Shown piece by piece: positions 1-64,000 of a stretch of 64,000 nt of DNA. This stretch comes from Gemmatimonadota bacterium (GTDB lineage: Bacteria > Gemmatimonadota > Gemmatimonadetes > Gemmatimonadales > GWC2-71-9). The notes under the pieces were generated by a model. That model was not told the origin of the DNA. It did not search any database and was given only the letters and a program-made list of their open reading frames with translations. Each line of letters starts with the position of its first letter. Within the stretch, counting starts at the first letter, position 1. Both the position numbers and the translations under genes were made by a program. The stretch lies in contig JAZKBR010000002.1 of the NCBI GenBank assembly GCA_040388535.1, forward strand, positions 520,485 to 584,484, written 5' to 3'.

Positions 1-1029
1 GCCGCGGCCCAGACGCGGGCCCCTGCGGCGGGCAGACAGATTCAGGCCGTCGACGCGATCATCGATCGCTTCGCCGACCACCAGGTCGTCGTGATCGGCG
101 AAATACACCGCTCCGCCCAGGTCCACCGATTCCTCGGTGCCCTGATCACGGACCCACGCTTCCGCCAGCGGGTGGATGATATCGTGGTGGAATTCGGCAA
201 CGCACGGTACCAGGACCTCGCCGACCGCTACGTCGGTGGCGGAAGCGTTCCCGAAGATTCGCTCCAGCTGGTCTGGAGAAACACGACCCAGCTCCTGGTC
301 TGGGACTCGCCACTCTACCGCCGGTTTTTCGACCTGGTGCGTGCCGAGAATTCCCAGCATCGCGGTGGAAAGCAGCTGCGGGTCCTGTTGGGCGACCCAC
401 CAATCGACTGGGCTCAGGTGACCAGTTTGGAGACCTTTCCCCGGGCCTATGGCTACCGCGATCCCGACACGTTCAGGATCCTCGAAACGCACTCAATCTC
501 GCAAGGGCGTCGGGCGCTCGTCATTATTGGAAATCACCACCTGCCGCGACGAAGCCCGGTCTCCGACTTCAAGCCGGCGGATCTTGGTGAGGCTGGTGTG
601 GGAGATGCGCTGCAGCAACAGCACCCCGGCAAAGCCTACCTCATCTGGACGGTGGACCACTCGACCCCACGAGTACTGAAACAGATCCGCAAGTGGCAGC
701 CGGGTACGATTCGGGCAATTGCGGAGACACCATTCGACACGACAACGAGCGGCGTTCTCTTCGGGTCGGTCACCGTATTTCGAATGGTGAACGGAAAGCG
801 GACGCCGGTGCACTACACCGATGCTGACTTTCCACCGCTCGGCGAGCAGGTCGATGCACTACTCTATCTCGGTCCGGTCACGACCGAGGTGGACCCACCC
901 GCGTCACTCTATCGCGATACTGCCTACGTGCGGGAGCTTCGGCGTCGGAGTGAGATCGTGACGAATGTCTTTGGTGTGGACTTCGCGAGCACCATCGACG
1001 ACCTGGTCGCCAAGGCGCGCCGCCGATAG
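1..1029 (+). CDS. Hypothetical protein, ChaN/EreA-like motif, 5' truncated
   Basis: The frame is open from the first base of the window, so the true start lies upstream; the internal GTG at 91 is probably not the start because the codons before it read as coherent protein (AIIDRFADHQVVVIGEIH). The hydrophobic strand followed by GEIH, and a later VVEFGN segment, resemble the glycine-glutamate-histidine core of the ChaN/erythromycin-esterase/TIKI group. A second conserved-looking patch is ALVIIGNHHLP. No membrane segment is visible in the part present. The nearest downstream gene converges on it from the other strand, 10 bp away. Function is unknown and the family link is a motif-level guess. 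Confidence 0.7.
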   Translation, partial: AAAQTRAPAAGRQIQAVDAIIDRFADHQVVVIGEIHRSAQVHRFLGALITDPRFRQRVDDIVVEFGNARYQDLADRYVGGGSVPEDSLQLVWRNTTQLLVWDSPLYRRFFDLVRAENSQHRGGKQLRVLLGDPPIDWAQVTSLETFPRAYGYRDPDTFRILETHSISQGRRALVIIGNHHLPRRSPVSDFKPADLGEAGVGDALQQQHPGKAYLIWTVDHSTPRVLKQIRKWQPGTIRAIAETPFDTTTSGVLFGSVTVFRMVNGKRTPVHYTDADFPPLGEQVDALLYLGPVTTEVDPPASLYRDTAYVRELRRRSEIVTNVFGVDFASTIDDLVAKARRR

Positions 1030-1039
1030 GCGATTCCCC

Positions 1040-1918
1040 TCAGACCGTGCACGCCGCAGCGGCCTGTCGCAGCCCCGCCTCCGCGTCTCCTTTCGGCATG
1101 AACTCGTGCGCCAGCCAGCCGGTAAAGCCGCTGTCAGCAATGGCTTTCGCGATGGCGGGATACTGGAGCTCCTGATCGGCGGCCAGTTCGTTCCGACCGG
1201 GGTTCCCTGCCGTGTGATAGTGCGCGAACCATTTGCCATTGGTGCGGATCGAGCGGATGATGTCGCCTTCGCTGATCTGCATATGGTAGATGTCGTAGAG
1301 CAGCCGGACGCGCGGTGAGTTGACCTTTTCGGCGACGGCGATGCCGAACGCCGAGGTATCGCCCTGGAAGCCGTGATGATCGACGCGGCTGTTGAGCATC
1401 TCGAGAATTACCGTCACCCCTTCCTTCTCGGCCAGCGGCGCGATCTTCGCGAGCCCCTCGGCACACGCTGCGATGCCGTCTTCGGTGGTGATGGTGCCCT
1501 TGTTGCCGAACATTGCGATGACGTTGGGGATGCCGGCCTTCGCGGCGGCGGGGATGACCGCGCTCAGTTCGCCGAGAATCAGCTCGTGATTGGCGCGGTC
1601 ATTGAGTCCGCGCGGGATGAAGTCGCGGCGCGAGGTGGAGTTGGAGGTGCTGATCGCGAGGCCGTGCTTCTGGACCAGCGCCCAGTCTTTCTGGTCGACC
1701 AGGTCGATGGCGCCGAGGCCGACGCGCTTCGCCATCTCGCAGAAGTCGTCGTAGGGAATCCCGCCGAAGCACCAGCGGCAGACGGACTGCTTAATGCGGC
1801 CTGGGATCGCCGCCCCCACGCCCGCTGCCGCCGTGCGTTGCGCGGCGGCCGGGTTTCCGGATGCCATTGCCCCAAGTGTCACTGCCGAAGACGCGAGAAA
1901 GGTGCGGCGGGAGGGCAT
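1040..1918 (-). CDS. Tat-exported hydroxypyruvate isomerase-like TIM-barrel protein
   Basis: 292 aa from the ATG at 1918. That start is chosen because it gives a clean Tat signal (MPSRRTFLASSAVTLGAMAS, then an AAAQ cleavage region); the upstream in-frame extension is repeat-derived and arginine-rich. The mature part resembles the hydroxypyruvate isomerase / sugar phosphate isomerase-epimerase (AP endonuclease 2) barrel: GLGAIDLVDQKDW, an EMLNSRVDHHG metal-site segment with Glu, His and Asp, VRLLYDIYHMQISEGD, and GWLAHEFMPKG. A Tat signal puts it in the periplasm, which argues against the cytosolic glyoxylate role of Hyi. It lies downstream of the GMC cluster and may process its oxidised product (inference). 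Confidence 0.85.
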   Translation of the reverse strand: MPSRRTFLASSAVTLGAMASGNPAAAQRTAAAGVGAAIPGRIKQSVCRWCFGGIPYDDFCEMAKRVGLGAIDLVDQKDWALVQKHGLAISTSNSTSRRDFIPRGLNDRANHELILGELSAVIPAAAKAGIPNVIAMFGNKGTITTEDGIAACAEGLAKIAPLAEKEGVTVILEMLNSRVDHHGFQGDTSAFGIAVAEKVNSPRVRLLYDIYHMQISEGDIIRSIRTNGKWFAHYHTAGNPGRNELAADQELQYPAIAKAIADSGFTGWLAHEFMPKGDAEAGLRQAAAACTV

Positions 1919-1954
1919 CGAGACTCCGGGAAGCGAGAAGGTACCTGCAAGATT

Positions 1955-1999
1955 GTCATCCTGAGCGAAGCCCGCAACGCGGGCGCAGTCGAAGGACCT
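1955..1999 (+). repeat. GTCATCCTGAGCG-type repeat with inner hairpin
   Basis: Begins GTCATCCTGAGCGAAG, continues through a short inverted repeat (CCCGC-aac-GCGGG) and ends CAGTCGAAGGACCT. Related elements lie at 5096-5141, 5184-5225 (inverted) and, in degenerate form, from 28519. It sits just upstream of the start of the Tat-exported barrel gene, so it would be in that gene's leader or promoter region. Confidence 0.75.
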
Positions 2000-2121
2000 G
2001 ATGCGCGGCGTCGAGTTGCACCGGGCGTCACGCCGTGGGCTCCCTCGCCGCGGCTCACCTGGCCCGACCCCGCGACGAGAGTTGGAGATCGAAGCTATCC
2101 AAGGATGCGCGGGGCAGGCTC

Positions 2122-2551
2122 CGCGTCGAGCTGGCGACATTAGAGCCGGTGCGCGGGACTGCGCTAGGCCGCTCCGAGGGACCCACGACGCGACGCCCGC
2201 GAATTTCCTGGCAAACAGAAAGAGGAACGGGGCGAGGCGTGAGGGGCCGTGGGAGGAGGATCAATAGGGAGCGCATCCGTAGCCGGCGCTCGTTGCGCCG
2301 GCGGGCGACCCGCGAAGACGAGCCGCCGAACCGCGCACGGGCAGCGTGCGCGGCGGCGGACTCGAGCGGGTCGCGGATGCGCGGAATTTGATCCGACGAC
2401 AGCGGCCTCTCGCGCTGAGCCCCGCCGCGCGGCCGAGTTTCCGTCGCAGGAGAGATCTGCGCCGCACGAGGCGCGGCGCGAGCAAACTCCATGCGTCGCG
2501 GGTGACATCGGTGCCGCGCGAGCGCGGCACCCACATAGGAGCAACAGCCTA
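2122..2551 (+). repeat. Composite dispersed repeat, copy 1 (modules A, B and tail)
   Basis: Module A (about 2122-2189) contains GAGCTGGCGACATTAGAGC, shared with copies at 22661-22760 and 25655-25758. Module B (about 2244-2397) begins GGGCCGTGGGAGGAGGATCA and carries an 8-bp hairpin (2282-2289 with 2295-2302) and a nested 70-nt hairpin (2305-2313/2366-2374; 2320-2328/2354-2363 with one bulge; 2331-2339/2345-2353). The tail (2510-2551) has a perfect 10-bp-arm palindrome with a GA loop, and its outer end stops three bases from the stop codon of the neighbouring minus-strand gene. Module B is nearly identical to 28598-28757; the tail is nearly identical to 61662-61690. Confidence 0.85.
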
Positions 2552-2554
2552 CCT

Positions 2555-3403
2555 TCAGAACCGCAGCGCACGGAGATACTCAAAGCTCGCCTTGGCGGTC
2601 GCAAGTTCGTCGCGGGGCGAGTCGTGCTCGACCAGCACGTGCTCGACGCCGGCGCGCTTCCGCTCGCGGAAGATTCGCCGCCAGTCGATGACGCCGGCAC
2701 CGACATCGGCGAAGGCGCCGCCTGGCGCCATATCCTTGACGTGCAATGCGCGGATCCTGCCAGGCCAGCGATTCATCCAGGCCACCGGGTCGTGGCCGGC
2801 GCGGGTGACCCAGTAGCAATCGAGCTCGACGACAACTCGCTTCGGTTCGGTCCGTGAGAGGAATCGTCCGATGGCGGGCTCGCCATCGACCAACGCAAAC
2901 TCATCGGCGTGGTTGTGAAAACCGAGGGTGATGCCGACCTTGGCCGCGACTTCGGCCGAGACATTGAAGCGACCCGCGAGGCGATCGATGCCGCCGACCT
3001 TGCGCCACAGTTCCGCCGGCACGGATGGGACGTAGAGATAGGTGGCACCGAGCATCATGGCTCGCTCAAGCACGACGGTCATCGGGGCGCTGTCGATGTC
3101 AGCCCAGGTGCAATGCAGCACAGGGCAGCGAAGCCCGGCCGCCTCGATCATCGTGCGCATTTCGGGCGCATCGCGGCCGTAGAGCTGCGACAAACCGATG
3201 GTGGCGTAGCCGATCGCGGCCACCGCCTTGAGGGTCGCGGCCGGGTCGGTGGTCATCCCCTTGGCGATGGTGATAGTGGCGAGGCCGATGTCGCCGAGCT
3301 GCCTGTCCTGAGGGCCCTCCAGGGCCCGAGGGAGCGGAGCTACCCGTTTGAGCGGCAGCAAGGCCGCCGCGCTGGCAGCAACGAAATCGCGCCGCGTCGT
3401 CAC
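2555..3403 (-). CDS. Tat-exported sugar phosphate isomerase/epimerase-like TIM barrel
   Basis: 282 aa from a GTG at 3403 that overlaps the TGA of the upstream GMC gene by 4 bp (GTGA), implying translational coupling. Starts VTTRRDFVAASAAALLPLKR, a Tat-type twin-arginine signal. The barrel shows TIAKGMTTDPAATLKAVAAIGY, GLRCPVLHCTWADIDS, a metal-site segment LGFHNHADEF, VVVELDCYWVTRAG and HVLVEHDSPRD, all typical of the xylose isomerase-like TIM-barrel family with Glu/His/Asp metal ligands. It pairs with the GMC oxidoreductase and probably acts on that enzyme's periplasmic product, for example a 3-keto sugar or glycoside (inference from context). Confidence 0.88.
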   Translation of the reverse strand: MTTRRDFVAASAAALLPLKRVAPLPRALEGPQDRQLGDIGLATITIAKGMTTDPAATLKAVAAIGYATIGLSQLYGRDAPEMRTMIEAAGLRCPVLHCTWADIDSAPMTVVLERAMMLGATYLYVPSVPAELWRKVGGIDRLAGRFNVSAEVAAKVGITLGFHNHADEFALVDGEPAIGRFLSRTEPKRVVVELDCYWVTRAGHDPVAWMNRWPGRIRALHVKDMAPGGAFADVGAGVIDWRRIFRERKRAGVEHVLVEHDSPRDELATAKASFEYLRALRF

Positions 3404-5100
3404 AGTTTCTTCTGCTTGAGCTGCCGGACCGCGTGATCCACGGCACGCGCCGTGAGCGCCATGTACGTCAGCGACGGATTGACGCAGCTCGACGACGCCA
3501 TCGCGGCACCATCGGTGACATACACATTGGGGACGTCCCAGAGCTGGTTCCACTTATTTAACACCGAGCTCTTCGGGCTTCGTCCCATCCGCGCCGTCCC
3601 CATCTCGTGATTGGTCTGCCCCATCGGCGGCGGTGCGCCGCGGTTGGCCACCACGTTCTTCACGCCGGCAGCCTCGAGCATTTCCGCCGCGGAATCGGCC
3701 ATCTCGCGTTGCAGGGCAATTTCGTTGTCACGCCACTTCGCCGAGATCCTGACGCCCGGAATTCCCCACGCGTCCTTCACGGCAGGATCGATCTGCATCC
3801 GGTTCTCAGGATTCGGCAGGCATTCGGCAAAGCCCCCCAACGAGAAGTTCCAGCCACCGACACCGCGCTGGGCGTGCTTGAACTCGGCGCCGAACCCCGG
3901 GCGATTGATCGCCGAGCCCCAGAGTGGCCCACGCCCAGTTGCGCCGCCCTGGAATCCAAAGCCGCGGATGAACTTCGGATCGGGCTTCTTCGGATCGAGG
4001 TTGTGGTGACGCGGGATGTAGATGCCATTGGGGCGGCGGCCGAACGAGGTCTTGTCGTCGAGCCCTTCGACGCGACCGCTCGCGCCGGATCCCTTGATGT
4101 GATCCATGAGGTTGCGACCGAGCTGGTCGCTGGAATTGCCGAGACCGTGCGGATGGCTGCGGGTCGCGCTGTTCATCAGGATCCGGGCCGACTCGAGCGA
4201 TGAGGCGCAGAGGAAGACCAGCGGCGCCTTGAACTCGATCGCCTGCTTGCTCTCGGCGTCAATGACCCGGACCCCGGTCGCACGACGGGTCTGTTCGTTG
4301 TACATCACCGAGTGCACCACCGAGAACGGCCGGATGGTGCAGCGACCGGTCTTCATTGCCGCCGGCAGTGTGGCGTGCACCGAATTGAAATACGAGCCGG
4401 TGGTGCAACCGCGCGAGCAGGAATCGCAGTAGTGACACGGCGCACGCCCATTGAGTGGCGCGGTGAGTACGGCGGTGCGCCCGATGGTCATCACCCGGGT
4501 GGTGCCGTAGGCCCTCGCAAGGCCGGCCTTCACCTGTTCTTCGGCGCAACTCATTTGCATTGCAGGCTGGAAATGCGAGTCGGGAAGGTAGGAGAGGCCA
4601 AGTGCTTCGCCAGAGATGCCGACGAACTTCTCGACGTACTCGTACCAGGGTGCGATGTCGGCGTAGCGAATTGGCCAGTCGACACCAACGCCGTCGCGAA
4701 GATTGGCCTCGAAGTCGAGGTCGCTCCAGCGATAGACCTGGCGGCCCCAGAGAATGGAGCGGCCGCCGAGCACCCGTGAGCGGAGCCAGGAGAACTGCGA
4801 ACCTTCGCTGAGCGTGTATGGGTGTTCGCGGTCGTCGATGAAGAATTGTTTGGTGTCTTCGCCGAAGCCGACCGAGCGGCGCTGAATGGCGAACTTCTCG
4901 GCGGTTTCCTTCGGGTCATTGAGCAGGCGGTAGGGAAAGTCCGAGGCCGGCGCGGCCATCAGGTAGTCGCGCTCGGGGGTGATCATCCGCCCGGCCTCGA
5001 GCACCAGGGTGCGGAGGCCGTGCTCGGCGAGTTCCTTGGCGGCCCAGCCGCCCGACATGCCGGAACCGACGACGATGGCGTCGTACGAGGGGAGTGTCAT
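3400..5100 (-). CDS. GMC family FAD-dependent sugar/alcohol oxidoreductase
   Basis: 566 aa. The N-terminal Rossmann FAD motif is GSGMSGGWAAKEL (residues 12-24) followed by VLEAG. The GMC C-terminus has TNHEMG (catalytic His about 498) and VNPSLTYMALTARA (Asn about 541). A cysteine cluster CHYCDSCSRGC (C222, C225, C228, C232) contains the C-x5-C-x3-C spacing known to hold a 3Fe-4S cluster in bacterial FAD-glucose dehydrogenases, plus one extra Cys. There is no signal peptide; family members are often exported by riding on a Tat-signal small subunit. Its start codon overlaps a GTCATCCTGAGCG repeat. It is a full-length paralog of the 6092-7789 product but has no small-subunit gene directly beside it. 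Confidence 0.93.
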   Translation of the reverse strand: MTLPSYDAIVVGSGMSGGWAAKELAEHGLRTLVLEAGRMITPERDYLMAAPASDFPYRLLNDPKETAEKFAIQRRSVGFGEDTKQFFIDDREHPYTLSEGSQFSWLRSRVLGGRSILWGRQVYRWSDLDFEANLRDGVGVDWPIRYADIAPWYEYVEKFVGISGEALGLSYLPDSHFQPAMQMSCAEEQVKAGLARAYGTTRVMTIGRTAVLTAPLNGRAPCHYCDSCSRGCTTGSYFNSVHATLPAAMKTGRCTIRPFSVVHSVMYNEQTRRATGVRVIDAESKQAIEFKAPLVFLCASSLESARILMNSATRSHPHGLGNSSDQLGRNLMDHIKGSGASGRVEGLDDKTSFGRRPNGIYIPRHHNLDPKKPDPKFIRGFGFQGGATGRGPLWGSAINRPGFGAEFKHAQRGVGGWNFSLGGFAECLPNPENRMQIDPAVKDAWGIPGVRISAKWRDNEIALQREMADSAAEMLEAAGVKNVVANRGAPPPMGQTNHEMGTARMGRSPKSSVLNKWNQLWDVPNVYVTDGAAMASSSCVNPSLTYMALTARAVDHAVRQLKQKKL

Positions 5101-5225
5101 CCTGAGCGGAGCAGCCCGCAGGGCTGCGCAGCCGAAGGAGCTGGTCTATCCGTCGAGGTGGATCCCTTCACGCCAGACTCCGCTCCTTCGACTTCGCCCG
5201 CTGCGCGGGCTTCGCTCAGGATGAC
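5096..5225. repeat. Inverted pair of GTCATCCTGAGCG elements
   Basis: Two copies face each other: 13-bp perfect outer arms at 5096-5108 and 5213-5225. Each copy has its own inner hairpin (for example CCCGC/GCGGG within the right copy, 5184-5225). The left arm includes the CAT that is the GMC start codon (5098-5100 on the minus strand). The pair fills most of the 154-bp gap between the GMC gene and the upstream isomerase gene, leaving little room for a normal promoter or ribosome-binding site. Confidence 0.8.
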
Positions 5226-5254
5226 AACGCCCATCGCCCATCGCCCACCAATTC

Positions 5255-6091
5255 CTAGAATCGCAGCTGTCTGAGATATCGGTACGACGTCGCGATGCTC
5301 TGCATCGGATCCTTCGGGTTGTCGTGCTCCACGAAGTAGTGCTTGATGCCCGCCTGCTTGTGTCGCGCGAAAATCTCGGCCCACTTGATAGTCCCCTTGC
5401 CGACTTCGGTCATCGCGTACTCGGGCGCGGGGCCGCCGTCTTTCACGTGCACCATCGGGAAGCGCTCGGGCCACTTCGCGAAATATTGCTCGGGCGTGCC
5501 GCCGCCCTTGATGATCCAGTAGAGGTCCATCTCCATCTGCACCAGCTTCGGATCGGTCTCTTCGAGCAGGACGTCATACATCCGGCGTCCCTCGACCTGG
5601 GTGAATTCGAAGTCGTGGTTGTGATAGGCAAGCTTGATCTTGTAGCGCTTGGCATCTTCGGCGGCGCGATTGAAGAGGTCGGCGACCTTCTTGAGTGCAT
5701 CGAGTGAGGCGCGGTCCTTGTTGTCGAGCCAGGCGACCACGAGGTACTTGTGGCCGATCTCGGCCGACTCGTCGAGGGTTCGGTTCCAGGGCCCCCGCAG
5801 CAGGTCGATGCCGATGTGTCCCGACGGCGACTTGAGTCCGTTGCGATCGAGCAGCTGCTTGATGGCACGCGGTGGCCGGTTGAAGTAGCCGGCGAACTCC
5901 ACTTCCTGATAGCCGATGGCGGCCACGTCGGCGAGCGTCTTCTCGACGCTGACCTTCATCAGGTCGCGCACCGTGTAGAGCTGGACGCCGATCTTCTCGA
6001 GCTTTTCCTGCGCCAGGAGATTGCCGCCACTGGGAAGCATCGATGCGGCTCCCGCTGCTCCGAGTGCGCCTACGAACGTTCGACGGTCCAT
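5255..6091 (-). CDS. Tat-exported sugar phosphate isomerase/epimerase-like TIM barrel
   Basis: 278 aa starting MDRRTFVGALGAAGAASMLP, a Tat signal with twin arginines and an Ala-rich core ending near LLAQ. Mature motifs: GVQLYTVRDLM, YQEVEFAGYFNRPP, LAYHNHDFEF (metal-site His/Asp/Glu), LVQMEMDLYWIIKGG and KHYFVEHDNPKDPMQSI. These are diagnostic of the periplasmic xylose-isomerase-like TIM barrels often found with GMC dehydrogenases. It begins exactly one base before the upstream GMC gene's stop codon region, so the two are adjacent in one operon. It shares the fold with the 2555-3403 product but is clearly divergent. Substrate unknown. Confidence 0.9.
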   Translation of the reverse strand: MDRRTFVGALGAAGAASMLPSGGNLLAQEKLEKIGVQLYTVRDLMKVSVEKTLADVAAIGYQEVEFAGYFNRPPRAIKQLLDRNGLKSPSGHIGIDLLRGPWNRTLDESAEIGHKYLVVAWLDNKDRASLDALKKVADLFNRAAEDAKRYKIKLAYHNHDFEFTQVEGRRMYDVLLEETDPKLVQMEMDLYWIIKGGGTPEQYFAKWPERFPMVHVKDGGPAPEYAMTEVGKGTIKWAEIFARHKQAGIKHYFVEHDNPKDPMQSIATSYRYLRQLRF

Positions 6092-7789
6092 CTAGAGCTC
6101 CTTCCGGTTCAGGGCGCGGACGGCGTAGTCTGCCGCGCGAGCCGTGAACGCCATATAGGTGATCGACGGGTTCTGACACGCTGAAGACGCCATGGCGGCG
6201 CCATCGGTCACAAAGACGTTCTTCGAATCCCAGTGCTGATTCCACTTGTTGAGCACCGAGGTCTTGGGATCCTTCCCCATCCGGGCGCCGCCCATCTCGT
6301 GAATCGTGAGCCCCGGGGCGGTGTGGCTGTTGTAGGTCGTGACATTGGTGACACCGGCGGCCTCGAGCATTTCGGCGGCCTGAGTCATCGCATCCTGCTG
6401 CATCTTGAGCTCGTTCTCCCGCCACTGCACGTCGATGTGCAGCACCGGCACGCCCCAGCGGTCGACCTTGTCGGGGTTGAGGCTCACCCGATTGTCGACG
6501 TTGGGCAGGCACTCGCCGAAGCCGCCCAGCGACATCCCCCAGCCACCATACTCCGGCTGCTTGAGCGCATTCTTGAAGTCGGCGCCGAAGCCCGGCGTCG
6601 AGGTACCGCGCCCCCACCCTGACACCGACCGACCGCCACCGCCCTGGTAGGCGTAGCCGCGCAGGAAGTCGGGATGCTGGTCGGTGACGTTGCGGAAGCG
6701 AGCGAGGTAGACGCCGTTCGGTCGCGACCCGTAGGTGGTCTTGTCGAGAAAGCCCGGCACCTTCCCGCCGGCCCCGGCCTGCATCGTGTGATCCATCACA
6801 TAGCGCCCGAGGACGCCGCTGTTGCCGCCGAGCCCTTCGGGATGCGAACGGCTCTTCGAGTTGAGCAGAATGCGCGTCGATTCGAGGGCCGAGCAGTTGA
6901 GGAAGACGATCTTCGAGTTGAACTCGAGTGTCTCCATCGTCTGGCCATCAACGACACGCACGCCGGTGACTTTTCCCTGCTCTTCATTCCAGACCAGCGA
7001 GTGCACCACGCTGTACGGACGAATCGTGCAGCGCCCCGTCGCGAAGGCATCCTTGAGTGTGGTCTGCACAGAATTGAAGTACGCTGCGGTGGTGCAGCCG
7101 CGATGACAGGCATCACAGTAGTGACAGGCCGCGCGACCGTTGTGGGCGACCGAGAGATTCGCCGTCCGTCCGATGGTGAGCACCCGACTGCCACTGTATT
7201 TCGTCTTGATGCCGTCGCGCACCCACTGCTCGGCGCAGCTCATCTGCATCGGTGGCAGGAAGGGGCCATCGGGAAGCTGGGGCAGGCCGAGCTTTTCACC
7301 GGAGATGCCGGCGTAGCCCTCGACGTAGTCATACCAGGGCGCGATGTCCTTGTAGCGCACCGGCCAGTCGGTGCCGTGACCATCCTTCGCGTTGGCGCCG
7401 AAATCGAGATCGCTCCAGCGATAACACTGACGGCCCCACATGATCGACTTGCCACCCATCTGCCGACCGCGGATCCAGTCGAACGGCTTGCCGTCGGCGG
7501 TAGTGTACGGGTTGTCGACGTCGTCGACGAAGAATTGCGTCGCGCCTTCGTCGCAGGCGTAGCACTTTCGCTGCACCGACTGCCGCGCGGTGAGCTTGCG
7601 GACATCGCCGAGGTAGCGATAGTCGAACTCGAAGGCGGGAGCATTCATCAGGAAGTCGCGCGCGGGATCAATGCTCCGGCCGGCTTCGAGAATCAGGACG
7701 TTGAGACCCTTCTCGCTCAACTCCTTGGCCGCCCAGCCGCCGCTGATGCCGGAGCCGATCACGATCGCGTCGTACGGTGCGCGCGCCAT
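6092..7789 (-). CDS. GMC family FAD-dependent oxidoreductase, large subunit
   Basis: 565 aa. The start is the ATG at 7789 (MARAPYDAIVIGSGISGG); the frame stays open further upstream but that part overlaps the small-subunit gene out of frame. FAD motif at residues 11-23; cysteine cluster CHYCDACHRGC at C222, C225, C228 and C232, as in the 3400-5100 paralog, plus an additional C76-x2-C79 (KCYACDEG). The C-terminal GMC region is IHEMGGARMG followed by CQNPSITYMAF. The small-subunit stop and this start share a base (TAATG), so they are co-translated and probably form a heteromeric dehydrogenase exported through the partner's Tat signal. The electron acceptor is not encoded next to it. Confidence 0.94.
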   Translation of the reverse strand: MARAPYDAIVIGSGISGGWAAKELSEKGLNVLILEAGRSIDPARDFLMNAPAFEFDYRYLGDVRKLTARQSVQRKCYACDEGATQFFVDDVDNPYTTADGKPFDWIRGRQMGGKSIMWGRQCYRWSDLDFGANAKDGHGTDWPVRYKDIAPWYDYVEGYAGISGEKLGLPQLPDGPFLPPMQMSCAEQWVRDGIKTKYSGSRVLTIGRTANLSVAHNGRAACHYCDACHRGCTTAAYFNSVQTTLKDAFATGRCTIRPYSVVHSLVWNEEQGKVTGVRVVDGQTMETLEFNSKIVFLNCSALESTRILLNSKSRSHPEGLGGNSGVLGRYVMDHTMQAGAGGKVPGFLDKTTYGSRPNGVYLARFRNVTDQHPDFLRGYAYQGGGGRSVSGWGRGTSTPGFGADFKNALKQPEYGGWGMSLGGFGECLPNVDNRVSLNPDKVDRWGVPVLHIDVQWRENELKMQQDAMTQAAEMLEAAGVTNVTTYNSHTAPGLTIHEMGGARMGKDPKTSVLNKWNQHWDSKNVFVTDGAAMASSACQNPSITYMAFTARAADYAVRALNRKEL

Positions 7790-8355
7790 TACTTCGTCCC
7801 TCCGCTCACCGGAACACAGCCATCGTAGCGACCAGGATAGAAATTGGTCTTCAACTCTTCCTCGATGCCGATCTTCGAGGTGTAGTAGCCGTAGATGGTG
7901 AGGTATTTGAGGTCGCGCCAGAAGGAACCCTCTTTCGCGTTGGCCGCGATCGCATCGGCCTCCACTGCACGAAGCAGGGTGTCCTTGTCGTCGGGGGCGA
8001 GATCGGCAAAGAGCTTCTGCCGCACCTTGCCGCTCCGCGCGTCGAGATCGACGAGACCAGCGACGAAGCGCTTCTGTCGCGCGGCGTCGTAGTGATCCTG
8101 CACGATCTTCTCGGCGAAGCGATGGCATTCGGCCGCCAGCGCGCCGGGCGTGTCGGTGACCGGAATGATCCGGTCGGCCGCGGCCGCAACGGTCTGCAGC
8201 TGATGCATGTCGAAGAAGCCGCTCCCCCGCGCGACGCCAAGCGAGGCGTGGGTGCGCTCGCCCAGGGCGAAGAGGTCTTCGGGAGTGAGGGCCGCCAATG
8301 CCGGCACGGCACACGCGCCGCCCAGGAGGCGGATCGCTTCTCGACGAGTGGTCAT
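7789..8355 (-). CDS. Gluconate 2-dehydrogenase subunit 3-like small subunit
   Basis: 188 aa with an N-terminal twin-arginine segment (MTTRREAIRLLGG) and a hydrophobic stretch before ALGERTH. The body has FDMHQLQTVAAAADRIIPVTD, GALAAECHRFAEKIVQDHY, a DTLLRAVEADA helix, and an aromatic C-terminus FWRDLKYLTIYGYYTSKIG, the recognisable pattern of the gluconate 2-dehydrogenase subunit 3 family. The family serves as a Tat-exported chaperone and small subunit for GMC flavoproteins. The TAATG junction with the following GMC gene supports a stable complex. Typical length for the family. Confidence 0.9.
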   Translation of the reverse strand: MTTRREAIRLLGGACAVPALAALTPEDLFALGERTHASLGVARGSGFFDMHQLQTVAAAADRIIPVTDTPGALAAECHRFAEKIVQDHYDAARQKRFVAGLVDLDARSGKVRQKLFADLAPDDKDTLLRAVEADAIAANAKEGSFWRDLKYLTIYGYYTSKIGIEEELKTNFYPGRYDGCVPVSGGTK

Positions 8356-8430
8356 ATGGAGGTCACCCGGGATTGGGATGCTGAAGGATCGCCCGGAACC
8401 TCACACGACGCCAGCCGTCGAGCATCCGTA

Positions 8431-8958
8431 TCAAAACGAGATCTGGAGGCCGAGCTTCGGCTCGCCGGCCGCGTTAAACCCGCCAACGGGATGAACCCGA
8501 GCGACAATGGCACCTTTCTCCCAAGGAACCCACCGCGCCGCGGGCACCACCACGGCCCCGATGAGCAGGCCAAGGAGGCCGCCGGTGGCCGCGAGCATTC
8601 CCGCTTTCTGCTCTGCGGTATAGGTGAAGAGGCAGCCGAACAGGCCAGTTCCGCATTCATCGTCGCCGCTCGCAAAGCCGGCGGCCCCGCCGATCACGGC
8701 ACCGATAGCCATTCCGATCAATGCGTTGTTGCCGCGCGAGCGCTTCCCCCCGTGCCTGACGGCGAGGCTCGGAAGCGTATCTGGTGATAGCAGCACCAGC
8801 GCGTCTGACCCTCTGTTGACCGTGACCTGGCCATTCGTGGCCACCGCCTCGACCTTCCCCTGATAGCTGAATCCGGCGGATTGCCAGCGGACAACCTGCT
8901 GCGAGGGGAGGGGAGCGGCAGCCGAAAGGGTGAGCGCGACCAGAATGAACCGGCGCAT
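8431..8958 (-). CDS. Secreted glycine-zipper protein, unknown function
   Basis: 175 aa. An N-terminal signal peptide (MRRFILVALTLSAAAPLPSQ) leads to a small beta-rich region (YQGKVEAVATNGQVTVNRG) and then two glycine-zipper hydrophobic segments (LIGMAIGAVIGGAAGFASG and MLAATGGLLGLLIGAVVVP) separated by a loop with two Cys (DDECGTGLFGC). Such segments commonly insert in or contact membranes. The same plan occurs in the 48281-48775 product. Stands alone, with 54 bp and 75 bp gaps to its neighbours. Function not recognised. Confidence 0.75.
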   Translation of the reverse strand: MRRFILVALTLSAAAPLPSQQVVRWQSAGFSYQGKVEAVATNGQVTVNRGSDALVLLSPDTLPSLAVRHGGKRSRGNNALIGMAIGAVIGGAAGFASGDDECGTGLFGCLFTYTAEQKAGMLAATGGLLGLLIGAVVVPAARWVPWEKGAIVARVHPVGGFNAAGEPKLGLQISF

Positions 8959-9012
8959 ACGGACCTCGAGTGTGAGTGGTGCCCAACTCTCGCGCCAGGG
9001 GTCAAGGCGCGA

Positions 9013-9783
9013 TCAAGTCACCTTCGAAACGAACCCCTCAAGCAGGCGGGCAAAGTGGACCGGCTCATCCATCATGATCCAGTGGGAAACGCCCTCCACC
9101 CGCTCGCGCGGCAGCTTTGGCCTGAGTTCGTGGAGCGCAAATGAAGCGGCATTCACTGGCGCCGTGACCAGCAAAACGGGGCCGGAATAGCTGTCGATCA
9201 CTTCGGTGGGGTGGTAGGCGAAGAGCGAGCGATACATCGACCGCACCATCGGCCAGGGGGCCGCCAGAATGGCGGCGCGCACTCGGACTTCGGTGTCGGA
9301 TCGGGCCCCCTCGAGCGCCACGTCGAAGGCACCCTCGACGGTATCGGGGTAGGAATCGTCGCTATCGAGCCCCGCGAGGAAGCCGGCGATGGCGTCGGCC
9401 GGCACCAGCGAGAACTCGCCGGCCCCGTCGACAATCACGAGGGCGGCGACCCGCTCCGGCGCCGAGCTCGCCAGCGCCATCGCCACGCTCCCACCGAACG
9501 AGTGCCCCACGAGCACCACGCGCGGGAGCTCGAGGGCGTCGAGCACGCCGAGCAGGTCGATGGCGCAGGCGGTGATGGAGTAGTCGCCATCGGTGGCCGG
9601 GCCCGACCGTCCGTGGCCGCGGAGTTCGGGGATGATGACTCGATGCCGTCCGCCGAGAGCCTCGACGGCATCGCGCCAGAATCCGGCATCGCCTGCCATC
9701 CCGTGCACCAGGACCAGCGGGAGGTCGCCGCTGCCGTAGTCCTCCACCACGATCGGACCGGCCGATCCGCGGACGGTCTTCAC
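9013..9783 (-). CDS. Alpha/beta hydrolase
   Basis: 256 aa from a GTG at 9783 that overlaps the upstream gene's TGA by 4 bp; an alternative GTG at 9804 would add seven residues. Motifs: oxyanion-side LVLVHGMAGDAGFW, LRGHGRS, the nucleophile elbow GHSFGGSVAMALA (Ser), an acid in the LLVTAPVN region that is not obvious, and a late catalytic His candidate in EGVSHWIMMDEP. Typical size for small cytoplasmic esterase/lipase-like hydrolases. Substrate unknown. Last gene of a chain of overlapping genes beginning at 13544. Confidence 0.88.
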   Translation of the reverse strand: MKTVRGSAGPIVVEDYGSGDLPLVLVHGMAGDAGFWRDAVEALGGRHRVIIPELRGHGRSGPATDGDYSITACAIDLLGVLDALELPRVVLVGHSFGGSVAMALASSAPERVAALVIVDGAGEFSLVPADAIAGFLAGLDSDDSYPDTVEGAFDVALEGARSDTEVRVRAAILAAPWPMVRSMYRSLFAYHPTEVIDSYSGPVLLVTAPVNAASFALHELRPKLPRERVEGVSHWIMMDEPVHFARLLEGFVSKVT

Positions 9784-10319
9784 TTGGGCGTCATCGCGGA
9801 GCACAACTCGGTACCTGGCGCATCAGGTGTGCCGAAGTGGGCGCGCAGGAGCGGAGCATTCGCCGGCGCCGGGACCACTGTGAAGAGGAGCGAGTAACTC
9901 TTGTCGCAGAGATCGGGAAACTTCGCCGTACCGAGGGCCGCGGCAATCGGCATCAGCGTATTGCTATGCCCGATGATCAGCACCACGCCATCGAAGTTGC
10001 GCGCGGCCCGGGCCATCGCCGCCGCGTGAACTGCCACGCCGCCATCGGTGGGGACCACAACAGGAGTGAGATGGTGGCGCGCAGCAACCAGCGCGGCGGT
10101 TTCGGCGGTGCGCTTGAACTGCGTCACTAAAATGGCCACGACGTGGGCATCGGCGAGCGCTGAATCGAGCGCAGCGGCGCGAGCCCTTCCGAGATCGCTG
10201 AGCGACGGGTCGCGCTCAGTCTCGCTCGCTTTTTCGGCGTGACGAACGATGACCACCACGGGGTGCTTCGTGGTGTCAGCAGGCGAAGTGAGGAAGAGCG
10301 TGGCGAGCAGGGAAAGCAT
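9780..10319 (-). CDS. Secreted histidine phosphatase family protein
   Basis: 179 aa with a short signal peptide (MLSLLATLFLTSPADT) and the phosphohistidine motif VVIVRHAEKAS (RHA), followed by DPSLSDLGRARAAAL, a DAHVVAILVTQFKRTAETA segment with the second conserved Arg, and the C-terminal catalytic GHSNTLMPIAAALG. This is the SixA/phosphoglycerate mutase-like histidine phosphatase fold. The signal suggests an extracytoplasmic phosphatase. It overlaps the preceding gene by 1 bp (TGATG) and the following hydrolase by 4 bp. Confidence 0.88.
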   Translation of the reverse strand: MLSLLATLFLTSPADTTKHPVVVIVRHAEKASETERDPSLSDLGRARAAALDSALADAHVVAILVTQFKRTAETAALVAARHHLTPVVVPTDGGVAVHAAAMARAARNFDGVVLIIGHSNTLMPIAAALGTAKFPDLCDKSYSLLFTVVPAPANAPLLRAHFGTPDAPGTELCSAMTPK

Positions 10320-10723
10320 CAGGTGGAGTTCCTCGCAGGAGTTTCGCCCGCTCGTGCCTCGGCCTCGAACGGATTGTCACGATAGGGATCTCCCCCCTGT
10401 AACGCAATCCGCGCCGAAGCCGCGAGGTAGGCCGCGGGAAAGAGAAATCCCCACCGCTCGGTCTGCGCCACGTGCACGCGTTCGTGGAGTCGGGTGCGCT
10501 CGAGCGTGTCGGCATCGATCGCGATCACGACGTGGCCCAGAGTCATCGCGACCGGTGACATTCCGATGCCGACGCGCGGCAGCAACCGGGTGAGAAGGCC
10601 ACCCTCGACTTCAAGTACACCATCAACGACGTGAGTGCGTCCGCCAGTGGCCAGCGCCGCGCCGGCAATCGCACAGCCGACGAGCGACACCGGTGCCGCC
10701 CAGAGGTAGCCGAGCGGATTCAT
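10319..10723 (-). CDS. Small membrane protein with HERVH motif
   Basis: 134 aa. One hydrophobic N-terminal segment (LGYLWAAPVSLVGCAIAGAALA), then a beta-rich domain (GRTHVVDGVLEVEGG), and LHERVHVAQTERWGFLFPAAYLAAS, in which HERVH resembles a zinc-type HExxH followed by an amphipathic or membrane segment. The C-terminus reads ALQGGDPYRDNPFEAEA. Similar proteins are annotated only as hypothetical. The HExxH could mark a metallopeptidase-like site but no third ligand is evident, so no enzyme function is claimed. Overlaps both neighbours (4 bp upstream, 1 bp downstream). Confidence 0.75.
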   Translation of the reverse strand: MNPLGYLWAAPVSLVGCAIAGAALATGGRTHVVDGVLEVEGGLLTRLLPRVGIGMSPVAMTLGHVVIAIDADTLERTRLHERVHVAQTERWGFLFPAAYLAASARIALQGGDPYRDNPFEAEARAGETPARNST

Positions 10724-11226
10724 TCCGCGTCAGCCGGCGGAAGCGCTGGCACGTCCTGTTCGTAGCGGGCGACGAAGGCTTCCATGGCACGGTGCGCCCC
10801 GGCTGAGTCCTGCACGTTGCCGTAGCGAGCCCACGCAGGCCAGTAACGCTGGACGACCAGCGATGCGGCAGCTCCGAGCAGTACTGCGGGGACAATCCCC
10901 AGGAACCTGACTTCCGGCGCAAGTGTGGTAAAAACGATGGCACCGAGGAACCCGCCGATGACCCACTTCCGCACTCGTGCGCTCGATTCCGATGCGAGGA
11001 AGATCTCGCCGGCGTTGTTCCAGGTGAGTGTATAGGGCGAGCCGGGCACCGGGGCTGACCGCCATTCATGCGCATCGCTGGAAGGGAGCCGGGTCGCGCC
11101 AATCACTTCGGGGGCCGCCGACGTATAGAGCACCAGCCGTTGCTCGGTGGTCATCCGTTCATCGGCGCTTCCGCGCGCGGCCGCCTGTGCGTGAAAGTCC
11201 ACCACCGCCCAGGGGTCAGGTCTCAC
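10720..11226 (-). CDS. Hypothetical membrane-associated protein
   Basis: 168 aa. The N-terminal half is soluble-looking (LYTSAAPEVIGATRLPSSDAH, LTWNNAGEIFLASES); then two hydrophobic segments (VIGGFLGAIVFTTLAPEVRFLGIVPAVLLGAAASLVVQ) form a hairpin, and the C-terminus is soluble (ARYGNVQDSAGAHRAMEAFVARYEQD). No family recognised. 4-bp overlaps with both neighbours place it inside the translationally coupled run. Confidence 0.72.
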   Translation of the reverse strand: MRPDPWAVVDFHAQAAARGSADERMTTEQRLVLYTSAAPEVIGATRLPSSDAHEWRSAPVPGSPYTLTWNNAGEIFLASESSARVRKWVIGGFLGAIVFTTLAPEVRFLGIVPAVLLGAAASLVVQRYWPAWARYGNVQDSAGAHRAMEAFVARYEQDVPALPPADAE

Positions 11227-11588
11227 GATTTCTTCCGGGTGGTTCGCGCTGCTTCTTCATCGAGATGCAGTTTGTGCATCACCCGATGGAGCACTGGTGC
11301 GAAGAGAATGCTCGACACGGAAATGAAGATCAGCCCGGCAAAGAGGGCGTAGAACGAGGCGAAGATCTTCCCACCGGTGGTGGGGATGTCGCCGATGGGG
11401 CCCATGCCGCCGAGCAGCATCGAAGCATTGAGGAACGCATCGATCAGCTTGAATCCGGAGAGGTTGTAGCCGACCGTTCCGATCAGCAGCGCGACGACGA
11501 CCAGCAACTGGCTCCAGAGAAAGTGGCGACCGATGCGGCGCCAGAACTCTCGAATCGGAATGACTTGCTCAGTGCGATGTTCGTACAT
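11223..11588 (-). CDS. Two-TM potassium-channel-like protein with non-canonical filter
   Basis: 121 aa from the ATG at 11588; the start is set by the neighbouring DUF4126 stop at 11593. Layout: TM1 about 25-42, a re-entrant-looking segment KLIDAFLNASMLL (47-59), a glycine-rich stretch GGMGPIGDIPTTGGKIF (60-76), TM2 about 77-98 and a charged C-terminus. The order matches the two-TM channel module (Ion_trans_2), including the post-filter GD-x-P-x-T-x-x-G pattern, but the TVGYG filter is replaced by LGGMGP. It may be a channel of altered selectivity or a non-conducting relative. 4-bp overlap with the downstream gene. Confidence 0.75.
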   Translation of the reverse strand: MYEHRTEQVIPIREFWRRIGRHFLWSQLLVVVALLIGTVGYNLSGFKLIDAFLNASMLLGGMGPIGDIPTTGGKIFASFYALFAGLIFISVSSILFAPVLHRVMHKLHLDEEAARTTRKKS

Positions 11589-11592
11589 CGGA

Positions 11593-12177
11593 TCAGCTCG
11601 ACGGTGGAGGATGTGCCGGGCGTCCGAAGACCACACGACCGGCACCCCGGAAGACTACCACCAGCAGTACAACGACCGCGATGAGTGCCACGAGTGGGAG
11701 CAGGACTGCCAGCAGCGCCACGCCGACCCCGCCGATGGCTTCGACCAGCGCCACCAGCGGATTCGCGAGCCCGCCGGTGAAGGCGGTGGACTTGAGCCGG
11801 AGCAGCACCGAAGCGCCTTGCACCAGGCCGGCGGCGGCGCCCCCGCCCACGATGCTCACGGCCCACCGCAACGATGGCGGCAAGTCAACCATCACCGCAG
11901 CGGAGGCAAGAATTCCCGCGACAACTGCGGCGGGCGTCGCCACGGTGTCGAGCGCGTGATCGACCCATGGGAACGTGTAGGCCGCGAGTTCGAGCAGTGT
12001 GGCGCAGCCGAGGGCGACAATGGCGGGCGTCGTCGCGAGCCAGGAGAAGCCATTGCTGAGCGGCAAGTGGCCGCTTCGTGACGCCACGGCGGCCACCAGC
12101 AGCGGCACGAACACCCGGAAGCCGCAGGCCGCTGCGAGGCCGAGTCCCGCCCCGAGCGCCAGCAGCAACTCGATCAC
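11593..12177 (-). CDS. DUF4126 family membrane protein
   Basis: 194 aa, nearly all hydrophobic, with about five to six predicted TM segments. Recognised by the N-terminal GAGLGLAAACGFRVFVPLLV, the ELAAYTFPWVDHALDTVATP motif, the PAAVVAGILASAAVMVD segment, and FTGGLANPLVALVEAIGG near the C-terminus, all typical of DUF4126. The role of the family is unknown. Overlaps the serine hydrolase gene by 4 bp and lies 4 bp upstream of the channel-like gene, so the three are probably co-expressed. Confidence 0.88.
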   Translation of the reverse strand: MIELLLALGAGLGLAAACGFRVFVPLLVAAVASRSGHLPLSNGFSWLATTPAIVALGCATLLELAAYTFPWVDHALDTVATPAAVVAGILASAAVMVDLPPSLRWAVSIVGGGAAAGLVQGASVLLRLKSTAFTGGLANPLVALVEAIGGVGVALLAVLLPLVALIAVVVLLVVVFRGAGRVVFGRPAHPPPSS

Positions 12178-13544
12178 GGCAGCCTGCGCCCGGGCATGCT
12201 GTTGTTGTTCTGTCGTAGCGTCACGCCGCTCACCGCACCGGTGCTATCGACCTCGAACTGCAGCTCGGCCTTGACCACCTTGAAGAAGAAGGTCGCCGAC
12301 GCGGAGGGATAGACGCGAAGCCGCGATTGCCCAGTTGCCTGGGCCCAGAGCCCTTCCTCGTCCTGGGTGATCGCGATCACGAAGTTGGGCGCGAGTTCGT
12401 AGCGACCCACGAAGCGGCCGAGTGCGGCGGCGGGAAGGGCGATTTCCTTGACGATGTCGCGCACCGGCGGCGCCAGTGGCGGCTGACCACGAAGCAGCGA
12501 GATCGCGATGCCGTCCATCGGGACATTGGCATTGTTGAGCACGACGACCGCGCGCTGCAAGGTGATGTTGATGCCGAGGAAGGTGCGGAAGCCACCGGTG
12601 CCGCCATTGTGCCAGACGACGTCGTTGCCGTCGATATGCAGATGGTGCCACGCGAGCCCGATCGAGTCGGCCCCGTTATACGGACGCCGCGGGCGAATCG
12701 CGAAGGCGAGTGCCTTGGCGAGTGGACCGCGCGTGGTGTCGCGCACAGCGGCAGCAAGGCGGAGCAGGTCGGGCACGGTGGAATGCAACGCCCCGGCCGC
12801 GAGGAACGCCGGGAGGTGCCAGTCGGCGGTGCTGAGCAGCTGGTCGTTGTGTCCGCCCGCCGCGCGCGCGAGGTCCTCTGCGGTGAGGTCGATCCGCGTG
12901 TCGGCCATGCCAAGCGGCGCAAGAATGCGCTCGCGGATGAGGGCTTCGTATGGCTTCTTCGCGCGCTCGGCGAGTGCCCGGCCGAGCAGCCCCATGCCGA
13001 GGTTGGAGTATTCGTATCGCGCACCGGGGGCGCGCTTCATCTGATAGCGCCCGAGAAATGCGACGAGCCGTGACTCGGAGTAATCGGCGTACGGATCGAG
13101 CGGATTCGCCGGTGTGAAATCATCCGGGATCGAAGGCAGCCCCGAACTCTGCGTCGCCAGGTCGAGCAGCGTGATCTGCTGACCGTTGAAGGATGGAATG
13201 GTCCAGCCCGGCAGATACTTCGAGACCGGGTCATCGAGCGCGACTTCGCGCTTGAGCACCATATCGGCGAGCAGGGTGCCGGTGAAGACCTTGGTGATGG
13301 AGCCGATCTCGAAGAGCGTCGAGTCGGTCATCGCATCATCGCGACCGGTGTGACGGGTGCCCGCGGTCACGGTGGAGGTGGTCTTGGCCGTCATCCGGCC
13401 GGCGACCACTCCAACGATGCGATGCTCGGCGACCCAGCGACTGAAAGTGGCCTGAATCGCGCCATCGGCATTGGGGTCCTGAGCAACCAGCGGTGCTGCC
13501 ACGAGTGACAGCACCGCCAGGAGGAGCGTCGATTGACGCGTCAC
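12174..13544 (-). CDS. Secreted beta-lactamase-family serine hydrolase
   Basis: 456 aa with a signal peptide (STLLLAVLSLVAAPLVAQ). The class C / penicillin-binding-protein-like catalytic core has S82-I-T-K85 (EIGSITKVFTG) and the Y179-S-N181 triad element (YEYSNLGMGLLGRALAE); a late HNGGTGGF motif takes the KTG position. A C-terminal domain (about 350-456; GRYELAPNFVIAITQDEEGLWAQ) resembles the lipocalin-like DUF3471-type extension of this group. Probably a periplasmic peptidase or esterase rather than an antibiotic-resistance enzyme. First gene of the overlapping chain that runs to 9013. Confidence 0.9.
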   Translation of the reverse strand: MTRQSTLLLAVLSLVAAPLVAQDPNADGAIQATFSRWVAEHRIVGVVAGRMTAKTTSTVTAGTRHTGRDDAMTDSTLFEIGSITKVFTGTLLADMVLKREVALDDPVSKYLPGWTIPSFNGQQITLLDLATQSSGLPSIPDDFTPANPLDPYADYSESRLVAFLGRYQMKRAPGARYEYSNLGMGLLGRALAERAKKPYEALIRERILAPLGMADTRIDLTAEDLARAAGGHNDQLLSTADWHLPAFLAAGALHSTVPDLLRLAAAVRDTTRGPLAKALAFAIRPRRPYNGADSIGLAWHHLHIDGNDVVWHNGGTGGFRTFLGINITLQRAVVVLNNANVPMDGIAISLLRGQPPLAPPVRDIVKEIALPAAALGRFVGRYELAPNFVIAITQDEEGLWAQATGQSRLRVYPSASATFFFKVVKAELQFEVDSTGAVSGVTLRQNNNSMPGRRLP

Positions 13545-13566
13545 TACATACCTCGGGTGTTCGAGA

Positions 13567-13803
13567 TCAGTTCTTGTTCATCATCCGGTAGATCCAGAGC
13601 AGCAACATCGCCCCCAGGACCGAGCCGATCCAGCCCACGGTGCCGGTGCCGCCGAGCATCCCGGAAATCCAGCCACCAACCCAGGAGCCTGCGATACCGA
13701 GCAAGGTAGTGATGATGAAGCCACCGGGGTCCTTCCCCGGCATCAGGAACTTGGCGATGACGCCAATGATGAAACCGATCAGGATGGTCCAGAGAATGGT
13801 CAT
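13567..13803 (-). CDS. GlsB/YeaQ/YmgE family stress-response membrane protein
   Basis: 78 aa with three hydrophobic segments: ILWTILIGFIIGVIAKFLMP, IITTLLGIAGSWVGGWISG and VGWIGSVLGAMLLLWIYRMM. The motif KFLMPGKDPGGFIITTLLGIAG is diagnostic of the transglycosylase-associated protein family (YeaQ/YmgE/GlsB), small inner-membrane proteins tied to envelope and general stress. Full length for the family. A GGAGC-type Shine-Dalgarno lies just upstream of the ATG (cattggagc on the plus strand). Confidence 0.92.
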   Translation of the reverse strand: MTILWTILIGFIIGVIAKFLMPGKDPGGFIITTLLGIAGSWVGGWISGMLGGTGTVGWIGSVLGAMLLLWIYRMMNKN

Positions 13804-13849
13804 TGGAGCCTCGGGGTTGAGTGGTTGTTCGCTACAAAGTGAGCTTGTG

Positions 13850-13871
13850 GGAGCGGCGCTAGCGCCGCTCC
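13850..13871. repeat. REP-like perfect palindrome
   Basis: Two perfect 11-bp arms (GGAGCGGCGCT and AGCGCCGCTCC) meeting at the centre, flanked by GTAGG on one side and CCCACAA on the other. It begins four bases past the stop codon (13875) of the DUF6524-like gene and ahead of the GlsB promoter region. The same design recurs at 41078-41097 and 45406-45427. Could act as a terminator or mRNA-stabilising hairpin. Confidence 0.85.
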
Positions 13872-13874
13872 TAC

Positions 13875-14318
13875 CTATTGGACCTCATCAGTATCGATCT
13901 GCCCGCTCATCCGCCGGGAGATGTGCGACCAGCTCATCCCCATCGCCAGAACGATCGAGAGTATTACCAGGACGATCCACTCGATGGCGGTACCCTGCAT
14001 GGCCAGCACCTTCCAGCTCGCGAGGAGCCAGACCACGCCTGCGCAGAGGGCGAGTACGAGCACCGCACCTCCCGCACCGAGCGAGCGGCGGGTCGCCTGC
14101 AGGTAGAGCACCCAGCCGGCGAGGAGGATCACGCCGAGAAGGAACTTGAGCGGCGCGTTGGCACCGGGTTCGCCGATCCCGCTGCCGAAGACCGGCATCA
14201 GAGCCCAGTGCACGAACGAGGTGCCAGTCGGGTTCCAGGTGATGAGAACGAGGAGAAGGGCCAGCACCCAGCGGATGCCGATGCCACCCCATGAGAGCGT
14301 CTCGGAGCTAGTTGCCAT
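13875..14318 (-). CDS. DUF6524-like four-TM membrane protein
   Basis: 147 aa from the ATG at 14318; a longer frame to 14432 is rejected because the added residues are not hydrophobic. The N-terminus GIGIRWVLALLLVLITWNPTGTSFVHWAL, with the WNPTGTSF-HW signature, resembles the DUF6524 family. Four TM segments follow (FLLGVILLAGWVLYLQ, GGAVLVLALCAGVVWLL, IEWIVLVILSIVLAMGMSWSH), ending in a polar QIDTDEVQ tail. Function unknown. A REP-like palindrome follows its stop codon directly. Confidence 0.8.
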   Translation of the reverse strand: MATSSETLSWGGIGIRWVLALLLVLITWNPTGTSFVHWALMPVFGSGIGEPGANAPLKFLLGVILLAGWVLYLQATRRSLGAGGAVLVLALCAGVVWLLASWKVLAMQGTAIEWIVLVILSIVLAMGMSWSHISRRMSGQIDTDEVQ

Positions 14319-14413
14319 TCTGAACGTTACCTCCGAATTGGCGTGACGGGAATACGGTTTCAGGGGCGAAACGCGGAAACGACGAGAAGGGAGAAGGGAG
14401 AAGGGACCGCCGC

Positions 14414-14884
14414 TCAGATCGAGAAGATCCACGCGATCGCCCGGACGGCCAGCCAGACCGTGAGCGTCAGCAGCGCGCAGAAGGCCGCAGCCACTCCGAT
14501 CAGCACCAGCACACTTCGCCGCCGGACGCCGTGCGGGTCGGCGAGCCAGGCTTCGAGCAGGGCGAGGTTGCGAGTGTTGGCCCGGAACTGCGAGTCGAAG
14601 ATGTCGCCGGCGATCGGAATGACGCCGCCGACGGTGTCGATGGCAATGTTCACCAGCATTCGCAGCAGGACAATCGGAGGTGCCTTGAGCCGGGCGGCGA
14701 TCATCAGCCCGTAGCCAGCGAGGAGCCCCCCGGCGATATCGCCGAGCCCCGGGATGAGCCCCACCAGGGCGTCGAGGCCGACCCGACCGATGATCGGCAG
14801 GCGGATCGCCTCATCCCAGACCCGTGCCAGGCCGCGGAAGCGCGCGAGTTCGGCCTCGCTCGGCGGGGCGGTGAGTCTGGTCAT
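14414..14884 (-). CDS. DUF4112 domain membrane protein
   Basis: 156 aa from the ATG at 14884, which overlaps the upstream TGA by 4 bp. The DUF4112 core is RLPIIGRVGLDALVGLIPGLGDIAGGLLAGYGLMIAARL, followed by LLRMLVNIAIDTVGGVIPIAGDIFDSQFRANTRNLALLE; the repeated VG-x-IP-x-GD motif is the family signature. A C-terminal TM segment (VLVLIGVAAAFCALLTLTVWLAVRA) is present. Family function unknown. Coupled to the beta-propeller lipoprotein gene. Confidence 0.92.
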   Translation of the reverse strand: MTRLTAPPSEAELARFRGLARVWDEAIRLPIIGRVGLDALVGLIPGLGDIAGGLLAGYGLMIAARLKAPPIVLLRMLVNIAIDTVGGVIPIAGDIFDSQFRANTRNLALLEAWLADPHGVRRRSVLVLIGVAAAFCALLTLTVWLAVRAIAWIFSI

Positions 14885-16044
14885 GGCGAGACCGCGATGA
14901 GCCGGGCGAGGTCGAGGTAAGCCACACCGTTCTGGTCGAGGCGACGCACCAGCACGCGATCGCCATCGGCGGCGAGGAGGCGATAGCGCGCAGGCATTTC
15001 CACGCGACGGGTCAAGTGTCCTGCGGTGTTGAACACCGCGAATCGGCGGACATTCTCGGTTGGCACCACGGTCTCGGCCACCCAGAGTGCGCCGTCGGCG
15101 GCTCCGATGACGTCTTCGTAGTGCGCCACCGAATCGGCAAACCGGGAGCCGACGGCTGCGCGCTGTCGCGCCTTGATCGAATCGCGCATTGCTTCGGTCA
15201 CGAGGCGGGCGGGCTCGGCCAACGCGACGCGCATCCGGAGCACGCCGGTAGAGTCGTGAACGTCGAAGGCCCATCCCTGATTGGTACCGACCACCAGCCG
15301 ATTGCCCCAGAGCTTCACGATCGTCTTCCGCCCGAATTCGACATCACGATACCCGAGCAGACCAGCGGTACTGTCGCCGGCCTTGATCGGATACCAGTCG
15401 AGCCCCGGCCACGACGCGAGGGTATCGCTCCCCGTGGCGGTGATCCGCACCAGGAATTCGCGATTCCGCTGCACCGATTCGTCGAGTTGTGTCGGCAGGA
15501 TTGGAGCGCGCCTCACGGCAAGCAGGGCACCATCGCGGACCGGAAGCAGCAATTGATCGGAACTCGCGGACACGGCAAGCGATATATCGGTGCGGAGGAG
15601 GAGTTCCGGCGAGAGCCGGATGAGTCGCGCGGGGCGGTCGAGCAACCAGATCGAGCCATCGTCGGCGCGATGCGGTGCCGGACGATCGCGAAACTCGCCA
15701 GGTCCGTCGCCGTGCCGGCCGTAGCTGCCGAGCGGCGTACCCGCAGAATCGAAGAGCACCACTCGATACGCGCGGTCATCGGCAACAATGAATCGATCGG
15801 CACCGAGAAAGAGTGCCGACGTGACGAAGCTCATCTCACGGAGCGCGTCGGCCTTGGAGCCGCCAATGGTCACTGTCGGCGCACCGAGCCGGAAGCGTGG
15901 CGCTTGCGACAGTGCGCCGGCCGGATGCTCGACGATCGCGACGCCGGCGGAATCGCGGGTTGTGATCGTGTTGCTGGCCACCGGAATGGCGGGCGGCTTG
16001 CCGCACGCAGCGAGGAGCGCGAGCACCGCGACGCGCATGTTCAC
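14881..16044 (-). CDS. 6-bladed beta-propeller lipoprotein
   Basis: 387 aa. A lipoprotein-type signal (MRVAVLALLAACGK, lipidated Cys about 15) is followed by TRDSAGVAIVEHPAG and repeated beta-rich units such as SALFLGADRFIVADDRAYRVVLFDSAGTPLGSYGRHGDGPGEF and GSIWLLDRPARLIRLSPE, matching the NHL-like 6-bladed propeller family common in secreted proteins of this group. Likely outer-membrane or periplasmic; ligand unknown. Related to the 16426-17496 product, from which it is separated by a VOC gene. Confidence 0.85.
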   Translation of the reverse strand: MNMRVAVLALLAACGKPPAIPVASNTITTRDSAGVAIVEHPAGALSQAPRFRLGAPTVTIGGSKADALREMSFVTSALFLGADRFIVADDRAYRVVLFDSAGTPLGSYGRHGDGPGEFRDRPAPHRADDGSIWLLDRPARLIRLSPELLLRTDISLAVSASSDQLLLPVRDGALLAVRRAPILPTQLDESVQRNREFLVRITATGSDTLASWPGLDWYPIKAGDSTAGLLGYRDVEFGRKTIVKLWGNRLVVGTNQGWAFDVHDSTGVLRMRVALAEPARLVTEAMRDSIKARQRAAVGSRFADSVAHYEDVIGAADGALWVAETVVPTENVRRFAVFNTAGHLTRRVEMPARYRLLAADGDRVLVRRLDQNGVAYLDLARLIAVSP

Positions 16045-16054
16045 GCCGGGTGGC

Positions 16055-16429
16055 TCAGGCGTCGAGCGTGAAGTGCGGATTCTCGATCACGCCGAAGACG
16101 TTGCCGAACGGATCGTGCACGGCACCGGCCTTGATCCCGCCACCAACATCCTGCACCGGTTCCTGTGGCGTCGCGCCCAGGAGAATCAGTCGCGCATAGG
16201 CCGCTTCGGCGTCGCTCACGCCCCAGTAGGCAACCCCGGCCTCGGCACGCAGTGGTGCGCCGCCATCGGGCACAAGACCGAGCTCGTAGCCGCCAACGTT
16301 GAAGCCGACATAGAAGGGTTCGTCGAAGTACGGTGCATGGCCCACGACCTCGGCGTACCACGCCTTGGCCTTGGCGAGATCGACCACACTGTACTTGGCC
16401 GTGCGCAACCCCAGGAAGAATCCGCTCAT
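16055..16429 (-). CDS. VOC family (glyoxalase-like) protein
   Basis: 124 aa from the ATG at 16429, overlapping the upstream TGA by 4 bp. Features: LRTAKYSVVDLAKAKAWYAEVVGHAPYFDEPFYVGFNVGGYELGLVP, VAYWGVSDAEAAYARLILLGATPQEPVQDVGGGI and AVHDPFGNVFGVIENPHF. These give the paired beta-alpha-beta-beta-beta modules of the vicinal oxygen chelate superfamily; the metal ligands are incompletely conserved. Could be a lyase, dioxygenase-like or binding protein; no specific reaction can be assigned. Sits between two propeller lipoproteins. Confidence 0.88.
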   Translation of the reverse strand: MSGFFLGLRTAKYSVVDLAKAKAWYAEVVGHAPYFDEPFYVGFNVGGYELGLVPDGGAPLRAEAGVAYWGVSDAEAAYARLILLGATPQEPVQDVGGGIKAGAVHDPFGNVFGVIENPHFTLDA

Positions 16430-17496
16430 CGCTGCTTGCCTCGGTTCAGTTTCGTGGTGTCGAGCACCACACGCATCAGTTCGGCCTGATTCCACCCGTT
16501 GGCGGTTACGCGAACACGCATCACGACACCGGGTTCGACGGCGAACGGGTACGACGCGTCGAATCGAGTCGTCGCGAGCAGGGCGCCACTTGCCGGATCG
16601 AGGACATCGATCACCGTATCGTACACTTTATCTGCGTCACTGATAGAGAGGGAGGCCGCGCTGTCGCTACCGGCCGCACTCAATCCCGCGCTCCATTTGG
16701 CATCCGCAGCCTTGCCGAGCACCCAGAGCCGACCCGCTGCGTCGAACCAGGCATCCATGAGCATTGGTGACGGTGGTGTGGTCTTGCTCGGCGCACTCGC
16801 GGTACCATAGGGAGTAAACCAGTCGGGCTGCCGCTCGATCACGCCCAGCAACGTGCCGGCGCTATCCCAGTGCTCAAGACGATAGCGGAACTGCATCGGC
16901 ATCGTCCACCAGGAACCGTCGGGGGCGCGAACCAGTCGCCGCGGCGAGTGGATCGCGAGTGCGGCGCTGTCTCCGGCGATCTGCTTCGAGATGCTGCCGT
17001 CGGGCGCGAGGAGCAGCAAAGGAAACGGCCGCTCACTCGATGATGAGGCCAGCAGTACTCGACCATCCATCCCAACCTCGGCGTCCCACGGTCCGATCGG
17101 CAGCTGCACGGTGCGGACCCAGGTACGGCTCGGTGCGAAGACCAGCGCGCGCTGCGCGTTGTCGAAGAGCCAGAGCGAGTCGCCCAGGCCGATGCGCGCG
17201 AAGAGCGGCTCGCGAAAGCCGTCGGCGGAATCGCCTGCAGTACCCAGCGGTCCGAGAAACGCGCCGCTGTCGCTATAGGCGAGTGGCAGCGACGCGACGC
17301 CGCCGGGCTGCGGCACCAGTACCCGGTACCCGCCGGGATGATGGGCACTGACGCGCGGCCAGGTCGCCATCGTCCCGGCGCCCTCGGTCGCGCCGATGAC
17401 CGACATCGGTTCCAGTGAGATCGGGGCGAGTGTTCGTTCGCTGGTGCAGGCCGCGGAGAGCGCGCAGACGGAGAGAAGCCATTTCATCGCGCGCAT
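16426..17496 (-). CDS. Beta-propeller-like lipoprotein
   Basis: 356 aa. The signal MKWLLSVCALSAACTS has a lipobox-like SAAC. The body repeats propeller-type strands: PLFARIGLGDSLWLFDNAQRALVFAPSR, VQLPIGPWDAEVGMDGRVLLASSSSE, and SISKQIAGDSAALAIHSPRRLVRAPDGSWWTMPMQFRYRLEHWDSAGTLLG. Resembles the 14881-16044 protein and is probably its paralog. The start at 17496 is used; an ATG three codons later (MKWLL) is equally good. First gene of the propeller-VOC-propeller-DUF4112 group. Confidence 0.8.
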   Translation of the reverse strand: MRAMKWLLSVCALSAACTSERTLAPISLEPMSVIGATEGAGTMATWPRVSAHHPGGYRVLVPQPGGVASLPLAYSDSGAFLGPLGTAGDSADGFREPLFARIGLGDSLWLFDNAQRALVFAPSRTWVRTVQLPIGPWDAEVGMDGRVLLASSSSERPFPLLLLAPDGSISKQIAGDSAALAIHSPRRLVRAPDGSWWTMPMQFRYRLEHWDSAGTLLGVIERQPDWFTPYGTASAPSKTTPPSPMLMDAWFDAAGRLWVLGKAADAKWSAGLSAAGSDSAASLSISDADKVYDTVIDVLDPASGALLATTRFDASYPFAVEPGVVMRVRVTANGWNQAELMRVVLDTTKLNRGKQR

Positions 17497-17525
17497 AGGG
17501 AACTCCGGTACTCCGAGAGATGACT

Positions 17526-18398
17526 TCAGTTACGACCTGGTCGACGACGTGCGACGACGGCGAGCGCCAGCAAGTAGGGCAGGGCAATCCAGAGCTGATA
17601 GGGCACCCCGCTTCCGCTCGCTTGGACGACGTACTGCAACGCTGTCGCACCGCCAAAGAGTAGCGCCGCTGCAGCGACAGGCCCCGGTCGCTGCCGACCG
17701 AGCACGACGATAGCGATGGCGATGAAGCCGCGACCACCGGTCATCCGCTCGGTGAACGTCCCGACCTGCGCCAGGACGAGTGAGGCGCCGGCGAGCCCGG
17801 CCATCGCCCCGCCGAGGAGAATCGCGACCGTCTGCACCCGACCAACCCGGACACCAACCGCTGCGGCCGCCTGCGGCGATTCGCCGGCCGCCCGCAGCTC
17901 AAGCCCGTAACGGGTGCGGAAGATGAGCCAGCCAGCCAACGGGATGACGAGGTAGGTGAAGTAAGTAAGCGAGGATTGATTAAAGAAGGGTTCGCCGATC
18001 AAGGGAATGTTCGACAGCCCCGGAATACGCACCTTGGCGAGCGTCGGGAGGGAGAGGCCGGCCCCGCCATCGCCGAAGACCCGCCGTGCAATGACACCAG
18101 TGAGACCCGTCGTTCCCAACGTAACGGCGGTTCCGGTAATGATCTGGTCGGCACGGACACCGATGGCGATCGCCGCGAAAATGGCTGCCGTTGCGACTCC
18201 CGCCAGCAGCGCTGCGGCTACCCCGGCCCCGGTGCCGGCCGCGCCCGCGCCGACGGCGGCGCCGAAAGCACCCGCAAGCATGGCTCCTTCGATACCGAGG
18301 TTGATCACGCCGCCACGTTCAACTACGGTCTCGCCGATGGCGGCGAGTGCGAGTGGGGTCGCCACCCGGACGGCCGCAGTCAGCAGATCGCCGATCAT
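17526..18398 (-). CDS. BMP-type nucleoside ABC transporter permease
   Basis: 290 aa with about eight TM segments. The N-terminus GDLLTAAVRVATPLALAAIGETVVERGGVINLGIEGAMLAGAFGA is the signature of the BmpD/NupQ-type permeases of the nucleoside (PnrA) import family. Conserved patches: DQIITGTAVTLGTTGLTGVIARRVFG and GLELRAAGESPQAAAAVGVRVGRVQTVAILLGGAMAGLAGA. It overlaps the partner permease by 4 bp and ends the operon. Acts in the inner membrane with the 18395-19432 permease. Confidence 0.92.
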   Translation of the reverse strand: MIGDLLTAAVRVATPLALAAIGETVVERGGVINLGIEGAMLAGAFGAAVGAGAAGTGAGVAAALLAGVATAAIFAAIAIGVRADQIITGTAVTLGTTGLTGVIARRVFGDGGAGLSLPTLAKVRIPGLSNIPLIGEPFFNQSSLTYFTYLVIPLAGWLIFRTRYGLELRAAGESPQAAAAVGVRVGRVQTVAILLGGAMAGLAGASLVLAQVGTFTERMTGGRGFIAIAIVVLGRQRPGPVAAAALLFGGATALQYVVQASGSGVPYQLWIALPYLLALAVVARRRPGRN

Positions 18399-19432
18399 AG
18401 CGCTCGCTCCTGCCGCCGGGTGAGGACGACCAGAGTCAGGATCACGACCGCCTCGACCACCTGAACAGCCACCGCTGGAACACCCGCGTCACGTTGCATC
18501 GCGCCGGCGCCGGCCTCGAGCGCACCGAAGAGCAGTCCTGCGATCACGACTCCGAGCGGCTGGAGACGGCCGAGGAGGGCCACGGCGATCGCAGTGAAGC
18601 CGTATCCGGGCGAGAGGTTCTGATAGAGGGCGTAGGAAACCCCGCTCACCTCGACGGCTCCGCCGAGTCCGGCGAGGGCACCCGACCAGAGGAGGGCTGT
18701 CGCCAGAACGCCTGAGGCGGCGATCCCGCCGGTGACCTTCGCTGCGGTGGCGCCGGCCCCGACGGCACGGAGCCGGAAACCCCAGCGACTCTTCCAGAAG
18801 AGCAGCCCGACCAGTAGCGCGAGCAACAGGGCGATCGGCAGCCCGAGGTGCATCCGGGCACCCGAGACCAGCTTGGGCAGCTGGGCCGAGAGGGCGATCG
18901 GTCCGCTCTGCGGATAGATGTGCGATGGTTCCTGCAGCGGTCCGGTCACCGCATACGACACCGCGGCATCGGCGACGAAGTTGAGAAGCAGCGTCGAGAT
19001 CACCTCGGTTACGCCGAAGCGGAGTCGCAACGCCACCGGCAACAGCATCCAGGCGGCGCCAGCGATCGCTCCGGCGCCCAATACCATCGGGATCGCGAAA
19101 TACGGCGGCAGCGCTGCGACGTGGAGACCGGCCCACGTTGCAGCGATGGCGCCGAGGGCGAACTGCCCCTCCATCCCGATATTGAGCGCGCCCCCTTTGC
19201 TCGCGATCGTGAATGCCAGCCCGAGGATGATGAGCGGCGTCGCGCGAACCAGTGTCGCCGACGAGATCGCATACCACGAGCCGAAGGCGCCACGCCAGAG
19301 GGCCGCCAGCGACGCGCCGACATCGAATCCCGCAACGGCGAGGAAGGCCGCGAGCAGCAAGAGTCCCACGCCGAACGCGAGAACGGCTTCGAGGATTCCG
19401 GGCCCCGCTGACTGAGAGCGTGGTGCTGTCAT
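18395..19432 (-). CDS. BMP-type nucleoside ABC transporter permease
   Basis: 345 aa with about nine TM segments. Family signatures: SATLVRATPLIILGLAFTIASKGGALNIGMEGQFALGAIAATWAG, GVTEVISTLLLNFVADAAVSYAVTGPLQEP, GFRLRAVGAGATAAKVTGGI and GYGFTAIAVALLGRLQPLGVVIAGLLFGAL. This is the NupP-type partner. Overlaps the ATPase gene (4 bp) and the second permease (4 bp). Confidence 0.92.
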   Translation of the reverse strand: MTAPRSQSAGPGILEAVLAFGVGLLLLAAFLAVAGFDVGASLAALWRGAFGSWYAISSATLVRATPLIILGLAFTIASKGGALNIGMEGQFALGAIAATWAGLHVAALPPYFAIPMVLGAGAIAGAAWMLLPVALRLRFGVTEVISTLLLNFVADAAVSYAVTGPLQEPSHIYPQSGPIALSAQLPKLVSGARMHLGLPIALLLALLVGLLFWKSRWGFRLRAVGAGATAAKVTGGIAASGVLATALLWSGALAGLGGAVEVSGVSYALYQNLSPGYGFTAIAVALLGRLQPLGVVIAGLLFGALEAGAGAMQRDAGVPAVAVQVVEAVVILTLVVLTRRQERAL

Positions 19433-20811
19433 CCCGACAATCCGAGCAGCGCGTCACCGACGTCATCGCGGGAGGCATCGACCGGCATCTCGCGGATGAC
19501 ACCGTTCGCCACGACGAGCACGCGGTCTGCAATTGCGAGGACTTCATCGAGGTCGGAGGAATGCACCACGACCGCCATCCCCTGAGCGGCGGCGAGACGG
19601 AGTCGCTCATGAATCGCCTGGGTCGCGAGGATGTCGAGTCCGCGGGTTGGATCCTCGGCGACGAGCACCCGTGGCTCACGCTCGAAGGCGCGGGCGAAGA
19701 TCAGCTTCTGCTGATTGCCGCCGGAAAGCTGGACGGCGAGCGTCTCGGTGCCGTCGGCGCGCACGTCGAACTGCTCGAGCAGCTGCGCCGTGCGGGTACG
19801 CCAGGCCGGCCAATCGATCCAGGCACCTGCGCGTGCGAGTACGCCGAGGAGCAGGTTCTCGGTGAGCGTAAAGGGAGGGATCAATCCTTCACGGCTGCGA
19901 TCCTCGGGAATGAAAGCCACTGGCGAAGCAACCTCGAGTGTGCCGCGTGCCGGCACAATTCCCGCGATTGCTCGCAGCAGCTCGCGCTGTCCGTTCCCTT
20001 CGATGGCCGCGATTCCCACGACCTCGCCCCCGCGTATTTCGAAGGATTGCGGCGAGCCGCCGATCAGCAGCGAATCACCGCGCACGAGCACGTCGCCCGG
20101 AACGGCAGCGCTCCGTGTGGTCCGTGGGAGCGCGCTGCCGAGCATCGCCTTCGCGAGAGAGGCGGGGGTCTCTGTGGCGATCGGACCAGTCAGCGTGACC
20201 TTGCCGCGTCGCAGCACGGTGACGCGACCGGCGGCGGCGAAGACTTCGTCGAGTTTGTGGGTGATCAGCACGACCGCACCGCCGCGATCGGCGAACCGGC
20301 GAATCGTCTGCAATAATTCCTGCACTTCACGCGGGGCCAGCACGGCGCTCGGTTCGTCGAGCAGCAGCACGCGCGCATTGGCGGCGAGTGCCTTGACGAT
20401 CTCGAGTCGTTGCCGGAGCTGCACCGAGAGCGACCCCGCGAGCGCTGCGGGGTCGAGCGGCAGCCCGGCTTGGGCGATCGCCTCGGCGGCTCGCCGTTCG
20501 GCACGTTTGCCGGTGTCACGCCAGCCGGCGGCCAGCGCGATGTTCTCGCCGACCGAGAGTGACGCGATCGAGGTGAAGTGCTGGTGCACCATGCCGATTC
20601 CGGCGGCACGCGCGGCAACCGGCGAGGCGAAGGAGGAACCGCTATCGGGGCGGATGAGCCCGTAGGCGATATTCATCAGCGTACTCTTGCCGGCGCCGTT
20701 TTCGCCGAGGAGCGCGTGCACTTCACCGGCGGCAACGTCGAAGGAGACGTTGTCGAGGGCGAGGGTGTTGCCAAAGCGCTTGCTGATCTGCTGGAGCGAG
20801 AGGAGCGTCAC
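19429..20811 (-). CDS. BMP-type nucleoside ABC transporter ATP-binding protein (tandem)
   Basis: 460 aa, two ABC domains. Domain 1: Walker A GENGAGKSTLMNIAYG, signature near LSVQLRQRLEIVKAL (degenerate, lacking LSGGQ), Walker B VLLLDEPSAVL. Domain 2: a weak Walker A (GNGQRELLRAIAG), signature LSGGNQQKLIFARAF, Walker B VLVAEDPTRGLDILAT. The asymmetry is normal for NupO/RbsA-like tandem ATPases. It energises nucleoside-type uptake with the two permeases and the BMP lipoprotein. Overlaps the Nif3 gene by 4 bp. Confidence 0.94.
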   Translation of the reverse strand: MTLLSLQQISKRFGNTLALDNVSFDVAAGEVHALLGENGAGKSTLMNIAYGLIRPDSGSSFASPVAARAAGIGMVHQHFTSIASLSVGENIALAAGWRDTGKRAERRAAEAIAQAGLPLDPAALAGSLSVQLRQRLEIVKALAANARVLLLDEPSAVLAPREVQELLQTIRRFADRGGAVVLITHKLDEVFAAAGRVTVLRRGKVTLTGPIATETPASLAKAMLGSALPRTTRSAAVPGDVLVRGDSLLIGGSPQSFEIRGGEVVGIAAIEGNGQRELLRAIAGIVPARGTLEVASPVAFIPEDRSREGLIPPFTLTENLLLGVLARAGAWIDWPAWRTRTAQLLEQFDVRADGTETLAVQLSGGNQQKLIFARAFEREPRVLVAEDPTRGLDILATQAIHERLRLAAAQGMAVVVHSSDLDEVLAIADRVLVVANGVIREMPVDASRDDVGDALLGLSG

Positions 20812-21575
20812 ATCCCCGTCGGGTGATCGTGAAACACCGCGTGCAGGCCGAAGCGCTCGGCAAGGTGTTCCCCGAGCGCCTTCACGCCCACGGTCTCGGT
20901 GGCGTAGTGGCCGGCGTACAACACGTTGATGCCGAGCTCGAGCGCATCGAAAGTGGTGTGATGGGCACCTTCGCCGGTGATGAAGGTGTCGAGTCCGGCA
21001 TCGACTGCCGCCTCGATCCGGTTCCCTGCCGCGCCGGTGATGATCCCCACGCGCGTGGTCGTCTCGGGGCCGCCAGGAATCAGGTGCACCCGGCCGCCGA
21101 GCAACTCCGTGAGCCGTGCAGCGAGCGCATCGCGCGACATGATGAGATGTCCCGCTGCTCCGAACGGCATTCCGCGATAGAGATCGAACGGCACCGGATC
21201 GAGAATCCCGAGCATCCGTGCGAGGACGGCATTATTCCCAACGTCGACGTGACTGTCGAGCGGAATGTGGGCCGAGTAGACGGCGATGTCGTGATCGAGC
21301 AGCGACTTGATGCGCCGATAGCGGCGATCGACCATCGGCACGTTGCCGTCCCAGAACAGGCCGTGATGCACGATGAGCATGGTCCCGCGCTCACACTCGG
21401 CCACCACGCGATCGATGGTCTGCTGCGACGCATCGACAGCGGTGACGAATGACGAGATCACCCCGCTGTTTTCAACCTGCAGCCCGTTGAGCGCGACATC
21501 CGCGTCGGGGATGCTGTCGATGTCGAGAAATTCGTCGAGGTATTCGAGCACTTCGTCGAGTTGTGCCGTTCTCAT
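20808..21575 (-). CDS. Nif3-like dinuclear metal centre protein
   Basis: 255 aa. Diagnostic segments: NGLQVENSG near the N-terminus, MLIVHHGLFWDG (metal-ligand His pair), VYSAHIPLDSHVDVGNNAVLARMLG, RVGIITGAAGNRIEAAVDAGLDTFITGEGAHHTTFDALELGINVLYAGHYATETVGVKAL (second set of His and Glu ligands). Full-length short form of the Nif3/YbgI/DUF34 family, a hexameric di-metal protein of incompletely known role. It is embedded with 4-bp overlaps inside the BMP transporter operon, suggesting a linked role in nucleoside or cofactor handling (inference). Confidence 0.94.
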   Translation of the reverse strand: MRTAQLDEVLEYLDEFLDIDSIPDADVALNGLQVENSGVISSFVTAVDASQQTIDRVVAECERGTMLIVHHGLFWDGNVPMVDRRYRRIKSLLDHDIAVYSAHIPLDSHVDVGNNAVLARMLGILDPVPFDLYRGMPFGAAGHLIMSRDALAARLTELLGGRVHLIPGGPETTTRVGIITGAAGNRIEAAVDAGLDTFITGEGAHHTTFDALELGINVLYAGHYATETVGVKALGEHLAERFGLHAVFHDHPTGM

Positions 21576-22564
21576 TTGGCCACCTGTCCGGCAACGATGA
21601 GCGTACCCGCAGCGATCGAGTCGGCGGCCGCCTGCACCCGCGCGGCGAGGCCGGCGGGCCAGTTGGGCTGCAGCGCGGTGTTAGGAATGAAGCGGATCAC
21701 GCCGCTGGCGACACCAAAACTCTCCACCCGCGGCGTGAAGGTGCCACCCTGCACCTCGCGACCGACGAGCAGGAAGGCACGCGGCAGATCGATCGCGGCC
21801 GACGCCTCGACTCGATCGGGCGCGAGGGACGACTGGTCGGCATTGGCGCCGTAGACGTTCACGCCCGGTGTTTCCTTGGCCGCAGAAAACATCCCGAGCG
21901 CCGCCGCGTCGGCATTGTGGTGGATCTGATCGATGCCGAGCCGGATCATCGCGAGGGCGGCTTCCTTGCCGGCAGCGGCGTCATCGAAAGTGTTGAGATA
22001 GACCAGCCGGCTCTGCACATCGGGGCGGGTCGCCTTGGCACCCTGCAGCCACCCCTCGTAGCCGAGCTTGATGGGCGGCAACTCGAGCCCGCCGATGAAG
22101 CCGATCTTCCCGCTCCGGGTGAGCGCGCCTGCCACCATGCCGCAGAGGTAGGTCGCCTCGTGGATCCGGAAGACCAAGGGCACCACGTTGCCCGCCACCC
22201 GCTGGCCGCTGGTGATCACGAAGATGGTTTTCGGGAAATCCTTCGCGACCCGCTCGGCCGCGTCCTGGAATTCGAAGCCGTGACCGAAGACCACGCGGTA
22301 TCCCTGAGTCGCGTAGCTACGGAGCGCTTCCTCCTGTTCGGCCGGGGTGCGTGCCTCGATATGGGAGATCGACGCCTTCAGGGAATCCTGTAGCTGCTGC
22401 AGTCCCTGATAGGCGCCCGAGTTCCACGCTGCGTCGGCGATGCTGCCGGGCGTCACGAGGGCGACCTTCATTCCCTGCGTCGAGTCGCCTGGGGCGGGCG
22501 CGGGCGCCTTGGCACTGCACGCGGTGAGCGTGAGAGTCAGGGCAAGATGAATTGCTCGGCGCAT
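21572..22564 (-). CDS. BMP family substrate-binding lipoprotein
   Basis: 330 aa from the ATG at 22564, giving the lipoprotein signal RRAIHLALTLTLTACSAK (lipidated Cys in LTAC). The body matches the basic membrane protein/PnrA family: MKVALVTPGSIADAAWNSGAYQGLQQL, YRVVFGHGFEFQDAAERVAKDFPKTIFVITSG, FRIHEATYLCGMVAGALTRSGKIGFIGG and QIHHNADAAALGMFSAAKE. It delivers purine nucleosides or a related ligand to the adjacent ABC transporter. The binding pocket residues cannot be assigned to one nucleoside. First gene of the operon; 4-bp overlap with the Nif3 gene. Confidence 0.92.
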   Translation of the reverse strand: MRRAIHLALTLTLTACSAKAPAPAPGDSTQGMKVALVTPGSIADAAWNSGAYQGLQQLQDSLKASISHIEARTPAEQEEALRSYATQGYRVVFGHGFEFQDAAERVAKDFPKTIFVITSGQRVAGNVVPLVFRIHEATYLCGMVAGALTRSGKIGFIGGLELPPIKLGYEGWLQGAKATRPDVQSRLVYLNTFDDAAAGKEAALAMIRLGIDQIHHNADAAALGMFSAAKETPGVNVYGANADQSSLAPDRVEASAAIDLPRAFLLVGREVQGGTFTPRVESFGVASGVIRFIPNTALQPNWPAGLAARVQAAADSIAAGTLIVAGQVAK

Positions 22565-22660
22565 GCTCGCTCCCGCTGGCGGTGGACCCTTCAAAGCTAC
22601 AGCGGTTGGAACGGAGTGTCCGCTATGTGTGCGTTTGCAAGGGGCGAGGGGTGTTGCATC

Positions 22661-22760
22661 GTGGGTGCCTCGCAGCAGCCTTGGAGGCGCCGCGCACCAG
22701 CTCTAATGTCGCCAGCTCGAACCGCCGTCGGGACTCCGTTGGGCTGCGGAGAGGCAGCCC
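22661..22760 (-). repeat. Composite dispersed repeat, copy 2 (module A only)
   Basis: Read on the minus strand this 100-bp stretch matches 25655-25758 closely, including GGAGTCCCGACGGCGGTTCG and GAGCTGGCGACATTAGAGC, and the shared end GAGGCACCCAC. It fills most of the 206-bp gap between the DUF4015 gene stop (22771) and the BMP lipoprotein start. Module B is absent. Confidence 0.85.
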
Positions 22761-22770
22761 GCGGCGATCG

Positions 22771-23844
22771 CTAGGGCTTCGCGCTCGCGAGCTTCACGCC
22801 CGCTTCGATCGACGAGTAGATCCCCTTCGGGTTCCAGAAGAGATACTCCTTGATGCCGAGATCGCGGGCGGCCCGGATCTGGGCGGCGATCTGTTCGGGG
22901 CCGTAGTGCGTGGTGCGATCGACCCATGGCGCGTCGAAGGCCTGCAGAAAGGGGAAGATCTTCCCGGGCTTCTTGCCAGCATCGATCAGCGCCTGGCGGC
23001 GCTTGAGTCCGAGCGTGAGCGAACCGTGCACGGTCTTGTAAGGGAATGCATTCGGATGATTGGCGCCCTTCGGACCATAGTAGTGCGAGGGATAGGCCAT
23101 CGGGATCAGGGTCGGGCTCGACTGAATGAGCTTCTCCCATTGCTGGTAGACACCCGAGCCATCGGGCACGTGCATCGACCACGCAAAGAGCGCTGCCGAC
23201 ATCGCGATTCCCTTTCCGTTCAGCTGCTTCTCTGCGGCCTTGAGGAAACCGGCGACGGCATCACTCGGATCACCCGCCGGTCCGGGATAGACCTGTCGAC
23301 CGATCTTGTGTGACGGCTCCGGAGTGCGCACGTAATCCCACATCACTTCATCGACGCCCTGCGCTCCGGCATCGAGGGCGATGGCGATGTTGTAGTTCCA
23401 CGCGCCCGTGGATGTTGGTGAGAGCCACGCGTGACCACTCTGATTGCGCCAGAGCCCACCGCCCTTCTCGTTCTTGATGGCCCAGTCAGGGTGCGCTTCG
23501 GCCGCACCACCATCATTGAACGTGACGGCGCGTCCCATCACATAGAGCCCGGCCTTGTGCAGTTCGCCGACGATCCAGGTCAGGTCGGCGAGATGTTTCG
23601 CGCCGCCGCCACTCGACGGACGAAAGGTGGTCCCTTCCTCGGTCTTGATGTCGATGACCCAGGTATTGAGTCCGGCGCGCGACGACAACTCGATCAGCTT
23701 CGCGCGGGTTGCCGGTGTGCGCAGCGCGCCCATCGGCACGTAGATGCCGTGCACGAATTCGGGTCGCGGGACTTTTGCGATCTGGGCCGGGAGCGATTGG
23801 GTTGCAGCAAGTGTCAGCGCAAGGAGGAGTGCGCGCATGGTCAT
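22771..23844 (-). CDS. Secreted putative glycoside hydrolase, DUF4015
   Basis: 357 aa with a signal peptide (MRALLLALTLAATQSLPAQ). The TIM-barrel DUF4015 family is recognised from HGIYVPMGALRTPATRAKLIELSSRAGLNTWVIDIKTEEGT, LYVMGRAVTFNDGGAAEAHPDWAIKNEKGG, YNIAIALDAGAQGVDEVMWDYVRTPE (acidic pair Asp-Glu plus Asp) and AQIRAARDLGIKEYLFWNPKGIY. Related to GH13-like putative polysaccharide hydrolases; no substrate known. The ATG overlaps the ParB gene's TGA by 4 bp, so a secreted enzyme is translationally coupled to chromosome partitioning genes. Confidence 0.9.
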   Translation of the reverse strand: MTMRALLLALTLAATQSLPAQIAKVPRPEFVHGIYVPMGALRTPATRAKLIELSSRAGLNTWVIDIKTEEGTTFRPSSGGGAKHLADLTWIVGELHKAGLYVMGRAVTFNDGGAAEAHPDWAIKNEKGGGLWRNQSGHAWLSPTSTGAWNYNIAIALDAGAQGVDEVMWDYVRTPEPSHKIGRQVYPGPAGDPSDAVAGFLKAAEKQLNGKGIAMSAALFAWSMHVPDGSGVYQQWEKLIQSSPTLIPMAYPSHYYGPKGANHPNAFPYKTVHGSLTLGLKRRQALIDAGKKPGKIFPFLQAFDAPWVDRTTHYGPEQIAAQIRAARDLGIKEYLFWNPKGIYSSIEAGVKLASAKP

Positions 23845-24728
23845 CCTTCGAAAGGCTGTCCGAGAATCAGTTCGAGTACGCGGGCGAGGTCGTCATTGGA
23901 ATAGTACGAAATCGCCAGCAGGCCGCGTCCCCGCCGCTTCGCAGTGAGGCGCACGTCAGTACCAAGACGCTTGCGAAGGGCATCCTCCACACGCCGGGCA
24001 TCGGCACTCGCCGGCTTCTGCGCGGCCGGCTTCTTCATCATCTTGCCGCGGCCCTTCTCCGGCGACTCGCCGCGCACCAGCGCCTCGACCTCGCGCACCG
24101 ACCAGTTCTGGGTGACGATTTCCCGTGCGACCCGGGTCATCTCCGCGGGATCGTCGAGGGCGAGCAGCGCGCGGCCGTGCCCTTCGGAAATTTTCCGCGC
24201 CTGCAGCAGTTCCTGCACTTCCGCCGGCAACTTCAACAGCCGCAGCGTGTTGGCGACGGTCGAGCGATCCTTGCCCACCAGCCGGGCGACTTCCGCCTGC
24301 GCGACATTGAACTCGCCCATCAACCGCTGATAGCCGATCGCCTCGTCGAGTCCGGTGAGATCATCACGCTGCAGGTTCTCGATGAGTGCGAGAGTGAGCG
24401 TGGTGCGATCATCGAGGTCGCGCACGACCGCCGGCACCTTGCTCCAACCGAGGCGTTGCACGGCGCGCCAGCGACGTTCGCCCGCGATGAGCTCGAAACG
24501 CGAACCGACCGGGCGCACCACGATCGGCTGCAGCAGTCCCGATGCTTCAATGGACGAGGTCAATTCGGCGAGAGCGGTGTCGTCAAAGGAGCGCCGCGGC
24601 TGGAACGGATTCGCCGAGATCGACGCGACGGCAATTTCACGCAGTGCGCCGCTCGCTTCGGCCTGTTCGCGCGAGATCGGGCCGAGCAGGGCCTCGAGCC
24701 CGCGACCCAGTCGCTGCTTTTCGCTCAT
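23841..24728 (-). CDS. parB: Chromosome partitioning protein ParB
   Basis: 295 aa. N-terminal ISANPFQPRRSFDDTALAELTSSIEASGLLQPIVVRP; CTPase motif ELIAGERRWRAVQRLGWSKVPAVVRDLDD; LIENLQRDDLTGLDEAIGYQRLM; helix-turn-helix QAEVARLVGKDRSTVANTLRLLKLP; C-terminal dimerisation region RGRGLLAISYYSNDDLARVLELILG. ParB/Spo0J binds parS, spreads along DNA as a CTP-dependent clamp and loads SMC. Two parS sites lie just upstream of parA (25586-25601 and 26029-26044). 4-bp overlap with parA and with the following DUF4015 gene. Confidence 0.96.
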   Translation of the reverse strand: MSEKQRLGRGLEALLGPISREQAEASGALREIAVASISANPFQPRRSFDDTALAELTSSIEASGLLQPIVVRPVGSRFELIAGERRWRAVQRLGWSKVPAVVRDLDDRTTLTLALIENLQRDDLTGLDEAIGYQRLMGEFNVAQAEVARLVGKDRSTVANTLRLLKLPAEVQELLQARKISEGHGRALLALDDPAEMTRVAREIVTQNWSVREVEALVRGESPEKGRGKMMKKPAAQKPASADARRVEDALRKRLGTDVRLTAKRRGRGLLAISYYSNDDLARVLELILGQPFEG

Positions 24729-25513
24729 CGTGCCTCCTGACGTAGCCCATCGGTGCGCTTCATCAGCTCCTGCGCGACCGAGAGGTAGCTCTTGGCGCCA
24801 ATCGACGAGAGGTCATAGAGCAGGATCGGCTTGCCGAACGAGGGTGCCTCGGCCAGACGGACGTTGCGCGGGATCACGGTGCGGAAGACCTTGGCCCCGA
24901 AGTATTCCTTGGCCTCACCGACGACCTGGCGCGAGAGATTGAGGCGGGCGTCGTACATCGTGAGCAGGACGCCGTCGATCTGGAAGTCGGGATTGAAGTT
25001 CTGCTGGACGAGGCGTATCGTGTTGAGCAGTTGGGAGATACCTTCCAACGCGTAGTATTCGCACTGGATCGGAATGATGACCGCATTGGCGGCGGTCAGC
25101 ACGTTCAGCGTCACCAGGCCCAGTGACGGCGGGCAATCCACCAGAATGAACTCGTAGTCATCCTGGATCGCCGCGAGCGCCTTCCTCAAGATCGTTTCCC
25201 GATTCGGCCGCGACACCAACTCGAGCTCGGCACCGATCAGGTCCTGGGTCGCTGGCAGGACGTGCAGGAACGGGAGCTGTGGGTCGGGCCGCACCGCCTC
25301 CGCTACCGGCATCCCCTCGATCAGGACGTCATAGAGCGATCGCTCGACGCTTCCCTTCTCGAACCCCACCCCGGACGTCGCGTTTCCTTGCGGATCGGCA
25401 TCAATGAGCAGCGTCTTCCGCTCCGCAATCGCAAGTGAGGCGGCGAGGTTGACGGCGGTGGTGGTCTTGCCGACCCCGCCCTTCTGATTGGCGATAGCGA
25501 TGGTACGGGCCAT
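24725..25513 (-). CDS. parA: Chromosome partitioning ATPase ParA
   Basis: 262 aa from the ATG at 25513 (MARTIAIANQKGGVGKTTTA); a 20-residue upstream extension is rejected because the P-loop should lie at the N-terminus. Deviant Walker A KGGVGKTTTAVNLAASL; DADPQGNATSGVG; Walker B-like FILVDCPPSLGLVTLNVLTA; a C-terminal YGAKVFRT-like segment (FGAKVFRTVIPRNVRLAEAPSFGKPI). This is the Soj-type short ParA, which drives origin segregation with ParB. 4-bp overlap with parB. Confidence 0.96.
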   Translation of the reverse strand: MARTIAIANQKGGVGKTTTAVNLAASLAIAERKTLLIDADPQGNATSGVGFEKGSVERSLYDVLIEGMPVAEAVRPDPQLPFLHVLPATQDLIGAELELVSRPNRETILRKALAAIQDDYEFILVDCPPSLGLVTLNVLTAANAVIIPIQCEYYALEGISQLLNTIRLVQQNFNPDFQIDGVLLTMYDARLNLSRQVVGEAKEYFGAKVFRTVIPRNVRLAEAPSFGKPILLYDLSSIGAKSYLSVAQELMKRTDGLRQEAR

Positions 25514-25585
25514 TCTGGATCCGATGCGGTGGGGAACGCGAGGAAGATAGACGCGAGCGGCCCCGGACGACAACGCGGATGGGTG

Positions 25586-25601
25586 TGTTTCACGTGAAAC
25601 G
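25586..25601. promoter_or_regulatory. parS site 1
   Basis: TGTTTCACGTGAAACG matches the widely conserved parS consensus TGTTTCACGTGAAACA at 15 of 16 positions, about 70 bp upstream of parA. ParB nucleation site; may also bear on parA expression because of its position. Confidence 0.93.
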
Positions 25602-25654
25602 GCGTAGGAGCGAGTAAACGTATCGCCAGGCCGGCATTCGCAGGCGTTGCTCGT

Positions 25655-25972
25655 GGGCTGTCTCTCCGCAGCCCAGCGGAGTCCCGACGGCGGTTCGAGC
25701 TGGCGACATTAGAGCTGGTGCGCGGCGCCTCCGCGAGTCTGCTCCGAGGCACCCACGACTCAACGCCCGCGAACCCGTCCGAGCATGTGACGAGAAGCAC
25801 TTCCTCGGTGGCGCTCGGCGCGGGGGCCGTGGGAGGAGAATCAGTAGGGAGCGCGTCCGCAGCCGGCGCTCCTCGCGCCGGCGAGCGATTCGCAGGAGCG
25901 ACCGCCGAGCGGGCGGCAGCGCCCGCCGCCGGTCGCGACCGAATCGCGGACGCGCGGATCCTGATTCGACGA
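25655..25972 (+). repeat. Composite dispersed repeat, copy 3 (modules A and B) between parS sites
   Basis: Module A (25655-25758) is about 90% like the reverse complement of 22661-22760. Module B (about 25823-25972) starts GGGCCGTGGGAGGAGAATCA and has the 8-bp hairpin (25862-25869 with 25875-25882) and a nested hairpin: 25885-25892/25940-25947, 25898-25904/25930-25936 and 25909-25915/25920-25926, all perfect. The arm sequences differ from copy 1 (for example GCGATTCG/CGAATCGC instead of GCGACCCG/CGGGTCGC) yet pairing is kept. Confidence 0.85.
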
Positions 25973-26028
25973 ACGCGGCTCCCGCGCCGAGCGCCTGCGC
26001 AGGCAAGCCGCTGGCGGTGCCTGCGCAG

Positions 26029-26044
26029 TGTTTCACGTGAAACA
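26029..26044. promoter_or_regulatory. parS site 2
   Basis: TGTTTCACGTGAAACA is a perfect 16-bp match to the parS consensus, 443 bp from site 1. The two sites bracket copy 3 of the composite repeat. Confidence 0.95.
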
Positions 26045-26096
26045 AAAGCGCACAGTGGTAGGCAAACCATTACCATATAATGAGTTACCGAAACGA

Positions 26097-26130
26097 CGAA
26101 GCCGGAGCAAGTCGCCTCGCTCCGGCCTCG
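26097..26130 (-). terminator. Intrinsic-terminator-like hairpin behind ABC exporter genes
   Basis: Perfect 8-bp stem GCCGGAGC (26101-26108) with GCTCCGGC (26119-26126), extended by ACGA/TCGT flanks. Read on the minus strand it is followed by TTCGTCGTTTC, a weak T-rich tail. It lies 23 bp past the permease stop at 26154. Confidence 0.65.
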
Positions 26131-26153
26131 TTTCAACCAGAACCGCGATTCAA

Positions 26154-27470
26154 TTAGCCAACGCGGATCCAGTGGAAGAGCTCCTTGAAGCTCGGCTTCT
26201 TGCCGTACATCAGGATGCCAGTGCGATAGATCCGCCCGGCGAGCCAGACGCAGGCGAGGAGGCCAGCGACCATCAGCACCAGCGACAGCGCCAGTTGCGA
26301 GGCCGGCACCGAGGCGAGCGACCAGCGGACCGGCATCACGAAGGGCGCGAAGAAGGGGATGAACGACATCGTCACACCCAGCGAGCCGCCTGGATCCTTG
26401 ATGAGCGCGAAGACCGAGAAGAAGCCGATCATGATCACGACGGTGACAAAGACTGCCGTCTGCTGCGCTTCCTGCACCGTGTTCACCATCGAGCCAATCG
26501 CGGCGTAAAGCGCGCCGTACAACAGGAAGCCGAGCGCGAAGTAGACCAGGAAGACGGCGAGAAGATCGGGCGCCATCGTCGGGATCGGGAAGCTCTGGAT
26601 CGCGTCGGCGCTCACGTGGAACACGCTCGCGAGCTTGTCGCGATTGCTGCCGACAAGAAAGACCGAGCCACCCCAGATCGTCATCTGCGTGAGGCCGACG
26701 AGGCCAACACCAACCACTTTGCCGAGCAGCATCTGGAACGGCGTGAGCGACGATGCGAGCACTTCCATGATGCGTGACGTCTTCTCTTCAATCACCGACG
26801 TCATCGTCTGTTGGCCGTAGAGAATGATGCCCAGATAGAGGATGAAGCCCATGATGTAGGCGATGAAGAATGACGTCTGGCCACTCTGCCCCGTCGCCTT
26901 GCCATCAGTGACCTTGGTGGTCTGCAGATCAGCGGGCGTCATCGCACCCATCACCAGCGCGGGATCGACACCGGACTTCGAAAGTCGCGACGTCGCGAAG
27001 ACGCGCGAGAAGACACCCTGAATCCGACCCATCGACTCGAACGACCCGACGTTGTTGCCGTAGTAGTTGAGCTTGCCGGAGGTCACCGCCTCGTCGGTGA
27101 CGACGATCACACCATCCCAGCTGTGCTGCTTGGAGCCTTTGTCGAAGCCGGTCTGCGCGATGAGCGAGTCCTGCACCGCGGCGACGCGACCGACCGCGTC
27201 GAAGCGGGTGAGCTGGAATCGCGCTGCCGCATCCGGCTTCTCGCTGAGCTTCTGCGCCGCGAGGGCCGCGAAGGCCTGCTCACCAACGCCGTTGGTGGTG
27301 CCATCGACCAGTGCGACGCGTGAGGTGCGATCGCCGCTGCTCATCATCAGCGCCGGCACGACCGACGTGAAGACAATCAGCACCGGCAGCAGGATCGTCG
27401 AGAGAATGAAGGCGCGAGTACGCACGCGCTCGGTGTATTCGCGGCGAATGACTGCGAAGATCTTTTGCAT
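26154..27470 (-). CDS. ABC-2 type transporter permease (NatB-like)
   Basis: 438 aa. N-terminal KIFAVIRREYTERVRTRAFILSTILLPVLIVFTSVVP, a large extracytoplasmic domain (about 60-200) and then five to six TM segments including FFIAYIMGFILYLGIILYGQQTMTSVIEEKTSRIMEVLASSLTPFQMLLGKVVGVGLVGLTQMTIW; EEKTSRIMEVLASS is the hallmark of NatB/YhaP permeases. With the overlapping ATPase gene (27470) it forms an exporter; the family exports sodium ions or unknown substrates, so the cargo is not assigned. Confidence 0.92.
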   Translation of the reverse strand: MQKIFAVIRREYTERVRTRAFILSTILLPVLIVFTSVVPALMMSSGDRTSRVALVDGTTNGVGEQAFAALAAQKLSEKPDAAARFQLTRFDAVGRVAAVQDSLIAQTGFDKGSKQHSWDGVIVVTDEAVTSGKLNYYGNNVGSFESMGRIQGVFSRVFATSRLSKSGVDPALVMGAMTPADLQTTKVTDGKATGQSGQTSFFIAYIMGFILYLGIILYGQQTMTSVIEEKTSRIMEVLASSLTPFQMLLGKVVGVGLVGLTQMTIWGGSVFLVGSNRDKLASVFHVSADAIQSFPIPTMAPDLLAVFLVYFALGFLLYGALYAAIGSMVNTVQEAQQTAVFVTVVIMIGFFSVFALIKDPGGSLGVTMSFIPFFAPFVMPVRWSLASVPASQLALSLVLMVAGLLACVWLAGRIYRTGILMYGKKPSFKELFHWIRVG

Positions 27471-28438
27471 CAGCCGTGCCCCCCATCCATCGTTGCCCCG
27501 GAGCGTGCGGCGACCGCAGCCTCCGGCCCTACCTTCGCAATGAAGATCGACTGCAGCGACGGCTCCACGATTTCAAAGCGCTTGAGGCCGACACCCTCGC
27601 GCACCAGCGCACCGAGCAATGCTTCCGGGTCGGCGCCGGCGGCCATCTTCACTTCGGCCGTTGCACCGTAGTCATCGACCTTTTCGATCATCGCGCGATC
27701 GGCCAGAATGCGCTCAGCCTTCTCCTTGTCGTGCGAGAAACCGAGTGCGACGAACGACCCGCCAAAGTCCGCCTTGACCTGCGCCACCGAGCCATCGACG
27801 ACCTTCTCCCCGCGCGCGATGATCACGATGTGATCACACATCTTCTCGGCCTGTTCCATGATGTGGGTCGAGAAGAGCACGGTGCGGCCGCTCTTGGCAA
27901 TGTCGACCACGACATCCTTCATCACCTGGGAGTTGACGGGATCAAGCCCCGAGAAGGGCTCGTCGAGAATCACGAGCTCTGGGTCGTGCAACAGCGCGCC
28001 AGCGAACTGGACCTTCTGCTGCATCCCCTTGGAAAGATCCTCGACCTTCTTCACCGCCCAGTCGGCGATGCCGAGCTTTTCGAGCCAGACATTGGCGCGA
28101 CGACGGGACTCGCTCCGTGCGATTCCCTTGGTCTCGCCCAGGAAGATCAGCTGGTCGAGCACCTTCATCTTCTTGTAGAGCCCGCGCTCCTCTGGGAGGT
28201 AGCCGACCTTGGCCGAGAGGTTCCGGCTCCGCTCCTTGGAGCCGAAGAGCGAGACCGTGCCCTCGTCGGGCTCGATGATGTCCATGATCATCCGGATCGT
28301 GGTCGACTTGCCGGCCCCGTTGGGACCCAGCAAACCGAAAATGCCGCCCGCAGGAACCTCGATCGAGAGGTCGCGGACGGCGGTGTGCCCCGAAAAGCGC
28401 TTGGTGACGCGCTCGACGCGGACAGCAGGCGATGGCAT
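27470..28438 (-). CDS. ABC transporter ATP-binding protein (NatA-like)
   Basis: 322 aa. Walker A GPNGAGKSTTIRMIMDII, Q-loop region VGYLPEERGLYKKMKVLDQLIFLGE, signature LSKGMQQKVQFAGALLHDPE, Walker B LVILDEPFSGLDPVNSQ and H-loop VLFSTHIMEQAEKMCD. The PEERGLY motif and the DUF4162-type C-terminal domain (VDGSVAQVKADFGGSFVALGF, DDYGATAEVKMAAGADPEALLGAL) match the NatA/YhaQ group. Shares one base with the permease start. Confidence 0.93.
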   Translation of the reverse strand: MPSPAVRVERVTKRFSGHTAVRDLSIEVPAGGIFGLLGPNGAGKSTTIRMIMDIIEPDEGTVSLFGSKERSRNLSAKVGYLPEERGLYKKMKVLDQLIFLGETKGIARSESRRRANVWLEKLGIADWAVKKVEDLSKGMQQKVQFAGALLHDPELVILDEPFSGLDPVNSQVMKDVVVDIAKSGRTVLFSTHIMEQAEKMCDHIVIIARGEKVVDGSVAQVKADFGGSFVALGFSHDKEKAERILADRAMIEKVDDYGATAEVKMAAGADPEALLGALVREGVGLKRFEIVEPSLQSIFIAKVGPEAAVAARSGATMDGGHG

Positions 28439-28597
28439 TGCGGAGATCTCCGTGAGTGAGACAGCCTCGGAACTTAACGAGAAGCGAGAAGCGGGAAGCG
28501 AGGGGCGACCCCGCGGCTGTCATCCTGAGCCACCCGTAGCTGCCGTGCTTGCGCGGCAGTCCTTTGCAGGCGGGGCTCGGTCGGGGGAAGCCGTCCT

Positions 28598-28757
28598 CGT
28601 CGGATCAAATCCCGCGCGTTCGCGACCCGATCGAGTCCGCCGCCGGGCACGCTGCCCGTGCCCGGTTCGGCGGCTCGTCTTCGCGGGTCGCCCGCCGGCG
28701 CCAACAGCGCCGGCTGCGAACGCGCTCCCTATTGATCCTCCTCTGACCGCCCCCCCG
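28598..28757 (-). repeat. Composite dispersed repeat, copy 4 (module B)
   Basis: Read on the minus strand it is nearly identical to 2244-2397, from GAGGAGGATCAATAGGGAGC to GATTTGATCCGACGA. Nested hairpin: 28622-28629/28684-28691 outer and 28643-28651/28657-28665 inner, both perfect. In the inner stem the fourth pair is G-C where copy 1 has C-G. Module A is absent. Confidence 0.87.
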
Positions 28758-28796
28758 CACCGAGCCCCCATCCTCTCGGCCTGACCTGGCGCCCAC

Positions 28797-28832
28797 GAAA
28801 AACGCCCACCAACCTTGTGGGCTTAGTGGGCG
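28797..28832 (-). terminator. Intrinsic terminator of the suf operon
   Basis: On the minus strand a perfect 7-bp stem (CGCCCAC, 28826-28832, with GTGGGCG, 28803-28809) with further CCCAC/GTGGG pairing inside the loop is followed at once by TTTTTCGT. It is 34 bp past the last gene of the suf transcript (stop at 28866). Confidence 0.85.
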
Positions 28833-28865
28833 CATAGCATACCTAACCTATTCTACTACAACACC

Positions 28866-29138
28866 TTACGTAGCGAACAACCGGACCGATGCGAACTCGT
28901 CGGAGGGGACGATATACATCTTTTCGGTGCTCGCGATCCCGAACTTGGCCTGCTTGGCAAGCCACTCGTCGAGGGTCGGCCCGGTGGCCGGGTCGTGGAT
29001 AGCGACGTTCTTCATCACCACCCCGCGATTCCCCTTCTCGTGCCAGCGCCCCAGGTAGCTCTTGCCGGAAGCCCCGGTCACCACCACGGTGATGCCGTGG
29101 AGGTCATCGTGGCCGGGGTGGAAGACGTGGCCGCTCAC
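28866..29138 (-). CDS. Small conserved-looking protein at the end of the suf operon
   Basis: 90 aa: MSGHVFHPGHDDLHGITVVV, then TGASGKSYLGRWHEKGNRGVVMKNVAIHDP and KMYIVPSDEFASVRLF. Mostly beta-strand by pattern, no signal or TM, no cysteines. Its ATG overlaps the bacilliredoxin gene's TGA by 4 bp, so it belongs to the same transcript as the Fe-S assembly genes. Family not recognised; the several His residues near the N-terminus could bind metal but this is a guess. Confidence 0.75.
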   Translation of the reverse strand: MSGHVFHPGHDDLHGITVVVTGASGKSYLGRWHEKGNRGVVMKNVAIHDPATGPTLDEWLAKQAKFGIASTEKMYIVPSDEFASVRLFAT

Positions 29139-29557
29139 GCGCAGAAGCTCTCGAAGGCCTTGAGGAGCTCGCCGGCGATCTGGTCGGGCGAACGGCCCTC
29201 GATCTCGTGGCGATGAACAAAGCGGACCACCTCGCCATCCTTCAACAACACGGCCGAGGGGGAGGAGGGCTGGTACTCGCCGAAGTAGGAGCGGGCGCGC
29301 GACGTGGCGTCGAGGTCCTGCCCGGCGAAGACGGTGTAGAGGTGTGTCGGCTTCCTGGCCGCGGACGTGAGCGCCTTGGCCAGGGCCGGGCGCGCGCCGC
29401 CGGCGGCACAGCCGCAGACCGAGTTCACGAAGACAAGCGCGGTGCCGTGCTGGTCGCCCAGGGCCTGATCGACCGCATCCACCGTGCGCAATTCGGTGAC
29501 ACCCAGCCGGGTGACTTCATCGCGCATCGGCTTGACCATCATTTCCGGATATGCCAT
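29135..29557 (-). CDS. BrxA/BrxB family bacilliredoxin
   Basis: 140 aa from the ATG at 29557 (MAYPEMMVKPMRDEVTRLG). The active-site segment ALVFVNSVCGCAAGGARPAL contains the CGC motif diagnostic of BrxA/BrxB (YphP/YqiW, DUF1094). Downstream FAGQDLDATSRARSYFGEYQPSSPSAVLLKDGEVVRFVHRHEIEG matches the family's PPSSPSxALxKDG block. Acts in de-bacillithiolation or thiol-disulfide exchange in the cytosol. Its place in the suf operon suggests thiol redox support for Fe-S assembly. Confidence 0.94.
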   Translation of the reverse strand: MAYPEMMVKPMRDEVTRLGVTELRTVDAVDQALGDQHGTALVFVNSVCGCAAGGARPALAKALTSAARKPTHLYTVFAGQDLDATSRARSYFGEYQPSSPSAVLLKDGEVVRFVHRHEIEGRSPDQIAGELLKAFESFCA

Positions 29558-29595
29558 CTCGACCAACTCCAATCGGTAATAGGTAGTTCGGACCG

Positions 29596-30024
29596 TTACT
29601 TCGTTTCGTCGAGCGCCTGCTTCATCGCGTGCCACGCGAGGGTCGCGCACTTCACCCGCATCGGGTAGGCGGCGAGGCCCTCGAAGACCGCGAGCTTGCC
29701 GAGCTTCACATTCGGAAGCGGCTTACCCGTGAGTAACCCGTGGAAGCCATCGAAGAGTTCCCGCGCTTCCTCGACCGTCTTCCCCTGCACTGCCGTGGTC
29801 AACAGCGAAGCTGACGCCTTCGACACCGCGCAACCACGTCCCTGGAACGCAACGTCGGTGATCTGCCCGACCGAGTTCACCGACAGCTCCAGCGACACTT
29901 CATCACCACAGAGCGGATTGGTCCCCTCGGCACGATGCGTCGGCGCGGCCAGGGTGCGGAAGTTCCGCGGCGACCGGTCGTGTTCGATGATGACACCCTG
30001 GTACAGCTCTGCGAGCGTCGCCAT
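29596..30024 (-). CDS. sufU: Fe-S cluster assembly sulfur acceptor SufU
   Basis: 142 aa. LYQGVIIEHDRSPRNF; NPLCGDEVSLEL (Cys1 and Asp); FQGRGCAVSKASASLLTTAVQGK (Cys2); MRVKCATLAWHAMKQAL (Cys3). These are the three Cys and one Asp of the zinc-containing SufU/IscU-like scaffold. The 18-residue insertion region between Cys2 and Cys3, characteristic of SufU rather than IscU, is present. It receives sulfur from SufS. Its start shares a base with the SufS stop region (30024). Confidence 0.95.
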   Translation of the reverse strand: MATLAELYQGVIIEHDRSPRNFRTLAAPTHRAEGTNPLCGDEVSLELSVNSVGQITDVAFQGRGCAVSKASASLLTTAVQGKTVEEARELFDGFHGLLTGKPLPNVKLGKLAVFEGLAAYPMRVKCATLAWHAMKQALDETK

Positions 30025-31241
30025 CAGCCGAAGATCCGGCGCGCCGAATGCAGCGCACTCACCACCGTCTCCACCTCGGCCAGCGTGTTGTAGGGCGCCA
30101 GCGAGGCCCGCGCGGTCGCGGCGAGGCCAAGCGCGGTGTGCAGCGGCTGGGTGCAGTGATGACCAGCGCGGATACAGACCCCCTCACCATCGAGCAGTGA
30201 AGCGATGTCGTGCGGGTGGATCCCGTCCATCGTGAAGGTGAGGATCCCCACCTTGTCGGCGGCAGTACCCACCAGGGTCAGTCCGGGCACGGACTGCAGT
30301 GCCGTGGTGGCCGCCTCGAGCAACGAGAGTTCGTGGGCGTGGATCGCATCACGATCCTGCGATTCGAGCCATTCGATCGCCGCGCCGAGACCGACTGCGC
30401 CGGCAATGTGGGGCGTGCCCGCCTCGAACTTCTGCGGGCTCGGTGCGAAGGTGGTGCGTTCGAAGGTGACCTTGTCGATCATGTCGCCACCGCCCTGCGC
30501 CGGCGGCATCTTCTCGAGATGCTCGCGCCGCGCCCAGAGCACACCGAAGCCGGTGGGGCCGAAGAGTTTGTGGCTCGAGAAGCAGTAGAAGTCGCAGCCC
30601 AGGGCGCGAACATCGACCGGGAAATGACTCACCGCCTGGGCACCATCGACCAGCACCGGCACGCCGTGCGCCCGCGCCATCCGGCACAGTTCGGCGATGG
30701 GGTTGATGGTGCCGAGGGCGTTGGAGACGTGCACCACGGCGAGCAGCCGCGGGTGCGTCGCCAGCATCGCTTCGGCGGCAGCGAGATCGAGCTCACCGCG
30801 AGGCGTGATCGGAATCGCCACGGTCGTGGCTCCGACCAACTGCCATGGTACGATGTTGGCGTGATGCTCCATCGTGGTGACCAGCACGCGGTCGCCAGCG
30901 CGCAGTGTCGGCCGGATGAAGCTCTGCGCCACCAGGTTCACCGACTCAGTGGTCCCCCGGGTGAAGACGATCTCTTCATCGGGCACGCCGCCGAGAAACT
31001 GGGCAACCGTGCGCCGTGTCGCATCCCAGGCGAGGGTGGCCTGCTCCGAGAGCTGGTAGACCCCGCGGTGAATATTGGCGTTACCCGATTCGTAGAACCG
31101 GGTGACGGCATCGATGACGGCACGGGGCTTCTGCGTGGTGGCGCCGCTGTCGAGGTAGACCAGGGGCTTGCCGCGCGACGTGGTCTCGAGAATCGGGAAC
31201 TCGGCACGAAGGGTGGCCACGTCCCACGCCACGGTGGTCAC
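30024..31241 (-). CDS. sufS: Cysteine desulfurase SufS
   Basis: 405 aa, group II PLP-dependent cysteine desulfurase. Motifs: LVYLDSGATTQKPRAVIDA, NIHRGVYQLSEQAT, VLVTTMEHHANIVPWQ, the PLP lysine in FYCFSSHKLFGPTGFGVLWAR, PPAQGGGDMIDKVTFE, and the catalytic Cys in GVCIRAGHHCTQPLH. Full length. Mobilises sulfur from cysteine to SufU. Overlaps sufD by 4 bp. Confidence 0.97.
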   Translation of the reverse strand: MTTVAWDVATLRAEFPILETTSRGKPLVYLDSGATTQKPRAVIDAVTRFYESGNANIHRGVYQLSEQATLAWDATRRTVAQFLGGVPDEEIVFTRGTTESVNLVAQSFIRPTLRAGDRVLVTTMEHHANIVPWQLVGATTVAIPITPRGELDLAAAEAMLATHPRLLAVVHVSNALGTINPIAELCRMARAHGVPVLVDGAQAVSHFPVDVRALGCDFYCFSSHKLFGPTGFGVLWARREHLEKMPPAQGGGDMIDKVTFERTTFAPSPQKFEAGTPHIAGAVGLGAAIEWLESQDRDAIHAHELSLLEAATTALQSVPGLTLVGTAADKVGILTFTMDGIHPHDIASLLDGEGVCIRAGHHCTQPLHTALGLAATARASLAPYNTLAEVETVVSALHSARRIFG

Positions 31242-32490
31242 GCGATCATCCGATCCAGCCGATCGCGCACGGTCACTTCAAGTGCGGTGCGCACCGGCTC
31301 CAGGGTGATTTCCATCATCACTTCGGCGACGAAGGCCCAGATCAGCAGCGCCTGCGCAGTCTGGCCGGCGATGCCGCGGGTCTGCAGATAGTAGCGCTGC
31401 AACTCATCGAGCCTGCCCACAGTCGCGCCGTGAGTGCACTTCACGTCGTCGGCAAAGATCTCCAGCTGCGGCTTGGTATCGACCTTCGCCGAATCGGAGA
31501 GGAGCAGGTTGCGATTGGTCTGCTTGGCGTCGGTCTTCTGCGCCACCGGTTCCACGAAGACCTTGCCATTGAACACCGCGCGCGAGGAGTCGGCCAGCAC
31601 ACCCTTGTAGACCTCCCACGAATTGCAGTGCGGCTCGTTGTGGAAGATCGCCGTGTGATTGTCGACGACCTGATCTCCACTGGTGAGATAGAGGCCGTAG
31701 AGCAACGTCTCGATGTTCGACGCATTGAGCTTGGCATGCAGATTGTGGCGCGCCAGCTTGCCACCGAGGTGCAGCACGAAGGAGCGGTAGTGCGAATCGC
31801 GCTGCTGGTCCACCTGGGTGAAGCCGATGTGCTGCGCATCGCTGCCTTCACGCTGGATCCGGATATGCTCGAGGCGGGCGTTCGCTCCCAGCACCAGCTC
31901 GGCGCAGGCATCGGTGAAGTAGGCGCCGACAGGGCCCACCGCGACGAAGCTCTCGATCAGCGTGGCCGTGGCGTTCGACTCGACCAGGACGAGGGTGCGC
32001 GGCGCGATGGTCACGCCGGTTGCGGCGCTGGTGGCCACGTGCACCACGTGCACCGGGGTGGCCACGGTGACACCTGCCGGCACGTAGAAGCACACGCCAT
32101 CGACATTGAGCGCGGCGTTGAGCTCGGCAAACGGGGTGTCCGCCGGGGTCACGTGCCGCTTCAGGTGCTCGGCAACCACCGGGTCACCATCGGCAATGGC
32201 CTGCGCCAGCGAGCTGAGGCGGACACCGGCTGGGAGGGTCGCGAAGTTCGAGGCGCGCAGGTCGACGCGGCCATCGACCACGATCACCGTGGCCCATTCC
32301 GGATGGCCGAAGAGGTACGGGGTCAGGTCGGCGTCACCGAGGTAACCGGGGGCTGCCGGGCTCTCGAACGCGATGGCCTGCAGCCCGCCGAGCGGAGTGA
32401 AGCGCCACTCCTCGTCCTTGGAGGTCGGGAGGTTGATGGCGGAGTGATCCCTCGCACCGCTCGGGATGACGGGCGCTGTCAGGGTTCCGC

Positions 32491-32494
<4 letters not shown>
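31238..32494 (-). CDS. sufD: Fe-S cluster assembly protein SufD
   Basis: 418 aa from the GTG at 32494, which overlaps the SufC TGA by 4 bp (GTGA); the ATG further upstream would overlap SufC by 37 bp. C-terminal SUF core: SHYRSFVLHLGGKLARHNLHAKLN, GLYLTSGDQVVDNHTAIFHNEPHCNSWEVYKGVLADSSRAVFNGKVFVEPVAQKTDAKQTNRNLLLSD and KCTHGATVGRLDELQRYYLQTRG. Beta-helix partner of SufB in the SufBC2D scaffold complex. Confidence 0.95.
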
Positions 32495-33258
<764 letters not shown>

Positions 33259-33282
33259 TGATCTTCCCGTTAACTGTGTGTT

Positions 33283-33335
33283 CAGAGGATGATGGATGAT
33301 GGAGGATGGATGATCATCCATGATCCATGATCGAT
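33283..33335. repeat. GATGGAT-type short repeat between sufC and sufB
   Basis: A run of GATGGATGATGGAGG-like units followed by a perfect 16-bp palindrome (ATGGATGATCATCCAT, near 33303-33318) and further ATCCATGATC units. Related runs occur at 39224-39340 and 61850-61883. It separates sufC from sufB by 77 bp where every other junction in the operon is tight. Confidence 0.75.
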
Positions 33336-34769
33336 TTATCCAACGCTTCCTTCCAGCGTCACGCCGAGCAGCTTCTGCGCCTCGATCGCGAATTCCATCG
33401 GGAGCTCGCGGAAGACTTCCTTGCAGAAACCGTTGACGATCACGCTGATGGCGTTCTCGGTGTTCATGCCGCGCTGCTTGCAGTAGAAGATCTGGTCTTC
33501 ACCGATCTTGCTGGTGCTGGCCTCGTGCTCCACGTCGCTCGACGAGTTCTGCACATCGATGTACGGGAAGGTGTGGGCGCCACACTTGTTGCCGATGAGC
33601 ATCGAGTCGCACTGGGTGTAGTTGCGTGCGCCGGTGGCCCTGGGGAGAATCTTCACCTGACCGCGGTAGGAGTTCTGCCCGCGTCCCGCGCTGATTCCCT
33701 TCGACACGATGGTGCTCTTCGTGTTGCGGCCGATGTGGATCATCTTGGTGCCGGTGTCAGCCTGCTGCATGCCGTTGACGACCGCCACCGAGTAGAACTC
33801 GCCGACGCTGTCATCGCCCTGCAGGATCACGCTCGGATATTTCCAGGTGATGGCGGAGCCGGTCTCGACCTGGGTCCACGAGATCTTGGCCCGCGCCGCT
33901 GCCTTGCCGCGCTTGGTGACGAAGTTGTAGATGCCGCCGACGCCGTTCTCATCGCCGGCATACCAGTTCTGCACGGTGGAGTACTTGATGGTGGCATCGT
34001 CGAGCGCCACCAGCTCGACCACCGCAGCGTGAAGCTGATTCTCGTCGCGCTTCGGCGCGGTGCACCCTTCGAGGTAGGAGACATAGGCACCCTCCTCGGC
34101 CACGATGAGCGTCCGCTCGAACTGCCCGGTATTGGCGGCGTTGATGCGGAAATAGGTGGAGAGTTCCATCGGACAACGGACGCCTTTCGGGATGTACACG
34201 AACGAGCCGTCGCTGAATACCGCGGAGTTGAGCGCGGCGAAGTAATTATCGGAGGCCGGCACGACGGAGCCAAGGTACTTCTGCACCAGTTCGGGATGCT
34301 CGCGCACTGCCTCGCCGAAGGAGCAGAAGATCACGCCGCTCTTCGCAAGCGTCGCCTTGAAGGTGGTGCCCACTGAGACCGAGTCGAAGATCGCGTCGAC
34401 GGCCACGCCGGCGAGCAGCTTCTGCTCGCTGAGGGGAATGCCGAGCTTCTCGTAGGTCTCGAGCAGCTTGGGATCGACTTCATCGAGCGACGCCAGCGGC
34501 TTGTTGTTCTTCGGCGCCGAGAAGTAGGCGATCGACTGATAGTCGATCGGCGTGTAGCGCACATTGGGCCAGGTCGGCTCGGTCATCGTGAGCCAACGGC
34601 GGTACGCCTTCAGGCGCCACTCGAGCAGCCACTCCGGCTCTTCCTTCTTGGCCGAGATGAAACGCACGGTCTCTTCCGACAATCCGATCGGCATGGTATC
34701 CGATTCGATATCGGTCACGAAACCGTACTTGTACTCCCGATTGACCAGAGCCTCGACGGACGAACTCAT
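33336..34769 (-). CDS. sufB: Fe-S cluster assembly protein SufB
   Basis: 477 aa. Landmarks: [218 protein letters not shown]. Full length. Core scaffold on which the new cluster forms. The start overlaps the SufR TGA by 4 bp. Confidence 0.97.
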
Positions 34770-35461
34770 CCTTCCTCCTCAACGGCAGCGCCGCCGGTGG
34801 CGACGCGATAACTGCAAGTCCCACAGCCGCCCGCGATCCGCGAGCGACGTTCAACCGGAACGCCAAAGACCTGTGCCAGGAAGCGTTCCTCGGCCGCACA
34901 GACTTCGGGAAAACGCTCGGCGATGAGACGATGCGGACAGTTGTGCTCGGTCAATAGTCCGCCCTCGGCCGCTTCGGCCCAGGTCGCCATGTAGCCCTCG
35001 GCGTCGAGCGCGCGGGCGATGACTTCACCGCGCATCGCGGGTGGGACATCGCGTGTCTCGACTTCGAGCCGCACCGCGAGGGCGCGATACTGATTCTCGA
35101 GGAAGCGGACGGCCGCGTCGCGGCCTTCGCTCTTGACGACGTGATCGAGCAGGTCGGCCACGGCCCGTTCGTAGCGATCCGGGAAGAGCGCGTGACCCTG
35201 AGGGGTGAGCCGGAAGGCGTGCGCGGGAGCACCCACAGCGCGCTGTTCGCGGTCGAACACCACGACTCCTTCCACCTCGAGTTCCTTGAGGTGGTGACGC
35301 ACCGCATTGAGGGAGCAGCCGAGCGCCTGACCCAGTTCACCGGCGGTGGCCTGCCCGGTGCGCTTCAGGTGCAGCAGGATTGAGCCCCGGGGGCCGCGGT
35401 GGCCGACGGGTGCTGAGCCCTGCGAGGCCTCGGGAGCTCGATAGTTGGCGATGGACGTCAT
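34766..35461 (-). CDS. sufR: SufR-type Fe-S sensing transcriptional repressor
   Basis: 231 aa from the ATG at 35461; a TTG at 35500 is less likely because it would fall upstream of the probable transcription start. The winged-helix DNA-binding domain [42 protein letters not shown] is ArsR/DeoR-like. The C-terminus carries the cysteines [20 protein letters not shown] (C-x12-C) and [12 protein letters not shown] (C-x2-C), the expected Fe-S ligands of SufR. It heads the suf operon and probably represses it when Fe-S supply is adequate. Confidence 0.93.
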
Positions 35462-35471
35462 CAGGGGGGCA

Positions 35472-35500
35472 ATCCTAGGTTCGACAGTCGGAATTGTCAA
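35472..35500 (-). promoter_or_regulatory. Predicted sigma70 promoter of the suf operon
   Basis: On the minus strand TTGACA (35495-35500) is followed after 17 nt by TAGGAT (35472-35477). Predicted transcription start about 35464-35466, only a few bases before the sufR ATG at 35461, so the message may be nearly leaderless. Confidence 0.7.
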
Positions 35501-35524
35501 TTCACACCAAGTGATTGGTATGAA
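35501..35524. promoter_or_regulatory. Inverted-repeat operator candidate at the suf promoter
   Basis: Arms TTCACACCAA (35501-35510) and TTGGTATGAA (35515-35524) around GTGA match at 9 of 10 paired positions. It abuts the -35 box of the suf promoter and lies between suf and the divergent gene at 35638. A SufR-binding site is the natural guess from its position. Confidence 0.65.
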
Positions 35525-35637
35525 CTAAAGACGCCAAGCCGTTGTGCCAACCTGCAACGTGTCGCCGTGCCCCTTATCTCCTCGCATTCCGGGAGGTAGC
35601 GTCTCGGTACCTCCCCACCCTCACGCGGACCCGTCCA

Positions 35638-36048
35638 ATGCGCTTCTCCACCCTCGCCGTGGTTCTGGCCTGCTGCCTGGCGACCACCCCGCTCGTCGCC
35701 CAGACTGCCGCTCCGGCGGCCGCGACTCCGGCGCCGTTGAAGCTGGCAGCCGGGACCTATCTCGTCGCTGGCCGTGATTCGACCCGCCCGATTCCGCCGG
35801 ATATCACTTTCGTGTTCCACGAGGATGGCTCATTCGAAATCAATGTCCCGGCGGGGGAGCCAATTCTCGGAATGATCCAGCAGAAGGATGGTCTACTACT
35901 CTGGGTTGAGGCGCGATGCGCCGAGACGGGGAGCTATTTCGTGCGCGCTGAAGGGAAGGGATTCTTTCTCGAAGCGAGGGAGGACGAGTGCGCGGGTCGG
36001 AAGGAGCAGTTGGGGCTCGTGCGATTCATGCCGGCACCGAAACGCTAG
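35638..36048 (+). CDS. Small secreted protein of unknown function
   Basis: 136 aa from the ATG at 35638, which gives a signal peptide [22 protein letters not shown]. The mature domain ([88 protein letters not shown]) is all-beta by pattern with two Cys that could pair, reminiscent of small lipocalin-like periplasmic proteins. No family assigned. Transcribed divergently from sufR and convergent with the patatin gene, whose stop overlaps this one across a CTAG. Confidence 0.8.
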
Positions 36049-38183
36049 AACCAGCGACCGACCCGGAGGTAAAGCGCTTCACGGCCCGCGTCGTTCCAGC
36101 CGTATTCGACGCGGACCGGCCCGAGCGGCGTGTCGCTCCCGACACCAACCCGCCCGCCCCAGATCCACCCTCCACGCCCGAAGAGATCGCCGACCACGAT
36201 GGGCTGGAGGAGCTGGCTGCCGACCAGCGTGTTCGGCAGCTTGCCGAATGCAGTGCGACCGTAGGCGCCAATGACCCGCACTCGAAGCGGTCCGATCAGC
36301 CGATGAGAGAGTGCGACCGATGTGAACGCTTCGCGATCACCCCGTCGCTCGCCCAGATGAAGCCCCGGAAATCCTTCGTCGCCGCCGAGCGGAAAGGCGA
36401 TCCCCGGCGGAAGTTTTTCGCCAACACCCAGGCGAATGCGTTGTTCGAGTCGGATGCCGGCGAATACTGCCCCGATGTTCATCTCAAGCGCCGCGAGTGA
36501 GTACTGCGTGGTCCAGGCCACTGTGACGCGTGCGACGCGATCGCGTGACGCGCCAAATTTTTCAGCCGTGACGCGCGGGCCATAACTTGAGGCGGTCGTT
36601 GCGACATCGGTGAGCAGGTTGGTCGCGTCCCAGGTACGCCACTCGCCACCGAGGAAGAGGTGGATGCTCTTGCCGATGTTGCGCTCGAGACCTCCGGTCG
36701 CCACGACGTCGCGATAGTCGGCTGCAGCAAGCTCAAGTCCCGTGGCACTGAACCGGCGCAACTCCTCGCTGCTCGCGTGCAGGATTCCGACCGGCGAATA
36801 CGAAGGGAGACCGAGCATGGTCGGGCGCCGCACAGTGAGTTCGCCGTCGCGGCGAAAGCGACCGAGAGTCACCACAGCCGAGCCCTCGGCGTGCACGAGC
36901 GGGATGCGTCGATCGAGCAGACCACCCCAGACTCGACCGCCGAGTTCGGTGTCGTAGGCCAGGCCAAGACCCCCAACACGGCGCGGCTGGCGCACGAGCA
37001 CAGGACGGAAAGTCACCGAGTCGCCTGAACCGCTGGGCGAGAGCCAGATCTCGCGGAAGACATCCCGATCGGCGAGATCCTGCATCCGCTTGCGCAGATT
37101 GACGAGATCCACAGGACGGCCGGGTGCCAGATCGAGCGCGCGCTCCACGAGCCGGGTGCCTTCATCGTCGGCGGTCGCTACGGCGACTGCGGTCATGCGA
37201 TGCGGCAACGCAACCGCACGCGTCGGCACGGTGACGGGCGCAAGCGGGCGACAGCTCCAATTGGCGATACCGCTGCGGGCTGCGCGCTCACCTAGTCCGA
37301 TGAGTGAGTCGATGGTCGCCGGCGCGAAGTCGAGTGACCCGAAACCCTCGACCGGCGTGCGCAGCATGAGATCGCCTTGCACGAGCGAGTCGGCAGGCTG
37401 ACGGAAGAGCCAGTTGAGCAGTCGATCGGCAACGACGAGCGGTGAGGCGAGGTTGAGGGAGTCGATGGGGTGCTCGGTCACATCACTGACCACGACACGG
37501 TGTGCGCCACTCGCCCGCGCGGCCGCGACAGGAATGTTGGCCGAGAGTCCGCCATCGACGAGCATCCGCTGACCCACGCGCACGGGGGCGAAGACGAGCG
37601 GGATCGCGATGGAGGCGCGCACCGCCTGCGCGAGATCGCCACCCTTGAGCACGACGGCACTGCGATCCCGCAGATCGGTCGCCACGATGCGCAGCGGGAT
37701 CGGCAGTCTATCGAAGTCGTCGCGGGCGAGCAGGTTGCCCCGCAGCATCGTGACGTTGAGCAGGTCGTTGACATCACCCTGTCGCAGCGCCGCACTCCGC
37801 AGGGCGAAGCCACCCTCACCGCTTTCCCAGACCACGAGGGGAAGCAGCGGGCCCCAGGCCCGCGGTCCGAGCGCGGCGGTCGTCTTGAACAGGTTGGTGA
37901 AGGTGCTGGCGCGCGCGAGTGAATCGATGGTGCTGCCGCTGAGGCCCGACGAGTAGAGGGCACCGATCACGGCGCCCATCGAGGTGCCAATCACCAGGTC
38001 TGGGCGGATGCCGGCGGCATCGAGCGCCTTGAGCACGCCGATGTGCGCGAAGCCCTTGGCTCCGCCACCGCTCAGCACCAGGGCCGTCGGAGCCGATATA
38101 CAGGCGCTGCCCGTCGCAGACTGCTGGGCAGCCAACGGTGCAGTCAGGAGAGCAACGAGGAAGGGAGCAGCGCGCCGCAGCAT
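36045..38183 (-). CDS. Patatin-like phospholipase with outer-membrane barrel domain
   Basis: 712 aa from the ATG at 38183 (signal [18 protein letters not shown]). The patatin domain (about 28-235) has the glycine-rich [19 protein letters not shown], the catalytic Ser in [18 protein letters not shown] (GTSMG) and the [10 protein letters not shown] motif carrying the Asp of the Ser-Asp dyad. A middle region (about 335-400; [19 protein letters not shown]) looks POTRA-like, and the rest is a beta-barrel of the Omp85/surface antigen type ending in a terminal Phe (LRVGRWF). This is the PlpD-like type Vd autotransporter architecture. Confidence 0.9.
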
Positions 38184-38334
38184 TGCGCGAAACGTAGTCG
38201 CGCGCCAGCGGCGCTCAGCAGGGGTGTGGCGTTGCCCCTTGCGCACTACGGCCCTGACTTCCTACTCTCTGCTCTGCGCCAGCGCGAACCCCCAATCGTG
38301 CGAACCCACCCGGCACCGCCCGGAGGAGCGATAC

Positions 38335-38598
38335 ATGCCGTACATCATTACCGAGGCCTGCATCAGCGTGAAGGACCGGGCCTGTGTCGACGTCTGCCCC
38401 GTGGACTGCATCTACGAAGGCGAAGACCAGCTCTACATCCATCCGGACGAGTGCATCGATTGCGGTGCCTGCGAGCCGGAGTGCCCGGTGAGCGCGATCT
38501 ACCCGGAAGAGGATGTGCCGGCGAACCTTCAGGCCTTCATCGCCAAGAACAAGGAGATCTTCGATTCCGACACCCCGCCGGGGCGGCCGAAGAAGTAG
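38335..38598 (+). CDS. 7Fe/8Fe-type ferredoxin
   Basis: 87 aa from the ATG at 38335, preceded by GGAGGAGCG. Cysteines: [17 protein letters not shown] (Cys 9, 17, 21, 25) and [21 protein letters not shown] (Cys 40, 43, 46, 50). This bacterial-type dicluster ferredoxin resembles the Mycobacterium/Thermus FdxA group. Low-potential electron carrier in the cytosol; partners unknown. Stands alone, divergent from the patatin gene; followed by a strong hairpin. Confidence 0.95.
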
Positions 38599-38611
38599 CC
38601 TGAAAAGTGAG

Positions 38612-38647
38612 CGCCCCCGGTTCCGCGTTTCCGCGGTCCCGGGAGCG
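38612..38647. terminator. Strong hairpin behind ferredoxin gene
   Basis: Stem 38612-38620 with 38639-38647 (one mismatch), continuing into a perfect inner stem CCGCG/CGCGG (38623-38627, 38632-38636) with a TTTC loop. Lacks a T-run on the plus strand; on the minus strand it is followed by CTCACTTTTC. Probably ends the ferredoxin message; may serve both convergent genes. Confidence 0.6.
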
Positions 38648-38662
38648 ACTCAGAGGTAGGCA

Positions 38663-38760
38663 GTCTTCTTGATGGCGGTGGTAGAGGGAGAGGTTCCACC
38701 GGGCCCGCCATCTCTCAAGACGAACCAGCCAGGTCCGAGTTTCACACCGGAAAGCCTGGC
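38663..38760. ncRNA. Candidate structured RNA or double stem-loop in a convergent gap
   Basis: Two further stem-loops follow the ferredoxin hairpin: one built from GTCTT/AAGAC (38663-38667, 38717-38721), GATGGCGG/CCGCCATC and GGTGG/CCACC; the other from GCCAGG/CCTGGC (38728-38733, 38755-38760) with inner TCCG/CGGA (38734-38737, 38748-38751). The density of structure exceeds what one terminator needs. Strand and identity are unknown; it does not match SRP, 6S or a riboswitch that I recognise. Confidence 0.3.
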
Positions 38761-38786
38761 AGCCGCCTTTACCCCACCCTGACGTT

Positions 38787-39200
38787 TCACATCGGCAACA
38801 TCAATTCATCGGGCCCGAAGGCTGCCGCCACTTCCTCCGGAATGGGCACGGCCCGCTGCGTCCTGTCGACGCAGACGAAGAGCGATTCCAGAGTGGCAAC
38901 CACCACTGAGTCGCGAGTCCGGGTCGCAGTCTGCCGCAGGGTAAACGAAGTGCGCCCCCGCTGGGTCATCTCCAGTCCGAACCGCAACACATCGCCAGGC
39001 CAGGTGCCGGTGTGGTACTCCACGGCTGCCTTCCGCACCGCAGGCCAGACACCAGCCTTGGTAAAGAGGTCCATTCCGGCTCCGCGCCGGAGCAGCTCCC
39101 AGCGGGCCCGCTCGAACAGGGCGAAGTAGGAGGCCTGGTTGAGGTGCCCGAAGGTGTCGCATTGATCGGGGTAGACGGTCAGCTCGATTGGATGTGGCAT
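38787..39200 (-). CDS. YbgC/4HBT-type acyl-CoA thioesterase
   Basis: 137 aa from the ATG at 39200 (MPHPIELTVYPDQCDTFGHLNQASYFALFERARWELL); the upstream in-frame extension is GATGGAT-repeat DNA. DQCDTFGHLNQASYFALFERAR is the hotdog-fold YbgC/4-hydroxybenzoyl-CoA thioesterase active-site block (Asp and His-Leu-Asn). Later TRDSVVVATLESLFVCVD matches the family's acyl-carrying strand. Cytosolic hydrolysis of acyl-CoA or acyl-ACP; chain preference not predictable. Confidence 0.9.
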   Translation of the reverse strand: MPHPIELTVYPDQCDTFGHLNQASYFALFERARWELLRRGAGMDLFTKAGVWPAVRKAAVEYHTGTWPGDVLRFGLEMTQRGRTSFTLRQTATRTRDSVVVATLESLFVCVDRTQRAVPIPEEVAAAFGPDELMLPM

Positions 39201-39223
39201 GCGGAAAGCTAAGGGATGACAGA

Positions 39224-39340
39224 TGATGGATGGTGGATGATGGATAACAGCCTCGATTGGGGGTGCCCTTCCGCCGGGCCAGTATCCACCATCCATCGTC
39301 CACCATCCATCATCCATCATCCGCGTCGAGGTGCTGCCCC
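39224..39340. repeat. GATGGAT-type repeat, inverted arrangement
   Basis: GATGATGGATGGTGGATGA-like units at the left and the inverted CATCCATCATCCATCATCC units at the right, about 40 bp apart, so the region can fold into a long hairpin. Lies upstream of the thioesterase start and of the small ORF at 39377. Confidence 0.75.
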
Positions 39341-39376
39341 CGCTAGGTTTCCGTCATCTACCACGCGGAGGCTTTA

Positions 39377-39553
39377 GTGGCGCCGACAACCGATTACATC
39401 CGACACGCCGCCAAGCTGTCGCGACAGATCTATCTCGACGCCGGCATAGGTGGGGCCGCGAAGGCGCCTGATCCGGAGTTCTACAAGACGCTCGCCAAGG
39501 CACTTGAGGACATTGCTCTCGGTCTTGAGCAAGTCGCCAAGCGGCGGGACTGA
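39377..39553 (+). CDS. Small 58-aa protein coupled to RNase D
   Basis: GTG start at 39377 reading MAPTTDYIRHAAKLSRQIY, then LDAGIGGAAKAPDPEFYKTL and AKALEDIALGLEQVAKRRD, a charged amphipathic helical protein. The TGA (39551-39553) is followed without gap by the GTG of the RNase D gene, so the two are likely translationally coupled. No family recognised; the phasing and helix pattern suggest a real gene, but only the context supports it. A GGAGG-like sequence (CGCGGAGGC) lies about 5 bp before the GTG. Confidence 0.6.
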   Translation: MAPTTDYIRHAAKLSRQIYLDAGIGGAAKAPDPEFYKTLAKALEDIALGLEQVAKRRD

Positions 39554-40726
39554 GTGAGCGTCCGACTCGTCGACCAGCCGGAGAGCTTTCAGGCCCTGAT
39601 GGCCGAGGTGGCAGGGGCAGAACTCATCGCGCTCGACACCGAGGCCGCGTCGTTCCACCGCTACCACGACCGGATCTATCTGGTTCAGCTTTCGACCCGC
39701 GCCACCACGGCCGTGATCGACCCTCTCGGCGTCGGGGATCTCTCACCCATTGGTGCGATCCTCAGCGATCCGTCGATCGAGAAGATCTTTCACGACGCCG
39801 ACTACGACCTCCGCCTCTTCGACAAGCAGTACGGCTTCCACGCCAGCAACCTCTTCGACTCGCGGATCGCGGCCCAGTTTCTGGGGGAGCCCGGCATCGG
39901 CCTGGGGGCCTTGCTCGAGAAATACTTCTCGGTGCAGGCCGACAAGCGCTTCCAGCGCGCCGATTGGTCGGCGCGCCCGTTGACCCCGGCGATGCTTGAT
40001 TACGCCGCTGGGGATACGGTAAACCTCTGTGAGTTGCGTGACATACTACTCAGCCAACTCAAAGAGAAGGGACGCTGGAGCTGGGTTCAGGAAGAGTTTG
40101 TCCTGCTCGAACGGACGCGCTGGACCGGTGCGCCGCATGATGATCCGACCTCGAGCTATTTGCGTCTCAAGGGCGCCAAGGCACTGGACCGCCGATCATT
40201 GGCGCTGTTGCGTGAGGTCTATGTCTGGCGGGAGACCACCTCAGCCAAGCAGGATCGAGCCGCCTTCCGGGTCCTCGGCAACGAGGTGCTCTTCCAGTTG
40301 GCCGAACATCCGGTCCGGACACTTGAGGCGCTGGGCCGGGTGAAGGGGATCGGTCGAGACACGCTGGACCGCCGCGGTCCGGAAATTCTGGCCGCGATAG
40401 AGCGGGGCCTCGCGATCCCCGACGCCGACCTGCCGAGGCTGGAACGCGGCCCCCGGCGAGTTCCCGACCCGGCGTTCGAGGCTCGGCTGGAGGCCCTCAA
40501 GCGTGCCCGGAACAGCTTGGCTGATCGTTACCAGCTGCAGCCAGGGGTGCTCTGCCCCAACGGGACCCTTGAGGGGATCGCCGGCACTCAGCCGCAGAAC
40601 CTGGAAGAGCTCCGTGGTGTTGCAGAAGTGCGGGCCTGGCAGGCCCACGAGTTTGGCGAGACCCTGCTGGCGGCGATGCGGTCGGCTGCTTCGTCCGCCG
40701 GAAACACAACGGCAGGCTCGCCCTGA
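39554..40726 (+). CDS. rnd: Ribonuclease D
   Basis: 390 aa. DEDD exonuclease: ELIALDTEAASFHRYHDRIYLVQLST (Exo I Asp-Glu), IFHDADYDLRLFDKQYGF (Exo II), LDYAAGDTVNLCELRDILLSQL (Exo III Tyr-x3-Asp). A first HRDC domain lies about 210-290 (RSLALLREVYVWRETTSAKQDRAAFRVLGNEVLFQLAEHP) and a second HRDC-like region follows. Full length. Processes the 3' ends of tRNA and other stable RNAs in the cytosol. The start abuts the stop of the 58-aa gene. Confidence 0.95.
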   Translation: MSVRLVDQPESFQALMAEVAGAELIALDTEAASFHRYHDRIYLVQLSTRATTAVIDPLGVGDLSPIGAILSDPSIEKIFHDADYDLRLFDKQYGFHASNLFDSRIAAQFLGEPGIGLGALLEKYFSVQADKRFQRADWSARPLTPAMLDYAAGDTVNLCELRDILLSQLKEKGRWSWVQEEFVLLERTRWTGAPHDDPTSSYLRLKGAKALDRRSLALLREVYVWRETTSAKQDRAAFRVLGNEVLFQLAEHPVRTLEALGRVKGIGRDTLDRRGPEILAAIERGLAIPDADLPRLERGPRRVPDPAFEARLEALKRARNSLADRYQLQPGVLCPNGTLEGIAGTQPQNLEELRGVAEVRAWQAHEFGETLLAAMRSAASSAGNTTAGSP

Positions 40727-40754
40727 TGCACGAACGGAATTACGAGGTGGCAGC

Positions 40755-41054
40755 GTGGTGACTGGAGAACTGGCGCGGAAGGCCCTGCGCGCCGTGAAGG
40801 ATCCTGAGCTCGGGCTCAACATCATCGACATCGGTCTGGTGTACGACGTGACCGTGAGCGACGCAGGCGCGGCACACGTCACGATGACGCTCACTTCGCC
40901 AGGCTGTCCTGCCGGCGCAGAGATCATGGACGATGTGCGCAAGACGATCACTGATCTCGAAGGGATCACTGCGGTCGAAGTGGAGTTGGTGTGGGAGCCG
41001 TACTGGACGCCGGAGAGGATGGATCCGAGAGTGAGGGCTTTCCTCGGGCATTGA
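40755..41054 (+). CDS. MIP18/DUF59-type Fe-S cluster assembly factor
   Basis: 99 aa from the GTG at 40755, preceded by GAGGTGG; a second GTG follows immediately. ALRAVKDPELGLNIIDIGLVYDVTVSDAGAAHVTMTLTSPGCPAGAEIMDDVRKTI is the MIP18 (PaaD/SufT) signature with the DPE motif and the conserved Cys in SPGCP; the C-terminal VELVWEPYWTPERMDPRVRAFLG matches the family. It helps mature Fe-S proteins, in line with the suf operon nearby. Separated from it by about 5 kb. Confidence 0.93.
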   Translation: MVTGELARKALRAVKDPELGLNIIDIGLVYDVTVSDAGAAHVTMTLTSPGCPAGAEIMDDVRKTITDLEGITAVEVELVWEPYWTPERMDPRVRAFLGH

Positions 41055-41077
41055 GACTCGTAGCGCGGTGCATGCGA

Positions 41078-41097
41078 GTGCGCCGCTAGCGCCGCAC
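41078..41097. repeat. REP-like palindrome between convergent genes
   Basis: GTGCGCCGCTAGCGCCGCAC: palindromic except for one C/C pair in the arms. The flanking TAGGTGCGG on the minus strand makes the TAG stop codon of the serine hydrolase (41098-41100) part of the element. Companion of 13850-13871 and 45406-45427. Confidence 0.75.
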
Positions 41098-42264
41098 CTA
41101 CTTGCACCCCCCCAAGGCGCGCCTCGCGGCGTCGGAGACGCGGGCGCGGATCAGGCGAATCTGCTCGAACGACGCCGCCGGATTGCGCGGCGCGTAGCTC
41201 CGATTGGTGAGCAGGATCACGAAGAGATCGGCCGCCGGATCAATCCAGAGCGCCGTGCCGGTCCAGCCGGTATGCCCGACCGTCCCACTGGTCGCGCAAC
41301 GACCATAGAGTGACGGACCGCCATCATTCGCTTCGCGCGGCGTATCCCAGCCCAGCGCTCGAGACCCGCCGTTGGGAGAGCGGGTGAGAAATTCCTCGCG
41401 GACAATCGGATGCAACCACGCGAGTCGCGTCTGAGTGGAATCGGTGAGCCATCCCTGAGCGAAGCGCGCGAGGTCGAGGCCGGTCGAGAAGATTCCCGCA
41501 TGACCCGCAATGCCATCGAAGGCCCTCGCGTTTTCGTCGTTGACGATCCCACGCTTGCTCTGCTCCTCGCTCTTTCGTGTCGGCACCGCACGGGTGCGGT
41601 CGGCCGCCTCCGGCTGATACATCGTCATCCCCATCCCCAGGGGCGCGAACACCGCATCGCGCGCGAAGGCGTCAAGTGATGTCCCCGACACCTTCGACAC
41701 CACCAGTCCGACGAGCAACGCATTGAGATCGCTGTACTCGGCGTGCAGCCCTGGCGCGCGCACCAGCGGGATGGAGTAGAGCGCCGCGCGTGCTTCGTCG
41801 GGTGTGCGCGACATTCGCCAGATCGGCGCCCACGCGGGGAGTCCACTGGTGTGATTCAGAAGCATTCGCACCGTGACACTGTCCTTGGCACCACCCGAGA
41901 ACTCGGGGAGATAGCGGCTCACCGGCGCATCCAGTTGCAGGCGGCCCTGATCGACGAGCACAGCGGCAGCGCTCGCGGTGCCAACAACCTTGCTCAGTGA
42001 CGCCAGGTCCCAGAGGGTAGTGGCGGGATCGGGCTTCCTGTCGATCGTTCGCCAGGTGATGCGGCCGTAGCCCTTGGCGTAGAGGATGCTGTCACCGCGA
42101 CCGACGACGACGACCGCACCGGGGTACGTCCCCTGCCGAATGCCGTCGAGAATGGCGAGATCGATCTCAGCGAATTTCCGCCCACGCGTCGCGCGCTGGG
42201 CGGAGAGTGGTGCAACACCAATGCAGAGTGCGAGCGCCAGCAGGAAGGTCGAACGTGCGCTCAC
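41098..42264 (-). CDS. Secreted beta-lactamase-family serine hydrolase
   Basis: 388 aa with a signal peptide (TFLLALALCIGVAPLSAQ). Catalytic S89-L-S-K92 in LWDLASLSKVVGTASAAAVL; HAEYSDLNALLVGLVV provides the YSD version of the YxN motif; HTGWTGTALWIDPAADLFVILLTNRSY is the KTG-type HTG box. Closer to D-aminopeptidase/esterase-type family members than to true beta-lactamases. Overlaps the matrixin-like gene by 4 bp. Confidence 0.92.
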   Translation of the reverse strand: MSARSTFLLALALCIGVAPLSAQRATRGRKFAEIDLAILDGIRQGTYPGAVVVVGRGDSILYAKGYGRITWRTIDRKPDPATTLWDLASLSKVVGTASAAAVLVDQGRLQLDAPVSRYLPEFSGGAKDSVTVRMLLNHTSGLPAWAPIWRMSRTPDEARAALYSIPLVRAPGLHAEYSDLNALLVGLVVSKVSGTSLDAFARDAVFAPLGMGMTMYQPEAADRTRAVPTRKSEEQSKRGIVNDENARAFDGIAGHAGIFSTGLDLARFAQGWLTDSTQTRLAWLHPIVREEFLTRSPNGGSRALGWDTPREANDGGPSLYGRCATSGTVGHTGWTGTALWIDPAADLFVILLTNRSYAPRNPAASFEQIRLIRARVSDAARRALGGCK

Positions 42265-43058
42265 TGGACGTGAAGCGATCCCGGCGGCACGGCGTAGAGC
42301 AGCAGCAGCGTGGCCTGGTCGCGGCGCGACGGACCGTTGACCGGCGACGTCGAAAACATCAGGTCATCGTCACTGCCGGAATGCGGCAGGCCGAGTGCGT
42401 GGCCGAACTCGTGCGCTGCAACGCGACGACGCAGCGCCGACGGGAGCACCGCTGTCCCCGGACGCTGACCAATCGAGAGGGTGATCGTCGCGTGTTCGAT
42501 CGCGCCACCAGGATTCCAGCTGACCTTGGTGCTGCCGAGTTCGGTGCTGTCCTGAAGTGAAGGAAGCCACTCGACGCGAATGTCGGCCGATGTCGAGTCG
42601 CGAGTCTCGTTGAGCACGAGCCCCGCTTCGTTCCCTGTCCAGGTGCGCATGCCGGCGCGAGCATCGTCGAGCGCGCCATCCGAGAAACCTGCGACCGTGG
42701 TATCGACAGCGAAGTACACCGTGAAACTGCGTTCGGTGCGATCAGCCCAGCGTGTGAGCACCGAATCGGTTTCGGCGAGCAGCGAGTCGAGGTAGACACG
42801 ATTCCCTTCGCGCTCGAGCCGGCGACGGATTGTCAGGCGGGCCATCATGTCGATCGTCGGTGCACCTGCGGGCTCCGCGTCGACGCCGGGGAGGAGGCCG
42901 GCCGGCTGGTGGCTCGCGGCGGTGGTGCTGGTGCTGGAATCGGTGGTGCTCTGCACCGACGACATCACCGCCACACCGGCTTGGCGCGAACGGAGCTTGC
43001 TCACCCCGATCAGGGCGACGAGAACCACGAGGATGCCGATCAGGATGCGCTGGGCCAT
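42261..43058 (-). CDS. Matrixin-like zinc metalloprotease
   Basis: 265 aa from the ATG at 43058. N-terminal membrane anchor ILIGILVVLVALIGVSKL, a Ser/Thr-rich linker, then a metzincin catalytic domain with VAAHEFGHALGLPHSGSDDDLMF (HExxHxxGxxH zinc motif) and a following Met region MFSTSPVNGPSRRD that may be the Met-turn. IKYVDTTVAGFSD-like and ADIRVEWLPSL segments fit the family. Probably a periplasmic or surface protease. A serine hydrolase gene follows with a 4-bp overlap. Confidence 0.88.
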   Translation of the reverse strand: MAQRILIGILVVLVALIGVSKLRSRQAGVAVMSSVQSTTDSSTSTTAASHQPAGLLPGVDAEPAGAPTIDMMARLTIRRRLEREGNRVYLDSLLAETDSVLTRWADRTERSFTVYFAVDTTVAGFSDGALDDARAGMRTWTGNEAGLVLNETRDSTSADIRVEWLPSLQDSTELGSTKVSWNPGGAIEHATITLSIGQRPGTAVLPSALRRRVAAHEFGHALGLPHSGSDDDLMFSTSPVNGPSRRDQATLLLLYAVPPGSLHVQ

Positions 43059-43138
43059 GACAAGGAATATCGGCTGAACCACCTCCGATTGGCGAGGGTG
43101 CGCTAGCGTCGGCGGGAGGGGGGTCCTACCATTGTGCC

Positions 43139-45397
43139 GTGTTTGAATCCCTGGGAAGGGCCATCGTCCGATGGCGATGGGTAGTTCTCGCCGTCTGGGC
43201 GACGATAGGTATCCTTGCGGCCTATCGGGCCGGGGACACGGTCGGACGGCTGGAATTGCGCGGTGGTGCGAACCAGACCACCGAGGCCCGGATCGCGGAT
43301 TCGCTCCTCTCCACCCGCTTTTCCAGGCCGGTCTCCGAGTTTTTCGCGGTCACCGTCCAGGGCCCCACCCGGATGACCGAAGGGATGCCCGGCCAGCTGC
43401 TCGACTCCCTCATCGACGCGGCCCGGACCGAGCCCGGGGTCGCCGGGGTCCTGTCCGTCCGGACCACCAAGGACGACTCAACCTTCGTGGCCCGGGACGG
43501 CAAGACCACCTTCTTCCTGGTCTCCCTGGGTGTCCGGGGCGATGCCGTGGCCAGGGAAGTTCAGCCGCTCCGCGACAAGTTCGACGCGGTGCTGAACCGC
43601 TTCCCCAACCGCGACGCCTATTCGGTCCTGGTGACCGGACGGGCGCCGCTCGACATCGATATCCGCACGGTGAGCGCCGAGGATGCCAAGCGCAACGAGC
43701 GGAAGCTGATTCCGATCACGCTGGTCGTCCTCGTGCTCGCGTTCGGGGCCCTGGTAGCAGCCTTCCTCCCCATCGTGGTCGGGGTGATGGCCATCGCCAT
43801 CGCCCTGACGATCGTCGGTGTGATCGCCCAGTTCGTCCCGATGTCGGTCTTCGTCCTCAACATGATTTCGATGATCGGCCTCGGTGTCGGGATCGACTAT
43901 TCCCTGCTGGTGGTCACCCGATTCCGCGAGGAACTCAACGCGGGATTGCGGCAGCGCGACGCCGCGGTCCGCACCGTGGCGACGGCGGGTCATGCGGTGG
44001 TCACCTCCGGACTCACGGTGGTGGTGGGCTTCGCGGCACTGCTGCTCACGCCTCTGACCGAGACGAAGAGCGTGGGTGTTGCCGGGCTGGTGGTGGTTGC
44101 GGTGGCCGTCCTGCTCTCGACCACGCTCCTCCCGGCGTTGCTCGCCATCCTGGGCCGGTCGATCGACCGGCCGCGCTGGCTCGCCCGACGTCTCGCCTGG
44201 TATCACCGCCCCGGGATCTGGGAGAAGTGGGCGCGCTCGCTGTCACGGCACCCGTACCGCGCGCTCGCGATCGGCGCCAGCGTCATCGGCGTGCTCACCT
44301 TCCCGGTCCTTTTCCTCAAGGTCGGACTGCCGAGCCGCAACTGGTGGCCGGTCGAAACCGAGGCCGGGGCGGGAGTCGCGACGCTCGAGCGGATGGGAAT
44401 GTCGGGATACATCCAGCCGGTGCGGCTGCTGGTGGAATTCCCCCAGGGCACCGACGCCACGAGCGCCACGGGGCTCCGTGCCCTGCGCAAGCTTTCCGAC
44501 ACGTTGCGGTCAGATCCACGCGTTCGTGACGTGAAGTCGCTGGTCGATCTCAAGCGCGGCACCAGCGTGCTCGAGTATTCCCTGCTCTACAGCGAGCCTG
44601 ACACCGTGCGGGTGCGCTATCCCGACTTCCTGGATGCCTATCTCGCGCGCGACAACCGCACCACGCTCATCGACGTGATCCTCTCCGACACCACCTCGCT
44701 GACCACGGCGATGGACGTGGTGCGTGATGTCCGGCAGATGGCGCGTTCCGGGTCGATCAAGCAACTGAAGGGCGCCGAGATCCGAGTGGGCGGCTATGTC
44801 GCTGGCGCCTACGATTTCCAGGAACTGCTGCTCGCGCGCTTCCCGCTGATCGTGCTGCTGATCCTTGGCGTGACCGCGCTGATGCTGGCGGTGGTCTTCA
44901 AATCGGTGCTGGTACCGATCAAGGCTGTGGTGATGAATTCGCTCTCGGTGGCGGCAACGTTCGGGTTGATCACCCTGGTGTTCCAGCACGGCATCGGCGG
45001 GCAGCTCTTCGGTCTCGATGGGCCGACGTCGGCGATCTACGTCCTGGTGCCGGTGGTCGTCTTCGCCGTGGTCTTCGGCCTGTCAATGGACTACGAGGTC
45101 TTCCTGCTGTCGCGCATCAAGGAGGCCTTCGACCGCACCGGTCAGAACACGCTGGCCACCCGCGAGGGACTCTCGGCGACCGCGTCGGTGATTACCTCCG
45201 CCGCGATCATCATGATCGCGGTGTTCGGCGCGTTCGCGTTCGCGCGGATCCTGCTGATGCAGTTCGTAGGCTTCGGGCTTGCGGTGGCAGTCTTCCTCGA
45301 TGCCACGGTGATCCGGATGGTGCTGGTGCCGAGCCTGATGCAGATCGCCGGCGACTGGAACTGGTGGCCGGGGTACAAGAAGCCACCCAAGGAGTGA
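43139..45397 (+). CDS. MMPL/RND family transporter
   Basis: 752 aa with 12 predicted TM segments in two homologous halves, each with a large periplasmic loop (about 35-190 and 400-550). Motifs: MISMIGLGVGIDYSLLVVTRFREELNAG in half 1, VVFAVVFGLSMDYEVFLLSRIKEAFDRTG in half 2 (GxxxDY proton-relay motif) and VPVVVFAV. Exports lipids or hydrophobic compounds, or serves in envelope assembly, by proton motive force. No cognate regulator beside it. Confidence 0.92.
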   Translation: MFESLGRAIVRWRWVVLAVWATIGILAAYRAGDTVGRLELRGGANQTTEARIADSLLSTRFSRPVSEFFAVTVQGPTRMTEGMPGQLLDSLIDAARTEPGVAGVLSVRTTKDDSTFVARDGKTTFFLVSLGVRGDAVAREVQPLRDKFDAVLNRFPNRDAYSVLVTGRAPLDIDIRTVSAEDAKRNERKLIPITLVVLVLAFGALVAAFLPIVVGVMAIAIALTIVGVIAQFVPMSVFVLNMISMIGLGVGIDYSLLVVTRFREELNAGLRQRDAAVRTVATAGHAVVTSGLTVVVGFAALLLTPLTETKSVGVAGLVVVAVAVLLSTTLLPALLAILGRSIDRPRWLARRLAWYHRPGIWEKWARSLSRHPYRALAIGASVIGVLTFPVLFLKVGLPSRNWWPVETEAGAGVATLERMGMSGYIQPVRLLVEFPQGTDATSATGLRALRKLSDTLRSDPRVRDVKSLVDLKRGTSVLEYSLLYSEPDTVRVRYPDFLDAYLARDNRTTLIDVILSDTTSLTTAMDVVRDVRQMARSGSIKQLKGAEIRVGGYVAGAYDFQELLLARFPLIVLLILGVTALMLAVVFKSVLVPIKAVVMNSLSVAATFGLITLVFQHGIGGQLFGLDGPTSAIYVLVPVVVFAVVFGLSMDYEVFLLSRIKEAFDRTGQNTLATREGLSATASVITSAAIIMIAVFGAFAFARILLMQFVGFGLAVAVFLDATVIRMVLVPSLMQIAGDWNWWPGYKKPPKE

Positions 45398-45405
45398 TCC
45401 TTGTG

Positions 45406-45427
45406 GGTGCGGCGCTAGCGCCGCACC
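45406..45427. repeat. REP-like perfect palindrome between convergent genes
   Basis: Perfect 11-bp arms GGTGCGGCGCT and AGCGCCGCACC, flanked by TTGTG and TACATTG, in the 39-bp gap between the MMPL stop (45397) and the polA stop (45437). Positioned to terminate both transcripts. Confidence 0.85.
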
Positions 45428-45436
45428 TACATTGAT

Positions 45437-48292
45437 CTAGCTCTTTGCGTCGACCCAGTTCTCCCCGATCCCGATCCCGACCAGCAACGGCACGCTCAAC
45501 TGGGCGGCGCCTTCCATGTGCTCCTTGACGAGGCGTGCGGTCGCATCGGCCTCCTCGCTCGGCGCCTCCACCACCAGTTCGTCGTGCACCTGCAGCAGGA
45601 GCTGGCTCTTGAGCCCGGCGGCGGGAAGCGCGTGATGAATGTTCACCATCGCCATCTTGATCAGGTCGGCGGCCGAGCCTTGCAGCGGCGTGTTCTGCGA
45701 GAGCCGCTCGCCGAACGAGCGCACATTGAAATTGCGGTCGTTGATCTCCGGGATGTAGCGCCGGCGTCCGAACAGGGTCTCGACATAGCCCTGCTCGCGA
45801 GCGATCTCGACTTGCTTGTCGAGATAGGCGCGCACGCCGGAGAAGCGGGTGAAATACTCGGCGATGAATCGCTTGGCTTCGTCCTGCGGGATCCCGAGCT
45901 GCTTCGAGAGCGCGAAGGGTCCCTGCCCGTAGATGGTTCCGAAGTTGATCGTCTTGGCCCGCGATCGCATCTCGCCCGTGACCTCGGCGAGGGGGACGTT
46001 GAAGATGATCGCCGCCGTCTGCCGATGGATGTCGGCGCCGGCGCGGAATGCCTCGATGAACGCCGGATCACCGGAGAGATGGGCCATCAGCCGCAACTCG
46101 ATCTGCGAATAGTCGGCCACCACGAAGCGACATCCCCGGGCGGGAATGAAGGCCCGCCGAATCGCTTCGCCGCGCGGCGTGCGGATCGGGATGTTCTGCA
46201 GGTTGGGGTCGGTTGACGCAAGCCGACCGGTGGACGCGCCCACCTGATTGTACGACGTGTGGATCCGGCCGGTTTCCCGGTTGACCTTGGTCGGCAGTAC
46301 ATCGACATACGTGCTCTTGAGCTTCTGCAGTTCGCGATAGCCGAGAATCAGCTTCGGCAATTCGTGTCCCATCTCGGCGAGCTGCTCAAGAACCTCGGCA
46401 TCAGTCGAGGCGCCGGTCTTGGTCTTCTTGAGTACCGGCAGCCCCTGCTCTTCGTACATCACCTGCGCGAGCTGGCGCGGCGAATTGATGTTGATCGACT
46501 TGTTGCCGGCGGCACGCTGGATCTCCTGCTCGAGCACTTCGAGATCGTGGCCGAGCGCCGAGCCGAGTTCAGCGAATCGTGGCACGTCGATGGCGATGCC
46601 GGCCCATTCCATATCGACCAGCACCGGGACGAGCGGCATCTCGATGGTATCAAGCAGCGGCCGGAGCGAGGTGCGTTCGAGCTCCGGCTCGAAGAGCGCG
46701 TGCAGTGCCAGCACGGTGGCGCTGTCGGCGCCGCAGTAGGCGGCGGCACGGGAGATCGGGACTTCCGCGAAGGGAATTTGTGCCTTGCCCTTGCCCGTGA
46801 GATCGGTGTACTGGGTCATTGATACGCCGAGAAACTCGAGCGCAAGCGCATCGATGCCGTGGGATCGGCGCGATGGATCGAGCACGAACGAGGCGAGCAT
46901 GGAGTCGTAGGCGATCCCGCCAACTTCAATGCCTGCGCGCCGCATCACCTGGGTGTCGTACTTGATGTTGTGACCGGCCTTGGGCACGCTCGCATCGCGC
47001 AACAGCTCGGCAATTGGTGCGCACGCCGGTGACGTGATCGCGGGAAGGTTCTGCCACTCGGTCGGGTCGCTTGCCTTGCCATCGGCATCGGTGGCAGCGT
47101 CGTTGCCGCCGAAGAGATCCTTGGCGGGTGCACGATGCCCGAACGGCAGATACCACACTTCCGTCGGGGAGATGGCGAAGGAACAGCCGATCAATTCAGC
47201 GTCGTGGGGTTCGAGCGACGACGTCTCGGTGTCGAATGCCAGCAACGGTGCCTGACGCAGCCGTGCAGCAAGGGCCGGGAGATCGGCAGGGTCGCGGACG
47301 ATCGTGACGTCGAGCGCGGGACCCGCGGGGCGCGACTCCACGACTGGCACTTCGCTGCCAGCGGCAATCGCCGCTTCGACCACGTCGCCATCGAGTTTCT
47401 CGACCCGCGCCATCAGCGACGTGAACTCGAGTTCGTTGAAGACGCGCGCGAGCGCGCTCTTGTCGGGTCGTTGCGCGAGTACACTCTCGAAGTCGAGCTC
47501 GACCGGCACGTCAGTCTGGATCGTGACCAGCCGCTTGGAGAGGCGAGCCACATCATTGGAAACCAGCAGCGCTTCACGGGCGCGCTTGCCGGGGATCTCG
47601 GCGGCCTTCTCGAGCAAGGTTTCGATGTTGCCGTACTCGGTGAGCAGCTGTACCGCGCCCTTTTCGCCGATTCCCTTCACGCCGGGAACGTTGTCCGACG
47701 AATCGCCGACGAGCGCGAGATAGTCGGTCACCTGGTGCGGCGGGACACCAAGCCGCTCCGAGGCGTTGGCTTCGTTGACCCACACCTCCTCGACGCCGGC
47801 CGGGCCGCCGCGGCCAGGATTGAGTAGCGCCACGTTCGGGCCGATCAGCTGATAGAAGTCCTTGTCCCCTGAAACCATCACGGCCTGCAGCCCGTGCTGT
47901 GCCGCACGGCGAGCCAGGGTTCCGATCACATCGTCTGCTTCGTAGCCGTCGACCGCGATCAGCGGGATGCGGAAGGCCGCGAGCAGTTCACGCACGCGCT
48001 CGACGGCGGTGTCGAAGTCGGCCTGCAACTCGTCATCAAGTTTTTCGCGGGTCGACTTGTACTCCGCGTACTCGAGGGTGCGGAATGAATCACCGGCGTC
48101 GTTCACCCAGACGAGATAGTCGGGGCGATACTTCTCGCGGAGCCGCAGCAGGAAGTTGGTGACACCCCACGCCGCCGAGGTGTTTTCGCCTCGGGCCGTG
48201 CGCAGTGGGCGAGAGATCAATGCGAAGAACGCCCGGTAGATGAAGGCGTAACCATCGATCAGGAAGATCTGGGGGGGATTGTGATTCGGCAT
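45437..48292 (-). CDS. polA: DNA polymerase I
   Basis: 951 aa. 5' nuclease domain (1-300): IFLIDGYAFIYRAFFAL, VMVSGDKDFYQLIGPNVALLNP, DYLALVGDSSDNVPGVKGIGEK. 3'-5' exonuclease domain (about 320-520) with LLAFDTETSSLEPHDAELIGCSF (Asp-x-Glu intact), AGHNIKYDTQVMRRAGIE and YCGADSATVLALHALFEPEL. Polymerase domain: TGRLASTDPNLQNIPIRTPRG, FVVADYSQIELRLMAHLSGDP, RSRAKTINFGTIYGQGPFALS and LLQVHDELVVEAPSEEAD. All three activities look intact, so it serves in Okazaki fragment maturation and repair with proofreading. Confidence 0.98.
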   Translation of the reverse strand: MPNHNPPQIFLIDGYAFIYRAFFALISRPLRTARGENTSAAWGVTNFLLRLREKYRPDYLVWVNDAGDSFRTLEYAEYKSTREKLDDELQADFDTAVERVRELLAAFRIPLIAVDGYEADDVIGTLARRAAQHGLQAVMVSGDKDFYQLIGPNVALLNPGRGGPAGVEEVWVNEANASERLGVPPHQVTDYLALVGDSSDNVPGVKGIGEKGAVQLLTEYGNIETLLEKAAEIPGKRAREALLVSNDVARLSKRLVTIQTDVPVELDFESVLAQRPDKSALARVFNELEFTSLMARVEKLDGDVVEAAIAAGSEVPVVESRPAGPALDVTIVRDPADLPALAARLRQAPLLAFDTETSSLEPHDAELIGCSFAISPTEVWYLPFGHRAPAKDLFGGNDAATDADGKASDPTEWQNLPAITSPACAPIAELLRDASVPKAGHNIKYDTQVMRRAGIEVGGIAYDSMLASFVLDPSRRSHGIDALALEFLGVSMTQYTDLTGKGKAQIPFAEVPISRAAAYCGADSATVLALHALFEPELERTSLRPLLDTIEMPLVPVLVDMEWAGIAIDVPRFAELGSALGHDLEVLEQEIQRAAGNKSININSPRQLAQVMYEEQGLPVLKKTKTGASTDAEVLEQLAEMGHELPKLILGYRELQKLKSTYVDVLPTKVNRETGRIHTSYNQVGASTGRLASTDPNLQNIPIRTPRGEAIRRAFIPARGCRFVVADYSQIELRLMAHLSGDPAFIEAFRAGADIHRQTAAIIFNVPLAEVTGEMRSRAKTINFGTIYGQGPFALSKQLGIPQDEAKRFIAEYFTRFSGVRAYLDKQVEIAREQGYVETLFGRRRYIPEINDRNFNVRSFGERLSQNTPLQGSAADLIKMAMVNIHHALPAAGLKSQLLLQVHDELVVEAPSEEADATARLVKEHMEGAAQLSVPLLVGIGIGENWVDAKS

Positions 48293-48775
48293 TGCTCAAG
48301 AATAACGCGCGCCGTGATGGCCGGGGTGCTGGTGGGGTTGGCGGCGGGGCCGCTTCCGGCGCAGCGGATCGAGAATCGCTTTCCCCGGCCCCTGACCACG
48401 CCGATTCACCGGTATCGGCCGACGACTCGCGCGGATTCGGTTGATCGCACGGGCAGCAAGATCATCGGGGCATTGGTGGGTGGTGGGATCGGACTCGTGG
48501 GCGGTGCCTACGTCGGCTCCGCGATCGATCGCGCCACTGACACAGGCGGCTGTGAGGACTGTGGCCTGGTGGGGGCGATCATCGGCGCGGCGATTGGCGA
48601 GGGGCTATTGCTGGGGACCGGGGTCCATCTCGCCGACCCGGTGCCGAGAAAAACGGTGCGCCGACTGCTCTTCTCCCCGCTGATCGCGGGGGGTGCTTTG
48701 CTGGCAGCGATTGCGACCAATCAGGCCGCGGTCATGTTGATTGCCCTGCCGATCCAGATCGCCGTGGTGTGGTGA
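48281..48775 (+). CDS. Secreted glycine-zipper protein, unknown function
   Basis: 164 aa; a GTG at 48281 gives a positively charged n-region (IRHCSRITRAVMAGVLVGLAAGPLPAQ) but overlaps polA's divergent 5' end by 12 bp; an ATG at 48317 avoids this but yields a weak signal peptide. Two glycine-zipper hydrophobic units (GSKIIGALVGGGIGLVGGAYVG and GLVGAIIGAAIGEGLLLGTG) flank a GGCEDCG loop with two Cys, like the 8431-8958 protein. Ends in a hydrophobic LLAAIATNQAAVMLIALPIQIAVVW. Function unknown. Confidence 0.72.
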   Translation: MIRHCSRITRAVMAGVLVGLAAGPLPAQRIENRFPRPLTTPIHRYRPTTRADSVDRTGSKIIGALVGGGIGLVGGAYVGSAIDRATDTGGCEDCGLVGAIIGAAIGEGLLLGTGVHLADPVPRKTVRRLLFSPLIAGGALLAAIATNQAAVMLIALPIQIAVVW

Positions 48776-48790
48776 GCGCGCTCCTGCGGC

Positions 48791-50167
48791 TCAGGGACCG
48801 GTGGACGGTGCCTGAGCCTGCAGGCGGACGCGAACCCGCTCGAAATCGGAGCGCGAGGCGGGGGTCAGCCGGAAGCGACCAAACCCAGTGACATCCTGAA
48901 AGACCAGGGCGAGTCGCAGGTCGTTGTAGGTCCACCTGACGTAGCGCCCCTGCTGCTGCAGCCCCTGATCGAGCACTTCATCGGGTTCGCCGAGGGAGAC
49001 AAAGACTTCGCCGCGGTCGGTGCGCCACCCGGGGACGCCTTCGCCGGGGAAGCGCTGGTTCGCGAGCGAAACCAGGCCGAAGTAGCGATCGAGCGCTTCG
49101 TTTTCGGGCGTCTGCAGGTTCGGATCGGTGGCGCGATAGAACTCGCGCCAGAGCGAGGCGCGATCACCGGCCTTGGCGCGACGCATCGCATCGAGTCGGC
49201 GATCCTGTCCGAAATAGCGCAGCAGCGAGATGAGGTCGTCGAAGTTGGTGACCACCCAGTTCTGCGAGAACGACACGACGGCCGAGTTGCGCTGGACGGC
49301 GGCCCCACTGCCGACGACGATTTCGAGCTGACCGAGTGGAGCCGAGTCGGGGGTGATGCGGACCGCCTGACTCTCGATTTCCCGCACCCCGTCGAAGACC
49401 ACGTTGGTCCTGTAGATCACGGTATCACGCTCGTCGCGCACTTCGAGGGGGACCGTGGTGCGGCTCTTGAAACCGATGCCCTCAAGGTAGACCAGCAGCG
49501 TGTCACCACCGAAGGCGACGGAGCCGCGCGAGTTGAGGACAATGGTGAGCGAGTCGTTGCGGCTGCCGCGGCCGCGGACCTGATAGGCGAGAATCGGCGC
49601 GGTGATCGAGCCGGGCGCGAAGCGAGGGGCAACGACCTTCTGGGTCGCGGTGCCGATCTGGGTGTTGCCGATGTCGCGGACCCGCACCGTGAGTTGATAA
49701 TCACCGGGGGCGACGAGCGTCTCCTGCTGCAGGAGGATGCTTTCGTCGGTCCGGAGCGTCTCCTGGAAGGAGGCCACCCGGATCGCCTCATCCCGCGCGA
49801 GCAGGATGGTTGGTACGCCGGGGCGCGTGAGTTGGTACTCGACTCGGTACTTTGCGGTGTAGCCGGCGCCGTCGCGCTGGAAGGCAAACTCGCGGTTCGA
49901 GAGCGAGAGGCCGATGACAGCGAGCGTCGAGTCACCGCGACCCGGGACGAAGGCGATCGAGCCGACGTAGAAGAGCTGGTCGGTGGAGACGAAGCGGCCC
50001 ATCCTGGTATAGAGGGCGGCGGGATTGAACAGCTGGGTGAGCTGCTGCTCAGGAGAAGACGCCGGATTTTCGCCCACCCGCTGCCAGGTGGTACAGGCGG
50101 CAAGGAGGGGGAGAAACGCCGCTACGACGCGGGCCGCACGAGGGCGGCAGAGAGATATGAGGCGCAT
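48791..50167 (-). CDS. GWxTD domain-containing lipoprotein
   Basis: 458 aa with a lipoprotein-type signal (ARVVAAFLPLLAACTTW). The body is beta-rich (about 60-300), then the GWxTD domain: LFGEFYRATDPNLQTPENEAL-type helix (WREFYRATDPNLQTPENEALDRYFGLVSLANQRF), GEGVPGWRTDRGEVFVSLGEPDEVLDQ and VRWTYNDLRLALVFQDVTGFGRFRLT. The GW-x-TD-x-GRV motif names the family, which is common in Acidobacteria and Gemmatimonadota secreted proteins. Role unknown. Confidence 0.9.
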   Translation of the reverse strand: MRLISLCRPRAARVVAAFLPLLAACTTWQRVGENPASSPEQQLTQLFNPAALYTRMGRFVSTDQLFYVGSIAFVPGRGDSTLAVIGLSLSNREFAFQRDGAGYTAKYRVEYQLTRPGVPTILLARDEAIRVASFQETLRTDESILLQQETLVAPGDYQLTVRVRDIGNTQIGTATQKVVAPRFAPGSITAPILAYQVRGRGSRNDSLTIVLNSRGSVAFGGDTLLVYLEGIGFKSRTTVPLEVRDERDTVIYRTNVVFDGVREIESQAVRITPDSAPLGQLEIVVGSGAAVQRNSAVVSFSQNWVVTNFDDLISLLRYFGQDRRLDAMRRAKAGDRASLWREFYRATDPNLQTPENEALDRYFGLVSLANQRFPGEGVPGWRTDRGEVFVSLGEPDEVLDQGLQQQGRYVRWTYNDLRLALVFQDVTGFGRFRLTPASRSDFERVRVRLQAQAPSTGP

Positions 50168-50247
50168 ATACCAGTATAAGACGAGCGAACCGGACTCGCT
50201 TGCGCTTGCAGGCGTGCTAGGACGTTCGGTACCTTAGTGGAATCCCC

Positions 50248-51138
50248 ATGGCACAAGATCCCCTCGTCGGTCAGACGATTGCCGGCTACACCGTCCAGAA
50301 GGCGGTCGGTGAAGGCGGTACCGCCCAGGTTTATCTCGCTGAGCATCCGGAGCGCGGCAGGGTCGCGCTGAAGGTGCTTCGCCCCCGGCTTGCCACCGAC
50401 CCGATCGCGGTCAAGCGCTTCCTGCGCGAGGCCGAATTCGGCGCCCGTGTGGTACACCCCAACGTGGTGCGCACCTTCGACTTCGGCGAATCCGGCGGGG
50501 TCCAGTACCTGGCCCTCGAATGGGCCGAGGGTGAGCCGCTGGAGACCTTCCTGGGACGGTCGGGGAAGCTCTCGACGGCGGTCGCCGCGAACATGATCCA
50601 GCAGCTGGGCGCGGCCCTCACCGAGGCGCATCGCGCCGGGATCATTCACCGCGACCTGAAGCCGGCGAACATCATGTACGACCCGGCAACCCAGACGGCC
50701 CGGCTGCTCGATTTCGGGATCGCGCGGGACGCCGAGTTGCCGCAGGAAGAGCGGCTCACGCGCGCCGGATTCTTCGTCGGAACCCTGCAATACGTGGCTC
50801 CCGAGGCGCTTTCGGGCGAGCTCGTGGGTGAGCAGGCCGACGTCTATTCGCTGGCCGTCATCGCTTACCAGCTTCTGACGGAAGTGACGCCGTTTCCGGG
50901 CAAGAACCCGCGCGAACTCTTCCAGCAGTTGCTGACCCAGGATCCGATCCAGCTCAACATGGCGGAGAAAGGCTTGAAGTTCTCGCCGCGACTTGAAGAG
51001 GTCGTGATGAAGGGATTGTCGCGCGATCTCAGCAAGCGCTGGAAGACGATCCGCGATTTCACGGCGGCGTTCTGTGACGCGGCCACGGCAGAGCCGGAGA
51101 AGAAGGGCTTCTTCGGTTCGCTCTTCAGCCGCAACTGA
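50248..51138 (+). CDS. Serine/threonine protein kinase, kinase domain only
   Basis: 296 aa, Hanks-type. Glycine loop VGEGGTAQVYLAEH (about 20-33), VAIK-type Lys42, HRDLKPANIMYD (Asp136), DFGIARD (Asp155), GTLQYVAPEALSGE, QADVYSLAVIAYQLL. The C-terminus is a short KKGFFGSLFSRN tail with no TM or PASTA/beta-propeller sensor, unlike many bacterial relatives, so it is probably cytosolic and may need a partner for signalling. It is followed within 4 bp by pyrE, so expression is linked to pyrimidine synthesis. Confidence 0.93.
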   Translation: MAQDPLVGQTIAGYTVQKAVGEGGTAQVYLAEHPERGRVALKVLRPRLATDPIAVKRFLREAEFGARVVHPNVVRTFDFGESGGVQYLALEWAEGEPLETFLGRSGKLSTAVAANMIQQLGAALTEAHRAGIIHRDLKPANIMYDPATQTARLLDFGIARDAELPQEERLTRAGFFVGTLQYVAPEALSGELVGEQADVYSLAVIAYQLLTEVTPFPGKNPRELFQQLLTQDPIQLNMAEKGLKFSPRLEEVVMKGLSRDLSKRWKTIRDFTAAFCDAATAEPEKKGFFGSLFSRN

Positions 51139-51142
51139 CGTG

Positions 51143-51694
51143 GTGAGCGCCGACCACACGGCGCTCGTCGCACTGCTGGGCGAGCGTTCGGTACGCTTCG
51201 GCGATTTCACACTCGCCAGTGGTGCCAAGTCCTCCTACTACATCGACTGCCGACTCACCACGATGTCCGCGCGTGGCCAGATTCTCATCGGCCGGCTCGG
51301 GCTCGCTGCGGTGCGTGCCGCGGGGTGGCAGCCGCGCAGCGTTGGCGGCCTGACGATGGGGGCCGATCCCGTGAGCTACGCGATTGCGGCCGCGAGCGCG
51401 CATGATCCGACACCACTCGATGCCTTCTCGGTGCGCAAGGAAGCCAAGCAGCACGGCACGGCCAAGCTGATCGAGGGGAACTTCGCCGCCGGCGACTCCG
51501 TGGTGGTGATCGAAGATGTGATCACCTCCGGCGGCTCGGCGCTCACTGCTGTCGCTGCGGTCCGTGCCGCGGGCGGCAACGTGCTCGGCGTACTCGCGGT
51601 TGTTGATCGCGAGGCCGGTGGACGGGAGAAGATCGAAGCAGCAGGAATCGTCGTCGTCGCGTTGATCTCGGCTGCGGAGCTGGGTCTGGGCTGA
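51143..51694 (+). CDS. pyrE: Orotate phosphoribosyltransferase
   Basis: 183 aa from the GTG at 51143 (MSADHTALVALL); a GTG at 51140 is one codon earlier. Motifs: VRFGDFTLASGAKSSYYIDCRLTTM, GLTMGADPVSYAIAAAS, FSVRKEAKQHGTAKLIEGNF and the PRPP loop VVVIEDVITSGGSALTAVAAVRAAG. Converts orotate and PRPP to OMP in pyrimidine synthesis. Starts 4 bp after the kinase stop. Confidence 0.95.
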   Translation: MSADHTALVALLGERSVRFGDFTLASGAKSSYYIDCRLTTMSARGQILIGRLGLAAVRAAGWQPRSVGGLTMGADPVSYAIAAASAHDPTPLDAFSVRKEAKQHGTAKLIEGNFAAGDSVVVIEDVITSGGSALTAVAAVRAAGGNVLGVLAVVDREAGGREKIEAAGIVVVALISAAELGLG

Positions 51695-51719
51695 AGGGGG
51701 CGGCACACCCCGGCGCGCA

Positions 51720-52499
51720 CTACGTCCGTTTCAGGAGCTTGCGCACCTCCGCGCGGTACCGTCGGCTCGAGCAGAGACGGCCCCCGCCGCACATCGTCAG
51801 GTCGAACTGGCCATTGTGACGCGGGCGCACGCTCTCGACGTGCGCGACATTCACCAGCACCGATCGGCTGATTCGCGCGAACGCACCAGCTCCCAGCTGC
51901 GGGATAATGGCATTCAGGGAGCTGCGTACCTGCAGGATATTCTGGCCGACGGCGGCGCGGAGGTAGTTGCCCTCCACTTCAAACCACCGGACATCCGACG
52001 GACTGATGAACAGCAGTCGATCACCGTCCCTGAGGGGAAGGCGCTCGGCCGATCCGCCCCCGCTGCTGCCAGGTCGCACGGTGCCCGCGGCACGGCCTGA
52101 GGCTGGGGCCCTCTGAAGAAACTGCACCGCGCGACGAGCAGTCTGTGCGAGGCGTTGTCGACCGACGGGCTTGAGCAGGTAATCGATGGCGTCGACACCG
52201 AACGCGTCCAGCGCAAACTGCCGATGCGCAGTGACAAACACCACGGCGGGCCGGATGGACGGCTCAAGTCCCGCCAGCGTCCGAAAGCCGTCCTGCCCGG
52301 GCATATCGATGTCGAGAAAGACGATGTCGGGTCGGGCGGTCCTGATGGCAATCACCGCCGCCGGCCCGCTCGACGCCTCCCCTACGCACACGAACTCGGG
52401 ATGTTCGCGAAGCATCGCGCGCAGTCCCACCCGGGCCAATCGTTCGTCATCCACGATCAGGGCACGATACGGTCGGCTGGTACCACTGGTTGCCGTCAC
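51720..52499 (-). CDS. LytTR family response regulator
   Basis: 259 aa. Receiver domain: ALIVDDERLARVGLRAML (acidic pair), phosphoacceptor Asp63 in IVFLDIDMPGQDGFRTL, VVFVTAHRQFALDAFGVDAIDYLLKPVGRQRL (Lys). LytTR DNA-binding domain about 160-255: DVRWFEVEGNYLRAAVGQNILQVRSSLNAIIPQLGAGAFARISRSVLVNVAHVESVRPRHNGQFDLTMCGGGRLCSSRRYRAEVRKLL. Overlaps the histidine kinase gene by 4 bp. Target genes unknown; the MBL gene behind the kinase promoter is a candidate. Confidence 0.94.
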   Translation of the reverse strand: MTATSGTSRPYRALIVDDERLARVGLRAMLREHPEFVCVGEASSGPAAVIAIRTARPDIVFLDIDMPGQDGFRTLAGLEPSIRPAVVFVTAHRQFALDAFGVDAIDYLLKPVGRQRLAQTARRAVQFLQRAPASGRAAGTVRPGSSGGGSAERLPLRDGDRLLFISPSDVRWFEVEGNYLRAAVGQNILQVRSSLNAIIPQLGAGAFARISRSVLVNVAHVESVRPRHNGQFDLTMCGGGRLCSSRRYRAEVRKLLKRT

Positions 52500-53635
52500 A
52501 GCCGAACGCCTTCATTCGCGTAGTGCAACGGTAGCGTGAGGCGTACGCAGAGGCCGCGACCGCCCGAAGAAAATGTGAGCGGAAGCGGGACGGAGTTGGC
52601 CACGTCCGCCCGGGCCTGAACATTCCTGAGCCCACCCCGAGCATGGCCTGCAAAGCTCCAGCCCACGGGCAACCCCGGACCGTCGTCTTCCACCTCGAGA
52701 TGGAGCAGCGCGCCTTCGGCGATTGCCCGAACGGTGAGCGTCTGTGGCGATGCCCGGCGGGCCACGACGTGGTGGATGACATTCTCCACCAGTGGCTGCA
52801 GAATGAGGCTTGGCACGAGCGCGTATTCGAGTGATTCCGGGAGGTGGTATCGCACGGCGAGTCGCTCCTCGAATCGAATCCGCTCGATGCCGAGGTAACG
52901 ATCGAGAAACGCCAACTCGCGGGTAATCGGTACTTCGGCTTCGGTGCCGGCATCCATGGTCTCGCGCAGCATGTCTCCCAATGCGGCCAGCATGTCGTGG
53001 GCGCGCTCGGGAGTGCTCACGAGCAAGGCACCCACGGCATTCAGGGCGTTACACAGGAAATGTGGCTGCAGCTGCATTCGCAAGGCGTTCATCTGCGCCG
53101 ACGCGAGCTGCACCTTGAGTTGCGCGGCGCGAGCCTCCTGTTCGCGGTAGGTGCGATGATAGTGGATGGCGTGATAGACTCCGATAATGACGACATACTT
53201 CCACCATGCGATGAGCGCGAGGACGGGATAGCGCGCCACCATTCCCGCGAGGAACCGATCAGCGGCAGTCGTCGATGCCCATCTTGCAGTGGCGGCCTGC
53301 AGGAGGTCCGCCGCCACGGGCTGCAGGAGTGCGAAGCACACCCCGCCAACCAGGTGCCCCACCAGACTTCGTGCGGTCTCCCCCTGTCCAATCGGAAACC
53401 GCCGCGCCATCGAGCCGAAGAACGGACTCGCGACAGCGAAAGTCAGCCAGTATTCGAACTCGAAACCGGCCACGATCAGCCAATCAGGCTGCTCGTGACG
53501 TGTGACGACACCGAGGTAATTCTGCGTGGTGAACACCAGTGCCACGACCAGCCACACCAGCGCCACGAGCAACGGCCGGCCGCGTGAACCCTTTCGCTTC
53601 GGGACGATGACGGGGTCGATGGCGGCGATGGACAT
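52496..53635 (-). CDS. LytS-type sensor histidine kinase
   Basis: 379 aa from the ATG at 53635 (MSIAAIDPVIVPKRKG). Four TM segments (about 21-37, 53-73, 90-112, 137-155) form the sensor. The His-kinase domain has SAQMNALRMQLQPHFLCNALNAVGALL with phosphoacceptor His192, then the HATPase LVENVIHHVVARRASPQTLTVRAIAEGALLHLEVEDDGPGLP and GGLRNVQARAD. No PAS domain. Pairs with the overlapping LytTR regulator. Confidence 0.92.
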   Translation of the reverse strand: MSIAAIDPVIVPKRKGSRGRPLLVALVWLVVALVFTTQNYLGVVTRHEQPDWLIVAGFEFEYWLTFAVASPFFGSMARRFPIGQGETARSLVGHLVGGVCFALLQPVAADLLQAATARWASTTAADRFLAGMVARYPVLALIAWWKYVVIIGVYHAIHYHRTYREQEARAAQLKVQLASAQMNALRMQLQPHFLCNALNAVGALLVSTPERAHDMLAALGDMLRETMDAGTEAEVPITRELAFLDRYLGIERIRFEERLAVRYHLPESLEYALVPSLILQPLVENVIHHVVARRASPQTLTVRAIAEGALLHLEVEDDGPGLPVGWSFAGHARGGLRNVQARADVANSVPLPLTFSSGGRGLCVRLTLPLHYANEGVRL

Positions 53636-53800
53636 ACTGGATGAAGTCCCGGTCGCGCCGGGATAGTCAAGAGCGCAACCCTCTCCAGACCGTTCGTCCC
53701 CAACCCCGGACCGGACGCCACCATTTCCTTGCATCGGGCGCATCGTCCCGGGCATCGTCGGGAATTCGTGGCACGCCTCTCCACGCTTCCGGAGGAACCA

Positions 53801-55348
53801 GTGAGCAGAACCGCAATTGTCCTTGGCGTCCTGTTATTGGTACGTGAGAATCCGCACCTCTTGGCGCAGCGACCGACATCGCTGACGGCATCGTCCTCTA
53901 CCCACGCTCGGGCCATCCTGGATCGCGGGATCACGGCAATGGGGGGGATGAACGTCATTCAGTCGGTCGACGATATCCATTTCAGCTTCAGTGCCACGAT
54001 TCCGGAGATCGGGCAGAGCGCCTCCCCGGACGCTTCCGCCTACCTGCGTCCCCTGGAAAGCGAGGGAATCTTTGATCTCGCCAACAATCGATTCTACCAG
54101 GTGCGGGAGACACACTATCTGGGAAGCGGCAAGCGCGGCAGCGCGGTCGTGACGACCCCGACTGCCGGCTTTACCGTCGATCTGCGCGCGAACGCCCTCT
54201 ACCCCTTTGGCGCCACTGCACTGGCTACCAGCAAGCGGACGAACCAGCGCACCTTTCCGTTCCTGCAGTTGCAGGCCGCGGCGAGCCGCGGCAGTACACT
54301 CCGATGGCTGGGTCGGAGGGCCCAGGGCCATGACCGGGAGGATGCCATCACGTTCTCCGAATCGGACGGCAGTCAAACCACGCTGTATTTCGATACCGCG
54401 ACAGGAATGCTGACTGCCTTCGAGGGGCTGAGCGATACTTTTCTTGACGGATCGACGACGACCGAGACTCGCTTCTCGGACTATCGACGCGTGAACGGCC
54501 TGCAGGTTCCATTTCATGCGGTCACCCGTGCTAACGGCGTTGTCCGCGCCGACGTCCGCTATCACGATATCCGATTCAATGAGCATCCGGATGCACGCCA
54601 CTTCGAACGACCGGCAGACGCCACGCTGGGCCCCGAGGTCGGGGGGGCGCGGCGACCAATCACCATCACACCGATCGCCAAGGATGTGTACTATGTCGAT
54701 GCTGTCGAAACGGGCAGCATCTTTTTCTACAGTTCGATGTTCGTCGCGTTCAAGGACTACGTGCTGGTCATCGAGGCCCCGCTCAACGACGGCGTGTCGC
54801 AGGCGATCATTGCCAAGATCAAGGAAACCGTCCCGGGGAAGCCGATCCGGTATCTGGTGCCCACGCACTACCACATCGACCATTCAGGCGGCATCCGCGG
54901 CTATGTTGCCGAGGGCAGCACCATCGTGACCCCCCGAGGGAATCTCGCGTTCCTGCAACGACTCGCAGCGATCGCCCACCCCCTCAGTCCGGACCGGCTG
55001 TCACTCCAGCCACGAGGACTGTCAACCGAGGTGTTTGACACCAAGCGCGTGTTCAGCGACAGCGATCATGTCGTCGAGCTCTACAATCTCCGCAACTCGC
55101 CACATGCCGACGACATGGTCCTGGCGTACCTGCCCCGGGAACGGATCGTCTTCGTCAGCGACCTCTTCCTGGTAAGCCTGGTGGGCCGCCTAGGTCCGGC
55201 AGAGCCACTCACGCTGTTCTTCGACCAGAAGCTTCGCGAGCTGAACCTGCACGTCGAGACGATTGTCGGTGGACACGGCCGCATGGGTACCATGGACGAG
55301 CTCCGTCGCTCGGTCTCCGAGGCAACCGGCGTGTCGACAGCGCCCTGA
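53801..55348 (+). CDS. Secreted MBL-fold metallo-hydrolase with N-terminal extension
   Basis: 515 aa from the GTG at 53801, preceded by a strong GGAGGAA Shine-Dalgarno at 53791. Signal peptide SRTAIVLGVLLLVRENPHLLAQ. About 275 N-terminal residues are beta-rich (DDIHFSFSATIPEIG, RGSTLRWLGRRAQGHDREDAITFSESDGSQTTLYFDTATGMLTAFEGL), of the kind that binds lipids or small molecules; the MBL domain follows with PTHYHIDHSGGIRGY (HxHxDH), later NSPHADDMVLAYLPRERIVFVSDLF and VGGHGRMGTMDEL supplying the other metal ligands. Divergent from the two-component genes. Substrate unknown. Confidence 0.9.
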   Translation: MSRTAIVLGVLLLVRENPHLLAQRPTSLTASSSTHARAILDRGITAMGGMNVIQSVDDIHFSFSATIPEIGQSASPDASAYLRPLESEGIFDLANNRFYQVRETHYLGSGKRGSAVVTTPTAGFTVDLRANALYPFGATALATSKRTNQRTFPFLQLQAAASRGSTLRWLGRRAQGHDREDAITFSESDGSQTTLYFDTATGMLTAFEGLSDTFLDGSTTTETRFSDYRRVNGLQVPFHAVTRANGVVRADVRYHDIRFNEHPDARHFERPADATLGPEVGGARRPITITPIAKDVYYVDAVETGSIFFYSSMFVAFKDYVLVIEAPLNDGVSQAIIAKIKETVPGKPIRYLVPTHYHIDHSGGIRGYVAEGSTIVTPRGNLAFLQRLAAIAHPLSPDRLSLQPRGLSTEVFDTKRVFSDSDHVVELYNLRNSPHADDMVLAYLPRERIVFVSDLFLVSLVGRLGPAEPLTLFFDQKLRELNLHVETIVGGHGRMGTMDELRRSVSEATGVSTAP

Positions 55349-55482
55349 GTTCCGCTGGGCGCAGTGGAAGGCTGAAGGGTGGAGTCGAAACGGCGGCCGA
55401 ATCCTCGCCCGCCGTTTGCATCCTCGGTGATCTGACGAGGTCGCTCTTACGACATGCGCTCGTGTCGGCGAAAGAACTCGGA

Positions 55483-55511
55483 CTACCCGTCGATTCATGA
55501 TCGACGGGTAG
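55483..55511. terminator. Perfect 12-bp stem-loop
   Basis: CTACCCGTCGAT (55483-55494) and ATCGACGGGTAG (55500-55511) with a TCATG loop. No T-run on either side. It stands alone in the 260-bp gap between the MBL stop and the DUF5602-like gene stop, so both convergent messages run into it. Confidence 0.6.
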
Positions 55512-55608
55512 TCACGGGTGGTGCCGCGCTGGCATGGCCAGAGTCTCCGAACAACGAAATCCCCTCGCCCGACAACCCTCCGCTTTCCTGGCCGTACCCA
55601 GCCACCGA

Positions 55609-56406
55609 TTACTTCGAAAGATTGGCCAGCGCGATGCGGTACTCTGCCGCGGCCGCATTCCAGCTCACCCGGTATCCGGCGGGATAGTACCCGTTGATTG
55701 CGTGCTGGACGGGGCTCCCCAGCGGCACGACTTCATCGGGGTGTGTCAAGAGGTAGGCGCGCGTGATCATCGGCTCAAGGAAGACGAACCGGCCATCCCA
55801 CGAACCGTAGATGAAGGTCCGAGTGAATGGCTGGTTGTGGAATTCTCCTGCGTTGGAATCGGTCCAATGCAGCCCCATATGCGGGATGACGTTCGCAGGT
55901 GGGTCGGCGACGTAACCTGAGGCCTGGTAGCCGGCGGCGGGAAGCGCGGCCGCCTTGGCCGCAAAGGCTGGATCGGACGGATCGATGGCGCCTCGCTCTG
56001 CGGACGCGATCATGTAGAAATGGACATCAAAATGTGGCAGGGTATAAACCGTCGAAGGCGGATGCCCTGTCGGATTCCAGTTCAGCCCAACCGTCTGGTA
56101 CTGGGTCATGTTCCCCGTTGGCAGCTGCAGCACGTACTCGTATCCACCCATCTGTGGTGCGCTCGGAAGCCCGTCGAGTGCCGCTTCGCTCAGCGCCACG
56201 CCGACCTCTGTCGGGGTCCCGTTCTCGGTCACCTGATAGGCACGGGCGCTCCCGCTGCCGAGTGCCACGGCCGCCCCGTACGTGGTTGCCAGTTGGGCGT
56301 TGGACCCGGTGCTGTCGCTGCTACACCCGACAGCCCAGACACCGATCGCCGCCAGTACCGTGCACGCCAAGCCCCTCGAAACCCACCCCCCTCGATGCAA
56401 CGTCAT
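55609..56406 (-). CDS. DUF5602-like lipoprotein
   Basis: 265 aa from the ATG at 56406. Lipoprotein signal GLACTVLAAIGVWAVGCSSD (lipidated Cys in VGC). The body has ATTYGAAVALGSGSARAYQVTENGTPTEVGVALSEAALDGLP, NWNPTGHPPSTVYTLPHFDVHFYMIA, IPHMGLHWTDSNAGEFHNQPFTRTFIYGSWDGRFVFLEPMITRAYL. The His-rich strands HFDVHFY and HMGLHW recall the DUF5602/TTHB210-like family. Transcribed divergently from the TetR regulator across an operator-like region, so likely controlled by it. Confidence 0.82.
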   Translation of the reverse strand: MTLHRGGWVSRGLACTVLAAIGVWAVGCSSDSTGSNAQLATTYGAAVALGSGSARAYQVTENGTPTEVGVALSEAALDGLPSAPQMGGYEYVLQLPTGNMTQYQTVGLNWNPTGHPPSTVYTLPHFDVHFYMIASAERGAIDPSDPAFAAKAAALPAAGYQASGYVADPPANVIPHMGLHWTDSNAGEFHNQPFTRTFIYGSWDGRFVFLEPMITRAYLLTHPDEVVPLGSPVQHAINGYYPAGYRVSWNAAAAEYRIALANLSK

Positions 56407-56438
56407 ACCGTCCCCCTGAGTGTCGGAAAAATGCCGTG

Positions 56439-56474
56439 GTGACACTTGAGTGCTACCGTGTCACTGGTGTGACA
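56439..56474. promoter_or_regulatory. Operator-like GTGACA/TGTCAC cluster
   Basis: Half-sites GTGACA (56439-56444), TGTCAC (56459-56464) and GTGACA (56469-56474); the last two form a perfect 6-bp inverted repeat with a TGGT spacer. Lies between the divergent lipoprotein and TetR genes, where a TetR-type dimer would be expected to bind. Confidence 0.65.
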
Positions 56475-56500
56475 TCGTCTGGCAATCTATCTTTGCCCCC

Positions 56501-57175
56501 ATGACTGTCAAGCCACCGCCGGAAACCGGTCGGAATGGTCCCACCACAACCGACGACGCTCGCGGCGATGGGCAGAAGCGCCGCACCCGTGCCGCGCTTC
56601 TGGCGGCCGCCGCCGGGCTGATGGCCGAAGGATCGGTGCCGACGGTCGCAGAGGTCGCCGACGCCGCTGACGTTTCCCGCCGTACCGCGTATCGCTACTT
56701 CCCGACGCAGGATCAGCTTCTGGTGGAGGCGTCGCTCGAGCGGCTGCGTCCCGAAGTGGAGGCCGCCCTCGCGGCCGCCCTCGCCGACAACCCGAAACCG
56801 CTGGGCGACGTAGCGGAGGCGGAGGCACGGCTCGACGCAACAGTGGGAGTGATGCACCGGTTGGCACTGGAGAACGAGCCGTTGCTGAGGACAATGATCC
56901 GGTTGACCGCTGGTCGTGTGGGAGATGAGAAGCCCACGCGGGGATACCGTCGGATCGAATGGCTCAGTGCTGCCGTGGCGCCGGTGAAGACGCGCCTGGG
57001 GAAATCACAGTTCGACCGCTTGGTCTCGGCGCTCGCTTCGTGTGTCGGAATGGATTCACTTTTTCTGCTTCAGGACGTGCGGGGTCTCTCCGCTCCGGCG
57101 GCAGAGAAAGTGACCCGCTGGACCGCACGGGCGCTGCTCGCGGCAAGTGTTCATGAGGCCGACGCAACGAAATGA
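56501..57175 (+). CDS. TetR/AcrR family transcriptional regulator
   Basis: 224 aa from the ATG at 56501. Helix-turn-helix: KRRTRAALLAAAAGLMAEGSVPTVAEVADAADVSRRTAYRYFPTQDQLLVEASLERL (about 25-80), a canonical TetR N-terminus. The ligand domain has LDATVGVMHRLALENEPLLRTMIRLTAG and LASCVGMDSLFLLQDVRGLSAPAAEKVTRWTARALLAASV. No Shine-Dalgarno is visible before the ATG. The next gene overlaps by 4 bp. Confidence 0.93.
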   Translation: MTVKPPPETGRNGPTTTDDARGDGQKRRTRAALLAAAAGLMAEGSVPTVAEVADAADVSRRTAYRYFPTQDQLLVEASLERLRPEVEAALAAALADNPKPLGDVAEAEARLDATVGVMHRLALENEPLLRTMIRLTAGRVGDEKPTRGYRRIEWLSAAVAPVKTRLGKSQFDRLVSALASCVGMDSLFLLQDVRGLSAPAAEKVTRWTARALLAASVHEADATK

Positions 57176-57591
57176 TCGATGACGAGGAGTTGATCCAGCA
57201 GATTATCGCGGCGCAAGCCGTGGCCTGGAACCGTGGAGATGCTCGCGGCTGGGTCGCGGACAGCGCACCCGATCTGGGGTTCACCAACATCCTGGGGCAG
57301 CGATGGGAGACGCGCGAAGGATGCGAAGCGCGTCACGCCGCAATGTTTCAGGGACCATTCGCCCAGACACACCTTGCCATCGTGGTCGAACGGCTACGCT
57401 TCACCGCACCGGATAGCGCTGCCGCCGAGTTGTTGACCACACTCACCAACTTCGCGGCGCTACCCCCAGGCATTCTGCCAACACGGCATGGAACACTCGA
57501 GACACGGATGGTAGAGATCTTTACGAAGCGTGACGGCCGCTGGTGGATCACGACCTGTCACAACACTGCGGTCCTGCCATCGAGGCGATGA
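57172..57591 (+). CDS. SnoaL-like/SgcJ-type small protein
   Basis: 139 aa. IDDEELIQQIIAAQAVAWNRGDARGWVADSAPDLGFTNILGQRWETREGCEARHAAMFQGPF and VEIFTKRDGRWWITTCHNTAV follow the NTF2-like cone fold with the A(W)NxGD-x3-W motif of the SgcJ/EcaC group. Proteins of this type bind small hydrophobic ligands or act as cyclases and isomerases; no reaction is assigned. ATG overlaps the TetR TGA by 4 bp, so it may share the inducer. Confidence 0.88.
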   Translation: MIDDEELIQQIIAAQAVAWNRGDARGWVADSAPDLGFTNILGQRWETREGCEARHAAMFQGPFAQTHLAIVVERLRFTAPDSAAAELLTTLTNFAALPPGILPTRHGTLETRMVEIFTKRDGRWWITTCHNTAVLPSRR

Positions 57592-57614
57592 CCGCCGGCG
57601 GAGTTCGCGCCACT

Positions 57615-58466
57615 TCATCCCTTCCCCGGCGCCAACGGCTTGAACGTCCGCCACGTCTCCACGTGCGGCTTCACCATCCGATCGAGAAATCGATCCAATA
57701 CCACACAGAACGGATAGCGTGATCGGAACTCGCTCGGCGTAATGCCGAGCACGACGCGCAGGTGTCTGCCGAAGGATTGCGGCGAGGCATATTCGAGACG
57801 GTAGGCGACGTCGGCCACGGTGAGGTCGCCTTCGTCGAAGAGCCTGGCGGCGTGACAGAGTCGGACAGCCACGAGGTGGTCCTTGGGCGATGGCAATCCG
57901 GCGCGCACGAAGCGCGAGACGAAGGTCGACGGTGTGATGGCGAGCTTGCGAGCGAGTTTGCGCACGGTGGTGGTTTCGGGGGCGGTACGAATCAGCTCCT
58001 CCCAGAAACGACGCGAGCTGCCCGGCAACGGACCAAGGGCGGCGAGGACCGGGACCAGCACCGAGAGGGCCCGCTCGGCCGGTGGTGCACCCAGGACCTC
58101 GCGCAGGCGTCTCCAGCCGCTCGGATCGGTCGCGTCCACCACCTGACGGACACCGGTGGCGCCGAGCCGCAGCAGCGCTTCTGCGTCGCCGGGCTCGCGC
58201 TGCGTCACCAGTGCGACGGTGGGGATCGCCGGGAAGGCGCGGGTGAACTGCTCGAGCAGGGCAGGGGCTTCACCAGCACACCGCCGGACCGATACCAGCA
58301 TGGCGTCGACCGGTCGTTCGCGTACCACCCGGATGGCGTCGCGCACGGTCTCGCGGTGCACCACCGAGAAGGAGCCGCCGCTGGCGGCATCGACGCGGGA
58401 ACGTTCGTGCGGATCGAGCACTGCGGCGATGGTAGGAGTTGCGGGGATCGGGGCAAGCATCGGCAT
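57615..58466 (-). CDS. AraC family transcriptional regulator
   Basis: 283 aa. The N-terminal domain (about 1-150) looks receiver-like without clear phosphorylation residues: RDAIRVVRERPVDAMLVSVRRC, PAIPTVALVTQREPGDAEALLRLGATGVRQVVDATDPSGWRRL. The C-terminal AraC domain: VRKLARKLAITPSTFVSRFVRAGLPSPKDHLVAVRLCHAARLFDEGDLTVADVAYRLEYASPQSFGRHLRVVLGITPSEFRSRYPF, with both HTH units. No Asp in a phosphoacceptor position. Target unknown; stands alone, convergent with the SnoaL-like gene. Confidence 0.9.
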   Translation of the reverse strand: MPMLAPIPATPTIAAVLDPHERSRVDAASGGSFSVVHRETVRDAIRVVRERPVDAMLVSVRRCAGEAPALLEQFTRAFPAIPTVALVTQREPGDAEALLRLGATGVRQVVDATDPSGWRRLREVLGAPPAERALSVLVPVLAALGPLPGSSRRFWEELIRTAPETTTVRKLARKLAITPSTFVSRFVRAGLPSPKDHLVAVRLCHAARLFDEGDLTVADVAYRLEYASPQSFGRHLRVVLGITPSEFRSRYPFCVVLDRFLDRMVKPHVETWRTFKPLAPGKG

Positions 58467-58558
58467 TCCTCCGGCTGGAGACGCCGACAGAATGCCGCCT
58501 CCCCCTCAACCGACACTCAACCGGGGACGTACTGCCGGAGGTGACACAGCGGCACCGG

Positions 58559-58588
58559 ATGACGCGTATGGGGCCGGGCCGCTAGTTT
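58559..58588 (+). promoter_or_regulatory. Probable rnpB promoter
   Basis: A -35-like ATGACG (58559-58564) and -10-like TAGTTT (58583-58588) with an 18-nt spacer put the start near 58595, which agrees with the structural 5' end of the RNA at the P1 helix. Confidence 0.5.
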
Positions 58589-58593
58589 TCAGG

Positions 58594-58980
58594 GGCGGGT
58601 AGGATGCGATGATCGCGGTTCGGGGCAACCCGGATCGAGGAAAGTCCGAGCTCCACAGGGCAGATCGCCAGGTAACGCCTGGGCGCCGCAAGGCGACGGA
58701 CAGGGCAACAGAGAGCAGACCGCCGATGACCCGGTGCACAAGCATCGGGCACAGGTAAGGGTGAAACGGTGGGGTAAGAGCCCACCGCTCCTCGTGCAAG
58801 CGAGGGGGCACGGTAACCCCCGGTCGGAGCAAGGCCAAATAGGCGGCGAGGTGCGGCCCGCACCGTTAACAGCCGCGGGTAGGCTGCTCGAGGTGGTCGG
58901 CGACGACCATCCCAGATAGATGATCATCCGGTGCCGTGCAAACGACACCGAACAGAACTCGGCTTACAGTCTTACCCGTG
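58594..58980 (+). ncRNA. rnpB: RNase P RNA, bacterial class A
   Basis: Universally conserved core present: GAGGAAAGTCCGAGCTCCAC, followed by ACAGGGCAG, GGGTGAAACGGTG-type P8/P9 region (TAAGGGTGAAACGGTGGGG), GGTAAGAGCCCACCG, GGCCAAATAGGCGG and, near the 3' end, ACAGAACTCGGCTTAC. P1 forms from CGGGTAGGA (58596-58604) and TCTTACCCG (58970-58978) with one G-U, which fixes both ends to within a few bases. Catalytic RNA of RNase P, which matures the 5' ends of tRNAs. A hairpin follows at 58980-59006. Confidence 0.96.
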
Positions 58981-59006
58981 CCGCGTCGCCTTCACGGAGA
59001 CGCGGC
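58980..59006 (+). terminator. Hairpin behind rnpB
   Basis: Perfect 8-bp stem GCCGCGTC (58980-58987) and GACGCGGC (58999-59006) followed by GAAAGC, without a T-run. Probable transcript end or processing barrier for rnpB. Confidence 0.55.
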
Positions 59007-59059
59007 GAAAGCACCAAGGGGATCGCACTGGCGCTCCTCACCACTTCACAGAGGTATGC

Positions 59060-59821
59060 ATGCTCGCAGGTCTCCTGGCGCTGGCAACGACATTCGGTGT
59101 GGTCTCCACCCCGGTCGCGCCGCTGCGCTACAAGATCGAGATGAAGACGTCGCAGGAAGTCGACCTGTCCGCGATGGGTCAGGCGAAGATGACTGGCGAT
59201 CTCGGGATCGTCGCATTCGTCTCGGTCACGATGAGCGATTCCGGCGCTGGTCAGCTGGCGCACGTGGTTGTGGACTCGATGACGCTGACGCCGACCGGCA
59301 CCATGGCGCAGCAGTTCGATCCTTCGCTCGGCGCCGGCGCCAAGGGTGGCTTCTTCCACCTGTACGTCGTCAATGGCAAGGTGCAGGGCACGCCGAAGCC
59401 GTCGATTGCCGATAACCTCGCGTTGACGTCGCTGGCCCAGGCTGTGGCGATTCTCTTCCCCGGCAACACCAAGGCCGGTCTCAAGGCGGGCGACACCTAC
59501 AGTGACACCGCGACGACGACCACGACCAGCGAAGCCGGCACCAACAACACGTCGTCGGTCACGATGTGGACGGTGAAGGGCGGCGCGGGCGAAGCCATGA
59601 TGTTCGAGGGCGTGAGCGCCGGCAAGATGAGCATGGACGGCGGCCAGAACGCGATGACGGGGACCACAAAGGGTGCCCGCTCGATGACGTCGTCGGCCAA
59701 GGGCCCGGTGAAGAGCGCGACGCTCACCAATAACGTCGATGTGGCGGTGGTGCCGGCCGGAATGTCGGATGCCATTCCGGTGAAGGGTGTGTCGTCGGTG
59801 ACGATTAGCCAGATCAACTAA
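59060..59821 (+). CDS. Secreted beta-rich protein, unknown function
   Basis: 253 aa from the ATG at 59060, with GAGGT four bases upstream; an earlier frame would run back into rnpB. Signal peptide MLAGLLALATTFGVVSTPVAP. The body has YKIEMKTSQEVDLSAMGQAKMTGDLGIVAFVSVTMSDSGAGQLAHVVVDSMTLTP, KAGDTYSDTATTTTTSEAGTNNTSSVTMWTVKGG and SVTISQIN. The alternating beta pattern suggests a single beta-barrel or sandwich. Shares its plan with the next gene (59934-60797). Role unknown. Confidence 0.8.
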   Translation: MLAGLLALATTFGVVSTPVAPLRYKIEMKTSQEVDLSAMGQAKMTGDLGIVAFVSVTMSDSGAGQLAHVVVDSMTLTPTGTMAQQFDPSLGAGAKGGFFHLYVVNGKVQGTPKPSIADNLALTSLAQAVAILFPGNTKAGLKAGDTYSDTATTTTTSEAGTNNTSSVTMWTVKGGAGEAMMFEGVSAGKMSMDGGQNAMTGTTKGARSMTSSAKGPVKSATLTNNVDVAVVPAGMSDAIPVKGVSSVTISQIN

Positions 59822-59933
59822 GGCGCTACTCGGCAGGGCCATTCGGGGTGTGTGATGCGAGGAGTCCTCGACGTCACACACCCCGAAGTGCGTTCCTCCC
59901 CTGCTCTCTCACGGCGCGCGGTGGTAACCTTCC

Positions 59934-60797
59934 ATGATGCCTCCCCGACATCTGCGTTTCCTCGCCCTGGCGCTGTCGCTCGCCACCCTGGCAGGGTGTG
60001 GCCACGACCCGGAACCGGTCACTCGACCGGCACCCCGTGCCGCCGAGACGTCGGGCGCTCGGGCGCTGGTCTCACTGCGAAGCGGCTGGGGCGCCACGGT
60101 CACGATGCAGCGGCAGGACTCGCTGGTGCTGACACTCCCCAATGGGGCTCGGCAGGTCCAGCACGTCGGGCGAATGGCGCGCTTCACGATGGAAATCGGC
60201 AGCAACAACAGCTTCACGGCGGTGCTCGATTCCCTCTCCCTGCAACCGCCGTCGGTCGAAGCCGCCGCTGACGCGCGCGGAACGCGTTGGTCGGGCCGGA
60301 TTACCGGTGCAGGGCGGATCGAAGGGCTGCGGATTTCCCGCGCCACCCCACTCGGCGACGACCTGACCTCGGCCGTGCGCGCCCTCGTTCCGATGGTTCC
60401 CCTGGGCGGGGCGCCCGTGGGCACGCGCTGGAAAGACACCCTGTCTGGTTCGGTCCAGGTCGAAGTCTTCCGGGCCCAGGAAGAGCGAGTACGCAGCTGG
60501 TCGGCTGGCGAACGGACCGATCGAGGTGGCATGTCAGTGTATCCGGTCCGGGTCCGCGAGGAGTTCGAGCAGCTCGGCAAAGGATCGCAGGCGGGACGCG
60601 AAATGACGATGACGGCGCAGGGTAGTCGCGTCGGATACTACTACCTCACTGCCGATGGCAGAGTCGATGGTGCCGTCTTGCAGGACTCGGTGGCGCAGTT
60701 CATCACCATCCCGTCGGTGAAGCAGACAATCCCGACCATGCGCTACAGCCGGACCACCTTCCGCTATTCGACCTCCGCGCGTGCCGAGCGGCCCTAG
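59934..60797 (+). CDS. Lipoprotein related to the preceding secreted protein
   Basis: 287 aa. Lipoprotein signal FLALALSLATLAGCGHD. The body (TVTMQRQDSLVLTLPNGARQVQHVGRMARFTMEIGSNNSFTAVLDSLSLQPPS, VGTRWKDTLSGSVQVEVFRAQEERVRSW, EFEQLGKGSQAGREMTMTAQGSRVGYYYLTADGRVDGAVLQDSVAQFITI) aligns in pattern with the 59060-59821 product (strand-DSL-x-LTPTG and the GTxWxDT / GDTYSDT turn), so they look like diverged paralogs. Its last 17 bases overlap the transglycosylase start. Confidence 0.8.
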   Translation: MMPPRHLRFLALALSLATLAGCGHDPEPVTRPAPRAAETSGARALVSLRSGWGATVTMQRQDSLVLTLPNGARQVQHVGRMARFTMEIGSNNSFTAVLDSLSLQPPSVEAAADARGTRWSGRITGAGRIEGLRISRATPLGDDLTSAVRALVPMVPLGGAPVGTRWKDTLSGSVQVEVFRAQEERVRSWSAGERTDRGGMSVYPVRVREEFEQLGKGSQAGREMTMTAQGSRVGYYYLTADGRVDGAVLQDSVAQFITIPSVKQTIPTMRYSRTTFRYSTSARAERP

Positions 60798-61665
60798 GCC
60801 GCTAACGCGCACCCGAAAGATCATCCTCGGCGTCTTTGCGGCGTCGGGGCTTTTTCTGTTGTGGCTGTTCGCGGTGTGGCCACCCCCGGTCTGGTACGCA
60901 GCGCACTTCCCGCACGAGACCGCGTTCATGGCGATGCGTCGTGACGCCGACCCGGCCGCCGCCGAAAAGCGCCAGTACGACCCGGTGGAGATGAGCCAGA
61001 TCGCGCCGGTGATGAAGCGAGCGGTAATGATCGGGGAGGACAACCGGTTCTACGAGCACGGCGGCTTCGACTTTGTCGAGATGCGGAAGGCGGTGGGATA
61101 TCCGCGCGACTCCTTTGCCCTGGGCAATTCTCGCGATCGGGCAGACCTCGCGCGGGCAGTGAGGCGAAGCTGGAGCAAACGGGGCTCGGTCCGCGGGGCC
61201 AGCACGATCACGCAACAGCTCGCGAAGAATCTCTACCTCTCGCCCTCGCGGAATCCGCTGCGCAAGGTGAAAGAGGCGGTCACCGCCTGGCGGCTCGAGT
61301 TCTGGCTCTCCAAGGACCGGATCATGGAGCTATACCTCAACACCGCTGAGATGGGCGATGAGGTCTGGGGGGTCGAGGCGGCCTCCCAGCGCTACTTCAG
61401 GCGGTCGGCCCGCGGGCTTTCGCCGGAACAGGCCGCCACGCTGGCCGCCGTGCTTCCATTTCCGCGTAGTAGCAATCCAAACTATCGCTCTGGTCGGATG
61501 AACTGGAGGAGGAACCTGATCCTTCGTCGCCTGCGGGGCGAAAAGGTGGAGGTGCCGGTGGAGGAGACCGACCAGCCGGCAGATATTCCGTCGCCGATTC
61601 CGGATCCTGCGCGGCCGGACAGCCAGGTGATCCCACCCGCACCGCCGGATTCGATTCCCAAGTAG
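60781..61665 (+). CDS. mtgA: Monofunctional biosynthetic peptidoglycan transglycosylase
   Basis: 294 aa. N-terminal TM anchor KIILGVFAASGLFLLWLFAVW. GT51 domain: VMIGEDNRFYEHGGFDFVEMRKA (catalytic Glu), RGASTITQQLAKNLYLSPSRNPLRKVKEAVTAWRLEFWLSKDRIMELYLNTAEMGDEVWGVEAASQRYF and LSPEQAATLAAVLPFPRSSNP. The C-terminal tail is Pro-rich and no transpeptidase domain is present, so it polymerises glycan strands only. Overlaps the lipoprotein gene by 17 bp. Its TAG stop lies inside the tail of a dispersed repeat (61662-61690). Confidence 0.93.
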   Translation: MPSGPRPLTRTRKIILGVFAASGLFLLWLFAVWPPPVWYAAHFPHETAFMAMRRDADPAAAEKRQYDPVEMSQIAPVMKRAVMIGEDNRFYEHGGFDFVEMRKAVGYPRDSFALGNSRDRADLARAVRRSWSKRGSVRGASTITQQLAKNLYLSPSRNPLRKVKEAVTAWRLEFWLSKDRIMELYLNTAEMGDEVWGVEAASQRYFRRSARGLSPEQAATLAAVLPFPRSSNPNYRSGRMNWRRNLILRRLRGEKVEVPVEETDQPADIPSPIPDPARPDSQVIPPAPPDSIPK

Positions 61666-61753
61666 GCTGTTGCCCCTATGTGGGTGCCGCGCCGGCGCCA
61701 GCAGCGTCGGCTATGGATGCGCTCCCTACTGATCCTCCTCTGACGGCCCCCCG
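61662..61753 (-). repeat. Composite dispersed repeat, copy 5 (module B start joined to tail)
   Basis: Read on the minus strand: GGGCCGTCAGAGGAGGATCA, the first hairpin of module B (one mismatch in the stem) and then directly the tail CGCGGCACCCACATAGG ending GCAACAGCCTAC. Compared with copy 1 the nested hairpin and all DNA between it and the tail are missing. The tail includes the TAG stop codon of mtgA. Confidence 0.82.
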
Positions 61754-61808
61754 CACCGCGCCCCTTTCCTCTCTGTTCCCCGCGAATCTCCATAGCACGA
61801 CAAGTACA

Positions 61809-61839
61809 AAGGCCGGCATCTCATCGAGGTGCCGGCCTT
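61809..61839 (-). terminator. Intrinsic terminator behind the M28 peptidase gene
   Basis: 14-bp stem (61809-61822 with 61826-61839, one G-T wobble) and a 3-nt loop. On the minus strand it is followed by TGTACTTGTC after the stem's own TT. Lies 63 bp past the peptidase stop codon. Confidence 0.75.
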
Positions 61840-61849
61840 CGGGTCCGTG

Positions 61850-61883
61850 ATCCGTCATCCGTCATCCATCATCCATCATCCGT
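61850..61883. repeat. GATGGAT-type short tandem repeat
   Basis: A run of CATCC units (GATCCGTCATCCGTCATCC, ATCATCCATCATCCGTC) just upstream of the terminator and 19 bp past the peptidase stop. Same motif family as 33283-33335 and 39224-39340. Confidence 0.75.
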
Positions 61884-61901
61884 CAACGATCGACGAATCT
61901 C

Positions 61902-63653
61902 CTAGTTGCCGCAGCGTGCGCTCATGTCGCGCTGCTCTGGCGGAAGGACGGTGAGGCGCGTCGGCCGATTTGCGATGGCTTCGGCGATGTCGTGCACGAA
62001 GCGTCCGAGCTTGGCGCCGTGATCGTAGTCGATGTACTGCGGCTCATCGGTGGGCTGGTGGTAATCCACCGCGTAGCCGAGCGAGAAGTAGGTGACCGGA
62101 ATGCTCTTGGCGAAGTAGCTGACCTGGTCGGAGCGGCAGAAGCGATTCAGGGCGTTGGTGCGATCCCAGGAGTAGTCGATGACCATCGGCTCGCTACGCA
62201 CGGCGTTGACCGAATCGACGAGTTCGCCGAACTGGGCCGAGAGTCGGCGCGACCCGAGCATCTGCACGGAGTTGGGGCCACCGAAGCGCACGTCGGTGAC
62301 GCGACCCTTGCCGAGCATGTCCATGTTGTGCGCGGCGACGATGGAATCGAGCGGGACGGTCGGATGATCGACAAACCAGCGCGAACCGAGGAGGCCCTTC
62401 TCCTCGCCGACGTGCGAGATGAAGATCATCGAGCGGCGTGGCGGCGTCTGCGTCGCAAAGCGTTCGGCGATCTCGAGCAGGACCACGGTGCCGGAGCCAT
62501 CGTCGTCGGCGCCGTTGTTGACGGAGTCGCGGCGAATCGGGCGAATGCTGCGCGCCCGTGCGATCATCGAATCGATCAGGTGCTGCTCGGTGGCGGTCGG
62601 CGTGCGTGCCGCATCATTGGCGCCCTGCGGGCGGATGATCCGGTTGTAGGCGCGCAGCGAATCGTGATCGGGCGCGGCCGCGTTCATGCCGATATGGTCG
62701 TTGTGCGCACCGATCAGGACATAGGTCGCACGGAGGGTCGGGTCAGTCCCCGGCAGGATCGCGATGACGTTGCGCCCCGGGTACTTCGACATCCGCCACT
62801 CGTAGCTCCAGGCGCCGGCCACCGGCTGTCCGGTCGCGCCGATGCTGAGCTGGTCGAGTGGCTTGCCGAAGATCTTTGCCGCGGCGGCGAGTGAAATGTT
62901 GGCACCACCGGCCGTGGCATTCGCGCCGGGGAGGGTCGCGGGCTTCATCGCGATCCGGCCGGCGAAGACGCCGTTGAGCAGAGCGCGGTTCATGCCGTCG
63001 AGCGAGGCGACGAGGATGGCTGCGGCGCCGGCGTTCTGGGCGCGGTTATCGCGCACCGCGGTGGTGCCGCGCGTTCCCGTTGCCGAGGCGTTCGTCGCGG
63101 CGGGAAGGAAGACCACGACCTTGCCACGGAGCAGGGCCGGGTCGAGGAGGACCGTCGTGTCGCCCCAGCGTCCGCCGAAAACCGTCGGCAGGTTATCGCC
63201 GGTGAATTTTGCCGCGAGGCCGTTGAGAGCCGACGGCGCCGTGGGAACCCAGTCGGTGACCGGCGCGAGCGCAGCACCGCCGATGGCAAGCCGACTCTGA
63301 GCCAGCTCATAGCCGGTTGGCCCGAGCGGCAACTCCTGGAACCAGGTGCCATTGTCGCCGCCCGGCTGGAGGCCGAGGCGCTTGAATTCGCGCGCGATGT
63401 ACTCGGTGCCCTTGAAGTTCCCGAGAGTCCCGGCCTCGCGGCCCATCATCGAGTCATCTGCGAGTTGATAGAGCCGCGTGCGCAGGTCGTTGGCGGTGAT
63501 TGCCGCTTCGGTCGGACGCGGGGCCCAGGTGCGGGGACCCTCGTCGGGCCAGACCACCTTGTCGCCGCTGGGGACGGGAGAATTGCCAGGCCGTGAGCCG
63601 CTGCACGCCGCGAGGGCCGTGAGCAGCGAGAACGCGATGGAGCGATTGCGCAT
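61902..63653 (-). CDS. Secreted M28 family zinc peptidase with PA domain
   Basis: 583 aa from the ATG at 63653 with an AGGAACC Shine-Dalgarno; lipoprotein-like signal IAFSLLTALAACSGSR. The PA insertion (about 150-260: GKVVVFLPAATNASATGTRG) precedes the M28 catalytic domain: TYVLIGAHNDHIGMNAAAPD (first zinc ligand His-x-Asp), NNGADDDGSGTVVLLEIAERF (bridging Asp), MIFISHVGEEKGLLGSRWFVDHP (Glu-Glu), IVAAHNMDMLGKG (Asp) and VTYFSLGYAVDYHQPTDEPQYIDYD (last His). Periplasmic aminopeptidase-like. Confidence 0.94.
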   Translation of the reverse strand: MRNRSIAFSLLTALAACSGSRPGNSPVPSGDKVVWPDEGPRTWAPRPTEAAITANDLRTRLYQLADDSMMGREAGTLGNFKGTEYIAREFKRLGLQPGGDNGTWFQELPLGPTGYELAQSRLAIGGAALAPVTDWVPTAPSALNGLAAKFTGDNLPTVFGGRWGDTTVLLDPALLRGKVVVFLPAATNASATGTRGTTAVRDNRAQNAGAAAILVASLDGMNRALLNGVFAGRIAMKPATLPGANATAGGANISLAAAAKIFGKPLDQLSIGATGQPVAGAWSYEWRMSKYPGRNVIAILPGTDPTLRATYVLIGAHNDHIGMNAAAPDHDSLRAYNRIIRPQGANDAARTPTATEQHLIDSMIARARSIRPIRRDSVNNGADDDGSGTVVLLEIAERFATQTPPRRSMIFISHVGEEKGLLGSRWFVDHPTVPLDSIVAAHNMDMLGKGRVTDVRFGGPNSVQMLGSRRLSAQFGELVDSVNAVRSEPMVIDYSWDRTNALNRFCRSDQVSYFAKSIPVTYFSLGYAVDYHQPTDEPQYIDYDHGAKLGRFVHDIAEAIANRPTRLTVLPPEQRDMSARCGN

Positions 63654-63748
63654 CGGGAGGTTCCTTCGTGGTGCGGTCGAGACGGAGAAGAACGAGTCGG
63701 GGTTCATACGCGCGGCGCGGGTCGGAGGTTACTGCGGAGGCGAGCCCT

Positions 63749-63772
63749 GGGTGCCGCGCAAGCGCAGCACCC
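63749..63772. repeat. REP-like imperfect palindrome behind dnaN
   Basis: GGGTGC-C-GCGC, AA loop, GCGC-A-GCACCC: arms match except one C/A pair. Read from dnaN it comes 11 bases after the stop codon, as TGTGGGTGCTGCGC. Related in sequence to the palindromic tail at 2510-2531; likely transcription end for dnaN. Confidence 0.7.
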
Positions 63773-63783
63773 ACACCACCCTC

Positions 63784-64000
63784 CTAGTCCAGCAACCTCA
63801 ATGGCATGACGAGCGTCAGGTACGCGGCCGGATCGTCCCAGCCCACGGGTTCCACCGTCGCGGCGCGCTCGGGCGCCTTGAAGGTGAGACGGACCTCGTC
63901 GGTCGGCATGTACTTCAGCACTTCGAGCAGATAGTTCGCGTTGAAGCCGATATCGAGTGGCTCGCCATCGTACGACACGGTGATCTCTTCCTGGGCTTCG
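63784..64000 (-). CDS. dnaN: DNA polymerase III beta clamp, C-terminal part
   Basis: 72 codons of the 3' end; the rest lies beyond the window. EEITVSYDGEPLDIGFNANYLLEVLKYMPTDEVRLTFKAPERAATVEPVGWDDPAAYLTLVMPLRLLD matches domain III of the sliding clamp: the IGFNANYLLEVL helix and the terminal LVMPLRL strand, which lines the partner-binding pocket. Processivity factor of the replicase. In most bacteria dnaN is close to oriC, which agrees with parAB elsewhere in the window. Confidence 0.95.
   Translation of the reverse strand, partial: EAQEEITVSYDGEPLDIGFNANYLLEVLKYMPTDEVRLTFKAPERAATVEPVGWDDPAAYLTLVMPLRLLD

Follow-up and report, generated by a model that had tools for sequence, protein, structure and literature searches.

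The 64,000-nucleotide stretch analysed here (the window; contig JAZKBR010000002.1 of a Gemmatimonadota bacterium) contains several copies of a repeat, module B, and raises the question of whether this repeat is kept as a folded molecule, on which strand, and whether it belongs to the host as an RNA gene or moves. A previous sequence-only reading of the window had described three copies whose paired arms had changed together, had taken this as a sign of selection on folded RNA or single-stranded DNA, and had named no function. The three copies were all recovered, one of them on the minus strand (the strand had been left unstated), and they are listed with the neighbouring elements in Table 1. 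The evidence presented below favours a repeat that is mobile and intergenic over an RNA gene of the host.

Alignment of copy 1 and the other window copies with nine further full copies from the same genome (the source genome) revealed that module B is the core of an intergenic, non-coding element of 155-205 bp between its outer stems; in a few copies, automatic calling of the terminal stem ran on into flanking DNA and gave 238-263 nt, and these lengths were excluded. On one strand, the element forms a rod that contains a three-way junction. From the outside inwards, the rod consists of P1, which is long, the short P2, and P3 (GCGCGTCC/GGACGCGC), followed by the junction with hairpin P4 and the arm P5-P7. 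In the copies of the source genome P4 has 8 bp and a variable loop of 4-5 nt. The rod carries two purine-rich internal loops, UAGGGA facing GGAAU or GGAUC and GAGGA facing GACG, and the unpaired UAGGGA is kept across species. Two subfamilies exist in the source genome, and their main difference lies in P6-P7. The folding of copy 1 is beyond chance, with -153 kcal/mol against -99.4 (sd 4.0) in dinucleotide shuffles (z = -13.3; 0 of 200 shuffles as good).

Table 1. Positions of module B, its parts and module A copies in the window
Feature	Position	Strand	Remarks
B copy 1, both outer stems included	2228..2424	+	197 bp
P3 5' arm GCGCATCC, copy 1	2271..2278	+	partner GGATGCGC at 2375-2382
P4 hairpin GCCGGCGC-TCGTT-GCGCCGGC, copy 1	2282..2302	+	loop 2290-2294
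P5-P7 arm, copy 1	2305..2374	+	P6/P7 hairpin nested inside P5
P5, copy 1	2305-2312, 2367-2374	+	GCGACCCG pairs with CGGGTCGC
B copy between parA and ABC-2 permease gene	25810..25995	+	186 bp; syntenic congener site without copy
B copy between ABC ATPase gene and 90-aa ORF	28572..28768	-	197 bp
Decayed B copy, 5' half (P1-P4), fused to a different hairpin repeat	61682..61777	-	model match 61590-61750
Module A copy, diverged, adjoining B copy 1	2024..2197	-	wobble-tolerant strand minus
Module A copy lying upstream of B at 25810	25643..25767	-	wobble-tolerant strand minus, opposite to B
Module A copy without B	22650..22772	+	

Several details of the sequence-only reading hold in the window copies, namely the perfect 8-bp hairpin GCCGGCGC/GCGCCGGC with loops tcgtt, tcctc and tgttg, the paired-stem change from GCGACCCG/CGGGTCGC to GCGATTCG/CGAATCGC, the inner pair that is C-G in copy 1 and G-C in its copy 4, and the inner arm of the copy at 25810, which is wholly different and pairs nonetheless. 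The two-part structure placed at 2244-2397 was right as to the hairpins and too small as to the element, since P1, P2 and P3 enclose both of them. The conserved apical GGCAG-like loop did not survive the comparison with more copies: other copies in the source genome have GGGA, GGTA, GGAC or GGGC, and the loops of congeners are entirely different. The 8-bp stem of P4 covaries between species and is invariant in 12 of 12 copies of the source genome, so that within this genome the hairpin contributes no covariation.

The source genome (3.72 Mb) contains 12 full dispersed copies and several fragments detectable by blastn. A blastn search with a window copy in 40 relatives returned nothing beyond scraps. 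The sequence-only reading had proposed a covariance-model search over relatives, and such a model, built from the 12 copies, identified copies with different stem sequences in two of nine congeners; after extension with these, it found seven copies in one congener (G009) and two in another (G001), nine additional copies in total. No copy was detected with the model in the other seven congeners, nor any convincing one in other genomes of the family and phylum, and among 395 phylum genomes matches at E 1e-4 occurred only in the same three B-bearing genomes; absence elsewhere is not proven by these figures because large searches filter more strictly and many of the congeners are fragmented MAGs. 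A weak match in genome G013 (E 5e-4) was judged from its alignment to be due to chance. The single motif match in GTDB, in an Oscillospiraceae MAG, did not match the model, and motif matches in viral contigs failed it as well. Carriage by plasmids or phages was likewise set aside, one copy of the source genome compared with plasmids and one congener copy compared with phages having given no match. In Rfam, no family matched B in the window at the gathering threshold, and a scan of six loci with E up to 10 yielded no match that exceeded it, and B was rejected as a member of a known RNA family. Decayed copies comprise the half copy of the window and one copy in G001 (contig C61). Three copies of G009 lie within 5.4 kb in one orientation and with similar flanks (C8:1398079-1403442), probably as a result of segmental duplication. 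A third repeat, made up of a hairpin (GGTGCCGCGC...GCGCGGCACC) and CCACATAGGAGCAACAGCC, occurs in the window at 61590-61690, fused to the half B copy, and at 2510-2552, 3' of B copy 1.

Covariation was then evaluated over 45 pairs of the fold. In the copies of the source genome alone, 6 of the 45 pairs had changed on both sides, with 95.0% of cells paired, a value that 0 of 500 shuffles attained. With 16 copies from three species the number rose to 24 of 45, still with 95% of cells pairing; changes on both sides affected 70 cells, compared with 19.6 in shuffles, and the covariation score was 0.297, compared with 0.129 after shuffling (0 of 500 as high) and at most 0.069 with slid partners. The nulls are these shuffles, which ignore relatedness, and the slid partners, and the three-species alignment was fitted to the covariance model and hence leans towards it; an artefact is nevertheless unlikely because the effect is large and the wobble test described below is independent of it. 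G-U intermediates are present among the copies of the three species. Two changes are of another kind: the whole P6-P7 arm was replaced between the subfamilies of the source genome with pairing still complete, and an adjacent double-pair change from TT/AA to CC/GG appears in two copies with intermediates absent. The fold, and not the sequence of the stems, is kept between species on one strand.

To assign the strand, folding was done with G-U pairs forbidden, and every single mismatch with stem pairs on both sides was recorded. Module B had 21 G.T and 1 A.C among these in-stem mismatches, corresponding in our own grouping to about 10 distinct G.T events vs 1 A.C (p = 0.012 against 1:1). Module A, written on B's strand, showed the reverse, with 20 A.C and 1 G.T, or 11 A.C vs 1 G.T in distinct contexts (p = 0.006 against 1:1), and the two asymmetries differed on distinct events with a Fisher p of 1e-4. 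These p values should be read with the facts that the distinct events were partly judged by hand, that the test was devised after the alignments had been seen rather than planned beforehand, and that kinship of the copies lowers the effective sample size. Since adjacent A and B elements have opposite asymmetries, the pattern cannot stem from a strand bias of mutation in the region, and the strand-specific wobble implies that each element is tolerated, or propagated, in the form of one folded strand. Selection therefore acts on the folded single strand of B, be it RNA or single-stranded DNA, between which the test does not choose, as both tolerate G.U/G.T. Together with the covariation across species, the asymmetry supports the selection on a folded molecule proposed in the sequence-only reading. 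Because B is read on the strand given here and A on its complement, the two do not form a single folded transcript. The opposite asymmetry of two adjacent families thus reveals both single-strand selection and the strand concerned, and the same count is applicable to any palindromic repeat family.

Module A is present in about 27 copies in the source genome, with one weak match in one congener. It also covaries, and its wobble-tolerant strand contains a GGA/GGA internal loop. It often flanks B, and in contig C7 the two form an A-B-A array whose A copies are identical. Some contigs end inside A or B copies, indicating that the assembly was broken at such arrays.

The copies of B examined in the source genome all lie between predicted genes. 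Their neighbours are unrelated (parA, an ABC transporter, sugar isomerase-like, UPRTase, DHQ synthase and sigma factor genes, among others), and no common theme was found among the flanking genes. The parA-permease intergenic region measures about 640 bp in the source genome vs 136-470 bp in syntenic congeners, and the ATPase-ORF region 428 bp vs 9-196 bp (230 bp or more shorter); G009 has no B element at either site. The clearly shorter state of both regions in syntenic congeners indicates that the insertions there are lineage-specific. The gaps could in principle result from independent losses; several relatives share the short state, however. Copies occupy species-specific places, with only one site common to two species, G009 and G001, next to a gene that we take from its C-terminus to be cysS (cysteinyl-tRNA synthetase). 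The G009 and G001 copies at this site are not mutual closest relatives by blastn; the G001 copy on contig C5 nests among G009 copies (support 0.97) at ~87-88% identity, and the DNA of the shared gene flank is ~74% identical between the two species. No target-site duplication was found in 17 copies (best end repeat of 4 nt or less), and no larger element with B ends in the source genome that might act as autonomous partner. The ends of B are inverted repeats whose sequence differs completely between subfamilies and species. The dispersal and the site data are more readily explained by presumed transposition of a mobile element than by a host RNA gene that has been conserved.

We consider it probable (roughly 60%) that B is the core of a self-contained mobile element whose folded strand is recognised in trans, and that selection for mobility keeps the fold. 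A factor supplied in trans would recognise the folded single strand, either as single-stranded DNA at the replication fork or as a transcript, would do so through the internal loops, and would then move or copy the element; selection for this mobility would keep the arms complementary, and template switching could supply many of the paired changes. Template switching (quasi-palindrome correction), in which one arm is copied from the other during replication, might also be proposed to explain the pairing by itself, without selection on the fold. It is a documented mechanism for RNA hairpins (PMC8794818), and the complete replacement of P6-P7 and the double change without intermediates are what it would produce; given this resemblance, the caution about conversion voiced in the sequence-only reading stands. 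As a full account it is nonetheless unlikely, since it predicts no strand-specific excess of G.T over A.C, whereas the asymmetries of B and A are strong and opposite, unpaired internal loops would tend to be lost under it, whereas UAGGGA is kept across species, and G-U intermediates exist. It probably contributes the whole-arm and adjacent double changes.

The same conserved fold and strand-specific wobble would also be expected if each copy were a host regulatory RNA, or a polar site organising the chromosome, present in many copies. The copy shared by G009 and G001 beside the putative cysS and an orientation that is partly polar around the origin speak for such a role. It appears improbable, however, because no conserved sequence that could be a promoter lies outside P1, B is mostly antisense to its co-directional neighbours, sites are, with that one exception, not common between species, B went undetected in seven of nine congeners, and module A lacks such polarity. 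In both contig C2 of the source genome and contig C8 of G009, copies tend to be + to the left and - to the right of the parA region, a suggestive pattern. A replication-polar orientation on C2 was rejected as a conclusion and retained as a mere lead, as the GC skew of the source genome flips near 460-495 kb and not at 547 kb; about 13 of 15 copies, duplicates not collapsed, accord with this skew. Near 910-930 kb of C2 the skew turns from positive to negative, perhaps through a large inversion. The remaining alternative is a classical MITE, in which a DDE transposase reads the terminal inverted repeats in double-stranded DNA and the internal fold plays no part. In its size, its position between genes and its inverted ends B matches bacterial MITEs (PMC2229807; PMC10969869), but this explanation seems very doubtful in view of the missing target-site duplication, of ends that differ completely where a transposase site would be conserved, and of an internal fold conserved on one strand.

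Regarding the factor that would act on the folded strand, the resident families tested were Y1 transposases and reverse transcriptases. A Y1 transposase or RAYT is an unlikely mobiliser, there being no Y1 match in G009 with its seven copies; the RAYT of the source genome is flanked by unrelated REPs of its own. A reverse transcriptase (group II intron or retron) is also unlikely, as it is absent from all three B-bearing genomes. The RAYT-like Y1 transposase lies at C2:739707-740051, with REP-like repeats on both sides, and a second, weaker Y1 match at C1:422502. It is conceivable, if unlikely, that A and B are two mobile families read as folded single strands by one enzyme through their shared GGA-type internal loops. 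If true, the route by which A and B are mobilised would be neither a Y1 transposase, nor a reverse transcriptase, nor a DDE transposase reading terminal inverted repeats. How most small structured bacterial repeats move is a long-standing question; in this case structure can be told apart from strand and from species distribution, and knowing the strand means that excision or binding assays specific to one strand could test the route.

In comparison with known repeats, B is best read as MITE-like in behaviour. It is short, non-coding, dispersed and multi-copy, with empty sites in relatives at two places. Part of the formal MITE test failed, given that its inverted ends vary between subfamilies instead of matching those of an autonomous element; with neither such a partner nor a target-site duplication found, B is not a MITE by definition. 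Bacterial MITE-like repeats (ERIC/IRU, Correia/NEMIS, RUP, YPAL, CIR), whose mobiliser is mostly unknown, are likewise ~100-200 bp long, intergenic, non-coding, highly base-paired and dispersed (PMC2229807). B differs from them in lacking a target-site duplication and a conserved terminal repeat sequence, in branching at a three-way junction where they form one long stem, and in the strand-specific wobble and cross-species covariation demonstrated for it. REP/BIME/REPIN sequences, associated with TnpA_REP (RAYT), are palindromic and intergenic like B, and their mobilisation is thought to involve the folded single strand (PMC3116915, PMC8266576); REPs are described as 20-40 bp long with GTAG or similar tags (PMC3733652). 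B, at 155-205 bp, is no such tagged palindrome, and no Y1 gene of the TnpA_REP type accompanies it in G009. The 92 stem-loop sequence families of Cozzuto et al. (2008) each have a common predicted fold and are mostly intergenic, as is B (PMC2267715); B differs in having been traced across species by covariation and the strand test. Integron attC R'/R'' boxes (RYYYAAC...GTTRRRY) were not seen by eye in the copies of the source genome.

Other features were observed in the window. Two parS-like sites flank the A and B elements beside parA, at 25587-25600 and 26029-26044 (GTTTCACGTGAAAC and TGTTTCACGTGAAACA), and G009, G008, G002 and G001 have one parS-like site each in the same intergenic region. 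An intergenic repeat of the CCTGAGCGAAG...CAGTCGAAGGACCT type occurs at 1953-1996 and 5184-5227 (~91% identical), with similar sequence in G009 flanks. Positions 58596-58982 encode a bacterial RNase P RNA of class A (RF00010, 290.9 bits). Finally, the neighbouring coding stretches 3425-5087 and 6117-7776 share 66% identity over 1.7 kb and represent an old tandem duplication.

Follow-up and report, generated by a model that had tools for sequence, protein, structure and literature searches.

Chromosomal ParABS loci combine a ParA-type Walker ATPase with a ParB protein of three domains (N-terminal, HTH and dimerisation) and a canonical 16-bp parS near parAB, in proximity to the origin. Excerpts of the literature describe ParB as loading at parS and sliding as a CTP clamp that is stopped by protein roadblocks (PMC8299390), report that Caulobacter ParB produced in E. 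coli extends as far as ~2 kb from a single parS (PMC5815017), and state that in P. aeruginosa one oriC-proximal parS, whichever of the four it is, is enough (PMC4368675). Among dispersed intergenic palindromes, the closest described classes are REP/BIME elements, defined in excerpts of two sources as units of 20–40 bp with usually more than 100 copies, alternating orientation and an associated RAYT (PMC2817692, PMC3733652), with families of 20–100 units or fewer also reported in excerpts of the latter (PMC3733652), and MITEs, i.e. small, non-coding, dispersed elements with terminal inverted repeats, target-site duplications and a parental transposase. Searches for literature on palindromes, hairpins, insertions or cruciforms at parS returned nothing matching among the top-ranked results, as judged from the listings, and the same was true of relevant work on Gemmatimonadetes parS/ParB, Gemmatimonas REP/MITE elements or parS distribution among the top-ranked results.

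The window, i.e. the whole stretch of 64,000 nucleotides analysed here (C2:520485–584484), belongs to a 3.72-Mb draft genome in 11 contigs, taken to be of Gemmatimonadota on the strength of its genes, and contains a par locus that conforms to the chromosomal type, with parA, a three-domain parB and canonical parS just upstream. Pfam searches confirmed the gene order parA-parB-DUF4015 given by an earlier sequence-only reading of this DNA (Table 1). That reading had also placed a repeat copy at the origin; the repeat does lie inside a parS cluster near dnaA, and its placement at the origin holds approximately: the best match to dnaA (C2:586167–586652) is ~40 kb from parS2 and 1.7 kb past the window end. 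Three parS-like sites were found in the window at ≤3 mismatches (starting at 5439, 25586 and 26029, with three, one and no mismatches, respectively), against 0.07 expected per window from shuffled sequence. Genome-wide, parS1 and parS2 were the only parS sites at ≤2 mismatches, and a reversed-pattern control gave none. Both fall inside the 640-bp intergenic stretch from the ABC-2 permease to parA, with a start-to-start spacing of 443 bp and 427 bases between them, and they bracket a full composite repeat consisting of module A and module B, just as the earlier reading had described. No half-parS motif was found in the spacer. The locus thus differs from the described chromosomal systems in having two parS genome-wide, set far apart and with dispersed repeats between them.

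Table 1 Features of the par locus and repeat copies in the window (positions are those of the window).
Feature	Position	Strand	Remarks
Bmp (PnrA-like) gene	21572–22594	−	Pfam
Inverted module A	22645–22763	−	~8 bp after DUF4015 stop codon
DUF4015 gene	22771–23844	−	Pfam; overlaps parB stop codon
parB	23841–24728	−	ParB_N, HTH_ParB, ParB_C (Pfam)
parA	24725–25513	−	AAA_31 / CbiA (Pfam)
parS1	25586–25601		parA-proximal; 15/16 to TGTTTCACGTGAAACA; start 88 bp before parA start codon
Module A	25634–25775 (about)	+	full copy; ~140 bp imperfect palindrome, inverted ends
Module B	25813–25992 (about)	+	full copy; ~180 bp hairpin, inverted ends GCTCGGCGCGGG / CCCGCGCCGAGC
36-nt palindrome	25993–26028		abuts parS2; opposite-strand self-match and fold
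parS2	26029–26044		distal; 16/16
ABC-2 permease	26154–27470	−	Pfam; upstream of par locus
Module B copy	2243–2423	+	divergent or partial module A alongside at ~2016–2215
Module B copy	28553–28768	−	no adjoining module A
Partial module B copy	61690–61764	−

Both modules have a consensus hairpin supported by compensatory changes, at 7 of 23 pairs in module A (21 sequences) and at 14 of 57 pairs in module B (10 sequences). An assignment to a known RNA family was rejected, as Rfam returned no match to described families at E ≤ 1 in 25500–26160. BLAST with the whole inter-parS stretch retrieved 39 places in the same genome, and a covariance model of module A (E ≤ 0.01, best 150 of 6396 candidates scored) gave 52 rows, corresponding to at least 29 places after reverse-strand palindrome hits had been merged. 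Since none of these places carries a parS other than the two in the genome, the parS sites did not travel with the repeat. Several further places show the order A then B with both modules pointing the same way, and an A-B-A arrangement occurs at C7:135.6–136.1 kb.

The modules resemble REP/BIME elements in being intergenic, palindromic, species-specific and sometimes organized as mosaics (A-B, A-B-A) and arrays. They differ from REP/BIME elements in their longer units, in a copy number below the usual one (module A at the at least 29 places obtained from the best 150 candidates), in the mostly direct orientation of neighbouring copies and in that no RAYT lies beside a module copy among the matches listed. 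A RAYT-driven REP was rejected, given that the two Y1_Tnp genes of the genome both lie away from repeat copies among the matches listed. MITE-like features comprise the small size, dispersal, non-coding nature and terminal inverted repeats of the modules. Inspection by eye of 23 aligned module A copies showed no target-site duplication in their flanks, and no parental transposase was identified. Because modules A and B fit the REP/BIME or MITE definitions only in part, we treat them as a family of dispersed intergenic palindromes without a name of its own. Direct arrays of module A, with copies 0.2–5 kb apart, are seen at or near draft contig ends (L009 1–8800, L010 2900–8600 and L011 7500–10638). 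These arrays raised the candidate of integron attC sites, which was rejected by eye since the outer ends of module A read GTT...AAC, the reverse of the attC consensus order; in addition, the arrays hold ordinary-looking genes. A scan of GTDB r220 with the core 23-mer of module A, from which records of the window's own genome may have been left out, gave one contig with an exact match, in an Ignavibacteriales MAG; the match lies in an apparent protein-coding stretch and was taken as chance.

We compared the locus across the family. ParB is present in 54 of 61 family genomes, the window's own included, and parS at ≤1 mismatch in 45 of the 61, at the par locus as far as places were comparable; the exception is G044, in which parS lies near a contig end with no parA in the stretch examined. 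The region upstream of parA was readable in 53 relatives (36, plus five genus loci, plus 12; G044 and G065 were unusable). When sites were counted at ≤2 mismatches, or three when near, 35 of these relatives had a parS pair and 18 a single site. Start-to-start spacing was 14–41 bp in 20 pairs, 74–288 bp in 10 and 571–1259 bp in five, with four of the 35 pairs relying on a three-mismatch site (G003, G004, G025 and G057; the sites overlap in G003). The interval between the sites tolerates varied contents, as it is filled by an ORF in G036 and G056 and by a minus-strand ORF in G059. A separate observation concerns the distal parS of these three genomes, which doubles as coding sequence in that the ORF begins in or runs through the site: in G036, parS preceded by A reads ATG TTT CAC GTG AAA (MFHVK...), in G056 it encodes an in-frame FHVK, and in G059 the minus-strand ORF begins VFHVK.

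The module A model had no matches in the nine other genus genomes, and the A-B composite had no strong match among the 60 other family genomes. The best one was a module B homologue in G035 (1496–1634 of stretch L027), which is 73% identical over 140 nt and retains the same hairpin plan with changed stems; the remaining weak module B matches in relatives were short GC-rich stretches. From its sequence, module B looks older than module A, and it may be an undescribed structured element.

At the far end of the parAB-DUF4015 cluster lies the second copy of module A noted earlier, which is indeed inverted, the two arms (22683–22763 and 25652–25732) being 96% complementary over 81 nt with 2888 nt between them. 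Searches of the nine genus mates gave no match to its neighbour, the DUF4015 gene. Bmp and then a Nif3-like gene directly follow parB on its 3′ side in G035, G055, G061, G064 and G066; in G065 Bmp is present up to the contig end, parB of G067 is followed by a Nif3-like gene, and no Bmp was detected in the stretch of G062 that was examined. Given that neither module A nor DUF4015 was found in the nine genus mates and that Bmp stands directly after parB in five, both A copies mark species-specific changes: on comparison of sequences, they appear to accompany one gene gain and one widened parS pair, each private to this lineage.

The reading that we favour, with a probability of roughly 0.6, is that the repeats represent a tolerated insertion into a permissive interval, which pushed a formerly close parS pair 443 bp apart, whereas the DUF4015 gene and its module A arrived in a separate event, and that spacing carries little cost. 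The stretch between the parS sites upstream of parA would be insertion-tolerant in the family and would collect whatever arrives, from the ORFs of G036 and G056 and the minus-strand ORF of G059 to the palindromic repeats here. Species-specific, REP/MITE-like palindromes (modules A and B) would have entered it by insertion in an ancestor with a close pair, and a separate event would have placed the DUF4015 gene and another module A between parB and Bmp. Three lines of data support this account, namely the dispersal of the elements, the lack of module A matches in genus mates and the frequent occurrence of close, repeat-free parS pairs in the family. That the ancestor had a close pair is drawn from other genera, because the genus mates with the permease immediately upstream as in the window's genome (G035, G055, G066 and G067) have one recognisable parS each. 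ParB would load at each parS and slide over the repeat, so that a wider spacing would cost little and be close to functionally neutral. In line with this, 443 bp is well within the reach of ParB, given the spreading of up to ~2 kb described in excerpts of PMC5815017, and the distance between sites need not be critical, given the sufficiency of one of four sites in P. aeruginosa stated in excerpts of PMC4368675; sliding reach and single-site sufficiency together would therefore allow a parS pair to drift apart at little cost. Counting against insertion, we found no empty site alignable base for base, saw no target-site duplication at the module A ends and could link no transposase to the repeats among the matches listed. 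If the account is correct, a private palindromic repeat family has landed in a centromere. The bacterial family provides a comparative demonstration that parS-pair spacing is free to vary, from ~20 bp to >1 kb, with genes or repeats between.

Tolerance alone does not predict one feature of the genus, which underlies the main rival to tolerated insertion: that selection maintains the palindrome between the parS sites as part of the centromere, in the form of a non-coding, structured spacer (hairpin, cruciform or protein-binding palindrome) that would separate two ParB loading sites or bound ParB sliding or transcription. We consider this unlikely. Sixteen inter-parS spacers of ≥58 nt (four from the genus, 12 from other genera) were folded as single-stranded DNA and compared with dinucleotide shuffles. 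All four genus members with a pair had a hairpin-rich spacer (z of −7.7 in the window's genome, G000, −7.9 in G061, −4.7 in G062 and −4.5 in G064), as opposed to none of the 12 wide spacers of other genera, for which z ranged from −2.3 to +1.2. Length-matched intergenic windows seldom reached the observed values: 5 of 500 for G062 (68 nt), 4 of 300 for G064 (125 nt), 0 of 90 for G061 (272 nt) and 0 of 34 for G000 (427 nt, a class of 34 windows). This control drew on 924 of 930 same-genus windows, with genes called by a simple ORF and codon-position GC filter independent of annotation and with seven parS-containing intergenic segments deliberately left out. No similarity between any of the four spacers was detected below E 0.1, and the palindrome of G061 is single copy in its draft genome; judged by sequence, the three sister species G061, G062 and G064 thus seem to carry unrelated palindromes at the same spot, which speaks for the structural role that the earlier reading had offered as one possibility. 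In G066, moreover, the lone parS, about 91 bp before parA, is centred in a larger inverted repeat (AATGCCGCCG...CGGCGGCATT). However, the pattern was put to the test after it had caught our attention and, as it comes from four genomes of one genus, is not independent of shared ancestry. The three genus mates G035, G055 and G067, with one parS each, had no such palindrome that we noticed; G062 has only a short hairpin, whose signal fades with more flank, z being no stronger than −1.7 for a 180-nt piece that includes most of it. Furthermore, the palindromes in the window's genome are ordinary genome repeats, and the spacer is devoid of half-parS motifs. Slightly less likely again is the more specific proposal that the genus centromere is a parS-palindrome-parS composite conserved in structure rather than sequence, with a boundary or an extruded cruciform between the ParB loading sites, whose spacer would have come to hold unrelated hairpins in different species (repeats of a private family here, palindromes present in single copy elsewhere). 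Should the palindromic spacer prove to be selected, it would add to bacterial centromere architecture an element that had gone unnoticed, and would allow a possible influence of DNA secondary structure on the sliding of ParB clamps to be tested in a natural setting.

Alternatively, the palindromes may have nothing to do with parS and serve to terminate transcription, or to insulate the par operon from the gene upstream of it. Hairpins are commonly found where genes end, and in G062 and G064 the spacer starts where an ORF that we take to be mnmG-like ends, or shortly after it. We nevertheless regard this as improbable, for no intrinsic terminator-like site was found within 25400–26200, a separate inverted repeat is visible by eye near 26096–26120 in the interval from the permease to parS2, and the close parS pairs of other genera leave no room for a terminator. 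Least probable of all, and very doubtful in our view, is that recombination between the inverted module A copies, or movement of a cassette by them, imported or flipped DUF4015 or the whole A-to-A segment through A homology. DUF4015 and module A are specific to the window's genome, and the other inverted module A pair among the matches listed (C2:815.7/817.8 kb) tightly brackets one DUF885 gene with module B outside, reproducing the order at the par locus (B-A, DUF885 gene, inverted A; L012 3458–5904). Against this, parA-parB represents native synteny, not a cassette; because this synteny to Bmp is kept in relatives, in the same orientation, the A-to-A segment was not inverted or imported. In addition, module A lies on one side only of DUF4015, and 11 of 13 neighbouring module A pairs within 5 kb on the same contig are direct and two inverted, among the matches listed. 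Two inverted pairs are insufficient as a bracketing rule. What survives of the proposed recombination is a species-specific rearrangement at this locus, and not the inverted A pair as a general frame for cassettes: bracketing by inverted pairs elsewhere came down to the DUF885 gene, among the matches listed. The earlier reading had named, as what would speak against it, relatives with the parS pair and no repeat together with no bracketing elsewhere; the former is what relatives present, and bracketing is seen at that one other place.

Two minor observations concern the distribution of repeats. Of the 16 module A clusters among the matches listed, four are found no more than 65 kb from dnaA (C2:522–611 kb), compared with 0.56 expected; the binomial P of 0.002 was calculated post hoc, and the contigs of the draft break off at repeats. 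A further family of dispersed repeats, of the type GTCATCCTGAGCGAAGC..., is present in inverted orientation at 1953–2001 and 5179–5227 of the window and also occurs in L009.
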